Shown one piece after another: positions 1-64,000 of a DNA stretch of 64,000 nucleotides. The notes under the pieces are model-generated. The model was not told where the DNA came from, did not search any database, and was given only the letters and a program-made list of their open reading frames with translations. Source of the stretch: Brachybacterium kimchii (GTDB taxonomy: Bacteria; Actinomycetota; Actinomycetes; Actinomycetales; Dermabacteraceae); NCBI RefSeq assembly GCF_023373525.1, contig NZ_CP097218.1, positions 1,674,001 to 1,738,000 on the forward strand, written 5' to 3'. How positions within the stretch are numbered: position 1 is the stretch's first letter; every line of letters starts with the position of its first letter. The position numbers and the translations under genes were made by a program.

Positions 1-239
1 TCGGCGGCGTCCGGGTCGTGCTGGGCGAGCTGGCGCTGCGCCTGGGAGACCTTCTGGGCGCGGATCTCCTCGGCAGTCGGCTTCTTGGACGCCGCGCCGC
101 CTCCCTTGCCCCCGCCCGGGCCGCCCTGCGTGCATCCGGCCGCCGTGAGGACCGTGCCCCCGAGCGCCGTGGTGGCGAGTGCCGTGCTCACCGTGCGCCG
201 ACTGGGTGCCGCATGCGGTGCGCGCGTCGCTCGTGCCAT
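1..239 (-). CDS. Putative lipoprotein, N-terminal part only
   Basis: The gene runs off the left edge, so only about 79 codons are visible. The ATG at 237-239 follows a purine-rich ribosome site (AAGGGGGA) about 6 nt upstream. The protein starts with a basic, Arg-rich n-region, then an Ala/Thr/Leu-rich hydrophobic stretch and a lipobox-like L-T-A-A-G-C ending at about residue 36. That is the pattern of a lipoprotein signal peptide cut before Cys, so the mature protein should be anchored outside the membrane. A Gly/Lys-rich linker and a charged, possibly helical segment follow. The functional domain lies outside the window, so no function is assigned. Confidence 0.6.
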   Translation of the reverse strand, partial: MARATRAPHAAPSRRTVSTALATTALGGTVLTAAGCTQGGPGGGKGGGAASKKPTAEEIRAQKVSQAQRQLAQHDPDAA

Positions 240-417
240 CTCTGATCCCCCTTCGTCGATGCACCGGGCCCCGATGCGGCGCAGCCGCCCCCGGCGCGTC
301 CACACTACGGCGGCGCTCGGACCGAGCGGGGAGGCTCCGGGGTGTGTCGGCGGGGCCGACGAGGAGCGCGGCGACCGCGCCTCCAGCGGCCCGACGGGAC
401 GGGTATTGGGCACGGCC

Positions 418-476
418 GATGTCGCTGGGTGAGACCTCGACGCCATATACGCGCCGAAGTCTCACCCAGCAACATC
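418..476. repeat. Large inverted repeat (hairpin A)
   Basis: Two 22-nt arms (418-439 and 455-476) are complementary at 20 positions around a 15-nt loop. The two exceptions are C/A on the plus strand, which become G-U wobbles in minus-strand RNA, so all 22 pairs can form in a transcript leaving the permease gene that ends at 517. It is the only notable structure in the 277-nt gap 240-516. It is probably a terminator-like or 3'-end element; it lacks a clear U tract. Confidence 0.7.
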
Positions 477-516
477 GAAGGGGCGCTCCCCGGCCGCAGG
501 TGCGGGCCGCCCGGGG

Positions 517-1899
517 TCAGGCGGAGGCGGCGCGGGGGCCGCGCACGATGAGGACGATCAGTCCGAGCACTGCCCAGACGGCGCCCACGGCGAGCGCGAG
601 CGGGCTCGAGGAGACGAGCACCGCGAGCAGCGATACGGCGCCCAGGATCGGGATCACCAGATGCGGGAGCGGGCGCACCGGTCCCCCGCGCCGGCGCATC
701 ACGAAGTAGCCGATCACGGAGGCGTGGACGAGCACGAAGCCGGTGATCGCGCCGACGTCGACCGCGGAGGAGACCACGTCGAGCCCGTCGGGGCGCAGCG
801 CCGCCCACAGGGCGACGGCGACGTTCCCGGCGGCGGCCGCGAGCACGCCCGCCACCGGCGCGCCGGAGCGGGCGGACACCTTCGCCAGACCACCGGGCAG
901 CGACCCGGAGCGGGCCATGTCCATGATCACGCGGCTCGCCGCGGCCTGGCCCACGAGCGCGCTGAACATCGCGCCCACGCCCTTGGCCAGGGCGAGCAGG
1001 CCGTGCAGGAGCGGGCTGATCGAGGAGTCGACCATCGCGTAGTAGGCATCGCCCTGCAGGGACGGGTCGGCCTGCAGCTGGGCGGTGGTCTGCGGGGAGA
1101 GCAGCGCGCCGATGTAGGTCTGGACGATGAAGAGCACGCCGGCGACCGCGAGACACACGAGCGTCGCCCGGGCGATCGCGGCGGAGCCCCCGCGGGTCTC
1201 CTCGGCGAAGGTCGCGAGCGCGTCGAAGCCCAGGTAGGACAGGACGGCGACGGAGACCGCGCCGAGCACGAGTCGGGGGTGAAGGCCGGCGCCGCCTCCC
1301 GTGATCGGATCGAGCCAGCCGCGCACCGGCCCGTCGGACGCGAGGACCGCGATCCCGGCGATCACGACCGCCGCCAGCACGAGCACCTCGACGAGGACGA
1401 CGACGGCGGAGACCTTCGAGGTCACACCCACCCCGGTGAGGTTGAGGCCGGTGGTGAGCACGACGGCGACCACCACGAACGCCCACACGGGGATCTGCGG
1501 GAACAGCGAGTGCAGGGCGATGCCGCTGAAGAGGTAGGCGACCGAGGGGATCAGCACGTAGTCCAGCAGCATCATCCAGCCGCCCATGTGGCCTGCTCTG
1601 CGGCCGATGCCCTCGCTCGCGTAGGCGAAGACGCTGCCGGCGCGCGGGACGGCGCGGGACATGAGCGCGTAGCTCGAGGCGGTCAGTGCCATCACCAGGG
1701 TCGCGACGAGGTAGACGACGGGCACCACGCCGCCGGACTTCGCGTCCAGCGTCCCCCATACGCCGACGGCCGCGGCGGGGCCGATGAAGACCAGGCCGTA
1801 GGCGAGCAGCTGGCCGAAGCCGATGCTGCGGCGGAGAGCGGGCGCGCCGCCTGCCGGCTCCGCGGACTCGCCGGGCACCCGCGCGCTCGGGCTGGTCAT
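517..1899 (-). CDS. APC-superfamily amino acid/polyamine permease
   Basis: This 460-residue, highly hydrophobic protein has the length and about 12 membrane segments usual for APC transporters. The N-terminal region (residues about 20-60) carries the family's glycine-rich start of TM1 with G-L-V-F-I-G-P, and 'PRAGSVFAYASEG' at about residue 90 resembles the conserved P-x-G-S-x-Y-x-Y segment of PuuP-like putrescine and amino acid carriers. The ATG overlaps the dapE stop in an ATGA (1896-1899), so it is translationally coupled as the last gene of the FAD-protein/dapE/permease operon. The substrate cannot be read from sequence; a polyamine or amino acid is inferred. Confidence 0.88.
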   Translation of the reverse strand: MTSPSARVPGESAEPAGGAPALRRSIGFGQLLAYGLVFIGPAAAVGVWGTLDAKSGGVVPVVYLVATLVMALTASSYALMSRAVPRAGSVFAYASEGIGRRAGHMGGWMMLLDYVLIPSVAYLFSGIALHSLFPQIPVWAFVVVAVVLTTGLNLTGVGVTSKVSAVVVLVEVLVLAAVVIAGIAVLASDGPVRGWLDPITGGGAGLHPRLVLGAVSVAVLSYLGFDALATFAEETRGGSAAIARATLVCLAVAGVLFIVQTYIGALLSPQTTAQLQADPSLQGDAYYAMVDSSISPLLHGLLALAKGVGAMFSALVGQAAASRVIMDMARSGSLPGGLAKVSARSGAPVAGVLAAAAGNVAVALWAALRPDGLDVVSSAVDVGAITGFVLVHASVIGYFVMRRRGGPVRPLPHLVIPILGAVSLLAVLVSSSPLALAVGAVWAVLGLIVLIVRGPRAASA

Positions 1900-3029
1900 C
1901 GGGCCGACGGCTCGAGCCAGCGGCGCAGCCCGTCGAGCGCGGCGCGGAGGTCCTCGAAGGGCACGTGCTCGTCGTCGGTGTGGGCGAGGAGGGGGTCGCC
2001 GGGGCCGAAGTTCACGGCGGGGGTGCCGAGCTCGGCGAAGCGGGCGACGTCGGTCCACCCCTGCTTGGCCGCGACGCCCACGCCGTCGCCGAGCGCCGCG
2101 AGGAACTCGCGGGCGGCGGGGGTGTCCAGGCCCGGCAGGGCGCCGGCGGCGCTGTCGGTGACGACGATGTCCACGTCGCACCCCTCGAGGAGCTCGCGCA
2201 CGTGCGCCTCGGCCTGCGCGGGGCTGGTGTCGGGCGCGAAGCGGTAGTTCAGGGTGAGGGAGGCGCGATCGGGGATGACGTTGCCGGCGATGCCGCCGCC
2301 GATGGCGACCGCGTTCAGGCACTCGCGGTACTCGAGGCCGTCGATGACGGCGCGGCGGGCCTCGTAGGCGTCCAGCCGCTGCAGGACCGGGGCGAGGTGA
2401 TGGATGGCGTTGTCGCCGACCCAGTCGCGGGCCGAGTGCGCTGCGGTCCCGTGCGCGGTGACCTCGAGCTTCATGGTGCCCTTGCAGCCGCCCTCGACGC
2501 CCGCGGAGGTGGGCTCGCCGAGGATCGCGAAGTCGCCGCGCAGGTGCTCGGGGTGGGTGCGGGCGATGCGGGTCAGGGAGTTGTCGGCCGCGGCGACCTC
2601 CTCGTGGTCGTAGAAGAGGAAGGTGAGGTCCCGCGCGGGCTCGGTCGCCTCGACCGCGACCGCGAGCAGCATCGCGACGCCGCCCTTCATGTCGCAGCTG
2701 CCGCGGCCCACGAGCTCCTCGCGGCCCTCGCGCACGCGCCGCGACGAGGGCAGGTTGTCCGCGACCGGCACCGTGTCGAGGTGACCCGCGAGGACCACGC
2801 GCTCCTCGCGCCCGAGGTCCGTGCGGGCGATGACGGTGTCGCCGTCCCGGAGGACCGTGAGGTGCCGGGCATGGGTGCGCAGCGCCTGCTCGACGGCATC
2901 GGCGAGCGCCTTCTCGTTCCCGGAGACGGACTCGATGTCCACGATCGCGGCGGTGAGCTCGACGATGTCGGCGCGGGGGTCGAGGGACGGCGCGGAGCCG
3001 GCGGGGGCGGAGCTGGAGGACGAGGTCAT
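1896..3029 (-). CDS. dapE: Succinyl-diaminopimelate desuccinylase
   Basis: This 377-residue M20 metallopeptidase-family protein hydrolyses N-succinyl-L,L-diaminopimelate in the succinylase branch of lysine and meso-DAP synthesis. Visible zinc-site motifs are HLDTVP (His83, Asp85), GRGSCDMKGG (Asp113) and the YDHEE box with the general-base Glu at about 143-144; GEPT follows. Length matches actinobacterial DapE. The ATG at 3027-3029 lies 13 nt after the upstream FAD-protein stop and the end overlaps the permease start by 4 nt. dapD (6838) and dapC (13018) are in the same window, so three steps of this branch lie within 13 kb. Confidence 0.95.
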   Translation of the reverse strand: MTSSSSSAPAGSAPSLDPRADIVELTAAIVDIESVSGNEKALADAVEQALRTHARHLTVLRDGDTVIARTDLGREERVVLAGHLDTVPVADNLPSSRRVREGREELVGRGSCDMKGGVAMLLAVAVEATEPARDLTFLFYDHEEVAAADNSLTRIARTHPEHLRGDFAILGEPTSAGVEGGCKGTMKLEVTAHGTAAHSARDWVGDNAIHHLAPVLQRLDAYEARRAVIDGLEYRECLNAVAIGGGIAGNVIPDRASLTLNYRFAPDTSPAQAEAHVRELLEGCDVDIVVTDSAAGALPGLDTPAAREFLAALGDGVGVAAKQGWTDVARFAELGTPAVNFGPGDPLLAHTDDEHVPFEDLRAALDGLRRWLEPSAR

Positions 3030-3042
3030 GCGCCCTATCGTG

Positions 3043-4932
3043 TCACGCGGGCAGCACGCCGCCCCAGGCCGCGAGGCGTCGCGCGACGACCTCGGCGTGG
3101 TGCAGGAGCTGCGGAGCGGTGCCGGGCTCCGCGGTGATCGCGGACCCGGGCTGGGCGGTGGAGACCGGGACGCCGACGAGCAGGCGCCGCTCGTGGACCC
3201 GCCCGTCCTTGCCGATCGGGGCGTAGAGGCCGTCGACCGCGATCGAGCCCGTCGGCACGCGCCGGCCGGTGCCCCGCGAGGCCCACGAGTCCTGGCGGGC
3301 CTCTCCGCGCTCGCGCCACGCCCGCAGCAGCGGGGAGGTGAAGGCGTTGAGCTCGACGCCCGGCAGATGCGCCTCGAGCACCCCGTCGCACGCGTAGCGG
3401 CAGTCCTCGCCCGCGGTGACGACGAAGCTGCCCGCCTCCTCGTCCACGTCCACGCGCATCCCCGGACCCGTGAAGCGCACGAGCCCGGCCTCCTCGAGGG
3501 CGAGCATCTGGCGCACGCGCAGCACCGGCGGCCCGGAGGCCCAGGACGCGAAGGCGTTGCGCAGGTGGCCGTCGATGTCACGGGCCACGGACTGCGTGGT
3601 GTAGGCGCCGAGGTCGATGAGCTGGTTGACCTGGATGCGGCACGCGACGAGCACGCGGAAGACCAGCAGCCAGGCGGGGTCCGGCTCGGCGGCCTCGCGC
3701 AGGCTGCGGCGGAACACCTCGAGCGTGCGCTCATGGGCATCCCGGATCGGGCCGCCGCGCCGCCCGAAGGGGAAGAGGATCCGCAGGATCGCCGACTCCT
3801 CGGCGAGCGCGCGGAAGCCGGAGACCGCGAGGGCCCGCTGCAGCTCGGCGAGGATCAGCGGCATCACGTCGGCCTCGTGGTCCAGGCCGTCGGGCCGCAC
3901 GGACAGCTCGAGCACGCGCTCGCGGGTGAGGATCCGCGGCTCGTGGGGCTCGGGGAGGTAGGGCCGCAGATCGGGCTTGGGCCGGTAGACCATGCCGGAG
4001 CGCGAGCCGACGACCAGCTGGGGCTCCCCGCCACCGGGGAGGTAGCGCAGCCCCGAGGGGGCGTGCGCATCGGGCGCGAACCTCCCGCCGGCAACGTCGG
4101 TGAGCATGCCGATCGCATCGTAGAAGTTCAGTCCCATGCCCTGCACGGCCACGCGCTCGCGGCCCAGCAGTCCGGTGAAGTCCACCTGGAGGGGGTTCGC
4201 GGGAGCCGCGTGCACGAGCCCGTGGCGCGCAGCGGCGTGCTCCATCACCTGGGAGCGCGGCCCGGGGGCCGTCGCGAGGTGTCCGAGGGCGAGGGCGACG
4301 GCGTCGACGCTCAGCTCGGTGCCGTCCTCGAGCGCGACCCGCTGCGGGGCGCCGGGCTCGCCCGAGACGTCCAGGGCGCTGGTCCGGTGCACGCGGATCC
4401 GCAGACGCGCGGGGTCCGCGTCGGCGACGGCGCGCTCGAGCACAGCGGCGAGGTAGCGGCCGTGGGCGGCGCGGGAGGCGATGTCGGCCGGTCCCAGCCC
4501 TTCGGCGGCGAGGAAGTCGGCGAGGGTCTCCGTGTGCGGGACGGGCAGCTCGGGCCGGCACGACTCGTCGGGGTACATGGTGGTCTGGCAGGTCGCGGTG
4601 TTCATGAGCAGGACCTCGCCCTGGTCGCTCCGCCAGACATTGCCGCCGAGGCCGGCGCACGGGTCCACGAGGTGCACCTCGAGGAGGCCCTGCCAGTCTC
4701 CCCTCTGCGAGGCCGCGACCAGGCGCTCGATGATCGCCGTGCCGCGTGGGCCGGCCCCGATCACGGCGACCTCGCGGCGCACCGCACCGGCTCCTGCGTC
4801 CTCGGCGCGCCCGGGGCCGCCCGGCAGGACCTCGCGGCGCGCGCGCTCGCCCGGGATCTCACGGCGCACGCCCTCGCCCGGCGCGGGAGCCGCGGGGCGG
4901 GTGCTCGGCGTGGGATCGGGAGCGACGGTCAT
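3043..4932 (-). CDS. FAD/NAD(P)-binding protein of the NAD_binding_9 type
   Basis: A dinucleotide-binding G-A-G-P-R-G motif lies near residues 59-64 of this 629-residue protein, followed by the G-G-N-V-W and T-M-Y-P segments seen in the large FAD-NAD(P)-binding proteins that are often annotated hypothetical. The family's reaction is not established; an oxidoreductase or amine/hydroxylamine monooxygenase-like role is inferred. I chose the ATG at 4930-4932 because a GATACT -10-like box ends 7 nt before it; an in-frame start at 5013 would add 27 residues of low complexity. The first about 50 residues are Pro/Ala/Arg-rich. It heads the operon with dapE and the APC permease, which may hint at a DAP- or amino-acid-related substrate. 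Confidence 0.75.
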   Translation of the reverse strand: MTVAPDPTPSTRPAAPAPGEGVRREIPGERARREVLPGGPGRAEDAGAGAVRREVAVIGAGPRGTAIIERLVAASQRGDWQGLLEVHLVDPCAGLGGNVWRSDQGEVLLMNTATCQTTMYPDESCRPELPVPHTETLADFLAAEGLGPADIASRAAHGRYLAAVLERAVADADPARLRIRVHRTSALDVSGEPGAPQRVALEDGTELSVDAVALALGHLATAPGPRSQVMEHAAARHGLVHAAPANPLQVDFTGLLGRERVAVQGMGLNFYDAIGMLTDVAGGRFAPDAHAPSGLRYLPGGGEPQLVVGSRSGMVYRPKPDLRPYLPEPHEPRILTRERVLELSVRPDGLDHEADVMPLILAELQRALAVSGFRALAEESAILRILFPFGRRGGPIRDAHERTLEVFRRSLREAAEPDPAWLLVFRVLVACRIQVNQLIDLGAYTTQSVARDIDGHLRNAFASWASGPPVLRVRQMLALEEAGLVRFTGPGMRVDVDEEAGSFVVTAGEDCRYACDGVLEAHLPGVELNAFTSPLLRAWRERGEARQDSWASRGTGRRVPTGSIAVDGLYAPIGKDGRVHERRLLVGVPVSTAQPGSAITAEPGTAPQLLHHAEVVARRLAAWGGVLPA

Positions 4933-4939
4933 GGATCCC

Positions 4940-4945
4940 AGTATC
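4940..4945 (-). promoter_or_regulatory. -10-like box, leaderless start of the FAD protein
   Basis: GATACT (minus strand) sits 7 nt before the ATG at 4932, so transcription would begin at or next to the start codon. It matches TATAAT at four of six positions but lacks the T at position 1. It is weaker than the other boxes of this type here. Confidence 0.4.
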
Positions 4946-5034
4946 GGGGTCGTCGGCCGCGGCGCGGGAACGGGACCCTCCGGGGCGACTGTGACGTTGG
5001 ACCGCGCGAGCACGCCCGCGGGCGCACGGAGTCC

Positions 5035-5055
5035 TACACTTCCGGAGCGCTCCGG
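5035..5055 (+). promoter_or_regulatory. Promoter and palindromic operator candidate of the DHA2 exporter
   Basis: A TACACT -10-like hexamer (5035-5040) is followed at once by the perfect 14-bp palindrome CCGGAGCGCTCCGG (5042-5055), which would cover the transcription start. That placement suits a repressor such as a TetR-family protein, but no such regulator gene is adjacent. The leader to the ATG would be about 98 nt. Confidence 0.45.
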
Positions 5056-5144
5056 CGCGATGCCAGGCTCCCCTCTCAGGTCCGGTCCCGCAGGGACCGT
5101 CGGCCGACGGGCGCTCCTCTCCCTCGAAGTCCCAGGAGGACCCC

Positions 5145-6701
5145 ATGCCCGCGGAGCCCCGCACCACCGACCCCCGCGGTGCCGCCCCGGCGCCGACGCA
5201 GACCTCCGAGCTCAGGCCGTGGCCCGCGCTGTGGTCGATGATCATCGGCTTCTTCATGCTGCTGGTGGACGGCACGATCGTCTCGATCGCGACGCCGCGG
5301 ATCCAGGACGAGCTCGACGCCGACATCACCAAGGTCATCTGGGTGACCAGCGCCTACCTGCTCGCCTACGCCGTGCCGCTGCTGGTCACCGGCCGTCTCG
5401 GCGACCGCCTGGGCCCCAAGCGCGTGTACCTCGCCGGGCTCGTCGTCTTCACGCTCGCGAGCCTGTGGTGCGGGCTGTCCGGCACGATCGAGATGCTGAT
5501 CCTCGCGCGCGTGGTCCAGGGACTCGGCGCGGCCCTGATGACCCCGCAGACGATGACCGTCATCACCCGCATGTTCCCGCCGCAGCAGCGCGGCCCGGCC
5601 ATGGCGCTGTGGGGCGCGACCGCGGGCGTCGCGAACCTCGTCGGCCCGATCCTCGGCGGCGTCCTGGTCGACGGCCTCGGCTGGGAGTGGATCTTCTTCG
5701 TCAACGTGCCCGTGGGCGTCGTCGGCTTCGTCCTGGCCATGCGCCTGGTGCCGAACCTCGAGTCCCACGCGCACCGTTTCGACCTGCCCGGCGTCCTGCT
5801 CTCCGCGGTCGGCATGTTCCTGGTCGTGTTCGGCATCCAGGAGGGGTCCACCTACGACTGGGGCACCATCTCCGGCATCATCTCCGTCCCGCTGCTGATC
5901 GGCGCGGGCGTCGTGGTGCTGGTGCTGTTCGTGCTCTGGCAGGCGAAGCAGAAGGGCGGCGAGCCGCTGCTGCCGCTCGGTCTGTTCCGCGACCGGAACT
6001 TCGCCGTCGCCAACCTCGCGATCGCCGGGGTCGGCGCCGCGATCGTCACCTTCGCGCTGCCCATCGTGCTGTGGACGCAGAACGTCAAGGGCTTCTCCCC
6101 CACCCAGTCCGCCCTCCTGCTCGCACCGATGGCGATCATCGGCGGGGGCCTCTCCCCCGTCGTCGGCAAGAACCTGCACCGCTGGAACACGCGGCTGCTG
6201 GCCGTCGCGGGCCTGGCCCTGTTCGGCCTGGGCATCGCGGTGATGGGCGTGCTCGTCATGAACGACGCCGCCTGGTACTGGCTGCTGATCCCGGGCGCCG
6301 TGATGGGCCTGGGCAACGCGGGCATGTGGGCGCCGCTGTCGATCTCCGCGACCTACGGCCTCTCCCGCGCGCAGGCGGGCGCCGGCTCGGGCGTCTACAA
6401 CGCGATGCGCCAGCTCGGCGCCGTGATCGGCTCCGCGGCGATCGCCGCCGTGATGGCCTCGCGCATCACCTCCGAGTTCGCCGACGCCGGCCTGGGCGGC
6501 GGCTCCGGCGCGGGCGGCGGGGCGAGCGACCACGCCGCCGCGGGCGGCGAGGCCGGCGCATCCTCCGGCGGCGTGCTGCCGGACATGCTGCACGCTCCGT
6601 ACGCGCATGCGATGGGCGAGAGCCTGTTCCTGCCGGCGGCGATCATGGGCGTCGCCGTGATCGCTGCGCTGTTCCTGCGCAACGCCAACGCACGAAGCTG
6701 A
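5145..6701 (+). CDS. DHA2-family (EmrB/QacA-type) multidrug MFS exporter
   Basis: This 518-residue protein has the 14-helix pattern of DHA2 drug:proton antiporters. TM1 carries the family D-G-T-I-V-S-I-A-T-P motif with the conserved membrane Asp (about residue 42). Motif A is visible as G-R-L-G-D-R-L-G-P-K-R after TM2, and the antiporter motif C in TM5 as G-x-x-x-G-P-x-L-G-G. A Gly/Ala/Ser-rich loop at about residues 445-485 precedes the last helix. The start is set by AGGAGGA (5134-5140) 4 nt before the ATG. It stands alone, with its own promoter and a strong downstream hairpin. Substrates cannot be predicted. Confidence 0.92.
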   Translation: MPAEPRTTDPRGAAPAPTQTSELRPWPALWSMIIGFFMLLVDGTIVSIATPRIQDELDADITKVIWVTSAYLLAYAVPLLVTGRLGDRLGPKRVYLAGLVVFTLASLWCGLSGTIEMLILARVVQGLGAALMTPQTMTVITRMFPPQQRGPAMALWGATAGVANLVGPILGGVLVDGLGWEWIFFVNVPVGVVGFVLAMRLVPNLESHAHRFDLPGVLLSAVGMFLVVFGIQEGSTYDWGTISGIISVPLLIGAGVVVLVLFVLWQAKQKGGEPLLPLGLFRDRNFAVANLAIAGVGAAIVTFALPIVLWTQNVKGFSPTQSALLLAPMAIIGGGLSPVVGKNLHRWNTRLLAVAGLALFGLGIAVMGVLVMNDAAWYWLLIPGAVMGLGNAGMWAPLSISATYGLSRAQAGAGSGVYNAMRQLGAVIGSAAIAAVMASRITSEFADAGLGGGSGAGGGASDHAAAGGEAGASSGGVLPDMLHAPYAHAMGESLFLPAAIMGVAVIAALFLRNANARS

Positions 6702-6704
6702 GGG

Positions 6705-6756
6705 CTCGGGCCGACGGGACGACGAGGCGCTGACTCCTCGTCGTCCCGGGCCCGAG
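6705..6756 (+). terminator. Strong hairpin terminator after the DHA2 exporter
   Basis: CTCGGGCC (6705-6712) and GGGACGACGAG (6716-6726) pair with CTCGTCGTCCC (6737-6747) and GGCCCGAG (6749-6756), leaving a 3-nt bulge and a loop of about 10 nt. It starts 3 nt after the stop codon. There is no U tract, as is common in GC-rich actinobacteria. Confidence 0.75.
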
Positions 6757-6824
6757 GAGGGCACGGCCGGCGGGCAGGAGGATTCCCACACCGCAGGGGG
6801 ATAGGAAGCGCCCGGCGCGCTCCG

Positions 6825-6830
6825 TAGAAT
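6825..6830 (+). promoter_or_regulatory. -10 box TAGAAT, leaderless start of dapD
   Basis: TAGAAT matches the actinobacterial TANNNT -10 consensus and ends 7 nt before the dapD ATG. No convincing Shine-Dalgarno sequence lies in between, so the mRNA most likely starts at the ATG. Confidence 0.6.
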
Positions 6831-6837
6831 CCTTCGC

Positions 6838-7824
6838 ATGAGCACCCCCGCGAACTCCGCCGACACGACCACGCCGACGCACGCCTGGGGCATCGGCCTC
6901 GCCACTCTCGCCGCCGACGGCTCGACCCTGGACACCTGGTACCCGGCCCCGCAGCTCGGCGAGGCTCCCGCGGACCTCGAGTCCCAGCCGCTGCACGCGC
7001 AGCTCGGCGCCGCCGCCCGCGAGGACGAGGTGCGCGGCACCCGCCAGGAGGTCGTCTCCCGCGCGATCGAGCTCGCCGCCGCTCCGGCCGACACCGCCGA
7101 CGCCTACCTGCGCCTGCACCTGCTCTCCCACCGTCTGCTCGAGCCCAATGTGCAGAGCCTCGAAGGCCTGTTCGGCCAGCTCACCAACGTCGTGTGGACC
7201 TCCGAGGGTCCCTGCGCGGTCCCCGGCTTCGAGGAGACCCGCCTGCGTCTCATCGCCGCCGGCCGCACCCCCACCGTGTTCAGCGTCGACAAGTTCCCGC
7301 GCATGGTCGACTACGTGCTGCCCTCCGGTGTGCGCATCGGCGACGCCGATCGCGTCCGCCTCGGCGCCCACCTCGCCGACGGCACCACCGTCATGCACGA
7401 GGGATTCGTGAACTTCAACGCCGGCACGCTCGGCCACTCCATGGTCGAGGGCCGCATCTCCCAGGGCGTCGTCGTCGGCGACGGGTCCGACGTGGGCGGC
7501 GGCGCCTCCACCATGGGCACCCTCTCCGGCGGCGGCACCGAGCGCGTGCGCATCGGCAGCCGCTCGCTGCTGGGCGCCGAGTCCGGCATCGGGATCGCGC
7601 TCGGCGACGACTGCGTGGTCGAGGCCGGACTGTACGTCACGGCCGGCACGAAGGTCAGCGTCGTCGACCCGCGCGGCGTCGAGGACGGCACCGTCGTCAA
7701 GGCGCGCGAGCTCTCCGGCATGGACAACCTGCTGTTCCGCCGCAACTCCGTGACCGGCGCCGTCGAGGTCGTGGCCCGCGAGGGCCGCACCGTCGAGCTC
7801 AACGCCGCGCTGCACGCGAACTGA
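6838..7824 (+). CDS. dapD: Tetrahydrodipicolinate N-succinyltransferase (actinobacterial DapD)
   Basis: The 328-residue protein transfers succinyl from succinyl-CoA to tetrahydrodipicolinate, committing carbon to the DAP/lysine succinylase route in the cytoplasm. The central part (about residues 160-290) shows the loose hexapeptide periodicity of a left-handed beta-helix, with the hallmark stretches [14 protein letters not shown] and [14 protein letters not shown] that build the active site between trimer subunits. The N-terminal H-A-W-G-I-G-L-A-T is typical of the actinobacterial form. The ATG is preceded by a -10 box rather than a ribosome site. It is a lone gene between two hairpin-bounded units and works with dapC and dapE in this window. 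Confidence 0.95.
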
Positions 7825-7882
7825 CCCCGCGACGCCTCCGTCCGACGCCCCGCCGAGACCCGCACCGCCGAGACCACCGCCC

Positions 7883-8821
7883 ATGGCCCGCTCCCGACGC
7901 TCCCGCTCCGGCCGCTCGCGCATGCGGCACCTCACGGTGCCCCTCGTGATGCTGCTGGTGCTGGGCTTCGTCGTCGCCGGGACGTTCTTCGCACTGACCC
8001 GCTTCGCGTCCGTCCAGCGCAGCGGGCAGTGCACGGCGGCGGGCCTCGGGACGACGCACGAGTACACGACCGAGCGCACCGCGAACGCGGCGCTGATCAG
8101 CGCCGTCGCCGTGGACCGGGGTCTGCCCCCGCGCGCGGCGTCGATCGCGCTCGCCACCGCGTACCAGGAATCGAAGCTGCAGAACATCGAGCACGGCGAC
8201 CGCGACTCCCAGGGCCTGTTCCAGCAGCGCCCCTCCCAGGGCTGGGGCGACCAGGCGCAGATCATGGATCCGGTCCATGCGACCAACGCCTTCTACGACT
8301 CCCTCGTGAAGCTCGACTACGCCACGATGAGCGTGAACGACGCCGCCCAGAAGGTGCAGCGCTCGGGCTATCCCGAGGCCTACGGTGACCACGAGACCGA
8401 GGGCCGGATCTTCGCCTCCGCCCTCACCGGGCAGTCCGGTGCGAACCTCGTGTGCGACATCGCTGCACCCGACTCCGCCGCCTCGCCCCAGAGCGTGCAG
8501 GACGCCCTGAAGGAGCAGTTCCCGCGGCGCACGAAGGCCGGGACGATCTCGAGCTCGCTGGCCTCCGCGTCATCCGTCGCGAAGGACCGGCCCGACGGCT
8601 CCAGTGCGACCGCCCTGGCCATCGACACGCACGGCGACACGGCCCTGGGGTGGGCGGTCGCGAACTGGGCCGTCGCCCGGGCGGCCGATGACGGCGTCGT
8701 CCAGGTCTCCTATCAGGGGCGCGCCTGGCAGCGCGAGTCCCACGACCAGGAGTCCGGCACGTGGCCGAGCGTCGACGGCGGCGCCGCGGACCGCGTGGTG
8801 GTGCTCGTCGCCGGAGGGTGA
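7883..8821 (+). CDS. Membrane-anchored lysozyme-like protein
   Basis: This 312-residue protein has a strongly basic N-terminus followed by one hydrophobic helix at about residues 17-37, predicting a type II anchor with the rest outside. Residues about 75-125 contain A-x-A-x-A-Y-Q-E-S-K-L-Q-N-I with downstream G-L-F-Q-Q-R-P-S-x-G-W-G, which resembles the catalytic Glu and glutamine-rich loops of lytic transglycosylase/lysozyme-fold proteins found in actinobacteria. A peptidoglycan-cleaving role is therefore inferred; related proteins are often mislabelled as heavy-metal transporters. The C-terminal third is variable. The ATG lies 58 nt after dapD. The last codons are duplicated just downstream (8834-8859). 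Confidence 0.6.
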   Translation: MARSRRSRSGRSRMRHLTVPLVMLLVLGFVVAGTFFALTRFASVQRSGQCTAAGLGTTHEYTTERTANAALISAVAVDRGLPPRAASIALATAYQESKLQNIEHGDRDSQGLFQQRPSQGWGDQAQIMDPVHATNAFYDSLVKLDYATMSVNDAAQKVQRSGYPEAYGDHETEGRIFASALTGQSGANLVCDIAAPDSAASPQSVQDALKEQFPRRTKAGTISSSLASASSVAKDRPDGSSATALAIDTHGDTALGWAVANWAVARAADDGVVQVSYQGRAWQRESHDQESGTWPSVDGGAADRVVVLVAGG

Positions 8822-8859
8822 CCAGCACCGCGCGGTGGTGCTCGTCGCCGAAGGGTGAC
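8797..8859. repeat. 26-bp direct repeat spanning the stop codon
   Basis: Copies at 8797-8822 and 8834-8859 differ at one of 26 positions. The first contains the last codons and TGA of the lysozyme-like gene. The second is non-coding and abuts the -10 box of the next gene, so it looks like a local duplication. Confidence 0.8.
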
Positions 8860-8865
8860 TAGCCT
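8860..8865 (+). promoter_or_regulatory. -10 box TAGCCT, leaderless start of the AraC-type gene
   Basis: TAGCCT fits TANNNT and ends 7 nt before the ATG at 8873. This supports 8873 over the in-frame upstream ATG at 8855. Confidence 0.55.
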
Positions 8866-8872
8866 CGGGAGC

Positions 8873-9841
8873 ATGAGCGGGAACGCGCGAGCAGCGCAGG
8901 GTCCAGCACCTCCGGACACGACGCCGCAGGTCGGAACGTCGGAAGGCCGCACGGCGGACGGTCCGGCATGGGATTTCGCGAACGCCCGCACGGGCAGGCC
9001 GCCGGGCATCGACGCGATGGTCGGCTATCGCGCCCTCGACGTCCCCGCGGTGATCCATCGCGGACTCCCCGCCTCCCGCCTGACCTTCATCCTCGCCCTC
9101 GACGAGGGCGTGGAGGCAACGTCCGGGACCGCCGGCCCGGAGGGTCTGCGCCGCGCGCAGCCGGCGCCCGTGGTCATCGGCGGCCTCCACATGACATCGA
9201 GCCTCGTGCAGCAGCGGCCATCGCAGGCCGGCATCCAGATGTCCGTCCATCCCCTCGCGGCCCGTGCCCTCCTCGGCGCGCCCGCCGCCGGCCTCCCGGT
9301 CGAGGAGTTCGACGCCGCCGGCGTGCTGGGCCGCTGGGCCGTCGACCTGCAGGAGCGGGCACGCGAGGCGAATGGCTGGGAGGACAGATTCGCACTGGTC
9401 TCCGCCGGGCTCCGGCGGAGGCTCGGGCAGCAGGACCCCGGCTCCCGGGGCGGCCGTCTGCGGCCCGAACTGCTGCGCGCCTGGTGGCTGCTCGAGCGCA
9501 GCGGCGGACGCGCCCGCGTCGACGACATCGCGGAGGACGTCGGCCTGGGCACCCGACGACTCGGGGCCCTCTTCCAGCACGAGCTCGGCCGCTCCCCCAA
9601 GCAGGTCGCCGGCCTCATGCGCTTCGAGCGTGCGGTGGCCGCGGCCGCCCGCTCCGTGCGCGCCACGGGCCGTGCCGATCTGGCGTCGATCGCCGCGGAC
9701 TGCGGGTACGCCGACCAACCCCACCTGACCCGCGAGTTCAGCCGTTTTTCGGGGCTCGCGCCGGGCGAGTGGATCCGCGAGGAGTTCCGGAACATTCAAG
9801 ACGGCGGCCACGGCGCGGCGGAGGATCGCCTGCATGGATGA
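8873..9841 (+). CDS. AraC-family transcriptional regulator
   Basis: A C-terminal AraC/XylS-type DNA-binding region occupies about residues 195-310. Its first helix-turn-helix lies in R-V-D-D-I-A-E-D-V-G-L-G-T-R-R-L, and the second ends in the typical G-Y-A-D-Q-P-H-L-T-R-E-F-x-R-F-x-G segment. The N-terminal half resembles the DUF6597-like sensor domain of many actinobacterial AraC proteins, so it probably binds a small ligand. The length is 322 residues. It overlaps the VOC gene by 8 nt, so the two are likely co-transcribed and the regulator may respond to that protein's substrate. The start was chosen from the -10 spacing. Confidence 0.85.
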   Translation: MSGNARAAQGPAPPDTTPQVGTSEGRTADGPAWDFANARTGRPPGIDAMVGYRALDVPAVIHRGLPASRLTFILALDEGVEATSGTAGPEGLRRAQPAPVVIGGLHMTSSLVQQRPSQAGIQMSVHPLAARALLGAPAAGLPVEEFDAAGVLGRWAVDLQERAREANGWEDRFALVSAGLRRRLGQQDPGSRGGRLRPELLRAWWLLERSGGRARVDDIAEDVGLGTRRLGALFQHELGRSPKQVAGLMRFERAVAAAARSVRATGRADLASIAADCGYADQPHLTREFSRFSGLAPGEWIREEFRNIQDGGHGAAEDRLHG

Positions 9842-10325
9842 CGCACGGACACCCCCGCACACTACCCCGACCACGCCGACCGCCTCCGACCTCACCGAAG
9901 ACTCCCCCACGGGCTCCTCCGGGCCGACGCTCTTCGCGACGTTCCACGCCCGGGACGCCGCCGCGCTGATCGACTACCTGCAGGACGTGCTCGGCTTCGT
10001 CCTCACGGCCCGCTACGACGACGGCGGGCGCGTCGCCCACGCGGAGCTGCGCCGACCCGACGGCCGCGGCGGCGTGATGCTCGGCGACGCCCAGGAGGGC
10101 GCCGAGTGGTCCCCGGAACCCGGCGGAGCAGGCCTCTACGTGGTCGCGGACGACATCGATACGCTGTACGAGCGCGTGGTCGCCAAGGACGCGCAGGTCA
10201 TCACGCCCCTCGCCGACACCCCGTACGGCAGCCGCGAGTTCGCGGTACGGGACCCCGAGGGCAACATGTGGTCCTTCGGGACGTACGCGGGGGAACAGGT
10301 CCCCGCAGCCCGCGCCCCGGAGTGA
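9834..10325 (+). CDS. VOC-family (glyoxalase/bleomycin-resistance fold) protein
   Basis: After a Thr/Pro-rich leader of about 30 residues, this 163-residue protein shows one vicinal-oxygen-chelate module. It has A-T-F-H-A-R-D-A-A-A-L-I-D-Y-L near the start, a central A-E-L-R-R-P-D-G-R-G-G-V-M-L, and the closing Y-G-S-R-E-F-A-V-R-D-P-E-G-N-M-W. Related proteins bind metal or small ligands and act in detoxification, but single-module members have varied roles and the substrate is unknown. It overlaps the AraC-type regulator by 8 nt. The family usually forms dimers. Confidence 0.82.
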   Translation: MDDARTPPHTTPTTPTASDLTEDSPTGSSGPTLFATFHARDAAALIDYLQDVLGFVLTARYDDGGRVAHAELRRPDGRGGVMLGDAQEGAEWSPEPGGAGLYVVADDIDTLYERVVAKDAQVITPLADTPYGSREFAVRDPEGNMWSFGTYAGEQVPAARAPE

Positions 10326-10359
10326 CCTCCGCGGGCAGCCACGGAGACAGGAGAGGGCC

Positions 10360-11154
10360 ATGGACATCGACGCCGGCACCGAGGCCCTGGACAGCGACCC
10401 CGCCCCCACATCCTCCCCCTCACCGGCACCGGCACCGGCACCGGCACCGGCACCGGAGATCGTCGCCCATCGCGGCGATCCCGTCGGCGCGATCGAGAAC
10501 ACGCGCGAGGCGATCACGCGGGCCACGGCCTCGGGCGCCCGCACGGTCGAGATCGACGTGCGGCTGACGGCCGACGGCGTCCCCGTGCTGCTTCACGACC
10601 CGACGCTCGAACGGCTCTGGGGTGATCCACGCCCGATCGCGGACATCTCGCATGGGGAGCTGGCCGACCTCGCGCCGCAGATCCCCACTCTCGTCGAGGC
10701 GCTGCGGGTCGCGGTTCCCGCCCGACTTCTCATCGACATGCCCGACGCGTCACCCGCCGCCGCGAGCGCCGCGGCCGTCGCCGATGCGCGCCGCGCTGCC
10801 CCTCGGATCCCGCCGCCCGCGTGGTGCGGCGACCTCACGGCCCTGCGCATCATCCGCGATGCCGATGCCGATGCGGAGATCTGGATGACGTGGAAGCAGG
10901 ACGGTATGCCCTCACAGGATCTCGTCGACAGCCTGCGTCCGCGCTTCTGGAATCCCGAGCATCGTCGGGTCACGGCCCGCAGCGCGGCCGACGCGCGCTT
11001 CCTGGGCATGGAGGTCTCGTGCTGGACGGTCGACGACCCTGCGCGCGCCCAGGACCTGGCCGCCCTCGGGGTCCGGGCGATCATCTCCAACCGCGCCGCC
11101 CAGGTGAGGGACGAGTTCGCCGACGGGCGGTCTGGAAGCCCGGCGCAGGTCTAG
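10360..11154 (+). CDS. Glycerophosphodiester phosphodiesterase
   Basis: The 264-residue protein carries the GDPD signature: A-H-R-G-D (catalytic His and Arg), E-N-T (metal/catalytic Glu) and E-I-D-V-R-L-T-A-D-G-V-P-V-L-L-H-D-P-T-L-E-R. It ends with the S-C-W-T-V-D-D segment that closes the TIM barrel. It should hydrolyse glycerophosphodiesters to glycerol-3-phosphate and an alcohol. There is no signal peptide, so it is cytoplasmic, and it is shorter than average for the family. The first about 32 residues are a Pro/Ala linker encoded by a hexanucleotide repeat. AGGAGAGG just before the ATG sets the start. Confidence 0.9.
   Translation: MDIDAGTEALDSDPAPTSSPSPAPAPAPAPAPEIVAHRGDPVGAIENTREAITRATASGARTVEIDVRLTADGVPVLLHDPTLERLWGDPRPIADISHGELADLAPQIPTLVEALRVAVPARLLIDMPDASPAAASAAAVADARRAAPRIPPPAWCGDLTALRIIRDADADAEIWMTWKQDGMPSQDLVDSLRPRFWNPEHRRVTARSAADARFLGMEVSCWTVDDPARAQDLAALGVRAIISNRAAQVRDEFADGRSGSPAQV
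10422..10456 (+). repeat. ACCGGC hexanucleotide microsatellite
   Basis: Five full ACCGGC units plus ACCGG lie inside the 5' end of the phosphodiesterase gene and encode an alternating Pro-Ala linker. Because the unit is six bases, copy-number changes stay in frame and only alter linker length. Confidence 0.9.
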
Positions 11155-11227
11155 GACCGGCTCAGGCCTGGGCCCGGCTCAGGTCCCCAGCCGAGCCGAG
11201 GCTCCTCGCACCGCCGACGGCCTTCGA

Positions 11228-11301
11228 TGTCACGGAGCGGCATATAGCGGACGCCTCTGCCATATATGGCAGAGGCGTCCGCTATATGCCGCTGCGCGAC
11301 A
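11228..11301. repeat. 74-bp palindromic element B (29-bp perfect stem)
   Basis: Positions 11236-11264 and 11265-11293 form a perfect 58-bp palindrome with no spacer, extended outward by imperfect pairing to TGTC (11228) and GACA (11301). It sits between the convergent ends of the phosphodiesterase (11154) and gltA (11425), and is the main content of the 270-nt gap. It is homologous to the 74-bp element at 36753-36826. It may act as a bidirectional terminator or be a dispersed palindromic repeat. Confidence 0.85.
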
Positions 11302-11424
11302 CGTCAGCGCCGCGGCAAGGGTCAGTGCAGCCGTCTCGGGCAACGGGACATCAGCCCCGTCGAGGTGCCACGACCCCAGCTCAGGTGCCCACACCCCGCG
11401 GCCGACCGCGAGGCCCCGGCCCGC

Positions 11425-12822
<1,398 letters not shown>

Positions 12823-12881
12823 GTGCTCTCCGTTGTGCATCGGCGTCGGTGGGGGCCGACGGGCGACCCTGGGGCGTGCGG

Positions 12882-12902
12882 CGGGACACGTGACGCGTCC
12901 CG
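12882..12902. promoter_or_regulatory. Interrupted palindrome upstream of gltA
   Basis: CGGGAC and GTCCCG flank a 9-nt core that is itself partly symmetric, about 60 nt upstream of the gltA start. It could be an operator or a 3' hairpin of dapC-side transcription; no -10 box is clear nearby. Confidence 0.3.
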
Positions 12903-13017
12903 ATGGTCGTGCGGGGGACGCGGGGCGCGTCCCGGGGGTTGGTCCGGTCCGGGGACCGGTGCGGTCGGGTGCGGGTCCGGGCCGGGGCCGACTTGGCCCG
13001 CGGGTCCCGGTGGCGGG

Positions 13018-14205
13018 TCAGCGGCGGGTGAGCCGCTCGACCGCTGCGGAGATCCGTTCGTCGCTCGCCGTCAGTGCGATGCGGACGAAGCGCTCCCCCG
13101 CCTCACCATAGAACATTCCGGGGGCGCAGAGGATTCCCAGCTTCGCGAGTTCGTGGACGCTGGCCATGGAGTCCTCGCCGAAGGCGGTCCAGAGGTACAG
13201 CCCCGCGCGCGACCCGTGGATCTCGCCGCCGAAGCGCTCGACGGCCTCGCGGAGCGCGGTGCGGCGGGCACGGTAGACGCCGTGCTGGGCGCGCACGGCG
13301 TCGTCGTCGGCGAGCGCGGTCGTCATGGCGATCTGCACGGGGGTGGGCAGCATCATCCCGGCCTGCTTGCGGATGGCGGTGAGCTCGCCCACGAGCTCCG
13401 GGTCGCCGGCGACGAACGCCGCCCGGTAGCCCGCGAGGTTCGACTGCTTCGAGAGCGAGTACACGCAGAGCAGTCCGGCGAGGTCGCCGCCGTGCACGCG
13501 CGGGTCCAGGATCGAGGGCACCTCCTCGACGTCCCAGGGCAGCAGGGCGTAGCACTCGTCGGAGGCGACGATGACGCCCCGCTCCCGCGCCCAGGAGACG
13601 ATGCTGCGCAGCTGCTCGACGTCCAGGACCTCTCCGGTGGGGTTCCCCGGGGAGTTCAGCCACAGCAGGCCGATCCGCTCGAGGTCCTCGGCCGCGATCG
13701 CGGCGTCGCCCTCGGCGGCCAGGCGCTCCATGTCGACGGGCACGCTGCGGGCGCCCACGAAGCGCGCCCCCATGTCGTAGGTCGGGTAGGCGATGTGGGG
13801 GAAGGCGACGGCGCCGTCCGCACCGATGCCGAGCTGGAAGGGCAGGTGGGCGACGAGCTCCTTGGAGCCGACGGTCGGCAGCACGTGCTCGTGGCCGATG
13901 CCGGCCGCACCGTCGGACCCGTCTCCGGCGCCGGCTCCGCGGCGCCTCACCACGAAGTCCACGAGCGCATCGCGCAGCGCAAGGGTGCCGATGGTGGTCG
14001 GGTACCCGTGGGCGTCCGACGCCTCGCACAGCGCCTGCTGCACGCGTGCGGGGGTCGGGTCGACGGGCGTGCCGACGGACAGATCGACGAGTCCGCCCTG
14101 GTGGGCGCTCGCCACGCGCTTGGCCTCCTCGAGGGAGTCCCAGGGGAAGGCGGGCAGGCGCGCGGCCAGGGGCTCGCGCGGGGCCGACGGACGGTGCTGC
14201 ACCAT
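13018..14205 (-). CDS. dapC: Succinyldiaminopimelate transaminase
   Basis: This 395-residue fold-type I PLP aminotransferase has the G-Y-P-x-T-x-G substrate loop near residue 67, N-S-P-G-N-P-T-G at 184-191, S-D-E-C-Y at 215-219, and S-L-S-K-Q-S-N with the PLP lysine at about residue 253. The last feature and the immediately upstream fdxA match the conserved actinobacterial fdxA-dapC pair. It converts N-succinyl-2-amino-6-ketopimelate to N-succinyl-DAP using glutamate. The gap to fdxA is about 50 nt, so the two are probably one transcript. Confidence 0.93.
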   Translation of the reverse strand: MVQHRPSAPREPLAARLPAFPWDSLEEAKRVASAHQGGLVDLSVGTPVDPTPARVQQALCEASDAHGYPTTIGTLALRDALVDFVVRRRGAGAGDGSDGAAGIGHEHVLPTVGSKELVAHLPFQLGIGADGAVAFPHIAYPTYDMGARFVGARSVPVDMERLAAEGDAAIAAEDLERIGLLWLNSPGNPTGEVLDVEQLRSIVSWARERGVIVASDECYALLPWDVEEVPSILDPRVHGGDLAGLLCVYSLSKQSNLAGYRAAFVAGDPELVGELTAIRKQAGMMLPTPVQIAMTTALADDDAVRAQHGVYRARRTALREAVERFGGEIHGSRAGLYLWTAFGEDSMASVHELAKLGILCAPGMFYGEAGERFVRIALTASDERISAAVERLTRR

Positions 14206-14256
14206 CAGATCCTTCTTTCCGGACTGCGTCCCGGGTCGCTCAGCGCAGGGGCCGCG

Positions 14257-14583
14257 TCACGCGTCGTTCGGGTTCGGCGGGAGCGCTTCGATGAGCGGAT
14301 GGTCCTTGTCGATGACGCCCATCTTCGCAGCGCCGCCGGGGGCGCCGAGCTCGTCGAAGAACTCGACGTTGGCCTTGTAGTAGTCGGCCCACTCGTCCGG
14401 GAGGTCGTCCTCGTAGAAGATCGCCTCGACCGGGCACACGGGCTCGCAGGCGCCGCAGTCCACGCATTCGTCGGGCTGGATGTACAGCGACCTGGTGCCC
14501 TCGTAGATGCAGTCCACGGGGCATTCGTCCACGCATGCCCTGTCCTTCACGTCCACGCAGGGCAGGGCGATGACGTACGTCAT
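14257..14583 (-). CDS. fdxA: 7Fe (3Fe-4S/4Fe-4S) ferredoxin
   Basis: This 108-residue ferredoxin starts MTYVIALPC and carries Cys at positions 9, 17, 21 and 25, then the second cluster motif C-x-x-C-x-x-C-x-x-x-C-P at residues 40-50. That is the canonical FdxA arrangement of one 3Fe-4S and one 4Fe-4S cluster. It is a soluble electron carrier; partners such as cytochrome P450s or oxidoreductases are not in the window. GGAAGGA precedes the ATG by about 7 nt. The downstream neighbour is dapC, a linkage conserved in actinobacteria whose functional meaning is unknown. Confidence 0.95.
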
Positions 14584-14818
14584 GCAGCGATCCTTCCAGG
14601 GCAGGGACCGGGCGACGGCCGGGGCTGTACTCGCTCCCGGCCGCGGCCGGGGCGGGTGCGGCGCCGGAGCGGGCCGACGCGATGGTCCCAGGATGTTCTC
14701 GGGCTCCCGGGGCGAGGGAGCCGTCCCCATCATGTCACCGTCGCCCGTGCCTCCGCGGCGCACAGCCCGCCCTCCGGCGCGCAGGTGACGAGGTCGACAT
14801 CGCGGCGGCTCCCGCCGG

Positions 14819-14824
14819 TAGCCT
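14819..14824 (+). promoter_or_regulatory. -10 box TAGCCT, leaderless start of the SH3-like gene
   Basis: TAGCCT ends 6 nt before the ATG at 14831. The 247-nt divergent gap to fdxA otherwise shows GC-rich sequence without a clear fdxA promoter. Confidence 0.5.
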
Positions 14825-14830
14825 GGAGCC

Positions 14831-15172
14831 ATGGCCCAGGAGCACTCCCCGGATCCCCCACCCGGCGCGACGCCCGGCGACCATCCCGCTGTCGACCGCG
14901 GTGCGTCCCCGGATCCTGCTCGGCGTCCTCGTCCGGGCTGGGCGCCCTTCCTGCAGGTGGGGACGCGCGTGGTGGTGCGCTATGCGATCGACCGCAGCGC
15001 GTCGCCGCACGGCGAGGGGATGACCGATGCACTGGGCGTCGTCGAGGACGCCGACGAGGACACGGTCACGATCGCGACCAAGCGCGGCAGCGACCGGGTG
15101 GTGCGGGGTCTGGTCACCGCCGCCAGGCCGGTGCCCGATCCTCCCCGCCGCCGCGGTGGCGCAGGGCGCTGA
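14831..15172 (+). CDS. Small protein with an SH3-like beta-barrel domain
   Basis: This 113-residue protein has a Pro-rich first 40 residues and then about 60 residues of predicted beta strands: [27 protein letters not shown], and a final V-T-A-A-R-P-V-P. This resembles the short N-terminal domain found in actinobacterial Rv0428c-type GNAT acetyltransferases, here without the acetyltransferase. It may bind nucleic acid or a partner protein; that is inference. It is divergent from fdxA, as in several relatives, and its 3' end overlaps the convergent phosphatidyltransferase gene by 59 nt. Confidence 0.6.
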
Positions 15173-15728
15173 GCAGGTAGCCGACGCCGGCGATCACGTG
15201 CAGCAGCACGCCGATCCACACGAGCACGCGCAGCGCCGGGATCGCCGCGGGCAGCCACGCGGCCGCGGCGGCCAGCAGGAACACGGCCGACATCAGCACC
15301 GCGGTGCGCGCCTTCCCGACCCGCGAGACGGGCAGCGCGCCCCCGGCGGCGGTGCGGCCGGCGAGCGCGAGCAGCACGATGTCCACGAGGGCGATCACGC
15401 CCAGAGGGATCCACGAGAGGACCCCGGCGAGGGCGAGCGAGAGCACCACGCCCACCAGGCCCAGCCGGTCGGCGATCGGATCGATGATCGCGCCGATGCG
15501 GCTGGTCTGGTGCAGGGCGCGGGCCAGCAGTCCGTCGACCCAGTCCGTGAGCGCCCAGACGAGCAGCAGGATCACGGCGAGCGGGTCGGGACCGCCGTCC
15601 ACCAGCAGCACGCACACGGGCACCAGCAGCAGGAAGCGCAGCAGGGTGACCGCGTTGGGGATCGTCGCCCAGTCGGGGCGCCGTGCCCCGCGGGGCACGG
15701 CGGAACGGCGAGGGCCGGGGGCCTCCAC
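15114..15728 (-). CDS. CDP-alcohol phosphatidyltransferase
   Basis: The 204-residue membrane protein contains the complete family signature D-x-x-D-G-x-x-A-R-x(8)-G-x(3)-D-x(3)-D, seen as D-W-V-D-G-L-L-A-R ... G-A-I-I-D-P-I-A-D. Five to six hydrophobic segments fit the usual fold. It should displace CMP from CDP-diacylglycerol with an alcohol at the cytoplasmic membrane. The acceptor (glycerol-3-phosphate, inositol phosphate or another) is not decidable, though the small size is PgsA-like. It lies 6 nt after the stop of the membrane protein at 15735-16277, and may share the typA transcript. Its 3' end overlaps the convergent small gene. Confidence 0.88.
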   Translation of the reverse strand: MEAPGPRRSAVPRGARRPDWATIPNAVTLLRFLLLVPVCVLLVDGGPDPLAVILLLVWALTDWVDGLLARALHQTSRIGAIIDPIADRLGLVGVVLSLALAGVLSWIPLGVIALVDIVLLALAGRTAAGGALPVSRVGKARTAVLMSAVFLLAAAAAWLPAAIPALRVLVWIGVLLHVIAGVGYLLSALRHRGGGEDRAPAWRR

Positions 15729-15734
15729 GCCCGC

Positions 15735-16273
15735 TCAGACCCGTCGGCCGACGGAGCCCGCCGACCCGCCCGTCGGGCGGGTCCGCCTCGAGGCGAGGTG
15801 CTGGATGCCCAGGAACACGAAGGGCACGACGATGCCGATGCCCTGCACGATCCAGCCGGAGATCTGCGCCTTCTGCGCGATGACGGCGGGCATCAGCACT
15901 CCCCCGCCGGGGCTCGTGCCCGCGAAGGGGAGCACCATCAGGCCCCAGATGCAGCCGAGCACCACCACGGGCAGGCGCGCGCCGGTCGCGGCCCACAGGA
16001 AGGTCGAGGCGGCGAACTGGAAGACGGCGCCGAACACGAGCCCCACGGGCAGGTCGACGCCCGCGACCGTGAGCTGCAGGCGGTGCATCGTCACCAGCAG
16101 GAGCACGGAGACCACGGCCACGACGATCGCGGCGACGACCTGGGAGATCCTGGCCGCGATCGAGGCGGTCCCCGACGCCGTGCGCCCGGAGGCCCCCGGC
16201 GCGGTGCGCACGGGGGTCCCCGGCGCGGTGCGCACGGGGGTCCCCGGCGTCGCGCGTCCGGAGGGGCCTGGGG

Positions 16274-16277
<4 letters not shown>
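15735..16277 (-). CDS. Small membrane protein coupled to typA
   Basis: This 180-residue protein starts at a GTG that overlaps the typA stop in a GTGA (16274-16277), so translation is coupled. The first about 35 residues are a Pro/Thr/Gly/Arg linker made by a 24-bp tandem repeat. Four hydrophobic segments then cover most of residues 40-160 (for example V-V-A-A-I-V-V-A-V-V-S-V and L-V-F-G-A-V-F-Q-F-A-A), and a basic tail ends the protein. I do not recognise a family; it looks like a generic actinobacterial membrane protein. The start could also lie further inside, since the repeat region is poorly conserved-looking. Confidence 0.6.
16197..16244 (-). repeat. 24-bp tandem repeat in the membrane-protein linker
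   Basis: Two identical 24-bp units (16197-16220 and 16221-16244) are followed by a decayed third. They encode the repeated octapeptide G-T-P-V-R-T-A-P in the cytoplasmic N-terminus. Confidence 0.85.
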
Positions 16278-18196
<1,919 letters not shown>

Positions 18197-18331
18197 GCGG
18201 GGGCTGCTCGATTCGTCGTCGGAAGGCGGCGCACTCCTCACGTCGCCGCCCCGCGGCATTCCCGGCACCGGCCTCCGCGAGGAGGCTCGTGCACGAGGGT
18301 CCGGGGCGTGCGGACACGATGCGCCGGAGAG

Positions 18332-18337
18332 ATTCTA
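18332..18337 (-). promoter_or_regulatory. -10 box TAGAAT of typA
   Basis: TAGAAT on the minus strand would start transcription near 18325, leaving a leader of about 60-130 nt depending on the start codon used. No clear -35 is visible. Confidence 0.5.
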
Positions 18338-18401
18338 CCGTCCGACGGGGCCGATCCCCAGGTGCGCTTGGACACGCCGCGAAGAGGCGTCCACGGCCGA
18401 C

Positions 18402-18434
18402 GGCCCGCCGCCTCCTCGCGGAGCGCGGCGGGCC
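18402..18434 (-). terminator. Very strong hairpin after the opp operon
   Basis: GGCCCGCCGC (18402-18411) pairs with GCGGCGGGCC (18425-18434), and the intervening CTCC/GGAG extends the stem to about 14 bp with a 4-nt loop. It lies about 75 nt after the fused ATPase stop, in the 311-nt gap before the typA promoter. Confidence 0.75.
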
Positions 18435-18507
18435 GCCGGTGGAGCCGCACGGGGCGGCGCGGGCAGATCGGGCTCGGACGGGATCGCTCGGGCCGGATCA
18501 CTCCGGA

Positions 18508-20463
18508 TCAGACGTGCCCGGCCCCGCTGAAGGGATCCTCGGGGTCGCCGCCCAGCGGGTGATGGGCATCGGTCCCGTCACGGTCACCGCCCCGGGCGTC
18601 GTCCGCCTCGGGGACCTCCGTGTCGACGTCCACCTCGATGGTCTCGGCGCCCGCGAGCGGGATCGAGCCGCCGGGGATCGCCGCAAGCAGTCGCTTGGTG
18701 TACTCCTGCTGCGGGTCGTGGAAGACGGCATCGGTCGAGCCGTGCTCGACGACGCGGCCCTTCTCCATCACCACCGTGTGATCGGCGATCTGGCGCACGA
18801 CGGCGAGGTCGTGGGTGATGAACAGGTAGGACAGCCCCAGCTCGGACTGCAGGTCGTTGAGCAGGTGCAGCACCTGGTCCTGGACCAGCACGTCGAGAGC
18901 GGAGACCGCCTCGTCGCACACGACGACCTCGGGGTCCAGGGCGAGCGCACGGGCGATCGCGATCCTCTGGCGCTGCCCGCCCGAGAGCTCGTTGGGGTAG
19001 CGGCGCATCATCGAGGCCGGCAGGGCGACCTTGTCGAGCAGGTCGCGGACCTTCGCCTCCCGGGACTTCGCGTCCCCGATGCCGTGCAGGCGCAGCGGCT
19101 CCTCGATCGTGCGGAAGATCGAGTACATCGGGTCGAGGGTGCCGTAGGGGTTCTGGAAGATCGGCTGCACGCGGCGGCGCAGCGCCATCATCTCCTTCCC
19201 CTTCATGCCAGCGACGTCCCGGCCCTCGAACAGCACGCGGCCCGACGTGGGCTCGAGCAGGCGGAGCACCATCTGGGCGACGGTCGACTTCCCGGAGCCG
19301 GACTCCCCCACGATGGCCGTGGTCGTGCCGCGGCGCAGGTCGAAGGAGACGTCGTCGACGGCGGTGAAGGGCGTCGTCCTCCACGGCACCTTCCCGCGCA
19401 GCGGGAAGACCTTGGTGAGGTTCTGGACGCTGATCACCGTGTCCTCGCCACTGCGCGCAGCATCGGCGCGGGACCCTGCGCCATCGGCAGGGGCCTCCTC
19501 GTCGACAGGGGTGTTCGCAGCGGAAGTCCTCTCGGACACCGCGGCGGATCCGCCGGCCGCAGCGGGCGCCGCCTGCTGCGTCGCGTCCTGCGCGTCGCCG
19601 CTCTTGGTCGAGACCAGTCGTCGCGAGGCCAGCGAGGGCGCCGCGGCGATCAGGCGCTTCGTGTACGGGTGCTGCGGGTCCTGGAGGATCTGCAGCGCGG
19701 GGCCGGACTCGACGATCTGTCCCTTGTACATCACCACGAGGTGCTGGGCGCGCTCGGCGGCCAGGCCCAGGTCGTGGGTGATCAGCAGCACCGCGACGCC
19801 GAGCTCGGCGGTCAGGGTGTCGAGGTGGTCGAGGATCTGCTGCTGGACGGTGACGTCCAGGGCGCTCGTCGGCTCGTCGGCGATGAGCAGCCGCGGACGG
19901 GCGGCGAGGCCCATGGCGATCAGGGCGCGCTGGCGCATGCCGCCGGAGAACTCGTGCGGGTACTGACCGGCGCGGCGCTCGGCGTCGGGCAGGCCCGCCT
20001 CCTCGAGCAGCTCGACGGTGCGCTTCTTCGCCGCGGCCCCCTTGGCCATGCCGTTGGCGGCGAGCGCCTCGTCGATCTGCGCGCCGACCTTCCACAGCGG
20101 GTTGAGGTTGCTCATGGGGTCCTGCGGGACCAGTCCGATCTCGCTGCCGCGCAGCGCGCGGATCTGGCCGAGCGGCACGGAGGTGATGTCCTTGCCGTCG
20201 AAGCGGATCGAGCCGCCGGTGACGCTGCCGTTGCTGGGCAGCAGACGGGCGATGCTCATCGCGGTCGTCGACTTGCCCGAGCCGGACTCGCCGACGATCG
20301 CGACGGTCTCGCCCGGATAGACCTCGAGGTTCGCGCCGCGCACGGCGTGAACGGGCCCGCTGCCGGTCGTGAACGTGATGTCGAGGTCGCGGATCTCGAG
20401 CAGCGCGCCGGCCTCGGCGCTGGCGGGCTGGTCGCCCGTTCGGGGTGCAGTGGTGGCGCTCAT
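18508..20463 (-). CDS. Oligopeptide ABC transporter, fused OppD-OppF ATPase
   Basis: This 651-residue protein joins two complete ABC ATPases. Module 1 has Walker A G-E-S-G-S-G-K-S-T near residue 55, signature F-S-G-G-M-R-Q-R and Walker B L-L-I-A-D-E-P-T-S. Module 2 has a second G-E-S-G-S-G-K-S-T, L-S-G-G-Q-R-Q-R and V-V-V-C-D-E-A-V-S-A-L-D. Each ends with the oligopeptide-ATPase extension containing H-P-Y-T or Q-E-Y-T. A low-complexity Ala/Ser/Glu linker of about 70 residues separates them. The pair would form the intact nucleotide-binding heterodimer in one chain. The start overlaps the oppC stop by 4 nt. Confidence 0.95.
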   Translation of the reverse strand: MSATTAPRTGDQPASAEAGALLEIRDLDITFTTGSGPVHAVRGANLEVYPGETVAIVGESGSGKSTTAMSIARLLPSNGSVTGGSIRFDGKDITSVPLGQIRALRGSEIGLVPQDPMSNLNPLWKVGAQIDEALAANGMAKGAAAKKRTVELLEEAGLPDAERRAGQYPHEFSGGMRQRALIAMGLAARPRLLIADEPTSALDVTVQQQILDHLDTLTAELGVAVLLITHDLGLAAERAQHLVVMYKGQIVESGPALQILQDPQHPYTKRLIAAAPSLASRRLVSTKSGDAQDATQQAAPAAAGGSAAVSERTSAANTPVDEEAPADGAGSRADAARSGEDTVISVQNLTKVFPLRGKVPWRTTPFTAVDDVSFDLRRGTTTAIVGESGSGKSTVAQMVLRLLEPTSGRVLFEGRDVAGMKGKEMMALRRRVQPIFQNPYGTLDPMYSIFRTIEEPLRLHGIGDAKSREAKVRDLLDKVALPASMMRRYPNELSGGQRQRIAIARALALDPEVVVCDEAVSALDVLVQDQVLHLLNDLQSELGLSYLFITHDLAVVRQIADHTVVMEKGRVVEHGSTDAVFHDPQQEYTKRLLAAIPGGSIPLAGAETIEVDVDTEVPEADDARGGDRDGTDAHHPLGGDPEDPFSGAGHV

Positions 20464-21416
20464 CGCTTCCTCGCCTTGGGGTCCAGGGCGTCGCGGACGG
20501 CGTCGCCGAGCATGATGAAGCTCAGCACGCAGATCGCGAGCGCCACTGACGGGTAGAACAGCATCATCGGGTTGTTGCGCAGCGCGGGCTGGGCGTCCGA
20601 GATGTCGCTGCCCCACGAGATCGAGCCGTTGCCGAGCCCGAGGTAGGACAGGGTCGCCTGGGCGACGATGAACACGCCCAGGTTCACGGTGGCCGTGACG
20701 ATCACCGGGGCGATCGCGTTGGGCAGCACGTGCTTGGCGAGGTTCGTGAGCCTCCCCGCGCCCAGTGCGGTCGAGGCCGTCACGAAGTCCTGGCTCTTGA
20801 CCGAGAGCACGGCGCCGCGGGTGATGCGGGCGATGTTCGTCCAGCCGAAGACCGCGAGGATCAGGGCGATCGTGAAGGTGCTGACCCCGCTGCTGAGAGC
20901 GGTGAAGGCGACGATCGCGCCGAGCACGAGCGGCAGCGCGAAGAAGATCTCGGTGACGCGGGAGAGGACCTCGTCGATCCAGCCGCCCACGTAGCCGGCG
21001 AAGGCGCCGATGACCACGCCGATGACGGTCGAGATGACCATGGCGAAGAAGCCTACGCTCAGCGAGGTGCGGGTGCCGTAGAGGATGCGCGCCCAGACGT
21101 CGTACCCCTGGACGGTCGTGCCCAGCAGGTGGCCGTCGCCCGGCTTCTGGTTGGAGACCCCGAGGTCGCCCTTGGTGGGGTCGTAGTCGGTGAAGAGCCC
21201 GGGGAACGCCGCGATGAACAGCAGGATCAGGATCAGCAGGGCGGAGATCACGAAGACGGGGTTGCGGATCAGGTTGTGCGCGGCCTCGCCCCACATCGAG
21301 CGGGGCGCGGCGGTGGTGTCCACCGCGTCGACCTCGCGCAGCGGCGTCTCGTCCAGGGGCGCGACGAAGTGCGCGTCGGCCGGGCGCAGGGTGCGGGAGC
21401 TGTGATCACTTCGCAT
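20460..21416 (-). CDS. oppC: Oligopeptide ABC transporter permease OppC
   Basis: The 318-residue permease starts with an about 45-residue cytoplasmic leader, then an N-terminal helix typical of the OppC/DppC group, and has the conserved extracytoplasmic L-L-G-T-T-x-x-G-Y-D-V-W-A-R-I-L-Y-G segment. The cytoplasmic coupling loop ASTALGAGRLTNLAKHVLPN contains the EAA-type G-A-G followed by I-x-x-H-x-L-P-N. It pairs with OppB to form the channel. GAGGAT precedes the ATG, and it overlaps oppB by 11 nt and the ATPase by 4 nt. Confidence 0.94.
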   Translation of the reverse strand: MRSDHSSRTLRPADAHFVAPLDETPLREVDAVDTTAAPRSMWGEAAHNLIRNPVFVISALLILILLFIAAFPGLFTDYDPTKGDLGVSNQKPGDGHLLGTTVQGYDVWARILYGTRTSLSVGFFAMVISTVIGVVIGAFAGYVGGWIDEVLSRVTEIFFALPLVLGAIVAFTALSSGVSTFTIALILAVFGWTNIARITRGAVLSVKSQDFVTASTALGAGRLTNLAKHVLPNAIAPVIVTATVNLGVFIVAQATLSYLGLGNGSISWGSDISDAQPALRNNPMMLFYPSVALAICVLSFIMLGDAVRDALDPKARKR

Positions 21417-22335
21417 GGCGGATCCTCGGGTCGAGCACGGCGTAGAGCAGGTCCACGATGAGGTTGGTGAGCAGGAAGATCATCACCATGATCGTGACCA
21501 CGGAGACGATCACGGGACTCTCGGACTTGTTGATCGCCTGGTAGAGCACCGACCCGATGCCGTGGATGTTGAAGATGCGCTCGGTGACGATCGCGCCGCC
21601 CATGAGGGAGCCGAGGTCGGCGCCGATGAACGTCACCACGGGGATCAGCGAGTTGCGCATGATGTGCTTGGAGATCACACCGGTCCGCGAGAGCCCCTTG
21701 GCGGTCGCGGTGCGCACGTGGTCGGCCGTCGCGACCTCGGTGATCGAGGTCCGGGTCAGTCTCAGCACGTACGCGAAGGAGACGACGCCGAGCACGAACC
21801 CTGGCAGGAGCAGGTTCTGGAGGCTCGCGTCGCGTCCGACGTTCACAGGCACCACCCCGAGCTTCACCCCGAGGGTGAACTGGGCGACGAAGCCGATCAC
21901 GAAGGTGGGGACCGCGATCACCAGGAGCGAGACCATGAGCAGCGTGGTGTCGATCCAGGTGCCCTTCTTGAGGCCCGAGATGACGCCGGCGACGATGCCC
22001 AGGATGGTCTCGAAGACGACCGCGATGATCGCGAGGCGGAAGGTCACGGGGAACGCGTCGCGGATCTGCTCGAAGATCGGTCGGCCGTTGAAGCCGACGC
22101 CGAAGTCGCCGCGCACCACCTTCCCCACGTAGATCAGCCACTGCACGATGAGCGGCTTGTCCAGGTTGTACTGCGATCGGAGCTGGTCCTGCACGGCCGG
22201 CGAGAGGGGCTTGTCGCCCATGATCGCCTGGATCGGATCGCCGCCCGCGTAGAACGCCATGACGTAGATCAGCAGGGTCGCGCCGAGGAAGACGGGGATC
22301 ATCTGCAGCAGTCGCCGCCCGATGTACCAGATCAC
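21406..22335 (-). CDS. oppB: Oligopeptide ABC transporter permease OppB
   Basis: The 309-residue integral membrane protein begins with the family's M-x-x-Y-I-G-R-R-L-L-Q-M-I-P-V-F and carries the conserved Y-N-L-D-K-P-L-x-V-Q-W-L-x-Y segment, a D-F-G motif, and the EAA coupling loop T-A-T-A-K-G-L-S-R-T-G-V-I-S-K-H. The start codon is GTG with GAGGTGA about 5 nt upstream. It follows oppA after 203 nt containing a hairpin (22475-22509), so the permease genes are probably expressed less than the binding protein. Confidence 0.94.
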   Translation of the reverse strand: MIWYIGRRLLQMIPVFLGATLLIYVMAFYAGGDPIQAIMGDKPLSPAVQDQLRSQYNLDKPLIVQWLIYVGKVVRGDFGVGFNGRPIFEQIRDAFPVTFRLAIIAVVFETILGIVAGVISGLKKGTWIDTTLLMVSLLVIAVPTFVIGFVAQFTLGVKLGVVPVNVGRDASLQNLLLPGFVLGVVSFAYVLRLTRTSITEVATADHVRTATAKGLSRTGVISKHIMRNSLIPVVTFIGADLGSLMGGAIVTERIFNIHGIGSVLYQAINKSESPVIVSVVTIMVMIFLLTNLIVDLLYAVLDPRIRHAK

Positions 22336-22474
22336 TGGGTCACCTCAGGTTGATGGGAGAGGACGACGATCGCCGTCCCGGGGAAGTTGGCCGGAGCGCT
22401 CGCGCGGGGGCCGCTGATGGCCGCGGCCGGGCCGACGAGGGGCCGGGCCGGTGCCGACGGTCCTGGACGGACCT

Positions 22475-22509
22475 CGGGGCGGGAAGGGCTCCGTGCCCCT
22501 CCCGCCCCG
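22475..22509 (-). terminator. Intra-operon hairpin between oppA and oppB
   Basis: CGGGGCGGGA (22475-22484) pairs with TCCCGCCCCG (22500-22509); after one mismatch a further 4 bp form, leaving a 5-nt loop. It lies about 30 nt after the oppA stop and probably works as a partial terminator or 3' stabiliser that raises oppA mRNA relative to the permease genes. Confidence 0.65.
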
Positions 22510-22538
22510 GCATCAGCGGATGCGCGCAGCTCCGTCGA

Positions 22539-24182
22539 TCACTTGGTGATCGCGTAGTACAGCGGGACGGTGTCCCAGCCGTACTTCACGTCGGAGACGT
22601 TCTCGGAGAAGCCGCCGAAGGTGTTCTGGTACCACAGCGGGATCGCCGGCAGGTCCTCCATGAGGATCGCCTCGGCCGCCTTGTACTTCTCGATCGCCGC
22701 GTTCTCGTCGGCCGCCGAGAGCCCTTCCTTGAGCAGGTCGTCGAACTCGGGGTTCTTGTAGTCGCCGTCGTTCGAGCCCTTGCCGTCGGCCGCGGCCGAG
22801 GAGTAGAGGGGGCCCAGGAAGTTGTAGGCCGAGGGGTAGTCGGCCTGCCAGCCGGAGCGGAACGCGCCCTTGAGCTCGCGCTTGGTGATCTGCTCGCGGA
22901 AGTCGCCGAAGGCCGGGAACGGCTTGCCCTTGGCGGTGATGCCCAGGGTGTTGGCGATGGAGTTGCACACGGCGTCGACCCAGTCCTTGTGCGGGGCGTC
23001 GGCGTTGTAGGCGAGGGTGAACTCGCCCTTGAAGGGCTGCTTCTTCTCCGCCTGCTCCCAGAGCTTCTTCGCCTCGGCCTCGTCGAACTCGAGCACCTCG
23101 GCGCCCGGGATGTCCTTCTCGCCGCCGCCGGGGATCACCGGGGCGATGAAGTCCGTGGCGGGGGTGCGGGTGCCGTAGAAGAGCTTGTCGCAGATCTGCT
23201 TGCGGTTGATCGCCCGGGAGATGGCCTTGCGGCGCAGCTTGCCGGCCTCGCCCGAGAAGTTCGGGTCGTTCTGGGCGATCGTGAAGGACTGGAACACGGC
23301 GCCGGGATCGTTGACCGCGCGGTCGCCCAGGGTGTCCTGGTAGCTCGACAGCGCCGAGGTCGGGATGAGGTCGGTGACGTCGACCTCGCCGGACTCCAGG
23401 TCGCCGTACATGGTGTCGTCCGACGAGTAGATCGTGAAGGTGACGCCAGCGTTCTTCGCCTTGCGGGGGCCGTCGTACTTGTCATTGGGCACGAGCACGA
23501 TCTGCTGGTCGTGGTCCCAGGTGTCGACCATGTAGGGGCCGTTGGAGACCGGCTTCTCCCCGAAGGACTTGGTGTCGTCGTAGAACGACTCGGGCAGCGG
23601 CGAGTAGGCGCTGTAGCCCAGGCGGTTGGGGAAGTCCGACTGCTCGGAGACGAGCTTGACGGTGAAGGTCAGGTCATCGACGACCTTGAGGCCCGAGAGG
23701 GTCTCCTTGCCGGTGGCCTTGTCGGCGCTGACCTTGTCGAAGCCCTCGATGGGCTCGAAGAAGCTCTGGCTGAGCTGGGCGTTCTTGGTGTTCGCGCCGA
23801 AGTTCCAGGCGTCGACGAACGACTTCGCGGTCACGGGCGAGTCGTCGGAGAACTTCTGACCGTCCTTGATCTTGATGGTCCAGGTCTGGTTGTCGTCGGA
23901 CTCGATCGAGTCGGCGACGTCGTTCTCGACCGTGCCGTCGGCCTTGTAGTAGACGAGGCCCGCGAAGACCGAGGTGATGATGCGGCCGCCGCCCACCTCA
24001 TTGGTGTTGGTCGGGATCAGCGGGTTCTGGGGCTCGGTCTCGTTGGCGTAGACCGGATCGCCCGAGCCGCCGCCGGAGCCGCCGTCGCCGCTGTCGCTCC
24101 CGCCGCCGCAGGCGGACAGGGCGAGCGCGGCGGTGCCGGCGGCACCGGTGCCGAGGATCATCGAACGTCGCGAGATGGACAT
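22539..24182 (-). CDS. oppA: Oligopeptide-binding lipoprotein (SBP family 5)
   Basis: This 547-residue substrate-binding protein has a signal peptide with R-R near the start, a hydrophobic A-L-A-L core, and lipobox L-S-A-C at about residue 25, followed by a Gly/Ser linker. The mature part has the family-5 features: N-P-L near its start, the D-G-Q-K-F-S-D-D-S-P-V-T-A signature, and L-x-Y-N-A-D near the C-terminal lobe. It captures peptides outside the membrane and delivers them to OppBC. The ATG at 24180-24182 is set by AAGGAG 5 nt upstream; that ribosome site lies in a small hairpin (24184-24199). The 275-nt divergent gap to pgi has no clear oppA promoter. Confidence 0.95.
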   Translation of the reverse strand: MSISRRSMILGTGAAGTAALALSACGGGSDSGDGGSGGGSGDPVYANETEPQNPLIPTNTNEVGGGRIITSVFAGLVYYKADGTVENDVADSIESDDNQTWTIKIKDGQKFSDDSPVTAKSFVDAWNFGANTKNAQLSQSFFEPIEGFDKVSADKATGKETLSGLKVVDDLTFTVKLVSEQSDFPNRLGYSAYSPLPESFYDDTKSFGEKPVSNGPYMVDTWDHDQQIVLVPNDKYDGPRKAKNAGVTFTIYSSDDTMYGDLESGEVDVTDLIPTSALSSYQDTLGDRAVNDPGAVFQSFTIAQNDPNFSGEAGKLRRKAISRAINRKQICDKLFYGTRTPATDFIAPVIPGGGEKDIPGAEVLEFDEAEAKKLWEQAEKKQPFKGEFTLAYNADAPHKDWVDAVCNSIANTLGITAKGKPFPAFGDFREQITKRELKGAFRSGWQADYPSAYNFLGPLYSSAAADGKGSNDGDYKNPEFDDLLKEGLSAADENAAIEKYKAAEAILMEDLPAIPLWYQNTFGGFSENVSDVKYGWDTVPLYYAITK

Positions 24183-24183
24183 G

Positions 24184-24199
24184 GACACTCCTTAGTGTC
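24184..24199 (-). promoter_or_regulatory. Hairpin covering the oppA ribosome-binding site
   Basis: GACACT and AGTGTC form a 6-bp stem around the loop AAGG, with AAGGAG itself used as the ribosome site directly before the oppA ATG. It could modulate translation or mRNA stability, but is short. Confidence 0.4.
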
Positions 24200-24445
24200 A
24201 TGGGATGCCGCGGCCGCGTCTGCGGTCGGATCTCCGTACGGGGTCGCGCTCTGGGGATCCATGCGGATCGTGGCGCGCATCCTCCAGTGTGCACGACGTG
24301 ACGGGGTGCATAGCGCAAGAAGTGTCCATCCATTGGTCACGATACGGTCACTGCCCCGTCCGTCCGTCGATGCCGGGGAGCGCCGCGCGAGGACTGAGTT
24401 CCCACATCGGGCGCCCTCGCCTCGCACGGGCGCCCCCTCGCGAGG

Positions 24446-24451
24446 GACAAT
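24446..24451 (+). promoter_or_regulatory. -10-like box GACAAT before pgi
   Basis: GACAAT ends 6 nt before the pgi ATG. It misses the first T of TANNNT, but the spacing equals that of the other [16 protein letters not shown] in this window. Confidence 0.4.
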
Positions 24452-24457
24452 GGGGCC

Positions 24458-26164
24458 ATGACTTCCGCACAGAACACGCAGACCCCGCAGGACGCGCCCG
24501 TCGACCCCACGACGACGGACGCCTGGGAGCAGCTCCTCGCGCACGACGAGTCGCTCGACGGCTCGCTGCGCGAGTGGTTCGAGGAGGACCCGCAGCGCGC
24601 CGAGCGCCTCACCCACGACGCCGCCGACCTGCACGTGGACCTCTCGAAGAACCTCGTGACCCCGGAGACCGTGGAGCTGCTGCTGCACCTCGCCGAGCAG
24701 ACCGGCGTGCTCGCGCGCCGCGACGCCATGTTCGCCGGCGAGCACATCAACACCACCGAGGACCGCGCCGTGCTGCACACGGCGCTGCGCCGCCCCGAGG
24801 GCGCCTCCCCCGAGCTCGTCGTCGACGGCCAGGACGTCGACCACGACGTCCACGAGACCCTCGCGCGCATCTACGACTTCGCCCGCAAGGTCCGCTCGGG
24901 CGAGTGGACCGGCGTGACCGGCAAGAAGATCGAGACCGTCGTGAACATCGGCATCGGCGGTTCCGACCTCGGCCCCGTCATGGTCTACGAGGCGCTCAAG
25001 CCGCTCGCCCAGGAGGGTCTGCAGGCGCGCTTCATCTCGAACATCGATCCGACCGACGCGTACGAGACGACCGCGGACCTCGACCCCGAGACGACCCTGG
25101 TCATCGTCGCCTCGAAGACGTTCACGACGCTCGAGACGATCACCAACGCGCGCCTGGTGCGCGAGTGGCTGCTCGCGGGCCTGCGCGAGAACGCCGGACT
25201 CACCGCCGAGCAGGAGAAGGAGGCCGTGGCCAAGCACTTCGTCGCGGTCTCGACCGCGCTCGACAAGGTCGAGGCCTTCGGCATCGACCCCGCCAACGCC
25301 TTCGGCTTCTGGAACTGGGTGGGCGGCCGCTACTCCGTGGACTCCGCGATCGGCACCGTGCTCGCCACGGTCCTGGGCCCCGAGGCCTTCGAGGAGCTGC
25401 TCGCGGGCTTCCACGCGATGGACGAGCACTTCCGCACCGCCCCCGCCGAGCAGAACGTGCCGCTGCTCATGGGCCTGCTGAACATCTGGAACGTGAACTT
25501 CCTGGAGGCCGAGACCCACGCGGTCCTCCCCTACTCCCAGTACCTGCACCGCTTCCCCGCATACCTCCAGCAGCTGACCATGGAGTCCAACGGCAAGTCG
25601 GTGCGCTGGGACGGCTCCACCGTGGTCACCGAGACCGGCGAGGTCTTCTGGGGCGAGCCCGGCACCAACGGGCAGCACGCCTTCTACCAGCTCATCCACC
25701 AGGGCACGCGGATCATCCCCGCGGACTTCATCGCCTTCGCGAACCCCGTGCGCCCGCTCAAGGACGGCGAGCAGGACGTGCACGAGCTGTTCCTCGCGAA
25801 CTTCTTCGCGCAGACCAAGGCCCTGGCCTTCGGCAAGACCGAGGAGGAGGTGCGCGCCGAGGGCACCGAGGGACCGCTCGTGGCCGCCCGCATGTTCTCC
25901 GGCGACCGCCCGTCGACCTCGATCATGGCGCCCTCGCTCACCCCGAGCGTGCTGGGCCAGCTGATCGCCCTGTACGAGCACATCACCTTCGTGGAGGGCT
26001 CCGTGTGGGGCATCAACTCCTTCGACCAGTGGGGCGTGGAGCTCGGCAAGCAGCTCGCCAAGGACCTCGCCCCCGCCGTCGCCGGGGACGATGCCGCCAT
26101 CGACGCCCAGGACTCCTCGACCGCCGAGCTGATCCGCTACTACCGGGACCACCGCACCGTCTGA
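24458..26164 (+). CDS. pgi: Glucose-6-phosphate isomerase
   Basis: This 568-residue enzyme interconverts glucose-6-phosphate and fructose-6-phosphate in the cytoplasm. It has [11 protein letters not shown] (sugar-phosphate site), [20 protein letters not shown]-x-W-V-G-G-R-Y-S, M-E-S-N-G-K and the second PGI signature [15 protein letters not shown]. Length and motif order match the E. coli-type enzyme rather than the shorter archaeal or cupin types. It stands alone; upstream is the oppA divergent region, downstream the repeat-rich gap 26165-26758. Confidence 0.97.
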
Positions 26165-26171
26165 TCCCGGT

Positions 26172-26218
26172 CGCCGGGCGCCGGGCGCCGGGCGCCGGGT
26201 GCCGGGCGCCGGGTGCCG
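26172..26218. repeat. CGCCGGG heptamer tandem array
   Basis: Six full heptamers (C or T at the first base) plus a partial unit run from 8 nt after the pgi stop. The array is purely GC-rich and non-coding. Confidence 0.9.
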
Positions 26219-26259
26219 TCTGCGCGTCGGCGCCCCGGCCGACGCCGGCTCGGCGGCAG

Positions 26260-26333
26260 CACCTCGAGAAGTACGAAATCGTTGCCATGAGCACTCTTGG
26301 CAACGATTTCGTACTTCTCGTCGGTTCGAGGGG
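26260..26333. repeat. 74-bp hairpin element D1
   Basis: Arms 26265-26287 and 26298-26320 form a perfect 23-bp stem with a 10-nt loop; short outer repeats CCTCGA and TCGAGG flank it. The stem is AT-richer than its surroundings. It is homologous to D2 at 26413-26486, and every stem difference between them is matched on the other arm. Confidence 0.9.
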
Positions 26334-26350
26334 GCGCTGCACCCAGCGCC

Positions 26351-26414
26351 CCGGTCGACAGACTCCCCGGTCGACAGGCTCCCTAATCGGCAGGCATCCC
26401 GGTCGGCAGACGCA
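26351..26414. repeat. Four degenerate 16-bp tandem units
   Basis: Units at 26351, 26367, 26383 and 26399 share the pattern CCGGTCGRCAGRCTCC with decay in the third and fourth. They fill the spacer between hairpins D1 and D2. Confidence 0.75.
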
Positions 26415-26486
26415 CCTCGAGTGGTACGAAACGGTTGCCATGAGCGCCCATGGCAACCGTTTCGTACCACTCGCCGTTTCGAGGGG
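26413..26486. repeat. 74-bp hairpin element D2
   Basis: Arms 26418-26442 and 26449-26473 form a perfect 25-bp stem with a 6-nt loop. It starts CACCTCGAG and ends TTCGAGGGG exactly like D1. The remainder of this gap (26487-26758) shows no further structure that I can support. Confidence 0.9.
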
Positions 26487-26758
26487 CACCACGCACCATG
26501 CCCCGCGGCGCAGAGGCCCCGTGGCCCGTGGCCCAGCGCCTCCGCGGCCGCACCTCCCAGCTCCCGGCTCCCGGCTCCACGCACCTCACCGCCCGGCGTC
26601 TCGCCGGACGCCCCTCCGTGCGCCGCGCGATCCGCCGCGAGTACCCTGATCCCAGCGCTCACCGTCGCCGCGGTGGGCGCTTCTGCATTCCGGCCGGTCG
26701 TCGCGCTGCGCGCCGCATCCGGTCCGTCGACCCCAGCTCCCCCGCGTCAGGACCCTCC

Positions 26759-28234
26759 GTGCCCGAGACCCCCACCCCACGACACCCCTCGACCGATCCC
26801 GAGCGGCCGGCCGCATCGACCGATCCCGCACCCACGGGGACGTCGGCCGTCCCCGCGTCCACGGCCCCGTCGGCCGACCCCGCGCTCGCGGGCCCGTCGG
26901 CCTCGACGGCCGCGCCCCTCACAGCACGCCCCGAGGACGAGCGCCTGCCGCTCCCCCGCAGCCTCGTCTACGGCGCCCAGCACGTGCTCTCGATGTACGG
27001 CGGCGTGGTCGCCGTCCCGCTGATCGTCGGCGGTGCCGCGGGTCTGCCGGGGGACCAGATCGGGGTGCTCGTCGCCTCGGCCCTGTTCGTCTCGGGCGTG
27101 ACCACGCTGCTCCAGTCGCTGGGCATCCCCTTCTTCGGGGCGAAGCTGCCGCTCGTCCAGGGCACCACCTTCGGCGCGGTCTCGACGATGCTCGTCATCA
27201 TCGCGGGCGACGGCGGACTCCCCTCGGTGTTCGGCTCGGTGATCGTCGCCGGCATCGTCGGCTTCCTGCTCGCACCGGTGGTCTCGCGTCTGCAGCCGCT
27301 GTTCCCGCCGGTGGTGACGGGCACGATCATCGCCGCGATGGGCATCTCGCTGCTGCCGGTCGCGGCCGGCTGGATCATGGGCACGGAGGGGGCGCCCGGC
27401 TATGGGAGCGCCCTGCACCTGGGCCTCGCCGCGCTCACTCTCGTCGCCGTGCTCGTGTTCTCGCGGATCCGGGCGCTCTCGGGCGTCGCGATCCTGTTGG
27501 GCATCGCCGTGGGCACCGTGATCGCCGCGATCGTCGGGGCCGCGGACTTCTCCGAGGTCCTCACCGGCAGCGTCGTCGCCCTGCCGCGCCCGTTCGCCTT
27601 CGGCGTGCCGACGTTCCATCTCGCGGCCATCGTGCCGATGGTCGTGGTCATCATCGTGACCCTCATGGAGACCACCGCGAACCTGTTCGCGGTCACCAAG
27701 GTCGTCGGCACCGACCTGCCCCCTCGGCGCCTGGCCGACGGCCTGCGCGCCGACATGGCCGCGAGCGCACTGGCCCCGCTGGTGAACTCGTTCCCGGCGA
27801 CCGCGTTCGCGCAGAACATCGGGCTGATCTCCGTCACCCGCGTGCGGTCCCGCTTCACCGTGGCGGCGGGCGGCGTGATCCTCGTGCTGCTGGGGCTCGT
27901 GCCGCTCCTGGGCCGCGTGGTCGCGGCCGTCCCCCAGCCGGTGCTGGGCGGCGCGGGCCTCGTGCTGTTCGGCTCGGTCGCCGCCGCGGGCATCCGCACG
28001 ATCGGCGAGGCCCCGCGCCGCGACGACCGCGACGCCGGCCACGACACGCTCATCGTCGCGGTCTCGCTGTCCCTCGCCGTGCTCCCGGTCGCCGTCCCTG
28101 CGCTCTACGACGCCCTGCCGTCGCTCGCCGCGATGGTGCTGGGCTCCGGCGTGAGCGCCGCCGCCTTCAGCGCCGTGCTGCTGAACCTGCTGCTCAAGGG
28201 ACGCGGGGGCATCCGCCCCCACGACCACCTGTAG
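26759..28234 (+). CDS. NCS2-family nucleobase:cation symporter (uracil/xanthine permease)
   Basis: This 491-residue permease has about 12-14 membrane helices and the NCS2 hallmarks: an early Q-H-V-L-S-M-Y-G-G segment, Q-G-T-T-F-G-A in TM3, and the signature Q-N-I-G-L-I-S-V-T-R-V. It imports uracil, xanthine or a related base with a cation; the base cannot be chosen from sequence. An open frame extends upstream to 26450 through hairpin D2, but that part is low-complexity, so I place the start at the GTG at 26759, giving a Pro/Thr/Ser-rich 60-residue leader. The start is uncertain by tens of residues. Confidence 0.88.
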   Translation: MPETPTPRHPSTDPERPAASTDPAPTGTSAVPASTAPSADPALAGPSASTAAPLTARPEDERLPLPRSLVYGAQHVLSMYGGVVAVPLIVGGAAGLPGDQIGVLVASALFVSGVTTLLQSLGIPFFGAKLPLVQGTTFGAVSTMLVIIAGDGGLPSVFGSVIVAGIVGFLLAPVVSRLQPLFPPVVTGTIIAAMGISLLPVAAGWIMGTEGAPGYGSALHLGLAALTLVAVLVFSRIRALSGVAILLGIAVGTVIAAIVGAADFSEVLTGSVVALPRPFAFGVPTFHLAAIVPMVVVIIVTLMETTANLFAVTKVVGTDLPPRRLADGLRADMAASALAPLVNSFPATAFAQNIGLISVTRVRSRFTVAAGGVILVLLGLVPLLGRVVAAVPQPVLGGAGLVLFGSVAAAGIRTIGEAPRRDDRDAGHDTLIVAVSLSLAVLPVAVPALYDALPSLAAMVLGSGVSAAAFSAVLLNLLLKGRGGIRPHDHL

Positions 28235-28332
28235 ACGGGCCTGCCCGCTCGGGCACCCGAGAACTCGTACCGCCTGTCGCCCAGCCGCCGGAGCGCCCAG
28301 GCGCCCACGAGCCCACGAGCCCAGGCAGAAGA

Positions 28333-28380
28333 ATGAGGCTGGCGAACCAAGAACCTGTGTCCTTGGTTCGCCAGCCTCAT
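28333..28380. repeat. Convergent-gene hairpin E (19-bp perfect stem)
   Basis: Arms 28333-28351 and 28362-28380 pair perfectly around a 10-nt loop, and GAAGA/TCTTC just outside add pairing with one bulge. It lies between the convergent ends of the nucleobase permease and the MHS transporter, so it can act as a terminator in both directions. Confidence 0.8.
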
Positions 28381-28426
28381 CTCTTCCGTCCTCGGCCGAC
28401 GGGTCGCGCCGCGCCGCGGCGCTCAC

Positions 28427-29788
28427 TCAGGCGAGGTAGTCGACGTCCTTGGTCTCCGAGCCGATGAACAGCGACACCAGGGTGACCACGGCGGCCAGCG
28501 CGAGGTAGCCGCCGACCAGCCAGAGCTGGCCGTCCATCGCCGTCCACAGGGCGATCAGCGCGTAGGGGGCGGGCGCCGCTCCGATCACGGAGGCCATGTT
28601 GTAGCTGACGGCGCTGCCGGTGTAGCGGACGTCGGCCTTGAACATCTCGGGCAGGAACGCCGCCATCGGGCCGAAGGTGAGGCCCATGAGCGTGAAGCCG
28701 ATGATCAGCGCGACCATGACGCCCACGGTGCCGGCGCCCACCAGGGGGTGCAGGAGCAGGCCGTAGATGCCGATGAGCACGGTGACGATGAGCAGCATGC
28801 GGCGCCTCCCCATGCGGTCGGCGAGCGGGCCGGAGACCACGGTGAAGATGCCGAAGAAGACGACGCCGATGATGAGCATGGTGAGGAACGTCGGACGCGC
28901 GTAGCCGAGCCCCGGCACGGCCCCGTCGGCCGGCGTGGTGCCGACGACCATGAGGAACGCGGTCATCATGTAGAAGAGCACGTAGGTCGCGACCATGGCG
29001 AGGGTCGCGAGGATCAGCGGCTTCCAGGCGGTCTTGAACACGCGGGCGATCGGCACCGAGGCCACGCGCTGCTCGTCGAGGACCTTCTGGAAGGCGGGGG
29101 TCTCCATGAGCTTCAGCCGCACCCAGAGGCCCACGATCACGAGCGCCGCGGAGAACAGGAACGGCAGGCGCCAGCCCCAGGAGGCGAACTGGGCCTCGGT
29201 CATGGTGAGGCTGAGGATCACGAACAGGATGTTCGAGAGGATGAAGCCGATGGGCGCGCCGAGCTGCGGGAAGGTGCCGTAGAGGGCGCGCTTGCCGGGC
29301 GGGGCGTTCTCGGTCGCGAGGAGGGCCGCGCCGGACCATTCGCCGCCCAGTCCCACGCCCTGGCAGAAGCGCAGGAGCACGAGGATCGCGGGCGCGAGGA
29401 TCGTGAATCCGGGAGCGGATGCCGTGGGCAGCACGCCGATGAGGAAGGTCGCGATGCCCATCACCAGCAGGCTCGCCACGAGCGTGCGCTTGCGGCCGAT
29501 GCGATCGCCGAAGTGCCCGAAGATGATCGAGCCGATGGGGCGCGCGAAGAACGCGACGCCGAAGATGGCGAAGGAGCTCAGCAGCTGCGTCGTGGGCGTC
29601 TCGTTCGGGAAGAAGAGCGCGGGGAAGACCAGCGAGGCCGCGGTCGCGTACGCGTAGAAGTCGAAGAACTCGATGGTCGTGCCGACCATCGAGGCGACGA
29701 TCACGCGTCCGCGGGTGTTCGCGGGGGCTGCGTCGGGAGCGTTCGGCTCGGAGGGGGCCGACGCCGTCGGGGCGGGATAGTGCGTCAC
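28427..29788 (-). CDS. MHS-family (metabolite:H+ symporter) MFS transporter
   Basis: The 453-residue protein shows the MHS subfamily pattern: G-T-T-I-E-F-F-D-F-Y-A-Y in TM1, F-G-H-F-G-D-R-I-G-R-K in loop 2-3, G-x-x-L-G-G-E-W-S-G-A in TM5, and a second R-M-G-R-R-R motif between TM8 and TM9. Characterised relatives carry alpha-ketoglutarate, proline/betaine, citrate or shikimate, so an organic acid or osmolyte is inferred. The start is the GTG at 29786-29788, 8 nt after a TAAATT -10 box. Upstream, frame-open codons to about 30052 are antisense to the GNAT gene and are not credible. Confidence 0.9.
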   Translation of the reverse strand: MTHYPAPTASAPSEPNAPDAAPANTRGRVIVASMVGTTIEFFDFYAYATAASLVFPALFFPNETPTTQLLSSFAIFGVAFFARPIGSIIFGHFGDRIGRKRTLVASLLVMGIATFLIGVLPTASAPGFTILAPAILVLLRFCQGVGLGGEWSGAALLATENAPPGKRALYGTFPQLGAPIGFILSNILFVILSLTMTEAQFASWGWRLPFLFSAALVIVGLWVRLKLMETPAFQKVLDEQRVASVPIARVFKTAWKPLILATLAMVATYVLFYMMTAFLMVVGTTPADGAVPGLGYARPTFLTMLIIGVVFFGIFTVVSGPLADRMGRRRMLLIVTVLIGIYGLLLHPLVGAGTVGVMVALIIGFTLMGLTFGPMAAFLPEMFKADVRYTGSAVSYNMASVIGAAPAPYALIALWTAMDGQLWLVGGYLALAAVVTLVSLFIGSETKDVDYLA

Positions 29789-29796
29789 GATCGGCG

Positions 29797-29802
29797 AATT
29801 TA
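29797..29802 (-). promoter_or_regulatory. -10 box TAAATT, leaderless start of the MHS transporter
   Basis: TAAATT ends 8 nt before the GTG start, giving a leader of at most one or two bases. The divergent GNAT gene has a similar box at 29956, so the 179-nt gap carries two back-to-back promoters. Confidence 0.55.
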
Positions 29803-29955
29803 CGCTCAAGTCTCGACATGCGGAATTGTGTCCGGAATATGGAACCTGGGCGTCCGTGAGACGGCCACTGCGTTCCGGTGACTCGCCCCACGCACCGGTG
29901 ACCGACGGCACGCACCTTCGTCCACAGCCGCCCTGCGCCCTGTCGTCTCCCGCTC

Positions 29956-29961
29956 TAGTCT
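29956..29961 (+). promoter_or_regulatory. -10 box TAGTCT, leaderless start of the GNAT gene
   Basis: TAGTCT ends 6 nt before the GTG at 29968, and no ribosome site is present. Confidence 0.55.
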
Positions 29962-29967
29962 GTCGCT

Positions 29968-30504
29968 GTGCCCTCTGCGATCGCGCGTGATCTGACTCCC
30001 GAGGAGGCCCGTGCGCGCCTCGAGGAGGTCCTCGAGGTGTACCGCGCCGCATGGGACGCGAGCGCGTCCCTGCTCGATCATCTGCGCGGTCGGATCCGTC
30101 ATTCGCTCTCGATGGTCCCGGGCACGCGCATCGCCGTCGTGGAGGACGAGCGGACCTCGCAGCTGCACTCCATGCTGTTCGGACACGTCTACCACCCGAG
30201 CTCCTGGTGGCCGCGGCAGGTGCAGGGCGCGCTCGAGGCGGCGGGGCTCGCGGACTGGACGCTCGACGCCTTCGAGGTGGTCGAGGTCGCGACCACCCCG
30301 TGGGCCCGCGGACGCGGCTTCGCCCGTGCGCTCCTCGAGCACCTGCACGCGACGATGCCCCAGGCCACCTCGCTGCTGTCGACGGGCCCCGATAATCCGG
30401 CGCGGGCCCTGTACCGTCGCTGCGGCTACGTCGAGCTGCTGCCGGACTTCCGCTACCAGGTCACCGGCTCCCCCGCCGTCGTCCTCGGCTACCGGCGGAC
30501 CTGA
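29968..30504 (+). CDS. GNAT-family N-acetyltransferase
   Basis: This 178-residue protein has the acetyl-CoA pyrophosphate loop as A-T-T-P-W-A-R-G-R-G-F-A-R-A-L-L-E (Q/R-x-x-G-x-G/A type) near residue 110-125, and the D-N-P-A-R-A-L-Y-R-R-C-G-Y motif near the C-terminus, both standard for GNAT enzymes. An N-terminal helix region and a central H-S-M-L-F-G strand complete the fold. The acceptor amine is unknown. It starts with GTG and is convergent with the acyl-CoA dehydrogenase-like gene across a shared hairpin (30526-30582). Confidence 0.82.
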   Translation: MPSAIARDLTPEEARARLEEVLEVYRAAWDASASLLDHLRGRIRHSLSMVPGTRIAVVEDERTSQLHSMLFGHVYHPSSWWPRQVQGALEAAGLADWTLDAFEVVEVATTPWARGRGFARALLEHLHATMPQATSLLSTGPDNPARALYRRCGYVELLPDFRYQVTGSPAVVLGYRRT

Positions 30505-30539
30505 GCGCCGACGGGCCTGAGGCCCTGAGCGCCGACGGG
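30501..30539. repeat. 15-bp direct repeat at the GNAT stop
   Basis: CTGAGCGCCGACGGG occurs at 30501-30515 (containing the stop codon) and again at 30525-30539. The second copy forms one arm of the convergent terminator. Confidence 0.85.
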
Positions 30540-30582
30540 TCCGAGCCGAGGGCCGGGGGCCCTGTGGCTCGCCCGGCGCTCA
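30526..30582. terminator. Bidirectional hairpin between GNAT and acyl-CoA dehydrogenase-like genes
   Basis: TGAGCGCCG (30526-30534) pairs with CGGCGCTCA (30574-30582), which contains the stop codon of the minus-strand gene. The 39-nt loop is GC-rich and can fold further. Confidence 0.5.
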
Positions 30583-31776
30583 CTCCTCCCGATCGGCGCC
30601 GATCTCCCCGAGCAGAGCCCGGGCATAGGAGGCGTGCACGGACTCCTCGTCCGAGGGGTGGTAGAGGCCGGCGCGGACGTCCCGCGAGAGGCGCTCGAGC
30701 TCCGAGGTGCGCGAGAAGTGCGCGCCGCCGCTCGCGCGGAGCACCTGGTCGACCGCGCCGATCGCCGCCTCGGTCGCGCGGTGCTTCACGCCGGAGAGCT
30801 GCAGGAACCAGCGCGGGCCGTGATCCACGGTCCCCGGTGCGCTCGTGCCCGTGCCCAGGGCGTCGAGATCGGCGACCAGCTTCTCGATCTGCAGCATGGA
30901 CCCGTCCAGCGCGATCGCCGCGCCGGCGAGGCGGCGGCGCACGTCCGGGTCGTCGGCGAGGACGATGCCGCGTGTGGCGCTGCGGCGCCGAGACGCGATC
31001 TGCGTGCCCAGCTCGACGGCGCGTTCGGCCAGTCCCGTGTACACCGACGCCAGGAGCAGCTCGAAGGCCCCGAAGATCCCCATCACGAAGGGGTCCGTGT
31101 TCGGGCCGACGGGCGTCCGCGTGATGACGTCCTCGGCCGCGAGGCGGGCGCCGTGCAGACGGGTGGTGCGCGACTGGGTGGCCCGCATGCCGTGGGTGTC
31201 CCAGTCCTCGAGCGTCTCGACCGCCTCGGTGCGCTCGATGGAGCCGAGGACGAGCGGGAGGTCGACGTCGTCCCCGGGGATCCTGCCGTGCACGACCAGC
31301 CGGTCCCAGACGGGCGCGAGGGAGGTGAAGATCTTGGTGCCCTCGAGCAGGTATCCGCCCTGGCCGTCGCTGCGGGCGACGGTCTGGGAGTCGAAGAGCA
31401 TCGCCTCGTTGCCGGGCTCTGAGATGCCGAAGGCGAGCAGGCGGCCCGCGAGGGCGTACTCGAAGATCGGCTCGACCCCTTCAGCGCCCAGGCGATGGGC
31501 GTGCAGGGCGGCTCCGGTGATCACCAGGTGCATGTTCATGGCGAGGGCGGTCGCGGGCGCGGCGCCGGCGAGACGGCGCTGGATGCGGCTCGCCTCCAGC
31601 AGGCTCGCGCCGAACCCGCCCATCTCGCGGGGCACCAGCAGGCGCAGGTAGCCGAGCTCCCGGAGATCCTCGAGGTCATCACGGGGGAAGGTGTTCTCAC
31701 GGTCGTGGACCGCGGCGCGCTCGCGGAAGCTGCGCAGCAGAGGATCGGGCAGGAGGGCGACGGCGTCGACGGTCAT
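30580..31776 (-). CDS. Acyl-CoA dehydrogenase-like flavoprotein
   Basis: This 398-residue protein follows the acyl-CoA dehydrogenase layout: an N-terminal helical domain with L-V-P-R-E-M-G-G-F-G-A-S at about residue 48, a middle beta domain containing F-G-I-S-E-P-G-N-E-A, and a C-terminal four-helix region (about 235-390) with R-A-S-G-G-A-H-F. An FAD-dependent desaturase or monooxygenase-like reaction is inferred. No clear catalytic Glu of the beta-oxidation enzymes is visible, so it may belong to the broader DszC/hydroxylase-like group. Leaderless start: TACGGT lies 6 nt before the ATG. Confidence 0.82.
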   Translation of the reverse strand: MTVDAVALLPDPLLRSFRERAAVHDRENTFPRDDLEDLRELGYLRLLVPREMGGFGASLLEASRIQRRLAGAAPATALAMNMHLVITGAALHAHRLGAEGVEPIFEYALAGRLLAFGISEPGNEAMLFDSQTVARSDGQGGYLLEGTKIFTSLAPVWDRLVVHGRIPGDDVDLPLVLGSIERTEAVETLEDWDTHGMRATQSRTTRLHGARLAAEDVITRTPVGPNTDPFVMGIFGAFELLLASVYTGLAERAVELGTQIASRRRSATRGIVLADDPDVRRRLAGAAIALDGSMLQIEKLVADLDALGTGTSAPGTVDHGPRWFLQLSGVKHRATEAAIGAVDQVLRASGGAHFSRTSELERLSRDVRAGLYHPSDEESVHASYARALLGEIGADREE

Positions 31777-31782
31777 GGCCCC

Positions 31783-31788
31783 ACCGTA
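31783..31788 (-). promoter_or_regulatory. -10 box TACGGT before the acyl-CoA dehydrogenase-like gene
   Basis: TACGGT ends 6 nt before the ATG at 31776, in the 29-nt gap after the upstream phosphatase-fold gene. Confidence 0.5.
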
Positions 31789-31805
31789 GGCCAGGGGCGG
31801 GCCGC

Positions 31806-32930
31806 TCAGGCCGGGCCCGTGTCCTCAAGGGTGGCGACGACGGGCCGATGGTCCGACGCCTTCCCCGGCGGCACCTCGACGGCGCGCGCGGTGAGAGGCC
31901 CGTGCACCCAGATCCCGTCGATCCTCCGCACCGGGAACACGGCGGGGAACGATCCGCGCACGCCCGCGCCCATCGCGCTTCCCGTGCCCGGGAGGTGCGA
32001 GGCCACGGCGGCGGCCACGTTCGAGGCCGCAGAGACCACCGCGGTGGTCGCGATGGCGAGCGCCGGCGAGCGCAGTGCCGCCGTGAGTGTCCTCCCCACG
32101 CGCCCGACCGCCGATGCGCCGCCGACGGCACGGCCCTCCGCGAGCCCGCCTTCCTCGGTGCGGCCACCGCCGGAAGGGGCCCGGCCACTGGCCTCGAGGG
32201 CCGCGTCGCGCCAGCCCGCGGAAGCGAGCATCCGCATCTCGGTGGCGCCCTGGTCGGCGTTCATGTCTCCGAGCAGCAGCGCGGGAGGAGCGGAGGGCTC
32301 GCCGTCACCCGGGCCGTGCAGGTCCAGCGCGCGCCGAGCCTCGATCTCGAGGATCCGTCCGATCTGTGCGCGGCGATGCCCAGGGTGCTCCTTGTCCAGG
32401 TGCGTGACGAGGACGGTGAGGTCGGCGCGCATCGGCGCGTCCGCGGGATCGGACCGGTCCCCCGCCGGTGCATCCGCTGCGCCGTCCTCGTCCCGTGCTC
32501 TGCGCACGCTCGCGCACAGCACGGCCCGCGGTTCGCGCAGCGGGCCGAGGCCCGGGCCGGCGGGGAGCAGGTGTGTCGCGGAGTCGAGGATCCGCCCTCG
32601 GACCAGAAGTGCGACCCCGTACTGGCGCCGGGGCCCGTCGAGGTCCGTCCCGGGGCGGTCGATGGCCGGCGCGAAGGCCACGTCCATCCCGAGCATCTGG
32701 GCGAGCGCCCGGGCCTGGTCCTCGCCCGCGGAGCGGTCGCCGAAGGCGACGTCGACCTCCTGCAGGCCCACGACGTCCGCGTCCAGGGCGCGGATCTCCG
32801 CCGCGGTGCGGGCGAGGTCGAGGTGGTCGTCGGCCGAGGCGCCGTGATGGATGTTGAAGGTCGCCGCGCGCAGTGTCCCCGCCCGTCCAGCACGCCCGGC
32901 CGGTCCGGTCCGCCCCGCGTGCGCGCTCAT
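31806..32930 (-). CDS. Endonuclease/exonuclease/phosphatase-fold protein
   Basis: This 374-residue protein keeps all core EEP motifs in order: A-T-F-N-I-H-H-G (metal Asn), V-G-L-Q-E-V-D (metal Glu), V-T-H-L-D-K-E-H, L-L-G-D-M-N-A-D (Asp/Asn), I-D-G-I-W-V, and final S-D-H-R-P-V (catalytic His). It therefore probably cleaves a phosphodiester or phosphomonoester with a divalent metal, in DNA, lipid or nucleotide. An Ala-rich hydrophobic insert (about residues 290-325) is unusual. No signal peptide is visible. Its ATG shares one base with the dnaE stop, so it is coupled to dnaE. Confidence 0.85.
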   Translation of the reverse strand: MSAHAGRTGPAGRAGRAGTLRAATFNIHHGASADDHLDLARTAAEIRALDADVVGLQEVDVAFGDRSAGEDQARALAQMLGMDVAFAPAIDRPGTDLDGPRRQYGVALLVRGRILDSATHLLPAGPGLGPLREPRAVLCASVRRARDEDGAADAPAGDRSDPADAPMRADLTVLVTHLDKEHPGHRRAQIGRILEIEARRALDLHGPGDGEPSAPPALLLGDMNADQGATEMRMLASAGWRDAALEASGRAPSGGGRTEEGGLAEGRAVGGASAVGRVGRTLTAALRSPALAIATTAVVSAASNVAAAVASHLPGTGSAMGAGVRGSFPAVFPVRRIDGIWVHGPLTARAVEVPPGKASDHRPVVATLEDTGPA

Positions 32931-35900
32931 CAGTGCAGGCAGCCGGGGCCCAGCAGAGCCTTGAGCGAGGCGTAGAGCGCGGCCGACGGCGAGACCGCGA
33001 GCCTGCGGTCGAGCTCCATCAGCGTGGAGCGTCCGGGCTCCTGGAGCTTCAGCCGCACCTCGCTCATGCCGCGGTTGTCCTCGAGCACGCCGCGCAGGTC
33101 CTCGGCGATCCGCTGGGTGAAGCGGGCGGCGGGCACGGTGATGATCACGGGGCCGTCGGTGCCCATCGAGCTGGAGGTGTCGGGGATCGTCATCTCCATG
33201 ACGCGCATCTCGGGCATGCCCTTGGAGGTGTCGACGCGACCCTTCATGGAGACCACGAGGTCCTCGGCGAGCTCGGTCGCGACGGTCTGGTAGGTGGTCG
33301 GGAACAGCAGGCAGTCGATCGCACCCTCGAGGTCCTCGACGGTGGCGATCGCCCACATGTCGCCCTTCTTGGTGGTCTTGCGCTGCAGGCCCGTGATGAG
33401 GCCGGCGATCGTGACCATCGTGCCGTCCTCGATCGCGCCGTCATCCGCCAGGGAGCTGATCGTGGTCGTCGAGTTCTGGGCGATGATGTGCTCGAGCCCG
33501 TGCAGCGGGTGGTCCGAGACGTACAGGCCCAGCATGTTGCGCTCGAAGGCGAGCTTCTCCTTGCGGTCCCATTCGGGAACCTCGGGGATCGTGATCGTCG
33601 CCGAGGAGCCGGAGGCCGCGTCTCCCTCCTCGCCTCCGCCGAAGAGGTCGGAGCCGAACAGGTCGTACTGGCCCTGGGCCTCCTTGCGCTTGACGCCGAC
33701 CACGGAGTCCACGGCGTCCTCGTGGATGAGGACGAGCGAGCGGCGGTTGGCTCCGAGGGAGTCGAAGGCGCCGCCCTTGATGAGGGACTCGATGGTGCGC
33801 TTGTTGCACACGGTGAGCGGGACCTTGTCCAGGAAGTCGGTGAAGGACGTGAAGGCGCCCTTCTCCTCGCGGGCCTGCAGGATCGCCTCGACGACGTTCG
33901 CACCCACGTTGCGGATCGCGGAGAGTCCGAAGCGGATGTCGTCCCCGACGGCCGAGAAGTACATGTCGGACTCGTTGACGTCCGGAGGCAGCACGGTGAT
34001 GCCGTGGTGGCGGCAGTCGCCGAGGTAGAAGCCGAGGCGGTCGCGGTTCTCCTGGGTGGAGGTGAGCAGAGCCGCCATGTACTCGGTCGGGAAGTGCGCC
34101 TTGAGGTAGGCCGTCCAGTAGGAGACCACGCCGTAGGCGGCGGAGTGCGACTTGTTGAACGCGTAGTCGGCGAAGGGCAGCAGCGTGTCCCAGAGCGCCT
34201 TGATGGCGGCGGCGGAGTAGCCGCGCTCCTTCATGCCGGCCTCGAAGGAGACGTACTGCTTGTCCAGCTCCGCCTTCTTCTTCTTGCCCATCGCGCGGCG
34301 CAGGATGTCGGCCTCGCCGAGCGAGTACCCGGCGACCTTCTGCGCGATCTGCATGACCTGCTCCTGATAGACGATCAGGCCGTAGGTCTCGGAGAGGACC
34401 TCCTGCAGGGGCTCCTCGAGCTCGGGGTGGATGGGGGTGATGTCCTGCAGCCCGTTCTTGCGCAGGGCGTAGTTCGTGTGGGAGTTCATGCCCATCGGGC
34501 CGGGGCGGTAGAGCGCGCCGAGCGCCGAGATGTCGCCGAACTTGTCGGGCTTCATCTGCCGGCAGAGCTCGCGGTAGCCGGCGGAGTCGAACTGGAACAC
34601 GCCCGCGGTGTCGCCGCGCTGGAGCAGGGTGTAGGGCGCGGGGTCGTCGAACTCGAGGGTCTCCAGGTCCGGGGCGGTCTTCCCGTTCTTCCCGATGTTG
34701 TCGAGGGCGTCGGAGACGATCGTGAGGTTGCGCAGTCCCAGGAAGTCCATCTTCAGCAGCCCGAGCGCCTCGCACTCGGGGTACTCGAACTGGGTGATGA
34801 CCTGGCCGTCCGAGGGGCGACGCATGATCGGGATGATGTCCGTCAGGGTGTGGCTGGACATGATGATCCCGCAGGCGTGCACGCCCCAGCCGCGGGCCAG
34901 GCCCTCGACGCCCTTCGCGATCTCCAGGACGCGCTGCGCGTCGGGGTTCTCGTCGACCACGCGGCGGAACTCGCCGGCCTCGGCGTAGCGCTTGTGCTCG
35001 GGGTCGTGGATGCCCGAGAGCGGGATGTCCTTGCCCATGACCGACGGCGGCAGCGCCTTGGAGAGCATGTCGCCCATCGCGTACGGGTAGCCCAGCACGC
35101 GCGAGGCGTCCTTGAGGGAGTTCTTGGTCTTCATGACGCCGAAGGTCACCAGCTGGGAGACCTTGTCGTCGCCGTACTTGCGGGTCACGTACTCGATGAC
35201 CTCGCCGCGGCGGCGATCATCGAAGTCGACGTCGAAGTCGGGCATGGAGACGCGGTCGGGGTTCAGGAAGCGCTCGAACAGCAGGCCGTGCTCGAGGGGG
35301 TTCAGGTCGGTGATGCGCATGGCGTAGGCGACCATCGAGCCGGCGCCCGAGCCTCGTCCCGGTCCCACGCGGATCCCGTTCTCCTTGGCCCACTTGATGA
35401 AGTCGGAGACGACGAGGAAGTAGCCCGGGAAGCCCATCTGGGTGATGATCCCGGTCTCGTACTCGGCCTGCTTCTTCACGTCGTCCGGGATCCCCTGCGG
35501 GAAGCGGTACTCGAGCCCCCGCTGGACCTCCTTGATGAACCACGAGTGCTCGTCCTCGCCGGGCGGGCAGGGGAAGACGGGCATGAAGTTCGCGCCCTCG
35601 GCGGTCGTGGTGAAGGAGACCTCGCACATCTCGGCGATCTTCAGGGTGTTGTCGCAGGCCTCGGGCAGCTCGCGGAACAGCTCGCGCATCTCGCGGGCGG
35701 ACTTCAGGTAGTAGCCGGAACCGCCGAACTTGAAGCGCCCGGGGGTGTCGAAGGTGGAGCCCGAGTTGATGCACAGCAGGGCGTCCTGGATCTTCGCGTC
35801 CTCCTCCGTGACGTAGTGGAGGTCGTTGGTCGCCAGCAGCGGCGCGCCGATGTGCTTCGAGAGCTCGATGAGCTCCTTGGTCACGCGCTTCTCGAGATCG

Positions 35901-36493
35901 AGGCCGTGGTCCATGAGCTCGACGAAGTAGTTCTCCTTGCCGAACATGTCCTGGAACTCGCCGGCGGCCTTCACCGCCTCGTCCCACTGGCCCAGCCGGA
36001 GGCGGGTCTGCACCTCGCCCGAGGGGCAGCCGGTGGAGGCGATCAGGCCCCCCGAGTACTTCTGCAGGATCTCGCGGTCCATGCGAGGCCACTTGCCCAT
36101 CTGCCCGTCGAGCGAGGCCTCCGAGGCCAGGCGGAACAGGTTGTGCATGCCCTCGGTCGAGCGCGAGAGCAGGGTGAGGTGCGTGTAGGCGCCGCGGGCG
36201 GAGACGTCGTCCCCGGCCTCCTGCTGGGCCTTCGTGCCCCACTGCACGCGGGTGCGGTCGTGGCGGCTGGTCCCCGGGGTCACGTAGGCCTCGACGCCGA
36301 TGATCGGCTTCACGCCGGCGGCCGTCGCGGTCTTGTAGAACTCGTAGGCGCCGAACACATATCCGTGGTCGGTGATGGCGATGGCCTTCTGGTCCTGGCG
36401 GACCACCTCGTCGATGAGTTTGTCGACCTTCGCGGCCCCGTCCAGCAACGAGTAGTCGGTATGGACGTGGAGGTGAACGAAGTCGTCGGCCAT
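32930..36493 (-). CDS. dnaE: DNA polymerase III alpha subunit (DnaE1 type)
   Basis: The 1187-residue replicative polymerase begins with a PHP domain (H-L-H-V-H-T-D-Y-S-L-L-D-G-A, residues 7-20). The catalytic triad lies in P-D-F-D-V-D-F-D-D (418-426), with G-P-G-R-G-S-G-A-G-S just before it. The helix-hairpin-helix and OB-fold regions follow in the C-terminal 350 residues, ending in a basic/hydrophobic beta-binding area. Length and domain order match actinobacterial DnaE1, which also proofreads through its PHP domain. A TACGCT -10 box and GGAGCG both lie just upstream of the ATG. Confidence 0.97.
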   Translation of the reverse strand: MADDFVHLHVHTDYSLLDGAAKVDKLIDEVVRQDQKAIAITDHGYVFGAYEFYKTATAAGVKPIIGVEAYVTPGTSRHDRTRVQWGTKAQQEAGDDVSARGAYTHLTLLSRSTEGMHNLFRLASEASLDGQMGKWPRMDREILQKYSGGLIASTGCPSGEVQTRLRLGQWDEAVKAAGEFQDMFGKENYFVELMDHGLDLEKRVTKELIELSKHIGAPLLATNDLHYVTEEDAKIQDALLCINSGSTFDTPGRFKFGGSGYYLKSAREMRELFRELPEACDNTLKIAEMCEVSFTTTAEGANFMPVFPCPPGEDEHSWFIKEVQRGLEYRFPQGIPDDVKKQAEYETGIITQMGFPGYFLVVSDFIKWAKENGIRVGPGRGSGAGSMVAYAMRITDLNPLEHGLLFERFLNPDRVSMPDFDVDFDDRRRGEVIEYVTRKYGDDKVSQLVTFGVMKTKNSLKDASRVLGYPYAMGDMLSKALPPSVMGKDIPLSGIHDPEHKRYAEAGEFRRVVDENPDAQRVLEIAKGVEGLARGWGVHACGIIMSSHTLTDIIPIMRRPSDGQVITQFEYPECEALGLLKMDFLGLRNLTIVSDALDNIGKNGKTAPDLETLEFDDPAPYTLLQRGDTAGVFQFDSAGYRELCRQMKPDKFGDISALGALYRPGPMGMNSHTNYALRKNGLQDITPIHPELEEPLQEVLSETYGLIVYQEQVMQIAQKVAGYSLGEADILRRAMGKKKKAELDKQYVSFEAGMKERGYSAAAIKALWDTLLPFADYAFNKSHSAAYGVVSYWTAYLKAHFPTEYMAALLTSTQENRDRLGFYLGDCRHHGITVLPPDVNESDMYFSAVGDDIRFGLSAIRNVGANVVEAILQAREEKGAFTSFTDFLDKVPLTVCNKRTIESLIKGGAFDSLGANRRSLVLIHEDAVDSVVGVKRKEAQGQYDLFGSDLFGGGEEGDAASGSSATITIPEVPEWDRKEKLAFERNMLGLYVSDHPLHGLEHIIAQNSTTTISSLADDGAIEDGTMVTIAGLITGLQRKTTKKGDMWAIATVEDLEGAIDCLLFPTTYQTVATELAEDLVVSMKGRVDTSKGMPEMRVMEMTIPDTSSSMGTDGPVIITVPAARFTQRIAEDLRGVLEDNRGMSEVRLKLQEPGRSTLMELDRRLAVSPSAALYASLKALLGPGCLH

Positions 36494-36500
36494 GCGCTCC

Positions 36501-36506
36501 AGCGTA
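36501..36506 (-). promoter_or_regulatory. -10 box TACGCT before dnaE
   Basis: TACGCT ends 7 nt before the dnaE ATG. GGAGCG lies between them, so the start could be leaderless or use a very short leader. Confidence 0.45.
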
Positions 36507-36639
36507 CTGGTGAGGGCCGACGGACGGGCCGTCCCGTCGACTCTCGGAAGGGTCGGGGAGGTCACCCCGGCGGGTCGGGCGCGTCGGGAATGCGGGCGGG
36601 GTTCCGAGCGTTCGCGGCGGGGCGGTCGACGCCCCTGTC

Positions 36640-36751
36640 CCCTCTCCCCAGTCCCCGGTCCCTGGCCACCGGTCACGGGCCGCCGGTCCCCGGTCACCGG
36701 TCAGCGGTACGGCCACCGGCCACCGGTACGGGCCACGGGCCACCGGTCCCG
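36640..36751. repeat. Degenerate CCACCGGT-type repeats
   Basis: Short units built around CACCGGT, CCGGTCAC and GGCCACGG recur through this part of the 412-nt gap 36494-36905, next to element C. They are too decayed to define one unit length. Confidence 0.55.
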
Positions 36752-36752
36752 C

Positions 36753-36826
36753 TGTCACCGACCGGCGTATACCGGACCCCTCTGCCATATATGCCAGAGA
36801 GGTCGCACCGGCGCCGGTGCGCGACA
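36753..36826. repeat. 74-bp palindromic element C, homologue of B
   Basis: It starts TGTCAC and ends GCGCGACA like element B, with an identical central TGCCATATATG segment. I count about 16 differences in 74 positions. Its own stem is imperfect, but three pairs (10:65, 15:60, 26:49) changed on both arms relative to B. It lies downstream of the minus-strand gene ending at 36906. Confidence 0.8.
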
Positions 36827-36905
36827 GTTCGGGCTCGTCCGACGGGCCCGGAGCCGTCGGCCCTGGCGCCGGCATCGGGTGTCCCCGTCGGCCCGCCCGC
36901 CGGGG

Positions 36906-37715
36906 TCACCCGTCGGACGGCCTCCCAGTACTTCCGTCCTCCTCGGCCGTCCCGTTCTCATGGCCCGGCCGGCCCTGCTCGGCCGTCCCGTCCTCCTCGG
37001 CCTCCTGCTCGCGGCGCATGCCGGTGAGCAGCTGGTCGAGGTAGTCATGGACGTCCTCGTAGCTGAGGTGGCGCTCGTCGCGGCGGGGCGGGATGCCGCC
37101 CACGAAGGCACCGCCGTGCCAGGCCATCGAGTCGTCCGGCAGGGTGGGGTCGTCGTCGCGCCAGAGATCCAGGGGAACGGAGTGGGCGGCGAGGTCGCGG
37201 GCGATCTCGTCGGCCTTCGCGGGATCGCCCGAGCGCTGCATGACCTGCATCAGCAGGGACTGGGCGGCCCAGGCGGAGGCCTCGTCGCCGCCGGGATCCA
37301 CGGACTCCTGGACGAGGCCCAGGAAGCTCGCGGCCAGCGCGTCCTCGCGGTTCTCGTAGAGGTCCTTGGCCACGCGCAGGGCGATCCTGGGCACGTGCTC
37401 GCGGTGCTCCCAGAGCGCGGCCGCCCCGAGCAGCGCCATGCCCGTGCCTGTGGGGAACTCGGGGTCCATGGCGATCGCCGAGCGCGGCATGCGGCCCGCG
37501 CGCCGGTCGTCGTCGGCCTCGAGGAAGGCGCGGCCGGCCTCGGTGATGGCCCGGTGCATGCGCTCCTCGTCGTGGAGGACGACCTCGGCATCCGCCGGAT
37601 CCAGCCCCAGCAGCCGGGCCACGCGGCCGACGGGGAAGCCGGGCCTCGCGAGCGCGCGCTCATGGGGCGGGATCAGGGATGTGCCCGCATCGGGGTCGGG
37701 TCGCTCCTCGCTCAT
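36906..37715 (-). CDS. Hypothetical protein, helical and acidic
   Basis: I do not recognise this 269-residue protein. It is soluble by appearance, rich in Ala, Asp, Glu and Arg, and mostly predicted helical, with repeated A-x-x-L-G and L-A-A-x-x-L patterns in residues 90-190 that could form a small helical-repeat fold. The last about 25 residues are Glu/Gly/Thr-rich and disordered. No catalytic motif or membrane segment is visible. It has its own leaderless-type start (TACGGT, 6 nt before the ATG) and hairpin element C after its end, so it is a stand-alone unit between the rluA-type gene and dnaE. Confidence 0.7.
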   Translation of the reverse strand: MSEERPDPDAGTSLIPPHERALARPGFPVGRVARLLGLDPADAEVVLHDEERMHRAITEAGRAFLEADDDRRAGRMPRSAIAMDPEFPTGTGMALLGAAALWEHREHVPRIALRVAKDLYENREDALAASFLGLVQESVDPGGDEASAWAAQSLLMQVMQRSGDPAKADEIARDLAAHSVPLDLWRDDDPTLPDDSMAWHGGAFVGGIPPRRDERHLSYEDVHDYLDQLLTGMRREQEAEEDGTAEQGRPGHENGTAEEDGSTGRPSDG

Positions 37716-37721
37716 GCCTCG

Positions 37722-37727
37722 ACCGTA
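37722..37727 (-). promoter_or_regulatory. -10 box TACGGT before the hypothetical gene
   Basis: TACGGT ends 6 nt before the ATG at 37715, supporting that start over in-frame codons upstream. The remaining gap to 37833 shows nothing clear. Confidence 0.5.
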
Positions 37728-37833
37728 CAGGCCCCGCGGGTGCGCACCCGTCATCGATACGCTCCGTCGGAGTCGGTGCTCACAGGCGCCCCGACCGCGG
37801 GCCCGACGCGCACCCACCACGGGCACGAGGCGC

Positions 37834-38763
37834 TCAGGCACCCTCACGCAGGGCGTCGAGCGCGTGCTGGAGATCAGCGGGATAGTGCGAGGTGAAGGTG
37901 ACCTGCTCGCGGGTCACGGGGTGCACGAAGGAGAGCTCCATGGCATGCAGCCACTGCCGCTCGAGGCCGATGCGCGCCGCGAGCGTCGGGTCCGACCCGT
38001 ACAGGGGGTCCCCCGCCAGCGGGTGGCGCATGGCGGAGAAGTGCACGCGGATCTGGTGGGTGCGCCCGGTCTCGAGGTGCACCTCGCAGAGCGCCGCGCC
38101 GGGCAGCTCCTCCATCACGTCGTAGTGCGTGACCGAGGGCTTGCCGTCGCGCAGCACGGCGAACTTGTAGTGGTGGTTCGGCGAGCGCCCGATGGGCGAG
38201 TCGATCGTGCCCTGCGGCGGCATCGGCCGCCCCTGGCAGAGCGCGTGGTAGGTCTTGGAGACCTCGCGGGCGCGGAAGGCGTCCTTGAGCACGGTGTACG
38301 CGCGCTCGGTGCGGGCGACGACCATGAGGCCGCTCGTGCCCACGTCCAGGCGGGAGACGATGCCGCGGCGCTCCGGATCTCCCGAGGTCACGATGCTGAC
38401 ACCCGCGCCGGCGAGGTGCCCGAGGACCGTCGGCCCGCTCCAGCCCGCACTGGGGTGGGCGGCCACGCCCACGGGCTTGTCGATCACCACGATGTCGTCG
38501 TCCTGGTGCACGAGGCCCATGCCCTCGACGATGCTCGGGCGCACCTCGAGGGGCGGCGCCTCCTGCGGGATGCGCACTGTGAGCATCGCGCCGGGCTCAA
38601 GTCGGGTCGAGCGCGCGGGCATCGCGCCGTCCACCGCGACCTCGCCGGCCATCACGAGGTCCGCGGCGCGCGTGCGCGAGAGCCCGAACAGCCGGGCGAT
38701 GCCGACGTCCACGCGCTCCCCTGCGAGGCCGTCGGGCACGGGGACGGTGCGCTCCTCGCTCAT
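37834..38763 (-). CDS. RluA-family pseudouridine synthase
   Basis: The 309-residue enzyme combines an N-terminal S4 RNA-binding domain (about residues 17-65, with R-V-D-V ... S-R-T-R-A-A-D-L) and the pseudouridine synthase domain. The catalytic Asp is at residue 140 in [10 protein letters not shown], and the [12 protein letters not shown] motif follows. The layout is that of RluD, which modifies 23S rRNA in bacteria, so a large-subunit rRNA target is likely. Its ATG overlaps the lspA stop in an ATGA, placing it last in the divIVA-lspA-rluA operon, as in many actinobacteria. Confidence 0.93.
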
Positions 38764-39416
38764 CGCGGCGGCTCCTGGGAGGTCGGGTCGTCGGGGGCGG
38801 CCGGGTCTGCGGTCGCGTCCGGGTCCGCGGCCGACGGGTTCGCGGGTCGGCCGAGCAGGCCCAGAAGCACCACGAGCAGGGCTCCGCCGGTCACCCCCAT
38901 GTCGGCGACGTTGAAGATCGGCCAGTGCGGCAGCTGCAGGAAGTCGACGACCCAGCCGGTGAAGGGGCCGGGGGCCCGCAGCAGGCGGTCGTGGATGTTC
39001 CCGAGCGCCCCTCCGAGCACGAGGCCGAGGGCGATCGCATAGGGGCGCGAGCGCACCGAGCGCAGGGCGAACACCACCACGGCGACGGCGATGACGATCT
39101 GCACGATCGTGACCACGGGGGTGATGCCCGATCCCATCCCCCAGGCCGCGCCCGAGTTGTACAGCAGGTTCAGCTGCAGGATCTCGCCGAGGAGCGGCTG
39201 CGGGGTGAGCGGTGCGAGGTGCGCCTCCGCCCAGTGCTTGGTGACCTGGTCGAGGATCAGGATGACCGCGGCCACCGCCACGACGACGATCAGCGCGGTC
39301 GTCCGGGAGATGCCCCGCAGCGCGCCGTCTGCCCCGCCGCCGGGGACCGGCGAACGGCGGCGGCCGCCGGACCCGTCAGGTCCGGCGGCCGCCGATGCGG
39401 TGGAGCTGCGGCTCAC
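38760..39416 (-). CDS. lspA: Lipoprotein signal peptidase II
   Basis: This 218-residue membrane aspartyl peptidase removes signal peptides from diacylglyceryl-modified prolipoproteins such as OppA. The family boxes are visible: L-D-Q-V-T-K near residue 56, N-S-G-A-A-W-G, G-N-I-H-D-R with catalytic Asp143, and F-N-V-A-D-M with catalytic Asp172. An about 35-residue Gly/Arg-rich leader and an Asp/Pro/Ala-rich tail flank the four-helix core, making it longer than the usual 160-180. It starts with a GTG in a GTGA overlap with divIVA, and ends overlapping the rluA-type start. Confidence 0.93.
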
Positions 39417-40129
39417 AGGCCGAAGTTCGCGTGCTTGTCCTGGGTCTCGCTCGTCTCGAGCTCGCTGAGCTGGTTCTCCAGGTAGTTGCGCAGACGGTTG
39501 CGGTAATCGCGCTCGAACGTGCGCAGCTTCTCGATCTTCTTCTCGAGATCGGCCTTCTTGGTCTCGAGGTCGTCGAGCGTGGTGCGGGACTTCTCCTCGG
39601 CCTCGCCGACGATGCGCTGGTGCTCGTCGTTGGCCTCGGAGATGAGGCGGTCGCGCTCGGCCTCGCCGTTGCGCACGTGCTCGTCGTGCAGGCGGTTGGC
39701 GAGGGCGATGATGCCTGCGGCCGACTGGTCGGGCGTCTCGGCGACGGCGGCCGCGGCGTCCTGCGTGGACTGCGCATCGGCGAGGGCGGCGGTGTCCGCC
39801 TCCGTGGTGCCGGTCTCGGCGGTCGCGGCCTCGGGGGCCGCGGCGCTCTCGCTGACGGCAGCGGTCTCGGAGGTCGCGTCCTCCACCGGCTCGGCCGGAG
39901 CGGCGGCCGCGGCGGCGGAGCCGTCCTGCGCGGCGCTCTCGAGCTCGGCGACGCGGTTGTGCGCCTCCTCGAGCTCCTTGGTCAGCCGGGCGTTCTCGTC
40001 GATGAGCTCCTGCAGGCGCGGAAGCACCTCGAGGTCGAGGTAATTGTCGACCTCGTCCATGTCGTAGCCTTCGGAGAACCGAACCGGGGTGAACCGCTTG
40101 TTCTCCAGGTCCTCGGGCATCAGAGCCAT
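39413..40129 (-). CDS. divIVA: Polar-growth/septum protein DivIVA (Wag31)
   Basis: The 238-residue protein has the DivIVA N-terminal membrane-curvature-binding domain (M-P-E-D-L-E-N-K-R-F-T-P-V-R-F-x-E-G-Y-D-x-D-E-V-D-N-Y-L-D), which in actinobacteria places the protein at poles and septa. A first coiled coil follows, then an Ala/Glu/Thr-rich insert at about residues 65-140, and a second coiled coil from 145 to 220. It recruits the elongation machinery. AAGGTG precedes the ATG. It leads the divIVA-lspA-rluA transcript and lies near sepF and yggT, the conserved arrangement. Confidence 0.95.
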   Translation of the reverse strand: MALMPEDLENKRFTPVRFSEGYDMDEVDNYLDLEVLPRLQELIDENARLTKELEEAHNRVAELESAAQDGSAAAAAAPAEPVEDATSETAAVSESAAAPEAATAETGTTEADTAALADAQSTQDAAAAVAETPDQSAAGIIALANRLHDEHVRNGEAERDRLISEANDEHQRIVGEAEEKSRTTLDDLETKKADLEKKIEKLRTFERDYRNRLRNYLENQLSELETSETQDKHANFGL

Positions 40130-40184
40130 GGGTCACCTTCTCGTACGTCGTGTGGTCAACGCGCCGCTCAGCGTCGCACTGCAC

Positions 40185-40190
40185 AGCGTA
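40185..40190 (-). promoter_or_regulatory. -10-like box TACGCT upstream of divIVA
   Basis: TACGCT would start transcription near 40178, leaving a leader of about 50 nt with its ribosome site. No good -35 is visible, so this is tentative. Confidence 0.35.
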
Positions 40191-40205
40191 GCGGATCGCG
40201 CGAGG

Positions 40206-40241
40206 TGCCACGGCCAGGTCGTGAACCCCGCCGCCGTGGCA
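40206..40241 (-). terminator. Hairpin between yggT and divIVA
   Basis: TGCCACGGC (40206-40214) pairs with GCCGTGGCA (40233-40241) over an 18-nt loop, with GGTG/CACC extending outside after a short bulge. It lies about 60 nt after the yggT stop. Confidence 0.55.
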
Positions 40242-40301
40242 GGCACCACGTCCGCGGGCAGGGCCTCCCGACCCCAGGGCGCGAGGGCGCCCGCGCGGGC
40301 C

Positions 40302-40592
40302 TCAGATCGCGATGCCCCAGAGCACGCGCATCAGCAGGGAGCACACCAGCAGCAGGATCAGCAGGCTGAGGTCGAGGGAGAAGCTGCCCAGCCGCAGGGG
40401 CGGGATCACCCGGCGCAGAGCGCGCACAGGGGGATCCGTGAGCGTGAAGACGATCTCGAACAGCAGCAGCACGATGCCGCGGGGCCGGAAGTCGCGCGCG
40501 TACGAGCGGATCCAGTCGAGCACGAGACGTGCCAGCAGGACCAGCGTGTACAGCAGCAGCGCGAGGTAGAGGATCGAGGCGATCAGCTGCAC
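40302..40592 (-). CDS. YggT-family membrane protein
   Basis: This 96-residue protein has two hydrophobic segments (L-Y-L-A-L-L-L-Y-T-L-V-L-L and L-I-L-L-L-V-C-S-L-L-M) around the conserved R-L-V-L-D-W-I-R-S-Y-A-R segment and the T-D-P-P-V-R-A-L-R-R-V-I-P-P motif typical of YggT/YlmG. Relatives influence septum or nucleoid organisation; the molecular role is not settled. The start is the GTG at 40590-40592, 7 nt after the sepF stop, so it is translated from the sepF transcript, an arrangement conserved across actinobacteria and firmicutes. Confidence 0.9.
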   Translation of the reverse strand: MQLIASILYLALLLYTLVLLARLVLDWIRSYARDFRPRGIVLLLFEIVFTLTDPPVRALRRVIPPLRLGSFSLDLSLLILLLVCSLLMRVLWGIAI

Positions 40593-40599
40593 TGCGCGC

Positions 40600-41088
40600 T
40601 CAGCTCTGGTTGTAGAAGCTGCCCTCGTCCGTGGTGGACTCGCCGTCCACCTCGACGAACTCCGGGGAGAGCAGGAACACCTTCCCGGTGATGCGCTCGA
40701 TGCTGCCGCGCAGCCCGAAGACCAGACCGGCGCAGAAGTCGACCATGCGCTTGGCATCGCCGTCCTGCATGTCGCTCAGGTTCACGATCACCGGCACGCC
40801 GTCCCGGAAGGACTCGCCGATCGCCTTGGCGTCGTTGTACGAGCGCGGGTGAATGGTGGTGATGCGCTGCATCGTGTCCTCCGACGGGTGGCTGACGGCC
40901 ACCACGCTGCTCTGGCGCTGACGGATCGGGGTCACCTGCGCCTCCCGCTCGTGGGCCGGCTCCGGCGCGCGCTCGGTGCGGCGCACGGGCGCCACCTCGT
41001 CGCGACGCGGCTGCTCGTCCTCGTAGTAGTCCTCGTCGACCTCGTTGGCGAGGCCGAGAGCGACCATCGCGTTGTGCCAGGCTCCCAT
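40600..41088 (-). CDS. sepF: Cell division protein SepF
   Basis: The 162-residue protein has a short amphipathic N-terminus (M-G-A-W-H-N-A-M-V-A-L-G-L) that binds membrane, an acidic/Arg-rich linker, and the DUF552 core (about residues 70-155) with H-P-R-S-Y-N-D-A-K-A-I-G-E-S-F-R-D and the F-C-A-G-L-V-F-G-L-R-G-S-I-E-R-I segment. It tethers FtsZ to the membrane and substitutes for FtsA, which is absent here. GGGAGAG lies about 5 nt before the ATG. A 38-nt hairpin in the leader (arms 41129-41136 and 41159-41166) is visible in the 232-nt gap upstream. Confidence 0.95.
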   Translation of the reverse strand: MGAWHNAMVALGLANEVDEDYYEDEQPRRDEVAPVRRTERAPEPAHEREAQVTPIRQRQSSVVAVSHPSEDTMQRITTIHPRSYNDAKAIGESFRDGVPVIVNLSDMQDGDAKRMVDFCAGLVFGLRGSIERITGKVFLLSPEFVEVDGESTTDEGSFYNQS

Positions 41089-41128
41089 GGTGCTCTCCCT
41101 GTGCATTCGTTCGTCCGCTGCGGTTGGT

Positions 41129-41166
41129 GGGACTCCGGGGAAGCACGGGGAGTGCGCGGGAGTCCC
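41129..41166 (-). promoter_or_regulatory. Inverted repeat in the sepF upstream region
   Basis: GGGACTCC (41129-41136) and GGAGTCCC (41159-41166) form an 8-bp stem with a 22-nt loop about 40 nt before the sepF start. Role unknown: leader structure or operator. Confidence 0.35.
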
Positions 41167-41320
41167 GGTCAAGAACCTACCGGAGGGTCGCGACGCTCCG
41201 ACGGACGTGGACGGCGTGTCGTCGACCGGCGTGTCGCATCACCCGCGGTCGCGGCGCATGTCACCGGCGCTCGCGACGCGGCGGCCGCGGTCGGGCCGGG
41301 GCGGGCGCAGCCGCGCCGGG

Positions 41321-42109
41321 TCACGCGCGGCGGATCACTCCGGCGAACCGGCCCGTGCGCTGCGCGCGGCGGTAGGAGAACAGGGCGTCGGTCTCGAGGG
41401 TGCACGGATGGTCGTCGTCGACGGCCGACGAAGCCAGACCCGCCTTCTCGAGGACCGCGCGGGCGCCGGCGCGCAGATCGAGGGCCGGGGTGCCCTGACG
41501 CGTGGTCGCCCGGACGGCCGGGAGGTCTGCGGAGGCCCGGGCGCGCATCTCCTCGGGCACCTCGTAGCAGGACCCGCAGATGCCCGGGCCGATGGCCGCA
41601 TGCGTGCGCTCCGGGCGCGCGCCGAGCGCTCGCATCTGCTCGAGCGTGCGCTCGAGCACTCCGCCGAGCAGGCCCGCACGGCCCGCATGCGCCGCGGCCA
41701 CGACGCCGGCCTCGGCGTCGCTGAAAAGCACCGGGAGGCAGTCGGCCACCATGATCGCCAGGGCCACGTCAGCGCGGTCGGTGACCAGCGCATCCGCTGT
41801 CACGACCTGCCGCTCCCCCGCGCCCCCTGCATCCTCCGCATCCCCTGCGGCGGATTCCGACGCCCGCAGCACGTGCACGCGGTCGGAGTGGACCTGCTCG
41901 ACGAAGACGAGGGGCGCGCCGATGTGCGCGGCGAGCAGCTCGCGGTTCCGTGTCACGGCCTCCGGGGCGTCGCCCACGTGATGGGCGAGGTTCAGCCCCT
42001 CGAACGGGGGCTCGGAGACCCCGCCGAGACGGGTCGTGAACAGGGCTCGGGCCCCGCGAAGCCGCGGGGCCCGAGCACCGGTGACGGCCGTCGGCCGCTG
42101 GTCGTTCAC
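41321..42109 (-). CDS. pgeF: PgeF/YfiH-family multicopper-type hydrolase
   Basis: The 262-residue protein has the family's metal and catalytic residues: F-V-E-Q-V-H-S-D-R-V (His), V-A-D-C-L-P-V-L-F (Cys), A-A-A-H-A-G-R-A-G-L-L (His), and the final P-G-I-C-G-S-C-Y-E-V motif. E. coli YfiH (PgeF) edits UDP-MurNAc carrying the wrong first amino acid, and other members are purine nucleoside phosphorylases; both activities are reported for the family. The GTG at 42107-42109 lies 13 nt after ftsZ. A 14-bp perfect hairpin (42045-42076) falls inside codons 12-22, so the start or its expression may be attenuated. Confidence 0.87.
   Translation of the reverse strand: MNDQRPTAVTGARAPRLRGARALFTTRLGGVSEPPFEGLNLAHHVGDAPEAVTRNRELLAAHIGAPLVFVEQVHSDRVHVLRASESAAGDAEDAGGAGERQVVTADALVTDRADVALAIMVADCLPVLFSDAEAGVVAAAHAGRAGLLGGVLERTLEQMRALGARPERTHAAIGPGICGSCYEVPEEMRARASADLPAVRATTRQGTPALDLRAGARAVLEKAGLASSAVDDDHPCTLETDALFSYRRAQRTGRFAGVIRRA
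42045..42076 (-). terminator. Strong hairpin at the start of pgeF
   Basis: Arms 42045-42058 and 42063-42076 form a perfect 14-bp GC stem with a 4-nt loop, about 50 nt after the ftsZ stop but within the pgeF reading frame. It looks like an ftsZ 3' terminator or attenuator that pgeF translation must cross. Confidence 0.6.
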
Positions 42110-42122
42110 TGCTGCCGGTCGC

Positions 42123-43505
42123 TCACTTGAGGAACGAGGGCAGGTCCAGGTCGTCGTCGTCGGCCGGGGGCTCCTCGACGCGCGGCGGGCGCACCGGGGA
42201 GGACTGCGGCTGGACGGGGGCCGGCTGCACGGGCTGCGCCTGCTGGGGCGCCTCCTCCTCGACATCCGCCGGATCGGCCGCGGCGGGCTCGCCGGCCGGC
42301 GCCTGCTGCGACGGCGTGAAGCTCTGCTGGGGAGCTCCCCAGCCGCCGCTGGTCGCGGTCGACGCGGAATCGGCCGAGCGCACCGGGCGCGGCTCGGGAC
42401 GGGCCGGGGCCGACGGCGAGGGACGGCTCGCGCCGAAGGCGCGGGCGGCGCCCTCCTGACGGGAGGCGCGGTCCGATCCGCCCGCGGCCAGGCCGCGGTC
42501 CCCGCGGTCCGATCCGCCCGAGCGCACGGCGCTCGAGGAATCGGTGCGCGGGGTGGGCCCGCCGCCCTCGAAGCCGGCGGCGATGACGGTCACGCGGACC
42601 TCGTCGCCCAGGGCGTCGTCGATGACGGAGCCGAAGATGATGTTCGCGTCCGGGTGGGCGGCCTCCTGCACCAGGCGAGCGGCCTCCGAGACCTCGTAGA
42701 GGCCGAGGTCGCTGCCGCCCTGGATCGAGAGCAGCACGCCGTAGGCGCCGTCGATCGAGGCCTCCAGCAGGGGGCTGGAGACGGCGAGCTCGGCGGCCTG
42801 CAGGGCGCGATCGTCCCCGCGGGAGGAGCCGATGCCCATGAGGGCGCTGCCGGCTCCCTGCATGACGGACTTCACGTCGGCGAAGTCGAGGTTGATCAGG
42901 CCCGGCGTGGTGATGAGGTCCGTGATGCCCTGGACGCCCGAGAGCAGGACCTGGTCCGCGCTCTTGAACGCGTCGAGCATCGAGACCTGCTTGTCGGCGA
43001 TCGAGAGCAGGCGGTCGTTGGGGATGACGATGAGGGTGTCGACCTCGGACTGCAGCGCCTCGATGCCGGACTCGGCCTGGCTCGAGCGGCGGCGGCCCTC
43101 GAAGGTGAAGGGACGGGTGACCACGCCGATGGTCAGCGCGCCGAGGCTGCGGGCGATCTTGGCGACCACGGGCGCGCCGCCCGTGCCGGTGCCGCCGCCC
43201 TCGCCGGCGGTCACGAAGACCATGTCGGCCCCGCGCAGGACCTCCTCGATCTCCTCGCCGTGGTCCTCGGCGGCCTTGCGGCCCACCTCGGGATCGGCGC
43301 CGGCGCCGAGGCCGCGGGTGATCTCCTTGCCCACGTCGAGCTTCACGTCGGCATCCGACATGAGCAGCGCCTGGGCGTCGGTGTTGATCGCGATGAACTC
43401 GACGCCCTTGAGGCCGGATTCGATCATGCGGTTGACGGCGTTGACACCGCCGCCGCCGATGCCGACGACCTTGATGACAGCGAGATAGTTCTGGGATCCG
43501 GCCAC
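42123..43505 (-). CDS. ftsZ: Cell division protein FtsZ
   Basis: The 460-residue tubulin homologue has [16 protein letters not shown] near its start, the tubulin signature G-G-G-T-G-T-G (103-109), the T7 loop N-L-D-F-A-D (about residue 205), and a C-terminal tail ending in [10 protein letters not shown]. It forms the Z ring. The linker between core (to about 315) and tail is long and Ser/Pro/Gln/Ala-rich. The start is GTG with AAGGA 9 nt upstream. The leader from the predicted promoter is about 110 nt. Confidence 0.97.
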
Positions 43506-43621
43506 GTTCAGGTCCTTGCTCTTGTCGTACTCGTGCTGATGAGAGAGGGGCGAGGTCCGCGAACCATGACCCTCGACCTCGAGTTGAGGTTGGGACTTCT
43601 CCGCTCTCATCCCTTGTCTCG

Positions 43622-43650
43622 ACGCTATGGACGAGGTCTGATCGGCGCAA
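43622..43650 (-). promoter_or_regulatory. ftsZ promoter candidate
   Basis: TTGCGC (43645-43650) is 17 nt from TAGCGT (43622-43627) on the minus strand, a spacing and hexamer pair that fits a vegetative promoter. It lies in the 278-nt gap between ftsQ and ftsZ; that gap also holds a small 7-bp hairpin (43751-43770) downstream of ftsQ. Confidence 0.5.
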
Positions 43651-43783
43651 CGACCGCCCCGCGCGTGTCGCGGCGTGTTGCGACGAGTTGCGCGGGCGCA
43701 CCGCCCGCCGGAGCGCCGCCGACCCGCTCGCTGGGCCGCGCGCGGGCTCCTCCCGCCTCAGCAGGCGGGACTCCCTCGCCTCC

Positions 43784-44929
43784 TCAGCGGGTGACGGGGG
43801 CGACCGGGCTGGTGACGTCGATCTCGCTGCCCGGCTGGGAGAGCAGGGTCGTGGCGACCTTCGCCTTCAGCTCGCTGTCCTGGGCGTTGCCCCACACGAT
43901 GGTCTTCGTCCCGGAGTCGGTCTTCACCGTGAGCGTCACGTCGTTCGTGGAGGACGCGGTGATGGCGGTGACGGTGGTGCGCATCGAGTCCGGCAGCGCC
44001 GCGAGCACGGAGAGCATGGATCCGGAGATCGCGTCGGTGTCCCCGCCCTTCCCGCCGATCGTGAGCGGGACGAGCTTCTCGTCCTTCCCCGCGGCCTCGG
44101 GAAGCTCGACGCCGTCGGCATCGAGGATGTGCGTCGAGCCGTCGGCCTCCTTGAGGGTCGCCAGGGGCGTGCGCTCGGTGACCTCGACGCTCAGCGTGCT
44201 GGGCCACTTCTTGGAGACCTGGGCCGACTTCACCCCGGGCACCTTCTCGACCTCCTCCTCCACGGCGCCCGAGCGCACGAGAAGCATGCTGTGGTCCTCC
44301 TGCGGGGCCGCGGCGTCGGTGACCGCGGAGGAATCCACGTAGCCGGCGCCGGTCACCGTCACCTCGTGCACCCGCAGCGGCGGGATGGTGATCGCGACGA
44401 CCAGCAGGACGATCAGGGCGAGGATCGTGCCTGCGGTGCCGAGGATGATCGCGCGGCGGCGGCGCCGCCAGGGACGCGCACGCAGCATCCCGCCGAAGCG
44501 GTCGGCGGCCTGGACGACGCGGCCCCGGCCCGTCGTCTCCTCGTGCGACGCGTCGGCGCCCGTGCGCCCCGGGGCGGGGGCCGACGCGGCCCCGGAGGGC
44601 GCGGGTCGCTGCGCGGAGGCCCGGTCCTCCGCACGGGCAGTCCGCGGCGCGGTCGCCGGGCGCTGTGTGGAGCTCTTCTGCGCCGCGGAGTCCCGGCGCT
44701 GCGCAGACCCCTTCTGCGACGCGGTCCCCGGGCGCTGCCCGGCGCTCTTCCGGGTCGTGGGCGCCTCGCGCTGCGCGGGCGTCTCGCGCTGCGCGGGGGT
44801 CCTGCGCTGCGCGGGCGTCTGGCGGGACGCGGGCTGCCTGCGCTGAGGGGTCGCGGAGCGCTCGTCGGCCGACGGGCGGGCCTCCGGTGCTCCGGGACGC
44901 GGCCGCGGAGGGGTGGGACGGCGCGCCAT
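43784..44929 (-). CDS. ftsQ: Cell division protein FtsQ
   Basis: The 381-residue divisome protein has an exceptionally long cytoplasmic N-terminus (about 155 residues, Arg/Gln/Pro/Thr/Ala-rich) containing an 18-bp tandem repeat, then one membrane helix (about 160-180), the POTRA domain (R-V-H-E-V-T-V-T-G-A-G-Y from 186) and the FtsQ/DivIB beta domain. FtsQ with FtsL and the DivIC equivalent controls septal synthesis by FtsW and PbpB. Its ATG overlaps the murC stop by one base. Confidence 0.9.
   Translation of the reverse strand: MARRPTPPRPRPGAPEARPSADERSATPQRRQPASRQTPAQRRTPAQRETPAQREAPTTRKSAGQRPGTASQKGSAQRRDSAAQKSSTQRPATAPRTARAEDRASAQRPAPSGAASAPAPGRTGADASHEETTGRGRVVQAADRFGGMLRARPWRRRRRAIILGTAGTILALIVLLVVAITIPPLRVHEVTVTGAGYVDSSAVTDAAAPQEDHSMLLVRSGAVEEEVEKVPGVKSAQVSKKWPSTLSVEVTERTPLATLKEADGSTHILDADGVELPEAAGKDEKLVPLTIGGKGGDTDAISGSMLSVLAALPDSMRTTVTAITASSTNDVTLTVKTDSGTKTIVWGNAQDSELKAKVATTLLSQPGSEIDVTSPVAPVTR
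44761..44832 (-). repeat. 18-bp tandem repeat in ftsQ
   Basis: Four 18-bp units, the third and fourth degenerate, encode repeated hexapeptides of the T-P-A-Q-R-x type in the cytoplasmic tail of FtsQ. Confidence 0.8.
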
Positions 44930-46527
44930 CAGGACTGCTCACCGCCGAGTGCTGCGAGCACCCCCGGTGTCGCCTCGACGATGTCCCCCGCCCCGAGCAT
45001 CAGGACGATGTCGCCGTCCTCGGCGGCGGCCGCGAGGGAGGGCGCGACCTCGGCGCGGTCGGTGAGCGCGTGCAGCACGGCGCCCGGCTCGGCGCGATCG
45101 GTGATGGTGCGCGCGTCGACGGCGGGGTCGGGATCCTCCCGGGCCCCGTAGACGGGCATCACCCAGGTCTCGTCGGCCTGGCCGAGGGCACGGGCGAAGT
45201 CTCCCGCGAAGGCGCGCGTGCGCGAGTAGAGATGGGGCTGGAAGGCGACGAGCACGCGCCCGGTGGGGCCGACGATGCCCCGGGCGGCGACGATCGTCGC
45301 CTCGACCTCCCGCGGGTGGTGCGCGTAGTCGTCGAACACGGGCACGCCGCGGACCACCCCGCGCAGGTCGAAGCGGCGCGAGGCACCGGTGAACGGGCCG
45401 ACTCCCGTCGCCAGGGCCCGCGCGATCGTCGCGGGGTCCGACGTCGAGGCGGAGACCGCCGCGGGATCGGCGACGTCGGCCGCCCCGTGTCCGTCGGCGA
45501 GCAGCAGGGCGAGGCACCCGGCCAGCGCGCCCATGGCGTTCAGCACGTTGTGGTGCCCGGTGACGTGCAGGTCCAGCTCGATCTCGCCGACGGGTCCGGC
45601 GATCCGGGCGTGCGTGCCGGTGGCCTCGGGCGTCTCCTCGAGCAGGCGCCAGTCGGCACCGGAGGCGCGGCCGTAGGTCAGGACGTCGACGCCGCGCGCG
45701 GAGGACCGCTCCCCCAGCGCCGCGGCGCCCGCGTCGTCGGCGCAGACCACGAGGGCGCCGCCCGTCGCGAGGCGGTCGACGAGCGCGTCGAATGCGGCCA
45801 CGAGGGTCGCCTCGTCGCCATGGAAGTCCAGATGGTCGGCCTCGAGGTTGGTGACCACGAGCGCGGAGGGCGCGAAGGCGAGGAAGGACCCGTCGGACTC
45901 ATCGGCCTCGATCACCGCGAGAGGGCTCTCGGGAACGCCCTCGCCCGTCGGCCGCTCGGAGCCCGCGTCCTCGCGCAGTCCGGCATTGCGGCCCAGGTCC
46001 GGGACCGCGGCGCCGAGGGCCCAGGCCGGGTCGCCGCCCGCGCCGCGCAGGGCGAGCACGGCCATCGCCGTCGTCGACGTCTTGCCGTGGGTGCCGGCGA
46101 CCGCGAGCAGCCGGCGGTCCTGCAGGAGCCCCGCGAGGGCCGCGGCGCGATGGATGACGGGGATGCCGCGCTCGCGGGCGGCGATCACCTCGACGTTGTC
46201 GGCGCGCACGGCGGTGGAGACGACGACGAGATCGACGTCATCCGCCAGCAGGCCCGCGTCGAAGCCGATCCCGATGCGAGCGCCCGCCGCGCGCAGCGGG
46301 CCGATGAACTGGCCGTCCTGGGAGTCCGAGCCGCTCACGGCGAGGCCCGCCTCGAGAGCGAGCCGCGCGACGGCGGACATCCCCGCGCCGCCGATGCGCA
46401 CCACGTGGATCGAGCGCACGGGGCCCTGGGGCCATGCGGAGTCGGTGACCACGTCTCCGCGACGGAGCATCGTGCGCACCCCGTCGGGCAGGGCGGGAAG
46501 GTCGTCGGAGGCAGCGCGCGCGGTCAT
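44929..46527 (-). CDS. murC: UDP-N-acetylmuramate:L-alanine ligase
   Basis: The 532-residue ligase adds L-Ala to UDP-MurNAc, the first amino acid step of the stem peptide. It has I-G-G-A-G-M-S near residue 45, the ATP loop G-T-H-G-K-T (145-150), E-A-D-E-S-D-G-S-F, N-L-E-A-D-H-L-D and the C-terminal D-D-Y-A-H-H-P-R-E-V-E-A-T signature specific for MurC. It is longer than usual because of insertions near 185 and 360. It begins a separate murC-ftsQ unit: TACCGT ends 6 nt before its ATG. Confidence 0.96.
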   Translation of the reverse strand: MTARAASDDLPALPDGVRTMLRRGDVVTDSAWPQGPVRSIHVVRIGGAGMSAVARLALEAGLAVSGSDSQDGQFIGPLRAAGARIGIGFDAGLLADDVDLVVVSTAVRADNVEVIAARERGIPVIHRAAALAGLLQDRRLLAVAGTHGKTSTTAMAVLALRGAGGDPAWALGAAVPDLGRNAGLREDAGSERPTGEGVPESPLAVIEADESDGSFLAFAPSALVVTNLEADHLDFHGDEATLVAAFDALVDRLATGGALVVCADDAGAAALGERSSARGVDVLTYGRASGADWRLLEETPEATGTHARIAGPVGEIELDLHVTGHHNVLNAMGALAGCLALLLADGHGAADVADPAAVSASTSDPATIARALATGVGPFTGASRRFDLRGVVRGVPVFDDYAHHPREVEATIVAARGIVGPTGRVLVAFQPHLYSRTRAFAGDFARALGQADETWVMPVYGAREDPDPAVDARTITDRAEPGAVLHALTDRAEVAPSLAAAAEDGDIVLMLGAGDIVEATPGVLAALGGEQS

Positions 46528-46533
46528 GCGCCC

Positions 46534-46539
46534 ACGGTA
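46534..46539 (-). promoter_or_regulatory. -10 box TACCGT, leaderless start of murC
   Basis: TACCGT ends 6 nt before the murC ATG in the 168-nt gap after murG, indicating that murC-ftsQ is transcribed separately from the main operon. Confidence 0.5.
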
Positions 46540-46695
46540 ACCGGCGCTCCTCGGAGGCTCCCGGAGGCTCTCCGCGCGTCGTCGGTCACGTGCCCGGAGA
46601 GAGGCGGGCGGAGCCCCTTCGGCCGGCGCGCGGAGGGGTCGCCCGCGTGGGGTCGGCTGTGCTGGGTCGGCGGCGCTGGGGCGGTCGCGAGGGGG

Positions 46696-47787
46696 TCAGC
46701 CGCGGTGGGCGGCGGCGAGGACGAGACCGGCGAGGCGCTCGGCGGCGTCGGTGATGCCGAAGGCACGGGAGGCCTCGGACATCGCGCGCAGGCGCTCGGG
46801 GTCGCTCAGCAGCGGCAGGATCGTGCCGCTCATGACCTGCTCGTCGAGGTCGGCGTCGGAGATCATGAGGGCGCCGCCGGCGCTCACGACCTCCTGGCCG
46901 TTCAGCGCCTGCTCCCCATTGCCGACCGGCAGCGGCACGAACACCGCGGGCAGGCCGACGGCCGTGAGCTCGCTGACGGTGCCGGCCCCGGAGCGGGTGA
47001 CGGCGAGGTCGGCGGCGGCGTAGGCGTCCTCCATGGCGCTCACGTACTCGACCAGCTGATAGCCGTCGCGATCCGCGAGGGCGGCCCCCACCTCGGTCTT
47101 GCCGCGGCCGGTGACATGGAGGATCTGGCCGCCGTGAGCGAGCACCGTCTCGGCGCTGTGCACGACGACCTCGTTGAGGTGCTGGGCACCCAGAGACCCT
47201 CCGGTGACCAGCAGCACGGGACGCTCCGGGTCGAGCCCGAAGGAGCGCACGGCGTCCGTGCGGCGGGCCGCGCGGTCGAGGGTCGCGACGCCCTCGCGCA
47301 TGGGCATGCCGATGCGGCGGGCGCCGGGCAGCGGGGTGTTCTCGAAGGCCGTGAGCACGGCCGCCGCCCCGCGGGCACCGAGGCGGTTGGCGAGGCCGGG
47401 CCGACGGTTCGCCTCATGGATGAGGCGCGGGATGCGCGCCGAGGCGGAGGCGAGATAGGCGGGCGGGCACACGTAGCCGCCGAAGCCGCAGACAGCGCCG
47501 ACACCGCGGTCCTTCATGAGTGCGCGCACCTCGCGGAGGCTGCCGCCGAAGCGGGCCGGGAAGCGCAGCGCCGCACCGTTCGGACGGCGCGGGAAGGGCA
47601 CCTTCTCGATGGTGACGAGCTCGAGGCCCGCGGCGGGGACGAGGTCGGCCTCCAGGCCGTCGGCCGTGCCGAGGGCGAGCACCTCGGCCTCGGGGTCCAG
47701 CTCGCGGATCTTCGCGGCAGTGGCGAGAAGGGGCGAGACGTGGCCTGCGGTGCCGCCTCCGGCCAGCAGGACGGTCGGTGCGTTCAT
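46696..47787 (-). CDS. murG: UDP-GlcNAc:lipid I transferase MurG
   Basis: The 363-residue GT28 enzyme converts lipid I to lipid II on the inner membrane face. It has the N-terminal G-G-G-T-A-G-H-V-S-P loop (residues 10-19), the G-F-G-G-Y-V-C-x-P segment, H-E-A-N-R-R-P-G-L-A-N, and the C-terminal donor-binding G-G-S-L-G-A and S-R-S-G-A-G-T-V-S-E-L motifs. It is the last gene of the mraZ-to-murG operon, its ATG overlapping the ftsW stop by one base. Confidence 0.97.
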   Translation of the reverse strand: MNAPTVLLAGGGTAGHVSPLLATAAKIRELDPEAEVLALGTADGLEADLVPAAGLELVTIEKVPFPRRPNGAALRFPARFGGSLREVRALMKDRGVGAVCGFGGYVCPPAYLASASARIPRLIHEANRRPGLANRLGARGAAAVLTAFENTPLPGARRIGMPMREGVATLDRAARRTDAVRSFGLDPERPVLLVTGGSLGAQHLNEVVVHSAETVLAHGGQILHVTGRGKTEVGAALADRDGYQLVEYVSAMEDAYAAADLAVTRSGAGTVSELTAVGLPAVFVPLPVGNGEQALNGQEVVSAGGALMISDADLDEQVMSGTILPLLSDPERLRAMSEASRAFGITDAAERLAGLVLAAAHRG

Positions 47788-49382
47788 CAGCGGGCGTATC
47801 CCTCGGTGTCGGGGCGTGCAGTGGGCTCGGCCGCTCGGGCCGACGAGCGGGCACGGCTGCGTCGCGCGGTGCCCGAGCTGCGAGCTCCGGCGCCGCGGGA
47901 CCCGGTGGTGCGGGTCCCGGAGCTGCGTGCACCGGCGCCGCGGGAGCGGGAGGAGGGGGCTGCGGCGCGGGCCCGCCCGCCGGAGGCGGCGGCGCGCGCG
48001 GTGGATGCCTTCGCCGTTCCCGCCGTCGTCTTCGTCTTCCGCGCGGACGACGTGCCGCGCGCCGACTTCGCCCCGCGGCGGCCGCGGCGGCGACGGCGTG
48101 CGCCCTCTTCCCCGCGGCCGGCGGGGATCACGGCGAGAGCGCTGCGCACCGTGCCCATGCGGGCGGCGAGGGCCTCCTGGGCGCCGGGCTCGTGGCGGGC
48201 GAAGGACAGAAGCATGCCCAGGGCCAGCATGGAGGCGACCAGGGCGGAGCCGCCGGAGGAGATGAAGGGCAGCGGCACACCGAGCACGGGCAGCATGCCG
48301 GTGACGACCATCATGTTCACGAAGGCCTGGCCGAGCAGCCAGGCGCCCACGCCGCCGATGGTGATCTGGATGAAGGGGTCCCGGGCGCGGGTGATCATCC
48401 GGAAGAGGATGAGCGCGAACACGGAGAACAGCAGCAGCACGCCCAGCGTGCCGATCAGGCCGAGCTCCTCGCCGATGATCGCGAAGATGTAGTCGTCCTG
48501 GGCGGCGGGCAGGCGCCCCCACTTCTGGCGCGACTGCCCCAGACCGACGCCCCACCATCCGCCCTCGGCGAGACCCATGAGGCCCTGGTCGGACTGCAGG
48601 CAGGAGTCACCCTCGCAGGTGCCGTGCAGCCAGTTGCCGATGCGGGCCATGCGGTTGGCGTTGGTGAGGGCGAAGAAGAGGATCGCGGCCACGCCCACGC
48701 CGCCGCCGAGCACGAACCAGCGCCGCGGCACGCCGCCGATCCAGAGGGAGCCGGCGACCAGCATCGCCATGATCATCATCGTGCCCAGGTCGTGGCCGAG
48801 CAGCACGAGGCCCAGAGCGACCACGATGACCGGCACCACGGGGATCACGAGATGCATCGTGCGGTGCAGCAGAGGCCGCTTGCGGGTGAGGATCGCCCCG
48901 AGCCAGACGGCGAGCGCGAGCTTGAGGAGCTCGGACGGCTGGAGGGTCTGGCCGGCGATGCGGATCCAGTTCGTGTTGCCGCCGGCGGCGACCCCGATGC
49001 CCGGCACGTGCACGAGGCACTGCAGGGCGATGCCGAGACCGAGCAGCACCCAGGCGAACCTCTCGTAGGTGCGCGGCGGCAGGAACGCGGCGACGAGCAG
49101 GCCGACGAGCCCGATCAGTGCGAACTTCCCCTGTGCGAGAAGGCCCGCGAACGGGGAGTCGCCCTTGGCGATGCTCACCACGGAGCTGCTGGAGAGGACC
49201 ATCACCAGGCCGGTGCCGATGAGCAGGGTGCCCACGCAGATCAGGCCGTAGAAGTCCAGGACCGGGGAGCGCCCCCAGTCGCCGAGGCCGTTGCGCACGC
49301 GACCGCCGACGTCGCCCAGAGGGCGGTCCTCGTCCGGACGCACCACAGCAGGGGCCCGACGGGGCGTCTGCTGGGGGCTCAT
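47787..49382 (-). CDS. ftsW: Septal peptidoglycan polymerase FtsW (SEDS family)
   Basis: The 531-residue SEDS glycosyltransferase polymerises lipid II together with PbpB. Ten membrane helices are predicted over residues 40-405. Conserved SEDS elements include N-T-N-W-I-R-I-A-G-Q-T-L-Q-P-S-E-L-L-K-L, G-H-D-L-G-T-M-M-I (catalytic Asp), Q-S-D-Q-G-L-M-G, D-Y-I-F-A-I-I-G-E-E-L-G, and G-V-P-L-P-F-I-S-S-G-G-S. A cytoplasmic Arg/Ser/Ala tail of about 110 residues, with a 26-bp repeat at the DNA level, is unusually long. It overlaps murD by 4 nt. Confidence 0.96.
   Translation of the reverse strand: MSPQQTPRRAPAVVRPDEDRPLGDVGGRVRNGLGDWGRSPVLDFYGLICVGTLLIGTGLVMVLSSSSVVSIAKGDSPFAGLLAQGKFALIGLVGLLVAAFLPPRTYERFAWVLLGLGIALQCLVHVPGIGVAAGGNTNWIRIAGQTLQPSELLKLALAVWLGAILTRKRPLLHRTMHLVIPVVPVIVVALGLVLLGHDLGTMMIMAMLVAGSLWIGGVPRRWFVLGGGVGVAAILFFALTNANRMARIGNWLHGTCEGDSCLQSDQGLMGLAEGGWWGVGLGQSRQKWGRLPAAQDDYIFAIIGEELGLIGTLGVLLLFSVFALILFRMITRARDPFIQITIGGVGAWLLGQAFVNMMVVTGMLPVLGVPLPFISSGGSALVASMLALGMLLSFARHEPGAQEALAARMGTVRSALAVIPAGRGEEGARRRRRGRRGAKSARGTSSARKTKTTAGTAKASTARAAASGGRARAAAPSSRSRGAGARSSGTRTTGSRGAGARSSGTARRSRARSSARAAEPTARPDTEGYAR
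47875..47945 (-). repeat. 26-bp direct repeat in the ftsW tail
   Basis: Copies at 47875-47900 and 47920-47945 are nearly identical and encode two S-R-G-A-G-A-R-S-S units in the basic C-terminal tail. Confidence 0.8.
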
Positions 49383-50923
49383 GCGCGTCCTTCCGGTCCG
49401 TCCGGCTCCTGCGTGTCCTCGGCGTCCTGCATCCCCGTGGCCGCGCGGGCGGCGGCGGCGAAGAGGTCGCCGCGCTCGGCGTAGTCCGCGAACTGGTCGA
49501 TGGAGGCTGCAGCGGGTGCGAGGAGCACCGCGTCGCCCTCCCGGGCCAGTCCGGCCGCCGCGTCGACGGCCTCCCGCATCAGTCGGGAACGTCCTTCGGG
49601 GTCCTCAGTGTCACCCGCGGGCACGCGCACGCTGGGTATTGCGGGCGCGTGTCGCTCGAGCGCCTCGCGGAAGGGCGCGTCGTCGGCGCCGATGAGGACG
49701 ACGCCGCGGAGGCGTCCGGACACCTCGGCGACCAGCGCGTCGACGTCGGCCCCCTTGGTGTCCCCGCCCGCGATCCAGACCACGTGCTCCATGCCGAGCA
49801 GCGAGGCGCGGGCCGCGTCGGGATTGGTGGCCTTGGAGTCGTCGACGTAGGCGATGCCGGCGCCGACCGCGACGATCTCGCTGCGGTGGCTGCCGGCGCG
49901 GAAGGCGCGGAGCCCCTCGCGCACTGCCGCCTGGGAGACGCCGTGGGCGCGGGCCAGGGCCGCGGCGGCGAGCGCGTTGAAGACGACGTGGGGCGGAGCG
50001 CCGTGAGGGCCCAGGTGGGCGAGGTCGGCCAGGGAGCCGAGCTCGGCCGCCTGCCGGCGGCGGTCCTCGACGAAGGCGCGGTCCACGAGCAGGTCGTCGA
50101 CGACCCCGAGCTCGGAGGGGCCGGGGGCGCCGAGGGTCACGCCGACGGCGCGGGCGCCCTCGATGACGTCGGCGTCCTCGACGAGCCTCCGGGTGAGGTC
50201 GTCGGCCGTGTTGTAGACGCAGGCCACACGGACGCCCTCGAAGATCTTGCCCTTGGCGCGGGCGTAGGCCTCGAGGCCGCCGTGCCAGTCGAGGTGGTCC
50301 TCGGTGATGTTGAGGACGGCGGCGGCCTCGCAGTCCACGTGCTGGGTCCAGTGCAGCTGGAAGCTCGAGAGCTCGACGGCCAGGACGTCGAACCCCTCGG
50401 GGTCGAGGGCCGCCTCGATGACGGGCAGGCCGACGTTCCCGCAGGCGACGGCGCGCAGCCCGTCGGCGCGCAGGATCGTCTCAAGCATGGTCACGACGGT
50501 GGTCTTGCCGTTGGTTCCGGTGACGCCGAGCCACGCGGGACCGTCCGGCGCCTGCATGCGCCGGGCGAGCTCGATCTCGCTCCACACCGGGATGCCAGCG
50601 GCTGCGGCCTGCGCGAGCAGGGGCTGGTCGGGGCGCCATCCGGGGGACGTGACCACGAGGTCGACGTCCGCGTCCTCGGGGAGTGTGCGAGTGTGCTCGG
50701 CGCCCAGGCGCACGTGGACGTCGAAGACCTCGAGGATGCGGGCGCGCTCGCGATTGCGCGGGGTGTCCGCAGCATCCACCACGATCACGCTCGCACCGCG
50801 CTGCATGGTCTGGTCGGCGACCGCGTACCCGGAGACGCCGAAGCCGACGACGAGGATCCTGAGCCCGGCGACGTCGAGGCCCGGCCAGGGGCGCGCGTCG
50901 ACCGGGGTGCCGTCCGAGCTCAC
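49379..50923 (-). CDS. murD: UDP-MurNAc-L-Ala:D-Glu ligase MurD
   Basis: The 514-residue ligase adds D-Glu. It has G-F-G-V-S-G near residue 28, the ATP loop G-T-N-G-K-T (136-141), the S-S-F-Q-L-H-W segment, [10 protein letters not shown], and C-terminal [10 protein letters not shown] and D-D-S-K-A-T-N-P motifs typical of MurD. The start is GTG, overlapping the mraY stop (GTGA at 50920-50923). It is slightly longer than E. coli MurD because of a Glu/Asp-rich C-terminal tail. Confidence 0.96.
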
Positions 50924-52020
50924 GAGGCGATCCCCGGCAGCGCGTCGAGGTAGAACAGGCCCAGTCCGGCGGCGCCCAGGACACCCGCGATGATCCAGAA
51001 GCGGACCACGATCGTGACCTCGTTCCACCCCTTGAGCTCGAAGTGGTGCTGGAGCGGGGCCATCCGGAACACGCGCTTGCGGGTGAGCTTGAAGCTCGTG
51101 ACCTGGATGATCACCGAGAGCGAGATGATCACGAAGAGGCCGCCGATGATCGCGCCGAGCAGCTCGGTGCGCGAGACGATCGTGAGGCCGGCGAGGGCGC
51201 CGCCCAGGGCGAGGGAGCCGGTGTCGCCCATGAAGATCTTCGCGGGCGAGGTGTTGTACCAGAGGAAGCCGATGCACGCGCCGCCGATCGCGGCCGCGAT
51301 GATCGCCGTGTCCAGCGGGTCGCGCGCGCTGTAGCAGTGGGCGGAGTCGAGCAGGAGGTGCCCGCTCGTGCAGGTCTGGCGCCACTGCCAGAAGGAGATC
51401 ACGAGGTAGACGCCCGCGAAGATGATGGTGGCGCCGGTGGCGAGTCCGTCGAGCCCGTCGGTGAGGTTCACGCCGTTGGACCAGGCGGCGACCAGGAAGT
51501 TCGCCCAGATCGCGAAGAGCACGAAGCCGATCGTGGTGCCGGCGAAGGCCAGGTCGAGCCAGGGCAGGTCCCGCACGAAGGAGAGGCGCGTGGACGCGGG
51601 CGCATGGCCCGAGTCGTTGCGGAACAGCAGCGCCATGACGGCGAAGGCCGTCGCGATGGCGAACTGGCCGATGAGCTTCTGGTAGGCCCGCAGGCCCAGG
51701 CTGCGCTGGCGGGTGATCTTGATGAAGTCGTCGAGGAAGCCGACGACGCCCAGGCCGGTCATCAGGAACAGCACGAGCAGGCCGGAGGCCGAGGGCGGCT
51801 GCTGGGTGATGAGGTGGGCGACCGCGTACCCGATCAGCACCGAGAGGATGATCGCGACGCCGCCCATCGTGGGGGTGCCGCGCTTGGTGGAGTGCGAGGT
51901 CGGTCCGTCGTCGCGGATGAACTGCCCGTAATGGCGCTTGACGAGCACCCGGATGTAGAGCGGGGTGCCGATGAGCGCCAGGACGAGCGCGGCGCCGCCG
52001 GCGATGATGATCGCGATCAT
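50920..52020 (-). CDS. mraY: Phospho-MurNAc-pentapeptide translocase MraY
   Basis: The 366-residue polyprenyl-phosphate transferase makes lipid I. About ten helices are visible, with the family's cytoplasmic D-D-x-x-K (L-D-D-F-I-K), [10 protein letters not shown] loop, [11 protein letters not shown] and a basic C-terminal P-L-Q-H-H-F-E. A His-rich loop and L-T-R-K near the end complete the pattern. It overlaps murF and murD by 4 nt each. Confidence 0.97.
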
Positions 52021-53627
52021 GCGCGTGCGCCTCCTGCGTCTCCTGGCTCGTGGTGGTCTGTCGTGGGTGCGGGCCCGGTCGCTGCCGGGTCCGGCGCCGT
52101 GTCCTGCGAGTCTGCCATGCCGGTGGCCGCCCGGGCGTGAGCGCCTGCGGATCCGGCGCTCGGCGCGGCGGCAGGGCCTCCCCCGCCGTCCGCGCGCGCG
52201 TCCAGGGCATCGCGCAGGGGCTCGGCGAGCGTGCGCAGTCCGGCGTCGCGCGAGGACTTCAGCAGGACGACGTCCCCGGGCTCCACGATCTCGACGAGGC
52301 GCTCGAGGGCGGCGTCGAGGTCGGGGACCTCCTCGGACTCGTCGCCGAAGCTGCCCTCGAGGCAGGCGCCCCGATGGATCAGCCTGGCCCCGGGGCCGAC
52401 GGCGATCAGCTGGGAGATGTTGAGGCGGACGGCCAGGCGGCCCACCTCGTCGTGCAGGCGCAGGGAGTCCTCGCCGAGCTCGAGCATCTCGCCGAGCACG
52501 GCGATGGTGCGCCGGGTGCGACCCAGGTGCGCGAGGGTCTTCAGCGCCTGGCGCATGGAATCGGGGTTCGCGTTGTAGGCGTCGTTGAGGATGAGCACGT
52601 CCCCGGCGGCGTGCACGGCCTCCATCCGCTGGCCGGAGCTGAGGTGGAGGCGCGGAAGGAGGCGCGCGACGTCCTCGAGGTCCATGCCGAGCACGAGGGC
52701 TGCGGTCGCGGCCGCTACCGCGTTCAGGGCCTGGTGCTCGCCGAGCAGGTCGAGGGTGATCTCGCGGGTGTCCGCGGGGATGGCGCTGCCGTCCAGGCGG
52801 GTGAGGCCCTCGGGCACGGCGAGGGTGAGGCGGGCGCGGGCCTGGTCGTCCAGGCGCAGATCCTGGACGCGCACGTCGCCGGAGGCCATGCCCCAGGTGG
52901 TGACGGGCGCCGACGTGCGCGAGGCCATGCGTGCGACGCGGGCGTCGTCGGCATTGAGGACGGCCCGGCCGGTGGACGGGAGCGCCTCGACGATCTCGCC
53001 CTTGGCCTGGGCGATCGCCTCGACCGAGCCGAACTCGCCGAGGTGGGCGCTGCCGACGTTCAGCACGAGGGAGACGTCGGGCGGGGCGATCGCGGTGAGG
53101 TGCGCGATGTGCCCGATGCCGCGGGCACCCATCTCCAGCACGAGGAAGCGGGTGTCCTCCGTGAGGGACAGCACCGTGAGCGGCAGGCCGAGCTCGTTGT
53201 TGGGGCTGCCGGCGGGTGCGACGGTCGGCCCGACCTCCCGCAGCAGCGCCCCCAGCAGGTCCTTGGTGCCGGTCTTGCCGGCGCTGCCGGTGAGAGCGAC
53301 GACGAGCAGGTCCTCGCGGCGCGCGCGGGCGCTCGCGAGCTGGGCGCGGGCGAGGTCGGACAGGGCGGTCTCGACGTCGGCCACGCGCACGGCGGGGACG
53401 TCGACCGCGTCGGTGACCAGGGCGAGGGCCGCGCCGGCATCGCGGGCGGGGCCGACGAAGCGGTGGCCGTCGACGTTCTCGCCGTGGAAGGCGGCGAAGA
53501 GGTCCCCCTCGGCCACGGCGCGGGAGTCGATGCGCGCCGCGCCGGTGACCTGCTCGGTGCCCGTGGCGCCGCCGATCAGCTCACCGCCGGTGAGGTCGGC
53601 GATCTCCTGGGCTGTGATGGCGAGCAT
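52017..53627 (-). CDS. murF: UDP-MurNAc-tripeptide:D-Ala-D-Ala ligase MurF
   Basis: The 536-residue ligase adds the D-Ala-D-Ala dipeptide. It has the MurF N-terminal domain with R-I-D-S-R (residues 32-36), the ATP loop T-G-S-A-G-K-T-G (113-120), [23 protein letters not shown] and the C-terminal [11 protein letters not shown] signature. Its ATG directly follows the murE stop (TGA ATG). The C-terminal about 40 residues are Ala/Pro/Gly/Asp-rich. Confidence 0.97.
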
Positions 53628-55250
53628 TCAGCGTCCTTCTCGGGGTCGGGTCGGGGCATCGTCCGGATCCTCGGGCGCGGCGTCGGACCCGGGGAGTCGT
53701 CGCCGCAGCTGCACGCGATCATCGAACGGAAGGACTGTATCGCCGATCGTCTGACCGGTCTCCGCGCCCTTGCCGGCCAGCAGGATGGTGTCGCCCACGT
53801 GGGCCAGCTCGCAGGCGAGGTCGATCGCGCGCTCGCGACCGGCGACGACGTGCACCTCGGCGGTGGTGTCCGCGGGGACGCCGGCGCGCACCTGCTCGCG
53901 GATGGAGGCGGGGTCCTCGCTGCGGGGGTTGTCGTCGGTGATGATCACGACATCGGCGAGGTCGGCGGCGACGGCCCCCATGTGGGGCCGCTTGCCGGCG
54001 TCGCGATCGCCGCCCGCGCCGATCACGGCGAGGAGCCGCCTGGTGCCCGGCACCGCGCGCAGGGTGGCGAGGGTCTTGGCGAGGGCGTCCTCGGTGTGGG
54101 AGAAGTCGACGACGCCGCGCACGGGCTCGTCGGCGACGAGCTCCATCCGCCCGGGCACACGGCCGGAGCTCGAGATCGCCTCTCGCACCTCGGGGCCGCT
54201 GCGGCCGACGGCCTCGAGCAGGAGCAGGACCGCGACGGTGTTGGCGACGTACGGCATGCCGGGGATCTGCGAGCGCAGGTCGTGGGTCGAGCCGTCGGCC
54301 TCGCGCACGCGAAGGGAGCTGCCGAAGGCACGCGGCTCGACCTGCTCGACCACGACGTCCGCGGAGCGGCCCGGGTCGGTGGTGAAGGTCGTGACAGGGA
54401 TGAGGGACTCGCGGGCGAGCCGCATGCCCCAGTCGTCATCCACGCAGACCACGCCGACGCGCGCGTGGGCGGGCGCGAACAGGGAGGCCTTGGCGTGGAA
54501 GTAGTCCTCCATCGTGGGATGGAAGTCCAGGTGGTCCTGGGAGAGGTTGGTGAAGGCGACCGCGTCGAAGGCGATCTCGTCGGCACGGTGGAGGACCATC
54601 GCGTGGCTCGAGACCTCCATGACGCACACCTGCACGCGGCTCTGGAGCATGCGCGCGAGGATGCCCTGGAGGTCCGGGGACTCCGGGGTCGTGCGCACGG
54701 TGGTGACCTCGGCGTCCTCTCCCCCGCCGTCGCGGTACTCGGTGCCGTTGGTGCCGATCACGCCGGCCGGGATCCCCAGGGAGAGCAGGGTGCGGTGCAG
54801 CATCGTCGCCACGGACGTCTTGCCGTTCGTCCCGGTGACGCCGATCATCGTGAGCCGCTGGGAGGGGTCGCCGTAGACGGCGGCCGCCGCGCGCGCGGTC
54901 GCGGCGCGGGGATCGTCCAGGACCAGGGCGACCAGGCCCGCGCGCACGCACTGCTGGGCGCCGGCGGGATCGGTGAGGGCCGCGAGCGCGCCCGAGCCCG
55001 CGGCCTGCGAGGCGAAGCGGGCGCCATGGGTGCGGGCCCCGGGCAGGGCGCAGTACAGATCGCCGGGCTCGACGCTGCGGGAGTCCAGGGTCGCGCCGGT
55101 CAGCTCGATCGCGTCGTCCCCGGGACCGACCACCTCCGCTCCGAGCAGTCGGGCGAGCTCGCCCGTCGTGATCCGCGGGGCCGCGGGGGCGTCTGCGCCG
55201 TCCTCGTCGCGCCGGGGCCGGGGCGGGACCGCGCGGGGATTTCCGCTCAC
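53628..55250 (-). CDS. murE: UDP-MurNAc-L-Ala-D-Glu:meso-DAP ligase MurE
   Basis: The 540-residue ligase adds the third stem residue. It has T-L-D-S-R-S-V-E-P-G-D-L (N-terminal UMP-binding), the ATP loop G-T-N-G-K-T (140-145), M-E-V-S-S-H, D-H-L-D-F-H and D-N-P-R (440-443). D-N-P-R is the motif associated with meso-diaminopimelate rather than lysine, matching the dap genes in the window. The start is GTG, in a GTGA overlap with pbpB. An about 25-residue Arg/Pro leader precedes the fold. Confidence 0.96.
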   Translation of the reverse strand: MSGNPRAVPPRPRRDEDGADAPAAPRITTGELARLLGAEVVGPGDDAIELTGATLDSRSVEPGDLYCALPGARTHGARFASQAAGSGALAALTDPAGAQQCVRAGLVALVLDDPRAATARAAAAVYGDPSQRLTMIGVTGTNGKTSVATMLHRTLLSLGIPAGVIGTNGTEYRDGGGEDAEVTTVRTTPESPDLQGILARMLQSRVQVCVMEVSSHAMVLHRADEIAFDAVAFTNLSQDHLDFHPTMEDYFHAKASLFAPAHARVGVVCVDDDWGMRLARESLIPVTTFTTDPGRSADVVVEQVEPRAFGSSLRVREADGSTHDLRSQIPGMPYVANTVAVLLLLEAVGRSGPEVREAISSSGRVPGRMELVADEPVRGVVDFSHTEDALAKTLATLRAVPGTRRLLAVIGAGGDRDAGKRPHMGAVAADLADVVIITDDNPRSEDPASIREQVRAGVPADTTAEVHVVAGRERAIDLACELAHVGDTILLAGKGAETGQTIGDTVLPFDDRVQLRRRLPGSDAAPEDPDDAPTRPREGR

Positions 55251-57097
55251 CACTCGTCCTCCAGGGTCTTGCCCTTCTTCCCGGTGGGCGCGATGCCCTG
55301 GGTCTGGAGGGTGTACTGCATGAGCTCGGAGAACGCGGGGGCGGCCGCCGTGTTGCCCGAGATGAAGGTCTTCAGCCCGTACACGAACACGCCGATGGCG
55401 ATCTCCGGGTCGTCGATGGGCGCCATCCCGATGAAGGACGCGGTGTAGCCGGCGCCGCTCTCGGCCGTGCCCGTCTTGCCGCCGACCGCGTAGTTCGGGA
55501 CGGCCGCATTGGACGCGGTGTCGTCGTCGATGTCGTTGTCCATCAGGTTGCGGATGGTCCGGGCGGTCTCGCTCGAGCACGCGCGCACGCCCTTGGCGGT
55601 GGTGGCCGCCGTGAGCGAGCCCTTCTCGTCGCGGGTGCCCGCCACGATCGTGGGCTGCATGCGCACGCCGTCGTTGCCGAAGGCGCCGATGGCGGCGGTC
55701 ATCTGGATGGGGGTCACGGAGTACCCCTGGCCGAAGGCGATCGTGAAGCGCAGGCGACCGGCCCAGTCGGCGACGGGGTGCAGGATGCCCGAGGACTCCC
55801 CGGGCAGGCCGATGCCGGTCTTCTCGCCGATCCCGAAGGCCTTGAGGGTCGCGTAGCGCTGCTTGTCGGAGACGGTCTTGGAGATCTGCACGGTGCCCAC
55901 GTTCGAGCTGTTCTTCAGCACGCCCGCCAGGGTGAGGTGCTGGGTCTCGTGCGGGTGGGAGTCCTTGATGCGGTTGCCGTCGAAGTCCATCGTGTAGGGC
56001 ACGGTGTACCGGGAGGACGGCGTGACCTTCTTGTGCTCGAGAGCGCAGGCGACGGTGAGCAGCTTGCCCGTCGAGCCCGGCTCGAACACGTTGGACAGCG
56101 ACTGGTTGCCCAGGTACTCCGGGTCGGTCTTGCCGGGCTTGTTGGGGTCGAAGGTCGGGTAGTCGGCGAGGGCGAGCAGCTCGCCGGTGCGGACGTTGTA
56201 GATGACCGCGCTGCCGGCGTCGGCCCCGAACTTCTTCACGGTCTCGGCGAGGACCTGCTGGGACTTCCACTGCAGGTTCTCGTCGATCGTGAGGACGAGG
56301 TCGTCACCGTCGACGGCCTCCTCGGTGGTCTGCTTGCCGGTGGGGATGACCTGGCCGCCGGCGCCGCGCTCATAGCGCACCTTGCCGTTCCTGCCGCGCA
56401 GGTTCTTGTCGTACTTGTACTCGGCCCCGGCGAGCGCCGTGCCGTCGCCGCCCATGAAGCCGATGACGTTGGCGCCGATCTCCCCGGCCGGGTAGATGCG
56501 CTCGGAGACGCGGTCGGAGCCGATCCCGGGGATCTCCTGCGAGATGACGGCTTCGCGCACGTCGGGCTCGACGTTCTTGCGCAGGTAGAGGAAGCCGCGC
56601 TTGCCCGTGAGGGTCTTCTCGAGATCGTCGACGTCCTCGTCCAGCAGCGGGGAGAGCACCTTGGCGGCGGCCTTCACGCCCGTGCCCAGGTCCTTGTCCT
56701 TGGGCTTGAAGTCGCCGACCTGCAGCTGGTTGACCCAGAGGTCGTAGCGCTCGACGCTGCGCGCGAGCACCGCGCCGTTGCGATCGACGATCTCGCCGCG
56801 CAGGGCGGTGATGGTGCGATCGGTGGTGCGCTGGTCGACGGCCTCCGCGGCGCGAGCGCTCGCGTCCAGACCCTGCACCCACACCAGCCGACCCCCGAGC
56901 GTGACGGCGCCCGCGCCCATGAGGGTGAGCATGAGACGGCGGCGCATCATCGGCTCGCCCACGCGCGGCGCCGGGATCACCGGATGGGCGGCGCGGGTCT
57001 GCCGACGTCGGGGCGACGCCGAGCCGCGCGCCGATCCGGACGACGCGCGCGAGGACGAGGAGCCCGAACGTCCTCGGTCACGGGAGTTCGAGGCCAT
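55247..57097 (-). CDS. ftsI: Septal penicillin-binding protein (FtsI/PbpB)
   Basis: The 616-residue class B PBP has one membrane helix (about 55-75), a dimerisation domain starting at R-G-E-I-V-D-R-N-G (about 100), and the transpeptidase domain with S-T-G-K (catalytic Ser342, Lys345), S-S-N (397-399) and K-T-G-T (541-544). It cross-links septal peptidoglycan and partners FtsW. The first 50 residues are Ser/Arg-rich and basic, more so than in most homologues. ftsL ends 3 nt upstream. Confidence 0.97.
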   Translation of the reverse strand: MASNSRDRGRSGSSSSRASSGSARGSASPRRRQTRAAHPVIPAPRVGEPMMRRRLMLTLMGAGAVTLGGRLVWVQGLDASARAAEAVDQRTTDRTITALRGEIVDRNGAVLARSVERYDLWVNQLQVGDFKPKDKDLGTGVKAAAKVLSPLLDEDVDDLEKTLTGKRGFLYLRKNVEPDVREAVISQEIPGIGSDRVSERIYPAGEIGANVIGFMGGDGTALAGAEYKYDKNLRGRNGKVRYERGAGGQVIPTGKQTTEEAVDGDDLVLTIDENLQWKSQQVLAETVKKFGADAGSAVIYNVRTGELLALADYPTFDPNKPGKTDPEYLGNQSLSNVFEPGSTGKLLTVACALEHKKVTPSSRYTVPYTMDFDGNRIKDSHPHETQHLTLAGVLKNSSNVGTVQISKTVSDKQRYATLKAFGIGEKTGIGLPGESSGILHPVADWAGRLRFTIAFGQGYSVTPIQMTAAIGAFGNDGVRMQPTIVAGTRDEKGSLTAATTAKGVRACSSETARTIRNLMDNDIDDDTASNAAVPNYAVGGKTGTAESGAGYTASFIGMAPIDDPEIAIGVFVYGLKTFISGNTAAAPAFSELMQYTLQTQGIAPTGKKGKTLEDEW

Positions 57098-57100
57098 CGA

Positions 57101-57595
57101 TCAGTCCCCCTCGTTGCCCATTCCGTGGTACGTCTCCGCGTCCTCGTAGATCGAGGCCGCGGGGATCGAGGACGATTCTGCCCCTGAGGCGCCCTGGACC
57201 GTCTGCGCCTCGCCGACGACCTTGCCACTTCCCAGATCGATGTAGCCCGGGTCCCCGGCCTGGACCATGCCCAGATCCTTCGCGCGCTTGCCGAGCTCCT
57301 GGGGAGTGCTCAGCTCGTCCTCCTGCTCCTGCAGCCCCTGGGACTGCTCGGTGAGCTTCTGGGAGGTGGATTGGAGACGAGTGATCTCGTAGCTCGTGTC
57401 GGACATCTGGATGTTCAGGAACAGCACCGCGGCGAGGGTGACCACGGCGATCAGGGTGCACAGGATCGCGAACGGGAGCGGGCTGCGGCGCGTCGACGGC
57501 GCGGCGACCACCGCGAGGCGGGGCCTGGCGGAGGCGCGGGCGACGGGTCGCGCGGCGCGGCGGGGTGCGACGCGGGGTGCGGTGCTGATGGCCAT
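57101..57595 (-). CDS. ftsL: FtsL-like division protein
   Basis: The 164-residue protein occupies the ftsL position between rsmH and pbpB and has the expected topology: a basic, Arg/Pro/Ala-rich cytoplasmic N-terminus, one helix at about residues 42-62, then a coiled coil (L-Q-S-T-S-Q-K-L-T-E-Q-S-Q-G-L-Q-E-Q) and a short extracytoplasmic tail. FtsL bridges FtsQ to FtsW-PbpB. Sequence similarity in this family is weak, so the call rests on context and topology. A weak GGAACG lies before the ATG. Confidence 0.85.
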   Translation of the reverse strand: MAISTAPRVAPRRAARPVARASARPRLAVVAAPSTRRSPLPFAILCTLIAVVTLAAVLFLNIQMSDTSYEITRLQSTSQKLTEQSQGLQEQEDELSTPQELGKRAKDLGMVQAGDPGYIDLGSGKVVGEAQTVQGASGAESSSIPAASIYEDAETYHGMGNEGD

Positions 57596-57622
57596 GATGC
57601 GTTCCGATTCGTCGGTCGTTCG

Positions 57623-58606
57623 TCAGTGTGCGGGTCGGAGGCGCTCGGCGGCGCGCAGGCGCACCGAGGCGGAGCGGGCATTGGACTCGCGCTCGGCCTC
57701 GTCGGCCTGGAGCGCGCCGCGCGTGAGCGCGGCGAAGGTGGGCTTGTGCTCCTCGAGCTCGAAGGGCAGGTCCGGCGGCGCCGAGGAGCGGGTGCGACGG
57801 GCCAGGGCCGTCTTCACGAGCCGGTCCTCGCCCGAGTGGTAGGACTCGACGACCACGCGGCCGCCGACGCCGACGGAGTCCAGCGCCCCGTCGATCGCAC
57901 GGGCGAGGATCGCGAGCTCGTCGTTCACGGCGATCCGCAGGGCCTGGAAGGAGCGCTTGGCGGGGTGGCCGCCGTGGGCGCGGGAGGCCGCAGGGATCGC
58001 ACGGTCCAGGAGGTCGACGAGCTCTCCGCTGCGCTCCAGCGGGTGCTCGGCGCGCTCGGCGACGATGCGGCGCGCGATGCGCGGGGCGAAGCGCTCGTCG
58101 CCGTACTCCCGCAGGATGCGGGCGAGCTCCTTCTCGTCGAGATCGCGCAGCAGGTCGGCAGCGGTGGGGCCTCCCGAGGCGGGGTCCATGCGCATGTCCA
58201 GGGGCGCATCGGCCGCATAGGAGAAGCCGCGCTCGGAGGTGTCGATCTGGAAGCTCGAGAGCCCCAGGTCCATCATCACGGCCGACGCGGTCAGCCCACG
58301 CTCGGCGAGGACCTCGGGGATCGCGTCGTACGTGGCGTGCACGAGGTCGATGCGGTCGGCGAACCCCTCCTGCGCGAGGCGCTCGCGGGCGAGCTCGAGG
58401 GCGGCGGTGTCACGGTCGATGCCGATCAGGCGGGAGTGCGGGCAGGCGGCGAGCACGGCGCTCGCGTGGCCGCCCATCCCGAGCGTCGCGTCCACGTAGA
58501 CGGAGCCCGGCCCGGCGAGAGCCGGGGCGAGGAGATCGACGCACGCCTGCAGCATGACGGGAGCGTGGCGGTCCTGGGCCCGGACCGGATGCTGGTTCTC
58601 GTCCAT
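57623..58606 (-). CDS. rsmH: 16S rRNA m4C1402 methyltransferase RsmH (MraW)
   Basis: The 327-residue enzyme methylates N4 of C1402 in the 16S rRNA P site. It shows the SAM-binding loop D-A-T-L-G-M-G-G-H-A, the L-I-G-I-D-R-D segment, M-D-L-G-L-S-S-F-Q and the E-S-Y-H-S-G-E-D-R-L-V-K motif that closes the fold. GGAGAGG lies about 8 nt before the ATG at 58604-58606. A hairpin in the 162-nt gap to mraZ may attenuate readthrough. Confidence 0.96.
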   Translation of the reverse strand: MDENQHPVRAQDRHAPVMLQACVDLLAPALAGPGSVYVDATLGMGGHASAVLAACPHSRLIGIDRDTAALELARERLAQEGFADRIDLVHATYDAIPEVLAERGLTASAVMMDLGLSSFQIDTSERGFSYAADAPLDMRMDPASGGPTAADLLRDLDEKELARILREYGDERFAPRIARRIVAERAEHPLERSGELVDLLDRAIPAASRAHGGHPAKRSFQALRIAVNDELAILARAIDGALDSVGVGGRVVVESYHSGEDRLVKTALARRTRSSAPPDLPFELEEHKPTFAALTRGALQADEAERESNARSASVRLRAAERLRPAH

Positions 58607-58692
58607 GCCACCGCCTCTCCTGCGTGATGCGTGCTTCTCGATCGTCGTGGTGCGGCATCGCGTGCTGCTCGTGGTGCCGTCCGGCGGGATTC

Positions 58693-58746
58693 CTCGTCGC
58701 TCCCGACCCGCCACCGGGGAAGTTGCGTCGGGGCGGGAGCGACGAG
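58693..58746 (-). terminator. Hairpin between mraZ and rsmH
   Basis: Arms 58693-58705 and 58734-58746 form a perfect 13-bp stem; the 28-nt loop can pair further (CCCGCC with GGCGGG). It lies about 20 nt after the mraZ stop, an intra-operon position expected for an attenuator. Confidence 0.6.
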
Positions 58747-58768
58747 AGGTCTCGCGGGACGGAGTCCC

Positions 58769-59200
58769 TCAGAACAGGCCCGGGACCACCGACTCGGCGG
58801 TCTGGGCGAAGCCCTCCTCCTTCTGCTCGAGGTAGGTCTCCCACGCGGGGAGCGACCAGACCTCGAGACGGTCCAGAGCGCCGATCACGGCGCATTCCCG
58901 GTCCAGGCCCGCATAGGTGCGCAGCTGGCCGGGGATCGTGATGCGGCCCTGCTTGTCCGGGATGACGTCCTCCGCCCCGGAGAGCAGCACACGCAGGTAG
59001 TCGCGCGTGCGCTGATCCGTGGTCGGAGCCCGCCTGGCCTCCTCGAGCTTCTGGCGGAACTCGGCCAGGGGGTACACCGCGATGCAGTGCTCCTGTCCCC
59101 GAGTCATCACCAGGCCCGAGGCGAGCTCGTCCCGGAACTTCGCGGGAAAGATCAGGCGGCCCTTGTCGTCGAGCTTGGGCGTGAAGGTTCCGAGGAACAT
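58769..59200 (-). CDS. mraZ: Transcriptional regulator MraZ
   Basis: The 143-residue protein contains two SpoVT/AbrB-like modules, seen as the tandem D-D-K-G-R-L-I-F-P and D-K-Q-G-R-I-T-I-P motifs with their following hydrophobic turns. MraZ forms rings and binds GTGGG-type repeats upstream of its own operon. The ATG follows GAAAGGGGG by about 6 nt. It heads the dcw operon; its own operator lies at 59247-59272. Confidence 0.96.
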   Translation of the reverse strand: MFLGTFTPKLDDKGRLIFPAKFRDELASGLVMTRGQEHCIAVYPLAEFRQKLEEARRAPTTDQRTRDYLRVLLSGAEDVIPDKQGRITIPGQLRTYAGLDRECAVIGALDRLEVWSLPAWETYLEQKEEGFAQTAESVVPGLF

Positions 59201-59246
59201 CCGCGCCCCCTTTCTCGACGAGGGATCACCATCTCCCTCCTGCACG

Positions 59247-59284
59247 CCCCACTTTACCCCACAACTCACCACATCCCGCTACCC
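59247..59284 (-). promoter_or_regulatory. MraZ operator overlapping the dcw promoter
   Basis: On the minus strand, GTGG-containing hexamers recur every 10 bp (59247-59252, 59257-59262, 59267-59272; a degenerate fourth near 59277). The -10 box TAAAGT (59251-59256) lies between the first two, so MraZ binding would block polymerase. The leader to mraZ is about 45 nt. The direct-repeat, 10-bp pattern is what is known for MraZ sites. Confidence 0.7.
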
Positions 59285-59803
59285 ATTCGCCGAATCCACC
59301 ACGGATCCGCAGTATCAGAGCAGGTCAGAAGGGTGGAGCGGGGTGGAGTGGAATCGTGCGGCCGAGCCGCTCCGGGGCGTGTCCGTGCCTGGCGAGGCCA
59401 TCGGACCCTGGGAGTGCGTTCAGCAAGCGCGCAGGTCACTGCCCCGGTGCGGCCTGCGATCGGAGGCCGGGGCACACTCGGGACCGTGCGTGGGGCGAAG
59501 TGGAGGGACCCCGGGGAGCGGAGTGGAGGAGTCCGCGGGGAGCGCAGTGGAGGCGCGCGGCGAACGGGGCGGTCACGCGCAGCGAAGGGACGCGATCACG
59601 CGAGGCGGAGAGGCGCGGTCGTACGGGGCGGAGGGAGGCGGCGGAGCGCCGAGGAGGAGCCCGCGGGGCGGGCACGCACGCTCACCGAGGGGCCCGTGCC
59701 CCGGTGCCCAGTGGCAGGGCCCGGACAGACGACGACCCCGGGCCGAGGGCTCGGGGTCGTGGGTTGGTGAAGCGGTGGTGCGGCGTGGAGGAGAGCGGAG
59801 CGC
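59285..59803. other. Repeat-rich non-coding region upstream of mraZ
   Basis: This region of about 520 nt holds no credible gene. It has two GTGGAG hexamers 10 bp apart on the plus strand (59333 and 59343), degenerate GGAGCGNAGTGGAGG-like units near 59500-59560, decayed GC-rich copies to about 59650, and a hairpin at 59732-59760 near the DUF3040 3' end. Confidence 0.6.
59732..59760 (-). terminator. Hairpin downstream of the DUF3040 gene
   Basis: ACGACCCCG (59732-59740) pairs with CGGGGTCGT (59752-59760), and the 11-nt loop can extend the pairing. It is about 45 nt after the stop of the minus-strand gene. Confidence 0.6.
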
Positions 59804-60202
59804 TCAGCCCCGGGGGTCGTCCCCCGAGCGCTTCTCCCAGCGCTCCTCCATGCGGCGCATGAAATCGCTGCCGCCGTTCTCGGGCTGCCGGGGCTGCTCG
59901 CCCCCGTCGCCCTGATCGGCGGCCGGGCCTCCCGGGCGGCTGCGCGGCGAGGTCACGGCGTAGACGGCTCCGGCGAGCATCAGCAGGAAGGCCAGGACGC
60001 CGAGCCAGATGAAGTTCAGGGAGACCCCGAGCACGAGGACGCCGAGTCCGACGACGACTCCGGCGAGGCCGAGGACGATGCGCCGGCGGTCGCGACGGTC
60101 CTGGGCGCCGGAGCGGAAGGCGCGGGCGAGCCGGGGATCGTCGGCGAAGAGCTGACGCTCCATCTCATCGAGCATCTTCTGCTCGTGCTCCGAAAGCGGC
60201 AT
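59804..60202 (-). CDS. DUF3040 membrane protein
   Basis: The 132-residue protein begins M-P-L-S-E-H-E-Q-K-M-L-D-E-M-E-R-Q-L, the diagnostic start of the actinobacterial DUF3040 family, followed by D-D-P-R-L-A-R-A-F and two adjacent hydrophobic helices (about residues 45-90). The tail is Pro/Gly/Asp-rich and disordered. The function of the family is unknown; it is conserved next to the dcw operon in many actinobacteria. GGAG lies about 8 nt before the ATG, and a TATCCT -10 box lies near 60291. Confidence 0.9.
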   Translation of the reverse strand: MPLSEHEQKMLDEMERQLFADDPRLARAFRSGAQDRRDRRRIVLGLAGVVVGLGVLVLGVSLNFIWLGVLAFLLMLAGAVYAVTSPRSRPGGPAADQGDGGEQPRQPENGGSDFMRRMEERWEKRSGDDPRG

Positions 60203-60290
60203 CGTTCCGGCTCCTTGTCCCGTGCCGTGTTCCCTGCGGCTGAACGCGATCGACGTGGGCGGCTCGAGCCCCATCGTCGATCCACTAAGG

Positions 60291-60296
60291 ATACTG
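60291..60296 (-). promoter_or_regulatory. -10 box TATCCT of the DUF3040 gene
   Basis: TATCCT on the minus strand would start transcription near 60283, leaving a leader of about 80 nt with a ribosome site. The -35 region is weak. Confidence 0.45.
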
Positions 60297-60348
60297 CCGC
60301 CCGCTGGAGATTGGGAACTCGTCGGCCCAACGCCTGACACTCTCCCTC

Positions 60349-61584
60349 TCACGTCCCGGACGCGTCGTCCCGGGGTCCGTCCTGCTGCGCTCCGTCCGAC
60401 GGGGTTCCGTCCGGCGCACGGAGGGTCGATCCGCGGGAGAGGCTTCCCGAGCCGAAGCGGTCGCGGGCGCGGTCCATCGCGCTCTCAAGGCCCTGCCACC
60501 CGGTTCCGCGGCCGGAGAGCTCGGCCGCCGCGGGCTGGGCGCTGGTCTCCTGCAGGCGCTCCGCCCGCACCCCGGCCAGACGCACCGCCGGCATCCGGGG
60601 CACCTCCCTCTCCCAGAGGGCGACCACGTGCTCGCGAAGCCGCTCCCCGCTCGCCGTCGGCTGGTCCATCGTGGCCGAGCGGGTGATGGTGGTGCCGTCC
60701 GGTGAACGGAGCTTGACGGAGACGGCGCGCGCGGCGAGATGGCTGCGGCGCAGGCTGTGGGAGACCTCGTCGGCCATGAGGGTGAGGCGGCGACGCACCT
60801 CGGCGGGGTCCACGAGGTCCTCCTCGTAGGTGCGTTCGGTGCCGACGCTGCGATCGCGCACCCGTGTGCCCAGCCCTGTGCGGTCCTCCCCCGCCGCGAG
60901 CCGCGCGATCATGGGCGCCTGGGGGCCGACGGCCCGACGCAGCGCCCCCGCGGGGATGTCGCGCAGCTGGCCGACGGTGCGCACCCCGAGCCGTTCGAGG
61001 GCCTGCTGCGCCTTGGGACCGACGCCCGAGATGACGCCCACGGGCAGCGGCGAGAGGAAGGCGGCGGTCTGCTCGGACGGGACGATCAGCATGCCGTCGG
61101 GCTTGGCGCGGGCGGACGCGATCTTCGCGACCGCCCGGGACACGGACCCTCCGACGCTGCTGGGCAGGTCGAGCTCCTCGCGGATGCGGGTGCGCAGGCG
61201 CTGGGCGATCTGCTCGGACGACCCGAACAGGCGGCGGGCGCCGGAGATGTCGAGGAAGGCCTCGTCGACGCTGATCTGCTCGATCGCGGGTGTCACCTCC
61301 CGGAGAAGGTCCATGACCTGCGCGGAGACCTCGCGGTAGCGGTCGATGCGCGGCGGAACGATGACCAGGTCCCGTGCGAGGCGGCGGGCGGTGACCATCG
61401 GCATGGCGGAGCGGATGCCGCGCTCGCGCGCCGGATAACTCGCCGCGGCGACGACGCCGCGCGATCCCGCTCCTCCGACGACGACGGGCAGACCCCGCAG
61501 GGCGGGGTCGTCGCGGATCTCGATGGAGGCGAAGAAGGCATCCATGTCCAGGTGCAGGATCGTGCAGCCCTCCGTGCCCGACAT
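60349..61584 (-). CDS. dinB: DNA polymerase IV (DinB)
   Basis: The 411-residue Y-family polymerase has the catalytic I-L-H-L-D-M-D-A-F-F-A-S (first acidic residues) and S-V-D-E-A-F-L-D (second), and the G-V-G-P-K-A thumb motif. It bypasses damaged bases at the cost of fidelity. I chose the ATG at 61582-61584 because GGAGGGAGCG lies about 5 nt upstream; an earlier ATG at 61641 would add 19 Arg/Ala/Gly-rich residues and sits on the predicted -10 box. The C-terminal about 35 residues are low complexity. Confidence 0.94.
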   Translation of the reverse strand: MSGTEGCTILHLDMDAFFASIEIRDDPALRGLPVVVGGAGSRGVVAAASYPARERGIRSAMPMVTARRLARDLVIVPPRIDRYREVSAQVMDLLREVTPAIEQISVDEAFLDISGARRLFGSSEQIAQRLRTRIREELDLPSSVGGSVSRAVAKIASARAKPDGMLIVPSEQTAAFLSPLPVGVISGVGPKAQQALERLGVRTVGQLRDIPAGALRRAVGPQAPMIARLAAGEDRTGLGTRVRDRSVGTERTYEEDLVDPAEVRRRLTLMADEVSHSLRRSHLAARAVSVKLRSPDGTTITRSATMDQPTASGERLREHVVALWEREVPRMPAVRLAGVRAERLQETSAQPAAAELSGRGTGWQGLESAMDRARDRFGSGSLSRGSTLRAPDGTPSDGAQQDGPRDDASGT

Positions 61585-61639
61585 CCGCGCTCCCTCCGCT
61601 GCTCCTCCCCCGGGCCGCGCGCGCGGGCCGGAGCGCACC

Positions 61640-61645
61640 ATGCTA
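61640..61645 (-). promoter_or_regulatory. -10 box TAGCAT of dinB
   Basis: TAGCAT would start transcription near 61633, giving a leader of about 50 nt that contains the GGAGGGAG ribosome site. No LexA-box is visible in the gap, so SOS control is not supported. Confidence 0.4.
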
Positions 61646-61755
61646 GTCGGGTCCCGGAGGAGCCATCGGACCGGGCTCCCCGATCGACGCGAGCGGGCCC
61701 GGACACCGTGGCCGCCGACGGCGCGGACCGCACCGGCCGTGCCGGATCCCCGACC

Positions 61756-62187
61756 TCACCCGGCGAGGGCGACCGCTTCCGTGGGAGCGAGGGAGGCCAG
61801 GAGCTCCTCACGGACCTGGGCGATGCGTGCGCGGGTCCCCTCGCGGTGCAGCGCCAGCAGGACGGGGTCCGGGGTCGCGCGCTGGTCGCGGTCCAGGCGG
61901 TCGCGCTCGACCACGAAGCGCGAGGCGTCCTCCGCCCAGCGCCGGCGCTCCCCGCCCATGCGGTCGAGCGCCGTCCACACGTTCAGCGGCAGCTTGCGCC
62001 GCCGGGCCCGGTTCGCCCGGGTGACGAGGACGCCGGCGGTGCGCAGGGCCGCACGATGCACGAGCTCGTAGGAGGCGCGCGGGTCGGTCCCGGCGAGCTC
62101 CTGGGCGCGGGCGAGCATCGCCTCGGCCCTCTCGAGGGCGGCGAGATCCTGATCCAGATGGACGAGCTCCGCTGTGTGCGTGGTCAT
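61756..62187 (-). CDS. SAV_6107-like HEPN-domain protein
   Basis: The 143-residue all-helical protein matches the actinobacterial family next to dinB in Streptomyces-type neighbourhoods: A-S-Y-E-L-V-H-R-A-A-L-R-T-A-G, then a basic R-A-R-R-R-K-L-P and the N-V-W-T-A-L-D-R-M segment. HEPN proteins are often RNases or nucleotide-binding, but the usual R-x(4-6)-H active motif is not obvious, so a regulatory role is equally possible. Leaderless-type start: TAGCGT lies 7 nt before the ATG. Confidence 0.75.
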   Translation of the reverse strand: MTTHTAELVHLDQDLAALERAEAMLARAQELAGTDPRASYELVHRAALRTAGVLVTRANRARRRKLPLNVWTALDRMGGERRRWAEDASRFVVERDRLDRDQRATPDPVLLALHREGTRARIAQVREELLASLAPTEAVALAG

Positions 62188-62194
62188 GGTGGGA

Positions 62195-62200
62195 ACGCTA
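62195..62200 (-). promoter_or_regulatory. -10 box TAGCGT of the HEPN gene
   Basis: TAGCGT ends 7 nt before the ATG at 62187. The 159-nt divergent gap also carries TAGAGT (62335-62340) for the opposite gene. Confidence 0.5.
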
Positions 62201-62334
62201 GGCGGATGCACCGACATCCGACGCGGCAGCGTCGGCGCTGTGGACGGAGGGCGTCTGGGGAGGGCCGACGGGCGGCTCGCGCAGTCCGCTCCGGATCTGC
62301 GCGCGCGGAGGCCGATGCGCGGGGCTCCCGGCTC

Positions 62335-62340
62335 TAGAGT
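62335..62340 (+). promoter_or_regulatory. -10 box TAGAGT of the spermidine synthase-like gene
   Basis: TAGAGT ends 6 nt before the GTG at 62347, another leaderless-type start. Confidence 0.5.
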
Positions 62341-62346
62341 GTCCGG

Positions 62347-63240
62347 GTGACCCCACCACCCCGCGGCCGTCGCCGCAGCTCCTCGGAGGCGCCGTTCCCC
62401 GGTCTCGGGCCAGTCGGCGAGGCCGTCCCCATCTCGACGGGCAGCGCCGAGCTCGTCGTCGAATCCGACGGATCGGTGCTGCTCCTGGTCAACGGCGTTC
62501 CCTCCTCGCACCTGGATCCCGATCCGGACCATCTGGTGTTCGAGTACATGCGGTGGATGCGCACGGCGATGCGCTGCTGGATCCTGGAGAGGCGCGCCGG
62601 GGACGGGGCGGACGGCGCCGGCTCCTCGCGGCGCGGGCCCGAACTCGCCGTCGCCCATCTGGGAGGCGCCGGGTGCGCGCTGCCGCGCACGCTCGCCCAC
62701 GACTGGCCGCGCGCCCGTCAGATCGTCGTGGAGCTCGACGCGCTCCTCGCCGAGCACGTGCGGACCTGGTTCTCCCTCCCCCGCTCCCCGCAGCTGAGGA
62801 TCCGCGTCGACGACGCCGCCCATGCGCTCGAGGAGTGGCGCGAGGACCGCTTCGACGTGCTCACCCGCGACGTCTTCGCGGGAGATCGCACGCCGGCCTC
62901 GCTCACCTCGGTCGAGGCCGCCCGCCACGCCCGCCGCGTGCTCGCCGACGACGGCCTCTACCTGGCCAACTGCGCCTCCCGCCCGGGATCCCGTCTGCTC
63001 GCCGACGAGCTGACCACGCTCTCGAGCGTGTTCGCGCACGTCGGCGCGATCGCCGAGCCGGCCCACCTCAAGGGCAGACGGCGCGGGAACTGCGTGCTGC
63101 TCGCCTCCGACGCGCCGCTGCCGGCCTCGCTCGACCGGGCGCTGCGCTCGGACCCGGTGGCGGTGCGGCTGGCCGCCGGGGAGGACGCGGCGCGGATCGC
63201 CGCCCCCGGAACGGTGCTCGAGGGCGCTGCGCAGGGCTGA
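62347..63240 (+). CDS. Spermidine synthase-like methyltransferase-fold protein
   Basis: The 297-residue protein resembles the spermidine synthase family: a short N-terminal strand region (A-E-L-V-V-E-S-D-G-S-V-L-L-L-V-N-G), Y-M-R-W-M, the SAM-like V-A-H-L-G-G-A-G-C-A-L loop, V-V-E-L-D-A-L, and F-D-V-L-T-R-D-V-F. The usual aminopropyl-transfer acidic pocket is incomplete as read, so polyamine synthesis is unproven; similar proteins in actinobacteria are fused or stand alone with unknown substrate. It is divergent from the HEPN gene and convergent with the cold-shock gene. Confidence 0.75.
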   Translation: MTPPPRGRRRSSSEAPFPGLGPVGEAVPISTGSAELVVESDGSVLLLVNGVPSSHLDPDPDHLVFEYMRWMRTAMRCWILERRAGDGADGAGSSRRGPELAVAHLGGAGCALPRTLAHDWPRARQIVVELDALLAEHVRTWFSLPRSPQLRIRVDDAAHALEEWREDRFDVLTRDVFAGDRTPASLTSVEAARHARRVLADDGLYLANCASRPGSRLLADELTTLSSVFAHVGAIAEPAHLKGRRRGNCVLLASDAPLPASLDRALRSDPVAVRLAAGEDAARIAAPGTVLEGAAQG

Positions 63241-63280
63241 TGCGCGATGGGCCGGCGCCTCCCAGGAGGAGGACCGGATC

Positions 63281-63496
63281 TCAGAGCGGGCGGACCTGCT
63301 CGGCCTGCGGCCCCTTCTCGCCGGGCACCACGTCGACCTCGACCCTCTGGCCCTCCGCGAGGGTGCGGTAGCCGTCCATGTCGATGCGGCTGTGGTGCAC
63401 GAAGACGTCGGCCCCGGGCCCGTCGACCTCGATGAAGCCGTAGCCCTTCTCGCCGTTGAACCACTTCACGGTGCCCTGCACGGTGCTCTCTGCCAT
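63281..63496 (-). CDS. Cold-shock domain protein
   Basis: The 71-residue OB-fold protein carries RNP1 (K-G-Y-G-F-I-E-V) and RNP2 (V-F-V-H-H-S), the single-strand nucleic-acid binding surface, and the G-T-V-K-W-F-N start typical of CspA-type proteins. It binds RNA or single-stranded DNA and helps translation at low temperature or under stress. The ATG at 63494-63496 is preferred because the family starts there, although GGGAG lies 11 nt upstream and an in-frame GTG 12 nt earlier is possible. The long leader to 63600 is typical of cold-shock genes. Confidence 0.92.
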
Positions 63497-63600
63497 GGAA
63501 AGCGTCACTCCCTGTGTCCTGCGATGATGCGCTGCTGCGTGCGCCGAGGGCGCGCGATGACCGATGGACGGCGGGTCGCCGGTGCGGCGGAGGCCCGTCC

Positions 63601-64000
63601 TCAGGAGACCTCGGGGCCGGAGCCTGGCCCCCGCCCCGATCCGCCGCCGGGGCCGTCGTCCTCCTCGCCGGCGAGGAAGCGCTCGAAGCGATCCGCGAGC
63701 TCCTCGCCGGTGGGCAGGTCCATCGTGGTGCTGAAGACGCCGTCGCTCTCGGTGGACTGCGCGTCGTACTGCTCCTCGAGGGCCGCGACCATGCTGAGGA
63801 CCTCCTCGTTGTCGGTGAGGGTGCTCTCGAGCGCCGCGCCCGCGGCCTCCGTGAGGTCTCCGAGGTCCACGAGCGGGATGTCCAGGCCCGCGCCCTCGCT
63901 GACCCGACGCAGCAGCGCGAGCGCGCCTGCCGGGAAGTCGGTGCGCGTGAGGTAGTGAGGGATCTGCGCGGCATAGCCGATGGCTGGGTGTCCGGCCTTG
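63601..64000 (-). CDS. PAC2-family protein, C-terminal part
   Basis: About 133 codons are visible; the start lies to the right of the window. The frame contains the PAC2 C-terminal features [14 protein letters not shown], a helical [14 protein letters not shown] segment, D-N-E-E-V-L-S-M-V and [15 protein letters not shown], ending in a Gly/Pro-rich tail. The family resembles proteasome assembly chaperones, and actinobacteria have proteasomes, but its function here is not established. Confidence 0.8.

What the first reader, a model, noticed from the sequence alone, without database searches (positions are those of the whole stretch)
26260..26486. Twin 74-bp hairpins whose stem differences are fully compensated
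D1 (26260-26333) and D2 (26413-26486) start and end alike and differ at 13 positions by my alignment. In the shared 23-bp stem there are four changed pairs, and each changed on both arms (element positions 10:57, 11:56, 20:47, 21:46). Loop bases changed freely. Random drift after duplication would break pairs, so selection for the folded form, or arm-to-arm copying, is needed. This is seen directly; the function (terminator, RNase-resistant 3' end, protein-bound cruciform or mobile palindrome) is inference.
Basis: seen in the sequence. Interest (0 to 1): 0.78.

Follow-up and report, generated by a model that had tools for sequence, protein, structure and literature searches.

The report
Dispersed palindromes with lineage-specific arms
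The twin hairpins after pgi are two copies of a palindrome of about 56 bases that lies between genes at some twenty places in this genome, likely a Brachybacterium; compared with related species, changes in one arm are mostly matched in the other while the loop stays particular to each place, and the copies likely act as two-way transcription stops whose arms are predicted to be kept matched by copying one arm onto the other.

Summary
In detail: D1 and D2 differ at 13 of 74 positions, eight of them in four compensated pairs. They belong to a dispersed family. A covariance model finds 19 strong and 4 weaker places in the genome, similar numbers in two near relatives; a broader model matches 20 of 38 same-genus genomes. 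Of 35 relatives' copies whose flanks could be placed, 33 lie where this genome also has a copy. Against G017, the loop follows the site, but the outer arms, both together, resemble other copies of the same species; other lineages have other outer arms. Copies lie between genes, with an excess between convergent genes; 22 of 29 readable genomes have some hairpin within about 160 bp after pgi, mostly of other sequence. Best reading: REP-like palindromes acting as bidirectional terminator or 3'-end hairpins, arms kept equal by template switching and homogenised across sites. Termination, template switching and the homogenising agent are inferred. Against: no U-tract, three of 22 copies between divergent genes, many one-sided changes. 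No RAYT-type gene found.

The parts
26260..26333 (+). D1: first palindrome copy; core inverted repeat 26265-26320, outer arms AAG/CTT type, inner ATCG
   Evidence: model hit G000:C1:1700261-1700324, 81.9 bits
26413..26486 (+). D2: second palindrome copy; core inverted repeat 26418-26473, outer arms TGG/CCA type, inner ACGG
   Evidence: model hit G000:C1:1700414-1700477, 84.3 bits
26334..26412 (+). spacer between the copies, holding three imperfect copies of a 16-bp repeat (26349, 26365, 26397)
   Evidence: the relatives G042 and G017 have one palindrome here
24458..26164 (+). pgi, phosphoglucose isomerase; the D1 core begins 100 bp after its stop codon
   Evidence: Pfam PF00342, 664.1 bits; gene call; distance
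26759..28234 (+). downstream gene, Xan_ur_permease family, same strand
   Evidence: Pfam PF00860, 277.5 bits; gene call

Best explanation
D1 and D2 are two copies of a dispersed family of roughly 56-bp near-perfect palindromes lying between genes, mostly soon after stop codons, which likely act as two-way transcription-stopping (or mRNA 3'-end) hairpins and whose two arms are probably kept matched by arm-to-arm template-switch copying during DNA replication. Shown here: the family, its intergenic placement, its presence at the same sites in two near relatives, the inheritance of the loop by site, and the sharing of the outer arms within a lineage on both sides at once. Inferred: that transcripts end or are protected at the hairpin; that a change in one arm is copied to the other by template switching, which would also make the middle of the loop symmetrical; and that the outer arms are homogenised between sites, either by exchange among copies or by selection from a co-evolving binding factor. 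The D1/D2 twin is probably a local duplication, since the two relatives have a single copy there.
For: Family: 19 places at E <= 2.3e-13 and 4 weaker in the own genome (150 of 1276 first-look candidates were scored, so these are lower bounds). Orthology: 17 of 18 G042 copies and 16 of 21 G017 copies have one or both flanks mapping to a G000 site with a copy; two G017 copies map to G000 gaps without one, four copies found no match (many of the G000 stretches held were fetched around known copies, which favours such matches). Compensation: at 13 orthologous G000/G017 sites, 325 pairs, 39 changed on both sides from Watson-Crick to Watson-Crick, 31 on one side, 4 on both sides without both being Watson-Crick. 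Symmetry beyond an RNA stem: pair 31:34. Loop follows the site: G000-G017 0.162 against 0.441 between different sites, 0 of 2000 permutations; outer arms do not: 0.163 against 0.179, 270 of 2000; G042-G017 0.203 against 0.209, 728 of 2000. Outer arms cluster by species: label swaps 4 of 5000 for G042/G017 and 28 of 5000 for G000/G017, loops 426 and 978 of 5000; the result stands with D2 in place of D1 or without the pgi site. Placement: 9 convergent, 10 tandem, 3 divergent of 22 G000 copies examined, convergent excess p = 0.009. At pgi 22 of 29 readable genomes have a hairpin within about 160 bp after the stop.
Against: No U-tract: T is 14.6% of the first 8 nt after the stem over 54 tails, against 13.6% in intergenic DNA. 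Three of 22 G000 copies, in two gaps, lie between divergent genes, no depletion (p = 0.77); the flanking reading frames are long and conserved in form. Of 29 readable genomes 5 show no hairpin within 500 bp of pgi and 2 only a distant one. One-sided differences make up 31 of 74 changed pairs between G000 and G017. Stems read in G014, G016 and G020 are less perfect, 16-23 Watson-Crick of 25. Between G000 and G042 the outer arms still follow the site (3 of 2000). Template switching alone does not explain sharing of arms between sites. No RNA data.
Confidence: 0.5

Rival explanations
1. Ordinary selection on an RNA hairpin: the stems are terminators or mRNA-protecting structures and each compensated pair arose by one mutation followed by a selected second one.
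For: Position between convergent genes and soon after stops; compensation far above shuffles; hairpins of other sequence after pgi in most genomes read.
Against: Symmetry extends to pair 31:34, which an RNA hairpin could close only over two bases; G-U is not commoner than A-C on the sense strand (13 against 16, with 19 other mismatches); 26 of 89 double changes are transversion pairs; structure alone does not predict sharing of arm sequence within a lineage.
Confidence: 0.2
2. The copies are dyad-symmetric binding sites for a DNA- or RNA-binding protein whose specificity differs between lineages, so the sites of a genome are pulled towards the same outer arms.
For: The commonest outer-arm 5-mers differ by lineage: CTCTG in G016, G014 and G020, ATCTG in G010, CGTTG in G044 (two copies read), AAGTA in G000 and G042, TGGTG in G017; in G014, G016 and G020 the outer arms hold while the inner stem is imperfect; at 2364347, 2374810 and 2933522 G042 has AAG/CTT where G000 and G017 have TGG or AGG on the 5' arm.
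Against: Arms are mixed within a genome: of 20 G000 copies read 11 are AAG, 4 TGG, 5 other; the commonest 5-mer of G017 is 8 arm readings. No candidate protein was looked for.
Confidence: 0.2
3. REP-like or MITE-like mobile palindromes spread by a transposase and tolerated only between genes.
For: Dispersed, moderate copy number, several families in the genus; REPs lie mostly between convergent or same-direction genes (PMC3733652, passages).
Against: Y1_Tnp (the RAYT domain) was found in 0 of 38 genus genomes; copies are at shared sites with site-specific loops in three genomes, so little recent spread; at the one site examined that lacks a copy in G017 the whole intergenic block is missing and no target duplication is seen; CGTC near an end in 15 of 52 copies and GTAG in none, against 20% for either in random pairs; D1 or an arm pattern found nothing in phage, plasmid and viral collections. 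Other transposases were not searched for.
Confidence: 0.15

Closest known systems
REP elements (GTAG- and CGTC-tagged palindromic repeats; PMC3733652, listing and passages)
   Same: Dispersed intergenic palindromes, several families per genome, mostly between convergent or same-direction genes, thought to be transcribed.
   Different: REPs are 20-40 bp with a GTAG or CGTC tag at one end; these are about 56 bp, nearly perfect into the loop, untagged, with no RAYT domain found, at shared sites and with lineage-shared arms.
Template-switch maintenance of hairpins (PMC8794818, passages with parts of the abstract) and concerted arms of mitochondrial palindromes in Nematomorpha (PMC6649704, passages)
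   Same: Both arms change together; several compensated changes at once; loop inversion.
   Different: The passages concern microRNA and rRNA stems and palindromes in mitochondrial genes; here a dispersed bacterial family also shares arms between sites within a lineage.
Stem-loop sequence families of bacterial genomes (PMC2267715, listing and passages)
   Same: Repeated families with a shared stem-loop; the passages suggest that some work as terminators.
   Different: In the part of its table that I saw the high-GC Gram-positives are Corynebacterium and Mycobacterium; I saw no Brachybacterium.
Intrinsic terminators without poly-U (PMC8355165, passages)
   Same: Hairpins after stop codons without a U trail, reported there for M. 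tuberculosis and Streptomyces.
   Different: Here arm sequence is shared between loci, and stems are poorer in G+C (0.52-0.58 against 0.72 for the stretches held). [quoted passage not shown]

Membership tests
REP / RAYT system | RAYT (Y1_Tnp, PF01797) gene in the genome | tested here: not met
   0 of 38 genus genomes; control search rang in 5 of 14 control genomes
REP / RAYT system | GTAG or CGTC tetranucleotide at one end | tested here: not met
   CGTC near an end in 15 of 52 copies, GTAG in none; either in 20% of random pairs
REP / RAYT system | 20-40 bp palindrome | tested here: not met
   Core palindromes of the copies listed run from 46 to 66 nt, mostly 54-60
REP / RAYT system | dispersed, intergenic, rare between divergent genes | tested here: inconclusive
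   0 of 43 copies of two genomes inside called genes; 17 convergent, 20 tandem, 6 divergent; convergent excess but divergent not depleted
MITE | target-site duplication and clean empty site | tested here: inconclusive
   At one site G017 lacks the whole intergenic block
Intrinsic terminator | strong hairpin soon after a stop codon | tested here: met
   9 convergent, and 8 of 10 tandem copies nearer the upstream stop than the next start, of 22 in G000; 3 divergent do not fit
Intrinsic terminator | U-tract after the stem | tested here: not met
   T 14.6% over 54 tails against 13.6% background
Intrinsic terminator | transcripts end there | not testable with these tools
   no RNA data held
Template-switch-maintained palindrome | paired changes on both arms, reaching into the loop, transversion pairs included | tested here: met
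   pair 32:33 not significant, and 31 of 74 changed pairs one-sided
Template-switch-maintained palindrome | single-event arm correction observed | not testable with these tools
   needs reporter or mutation-accumulation assays
Rfam families | match above gathering score | tested here: not met
   permissive scan of 24000-28500: at D1 and D2 only miRNA models far below gathering; none in L038, L039 and L117

The most novel reading that the evidence does not exclude
A bacterial palindrome family in arm-concerted evolution: each site keeps its own loop by descent while both outer arms are rewritten across the genome towards a lineage-specific code, driven by exchange among dispersed copies or by a co-evolving reader of the arms. 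These palindromes would then be a natural, repeated record of arm-to-arm and site-to-site copying in bacteria.
Probability: 0.35. Interest if true: 0.82.

Novelty: new variant of a known kind. Interest (0 to 1): 0.62.

Why it matters
Compensated stems are usually read as proof of selection on RNA structure. Here about twenty copies per genome, many at the same sites in three species, let the alternatives be separated: symmetry reaches into the loop where RNA cannot pair, mismatches show no G-U bias, loops descend by site and outer arms follow the lineage. If confirmed, this gives a countable system for template switching and for concerted evolution of short dispersed repeats in bacteria, and warns that covariation can arise without RNA selection alone. 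It also suggests that gene ends in this genus often carry long palindromes from species-specific repeat families.

Tried and rejected
Rfam family: only miRNA models far below gathering at D1 and D2. RAYT-mobilised REP: no Y1_Tnp, no end tag. Phage, plasmid or viral origin: no match to D1 or to an arm pattern. tRNA near the copies: none in twelve loci; known RNA in three loci: none. Target-site duplication: not seen at the one site examined. Replication-terminus element: dnaA lies at C1:3045539, so the copies at 1.6-3.44 Mb are not on the terminus side; as the sites are inherited I drew nothing more from this. A first gene caller by codon-position GC gave overlapping calls and was replaced by a Markov caller. 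The first look downstream of pgi read minus-strand loci in the wrong orientation; one search replaces it.

Rows left out. One of the 23 own-genome places (2488200) was not examined further. Site 694211 was paired with G017 C12:156711 by gap lengths only (no flank match) and left out of the statistics. Also left out of the ortholog statistics: the B-type sites 2270464 and 2356235, G017 at 2317004 (B-type), other B- and C-type copies, the second G042 copy mapping to 1605790 (has N), G017 C24:19473 (has N), and copies without an ortholog. The alignment sets the relatives' pgi copies against D2, whereas the statistics use D1 as the ortholog; one search repeats them with D2 and without the site, and the outcome holds (outer-arm label swaps 0-5 of 2000 for G042/G017 and 5-24 of 2000 for G000/G017; loops 38-161 and 249-370 of 2000).

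Literature: ten searches listed no paper on this family; they cover only the open-licence library and my terms. PMC5941160 on inverted repeats in proteobacteria was not held; I saw only its citation.

Full report
What was claimed and what is there. All of this holds. The hairpins fold at z -9.1 to -10.7 over both strands. The gene before is pgi (PF00342) and the gene after is of the Xan_ur_permease family (PF00860), both on the plus strand.

A dispersed family. A strict pattern of both arms has 9 places in the own genome, and the same pattern read backwards has none. Blastn of D1 finds more. From 17 copies (alignment A1) a covariance model R1 was built; it finds 19 places at E <= 2.3e-13 and 4 weaker ones in the genome, with 150 of 1276 first-look candidates scored. 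Of 38 genomes, own included, 7 had a match at E <= 0.01, all in the same genus; the 14 genomes of other families in the order had none. Of 38 genus genomes 5 match at E <= 1e-6: own, G042 (36 matches on both strands, 18 places), G017 (34 matches) and, weakly, G014 and G016. The genus is likely Brachybacterium: the nearest named pgi in the collection is Brachybacterium sp. FME24 at 85%, the next named genus at 75%.

Compensation. On A1, with the structure I imposed, 95.4% of 459 cells are standard pairs, 11 of 27 pairs have changes on both sides, and 42 cells are double changes against 18.1 in shuffles, 0 of 500 shuffles as high; further pair types are not above chance (64 of 500). Sliding the partner by 1-3 columns drops pairing to 34-44%. 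The shuffles do not remove relatedness. On 48 copies (19 G000, 15 G042, 14 G017) with shuffles inside species, 9 of 29 pair positions exceed all 2000 shuffles (9:56, 10:55, 13:52, 19:46, 20:45, 22:43, 23:42, 28:37, 31:34), four more lie at 2-15 of 2000 (5:60, 16:49, 18:47, 29:36), and the rest vary too little or are weaker.

Symmetry beyond a hairpin. Columns 31-34 are the central four bases. A two-base loop cannot form in RNA (established knowledge), yet 31:34 is Watson-Crick in 0.73 of 48 copies against 0.46 in shuffles, with GC, TA and CG types. In A1 the two central pairs exceed all 500 shuffles for cells paired and for the covariation score. Pair 32:33 alone is not significant (204 of 2000). 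On the sense strand of tandem sites the mismatches are 16 A-C, 13 G-U and 19 other, so G-U is not favoured. Of 89 Watson-Crick to Watson-Crick double changes between orthologs, summed over three overlapping comparisons, 26 are transversion pairs.

Same sites in near relatives. Flanks of 17 of 18 G042 copies and 16 of 21 G017 copies map to G000 sites that hold a copy; two G017 copies map to G000 gaps without one; one G042 and three G017 copies had no flank match. Many of the G000 stretches compared were fetched around known copies, so this count leans towards shared sites. Two G042 places (C12:87269 and C13:14661) map to the same G000 site. G017 lacks the copy at 1671422 together with the whole intergenic block.

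Loops by site, arms by lineage. I split the element into outer arms (columns 6-18 and 47-59), inner arms (19-27, 38-46) and loop (28-37). Loop distance between orthologs is 0.057 (G000-G042, 14 sites), 0.162 (G000-G017, 13) and 0.182 (G042-G017, 11) against 0.332, 0.441 and 0.346 between different sites, 0 of 2000 permutations each. Outer arms still follow the site between G000 and G042 (0.058 against 0.101, 3 of 2000) but not between G000 and G017 (0.163 against 0.179, 270 of 2000) or G042 and G017 (0.203 against 0.209, 728 of 2000). Swapping species labels within sites shows that outer arms cluster by species (4 of 5000 for G042/G017, 28 of 5000 for G000/G017; inner arms 30 and 27) and loops do not (426 and 978); for G000/G042 the outer arms give 252 of 5000. 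With D2 instead of D1 as the pgi ortholog, or without that site, the result stands. The triplet at columns 9-11 is AAG with CTT opposite in 11 of 20 G000, 13 of 16 G042 and 1 of 14 G017 copies read. At 2364347, 2374810 and 2933522 G042 has AAG/CTT where G000 and G017 have TGG or AGG on the 5' arm, so these are probably changes in the G042 line, on both arms.

Across the genus. Weaker R1 hits in G014, G016 and G020 mostly keep GTTGCCA/TGGCAAC-like inner arms but have CGAGCTCTGCG/CGCAGAGCTCG outside. A second model from 16 copies matches 20 of 38 genus genomes at E <= 1e-4 (matches on both strands: G016 67, G000 65, G017 59, G042 57, G014 44, G020 33, G043 23, G010 16, G023 11, eleven others 1-7). 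Only 139 candidates per genome were scored, the list of places was cut, and the weakest matches may be ordinary hairpins. Of 33 copies read from six of these genomes the arm 5-mer at columns 9-13 is CTCTG in 13 of 22 (G016), 10 of 14 (G014) and 12 of 14 (G020) arm readings, ATCTG in 4 of 10 (G010) and CGTTG in 4 of 4 (G044); the commonest in G000 and G042 is AAGTA (15 and 25 readings) and in G017 TGGTG (8 readings). These copies were picked by model score, which favours resemblance to the model. Stems in G014, G016 and G020 have 16-23 Watson-Crick pairs of 25.

Position. With a Markov gene caller trained on the stretches none of 43 copies in G000 and G017 lies in a called gene: 17 convergent, 20 tandem, 6 divergent. 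Against a 400-kb sample spread over G000 (187 gaps of 40 bp or more: 30 convergent, 120 tandem, 37 divergent), convergent gaps are enriched for the 22 G000 copies (p = 0.009) and divergent gaps not depleted (p = 0.77). In tandem gaps 8 of 10 G000 copies are nearer the upstream stop than the downstream start; a 1.5-kb gap with two copies may hide a gene. Of all palindromes of score >= 15 in 400-kb samples of G000, G019 and G041, 33 are convergent, 17 tandem, 1 divergent, 1 genic and 4 unplaced, against 105, 325 and 147 gaps, so long palindromes in these genomes mark gene ends in general.

The pgi site through the genus. Of 33 genomes with pgi 30 loci were cut out and 29 could be read: 22 have a palindrome starting within about 160 bp after the stop, 2 only farther off, 5 none within 500 bp. 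For scale, palindromes of score >= 12 by a similar rule number 27-37 per 400 kb. The sequence is this family in G000 (two), G042 and G017. In G038, whose pgi is 92% identical, it is another 56-nt palindrome that has 10 places in G038, none in G000 or G042, and one weak match in G017; that of G019 has 4 places in G019. The palindrome at window 11228 has 15 places in G000.

Against. No U-tract; stems poorer in G+C than the genome; three G000 copies in two divergent gaps; many one-sided changes; no expression data; the homogenising agent is unknown. Passages of PMC8355165 say that a U trail is often lacking in M. tuberculosis and Streptomyces terminators, while a title in its reference list states that mycobacterial polymerase requires one.

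Mechanism and verdict. I commit to a 3'-end hairpin family (inferred from position), with arms kept equal by template switching (inferred from symmetry into the loop, lack of G-U bias and transversion pairs; precedent PMC8794818, passages) and homogenised between sites (pattern shown, agent not). It works like a REP family but fails REP membership on size, tag and RAYT.

Noticed in passing
window 11228-11301: A different near-perfect palindrome between convergent genes, with 15 distinct places in the genome, one at window 36750-36799.
   Followed up: partly
window 417-477: Another palindrome, of the type CGATGTCGCTGGGTGAG, with similar ones at G000:C1:2307467 and 3370784 and at G017:C22:96631.
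   Followed up: no
window 28333-28380: Palindrome ATGAGGCTGGCGAACCAAG... between the permease gene and the next gene, with a nearly identical one 1.8 kb past the pgi palindrome in G017.
   Followed up: no
L290 1677 and 2846, L294 2013, L304 15093 (G024, another family of the order): Four related palindromes (CTCTGGAGGCTT...) in tandem gaps, so such repeat families may exist beyond this genus.
   Followed up: no
G000:C1 1605790-3438635: The 19 strong copies lie within 43% of the main contig, on the side of dnaA (3.046 Mb); outside it R1 found only the weaker copy at 694211.
   Followed up: partly
G000:C1:2270464 and 2356235; G017:C12:377017, 458827, 483955, 497925: A related palindrome type (GAGAGGTGAGAAG...) which at G000 site 2317004 stands in G017 in place of the present type.
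   Followed up: partly
window 26167-26218: GC-rich repeat with 14-bp period directly after the pgi stop; G042 has a longer repeat of similar kind there.
   Followed up: no
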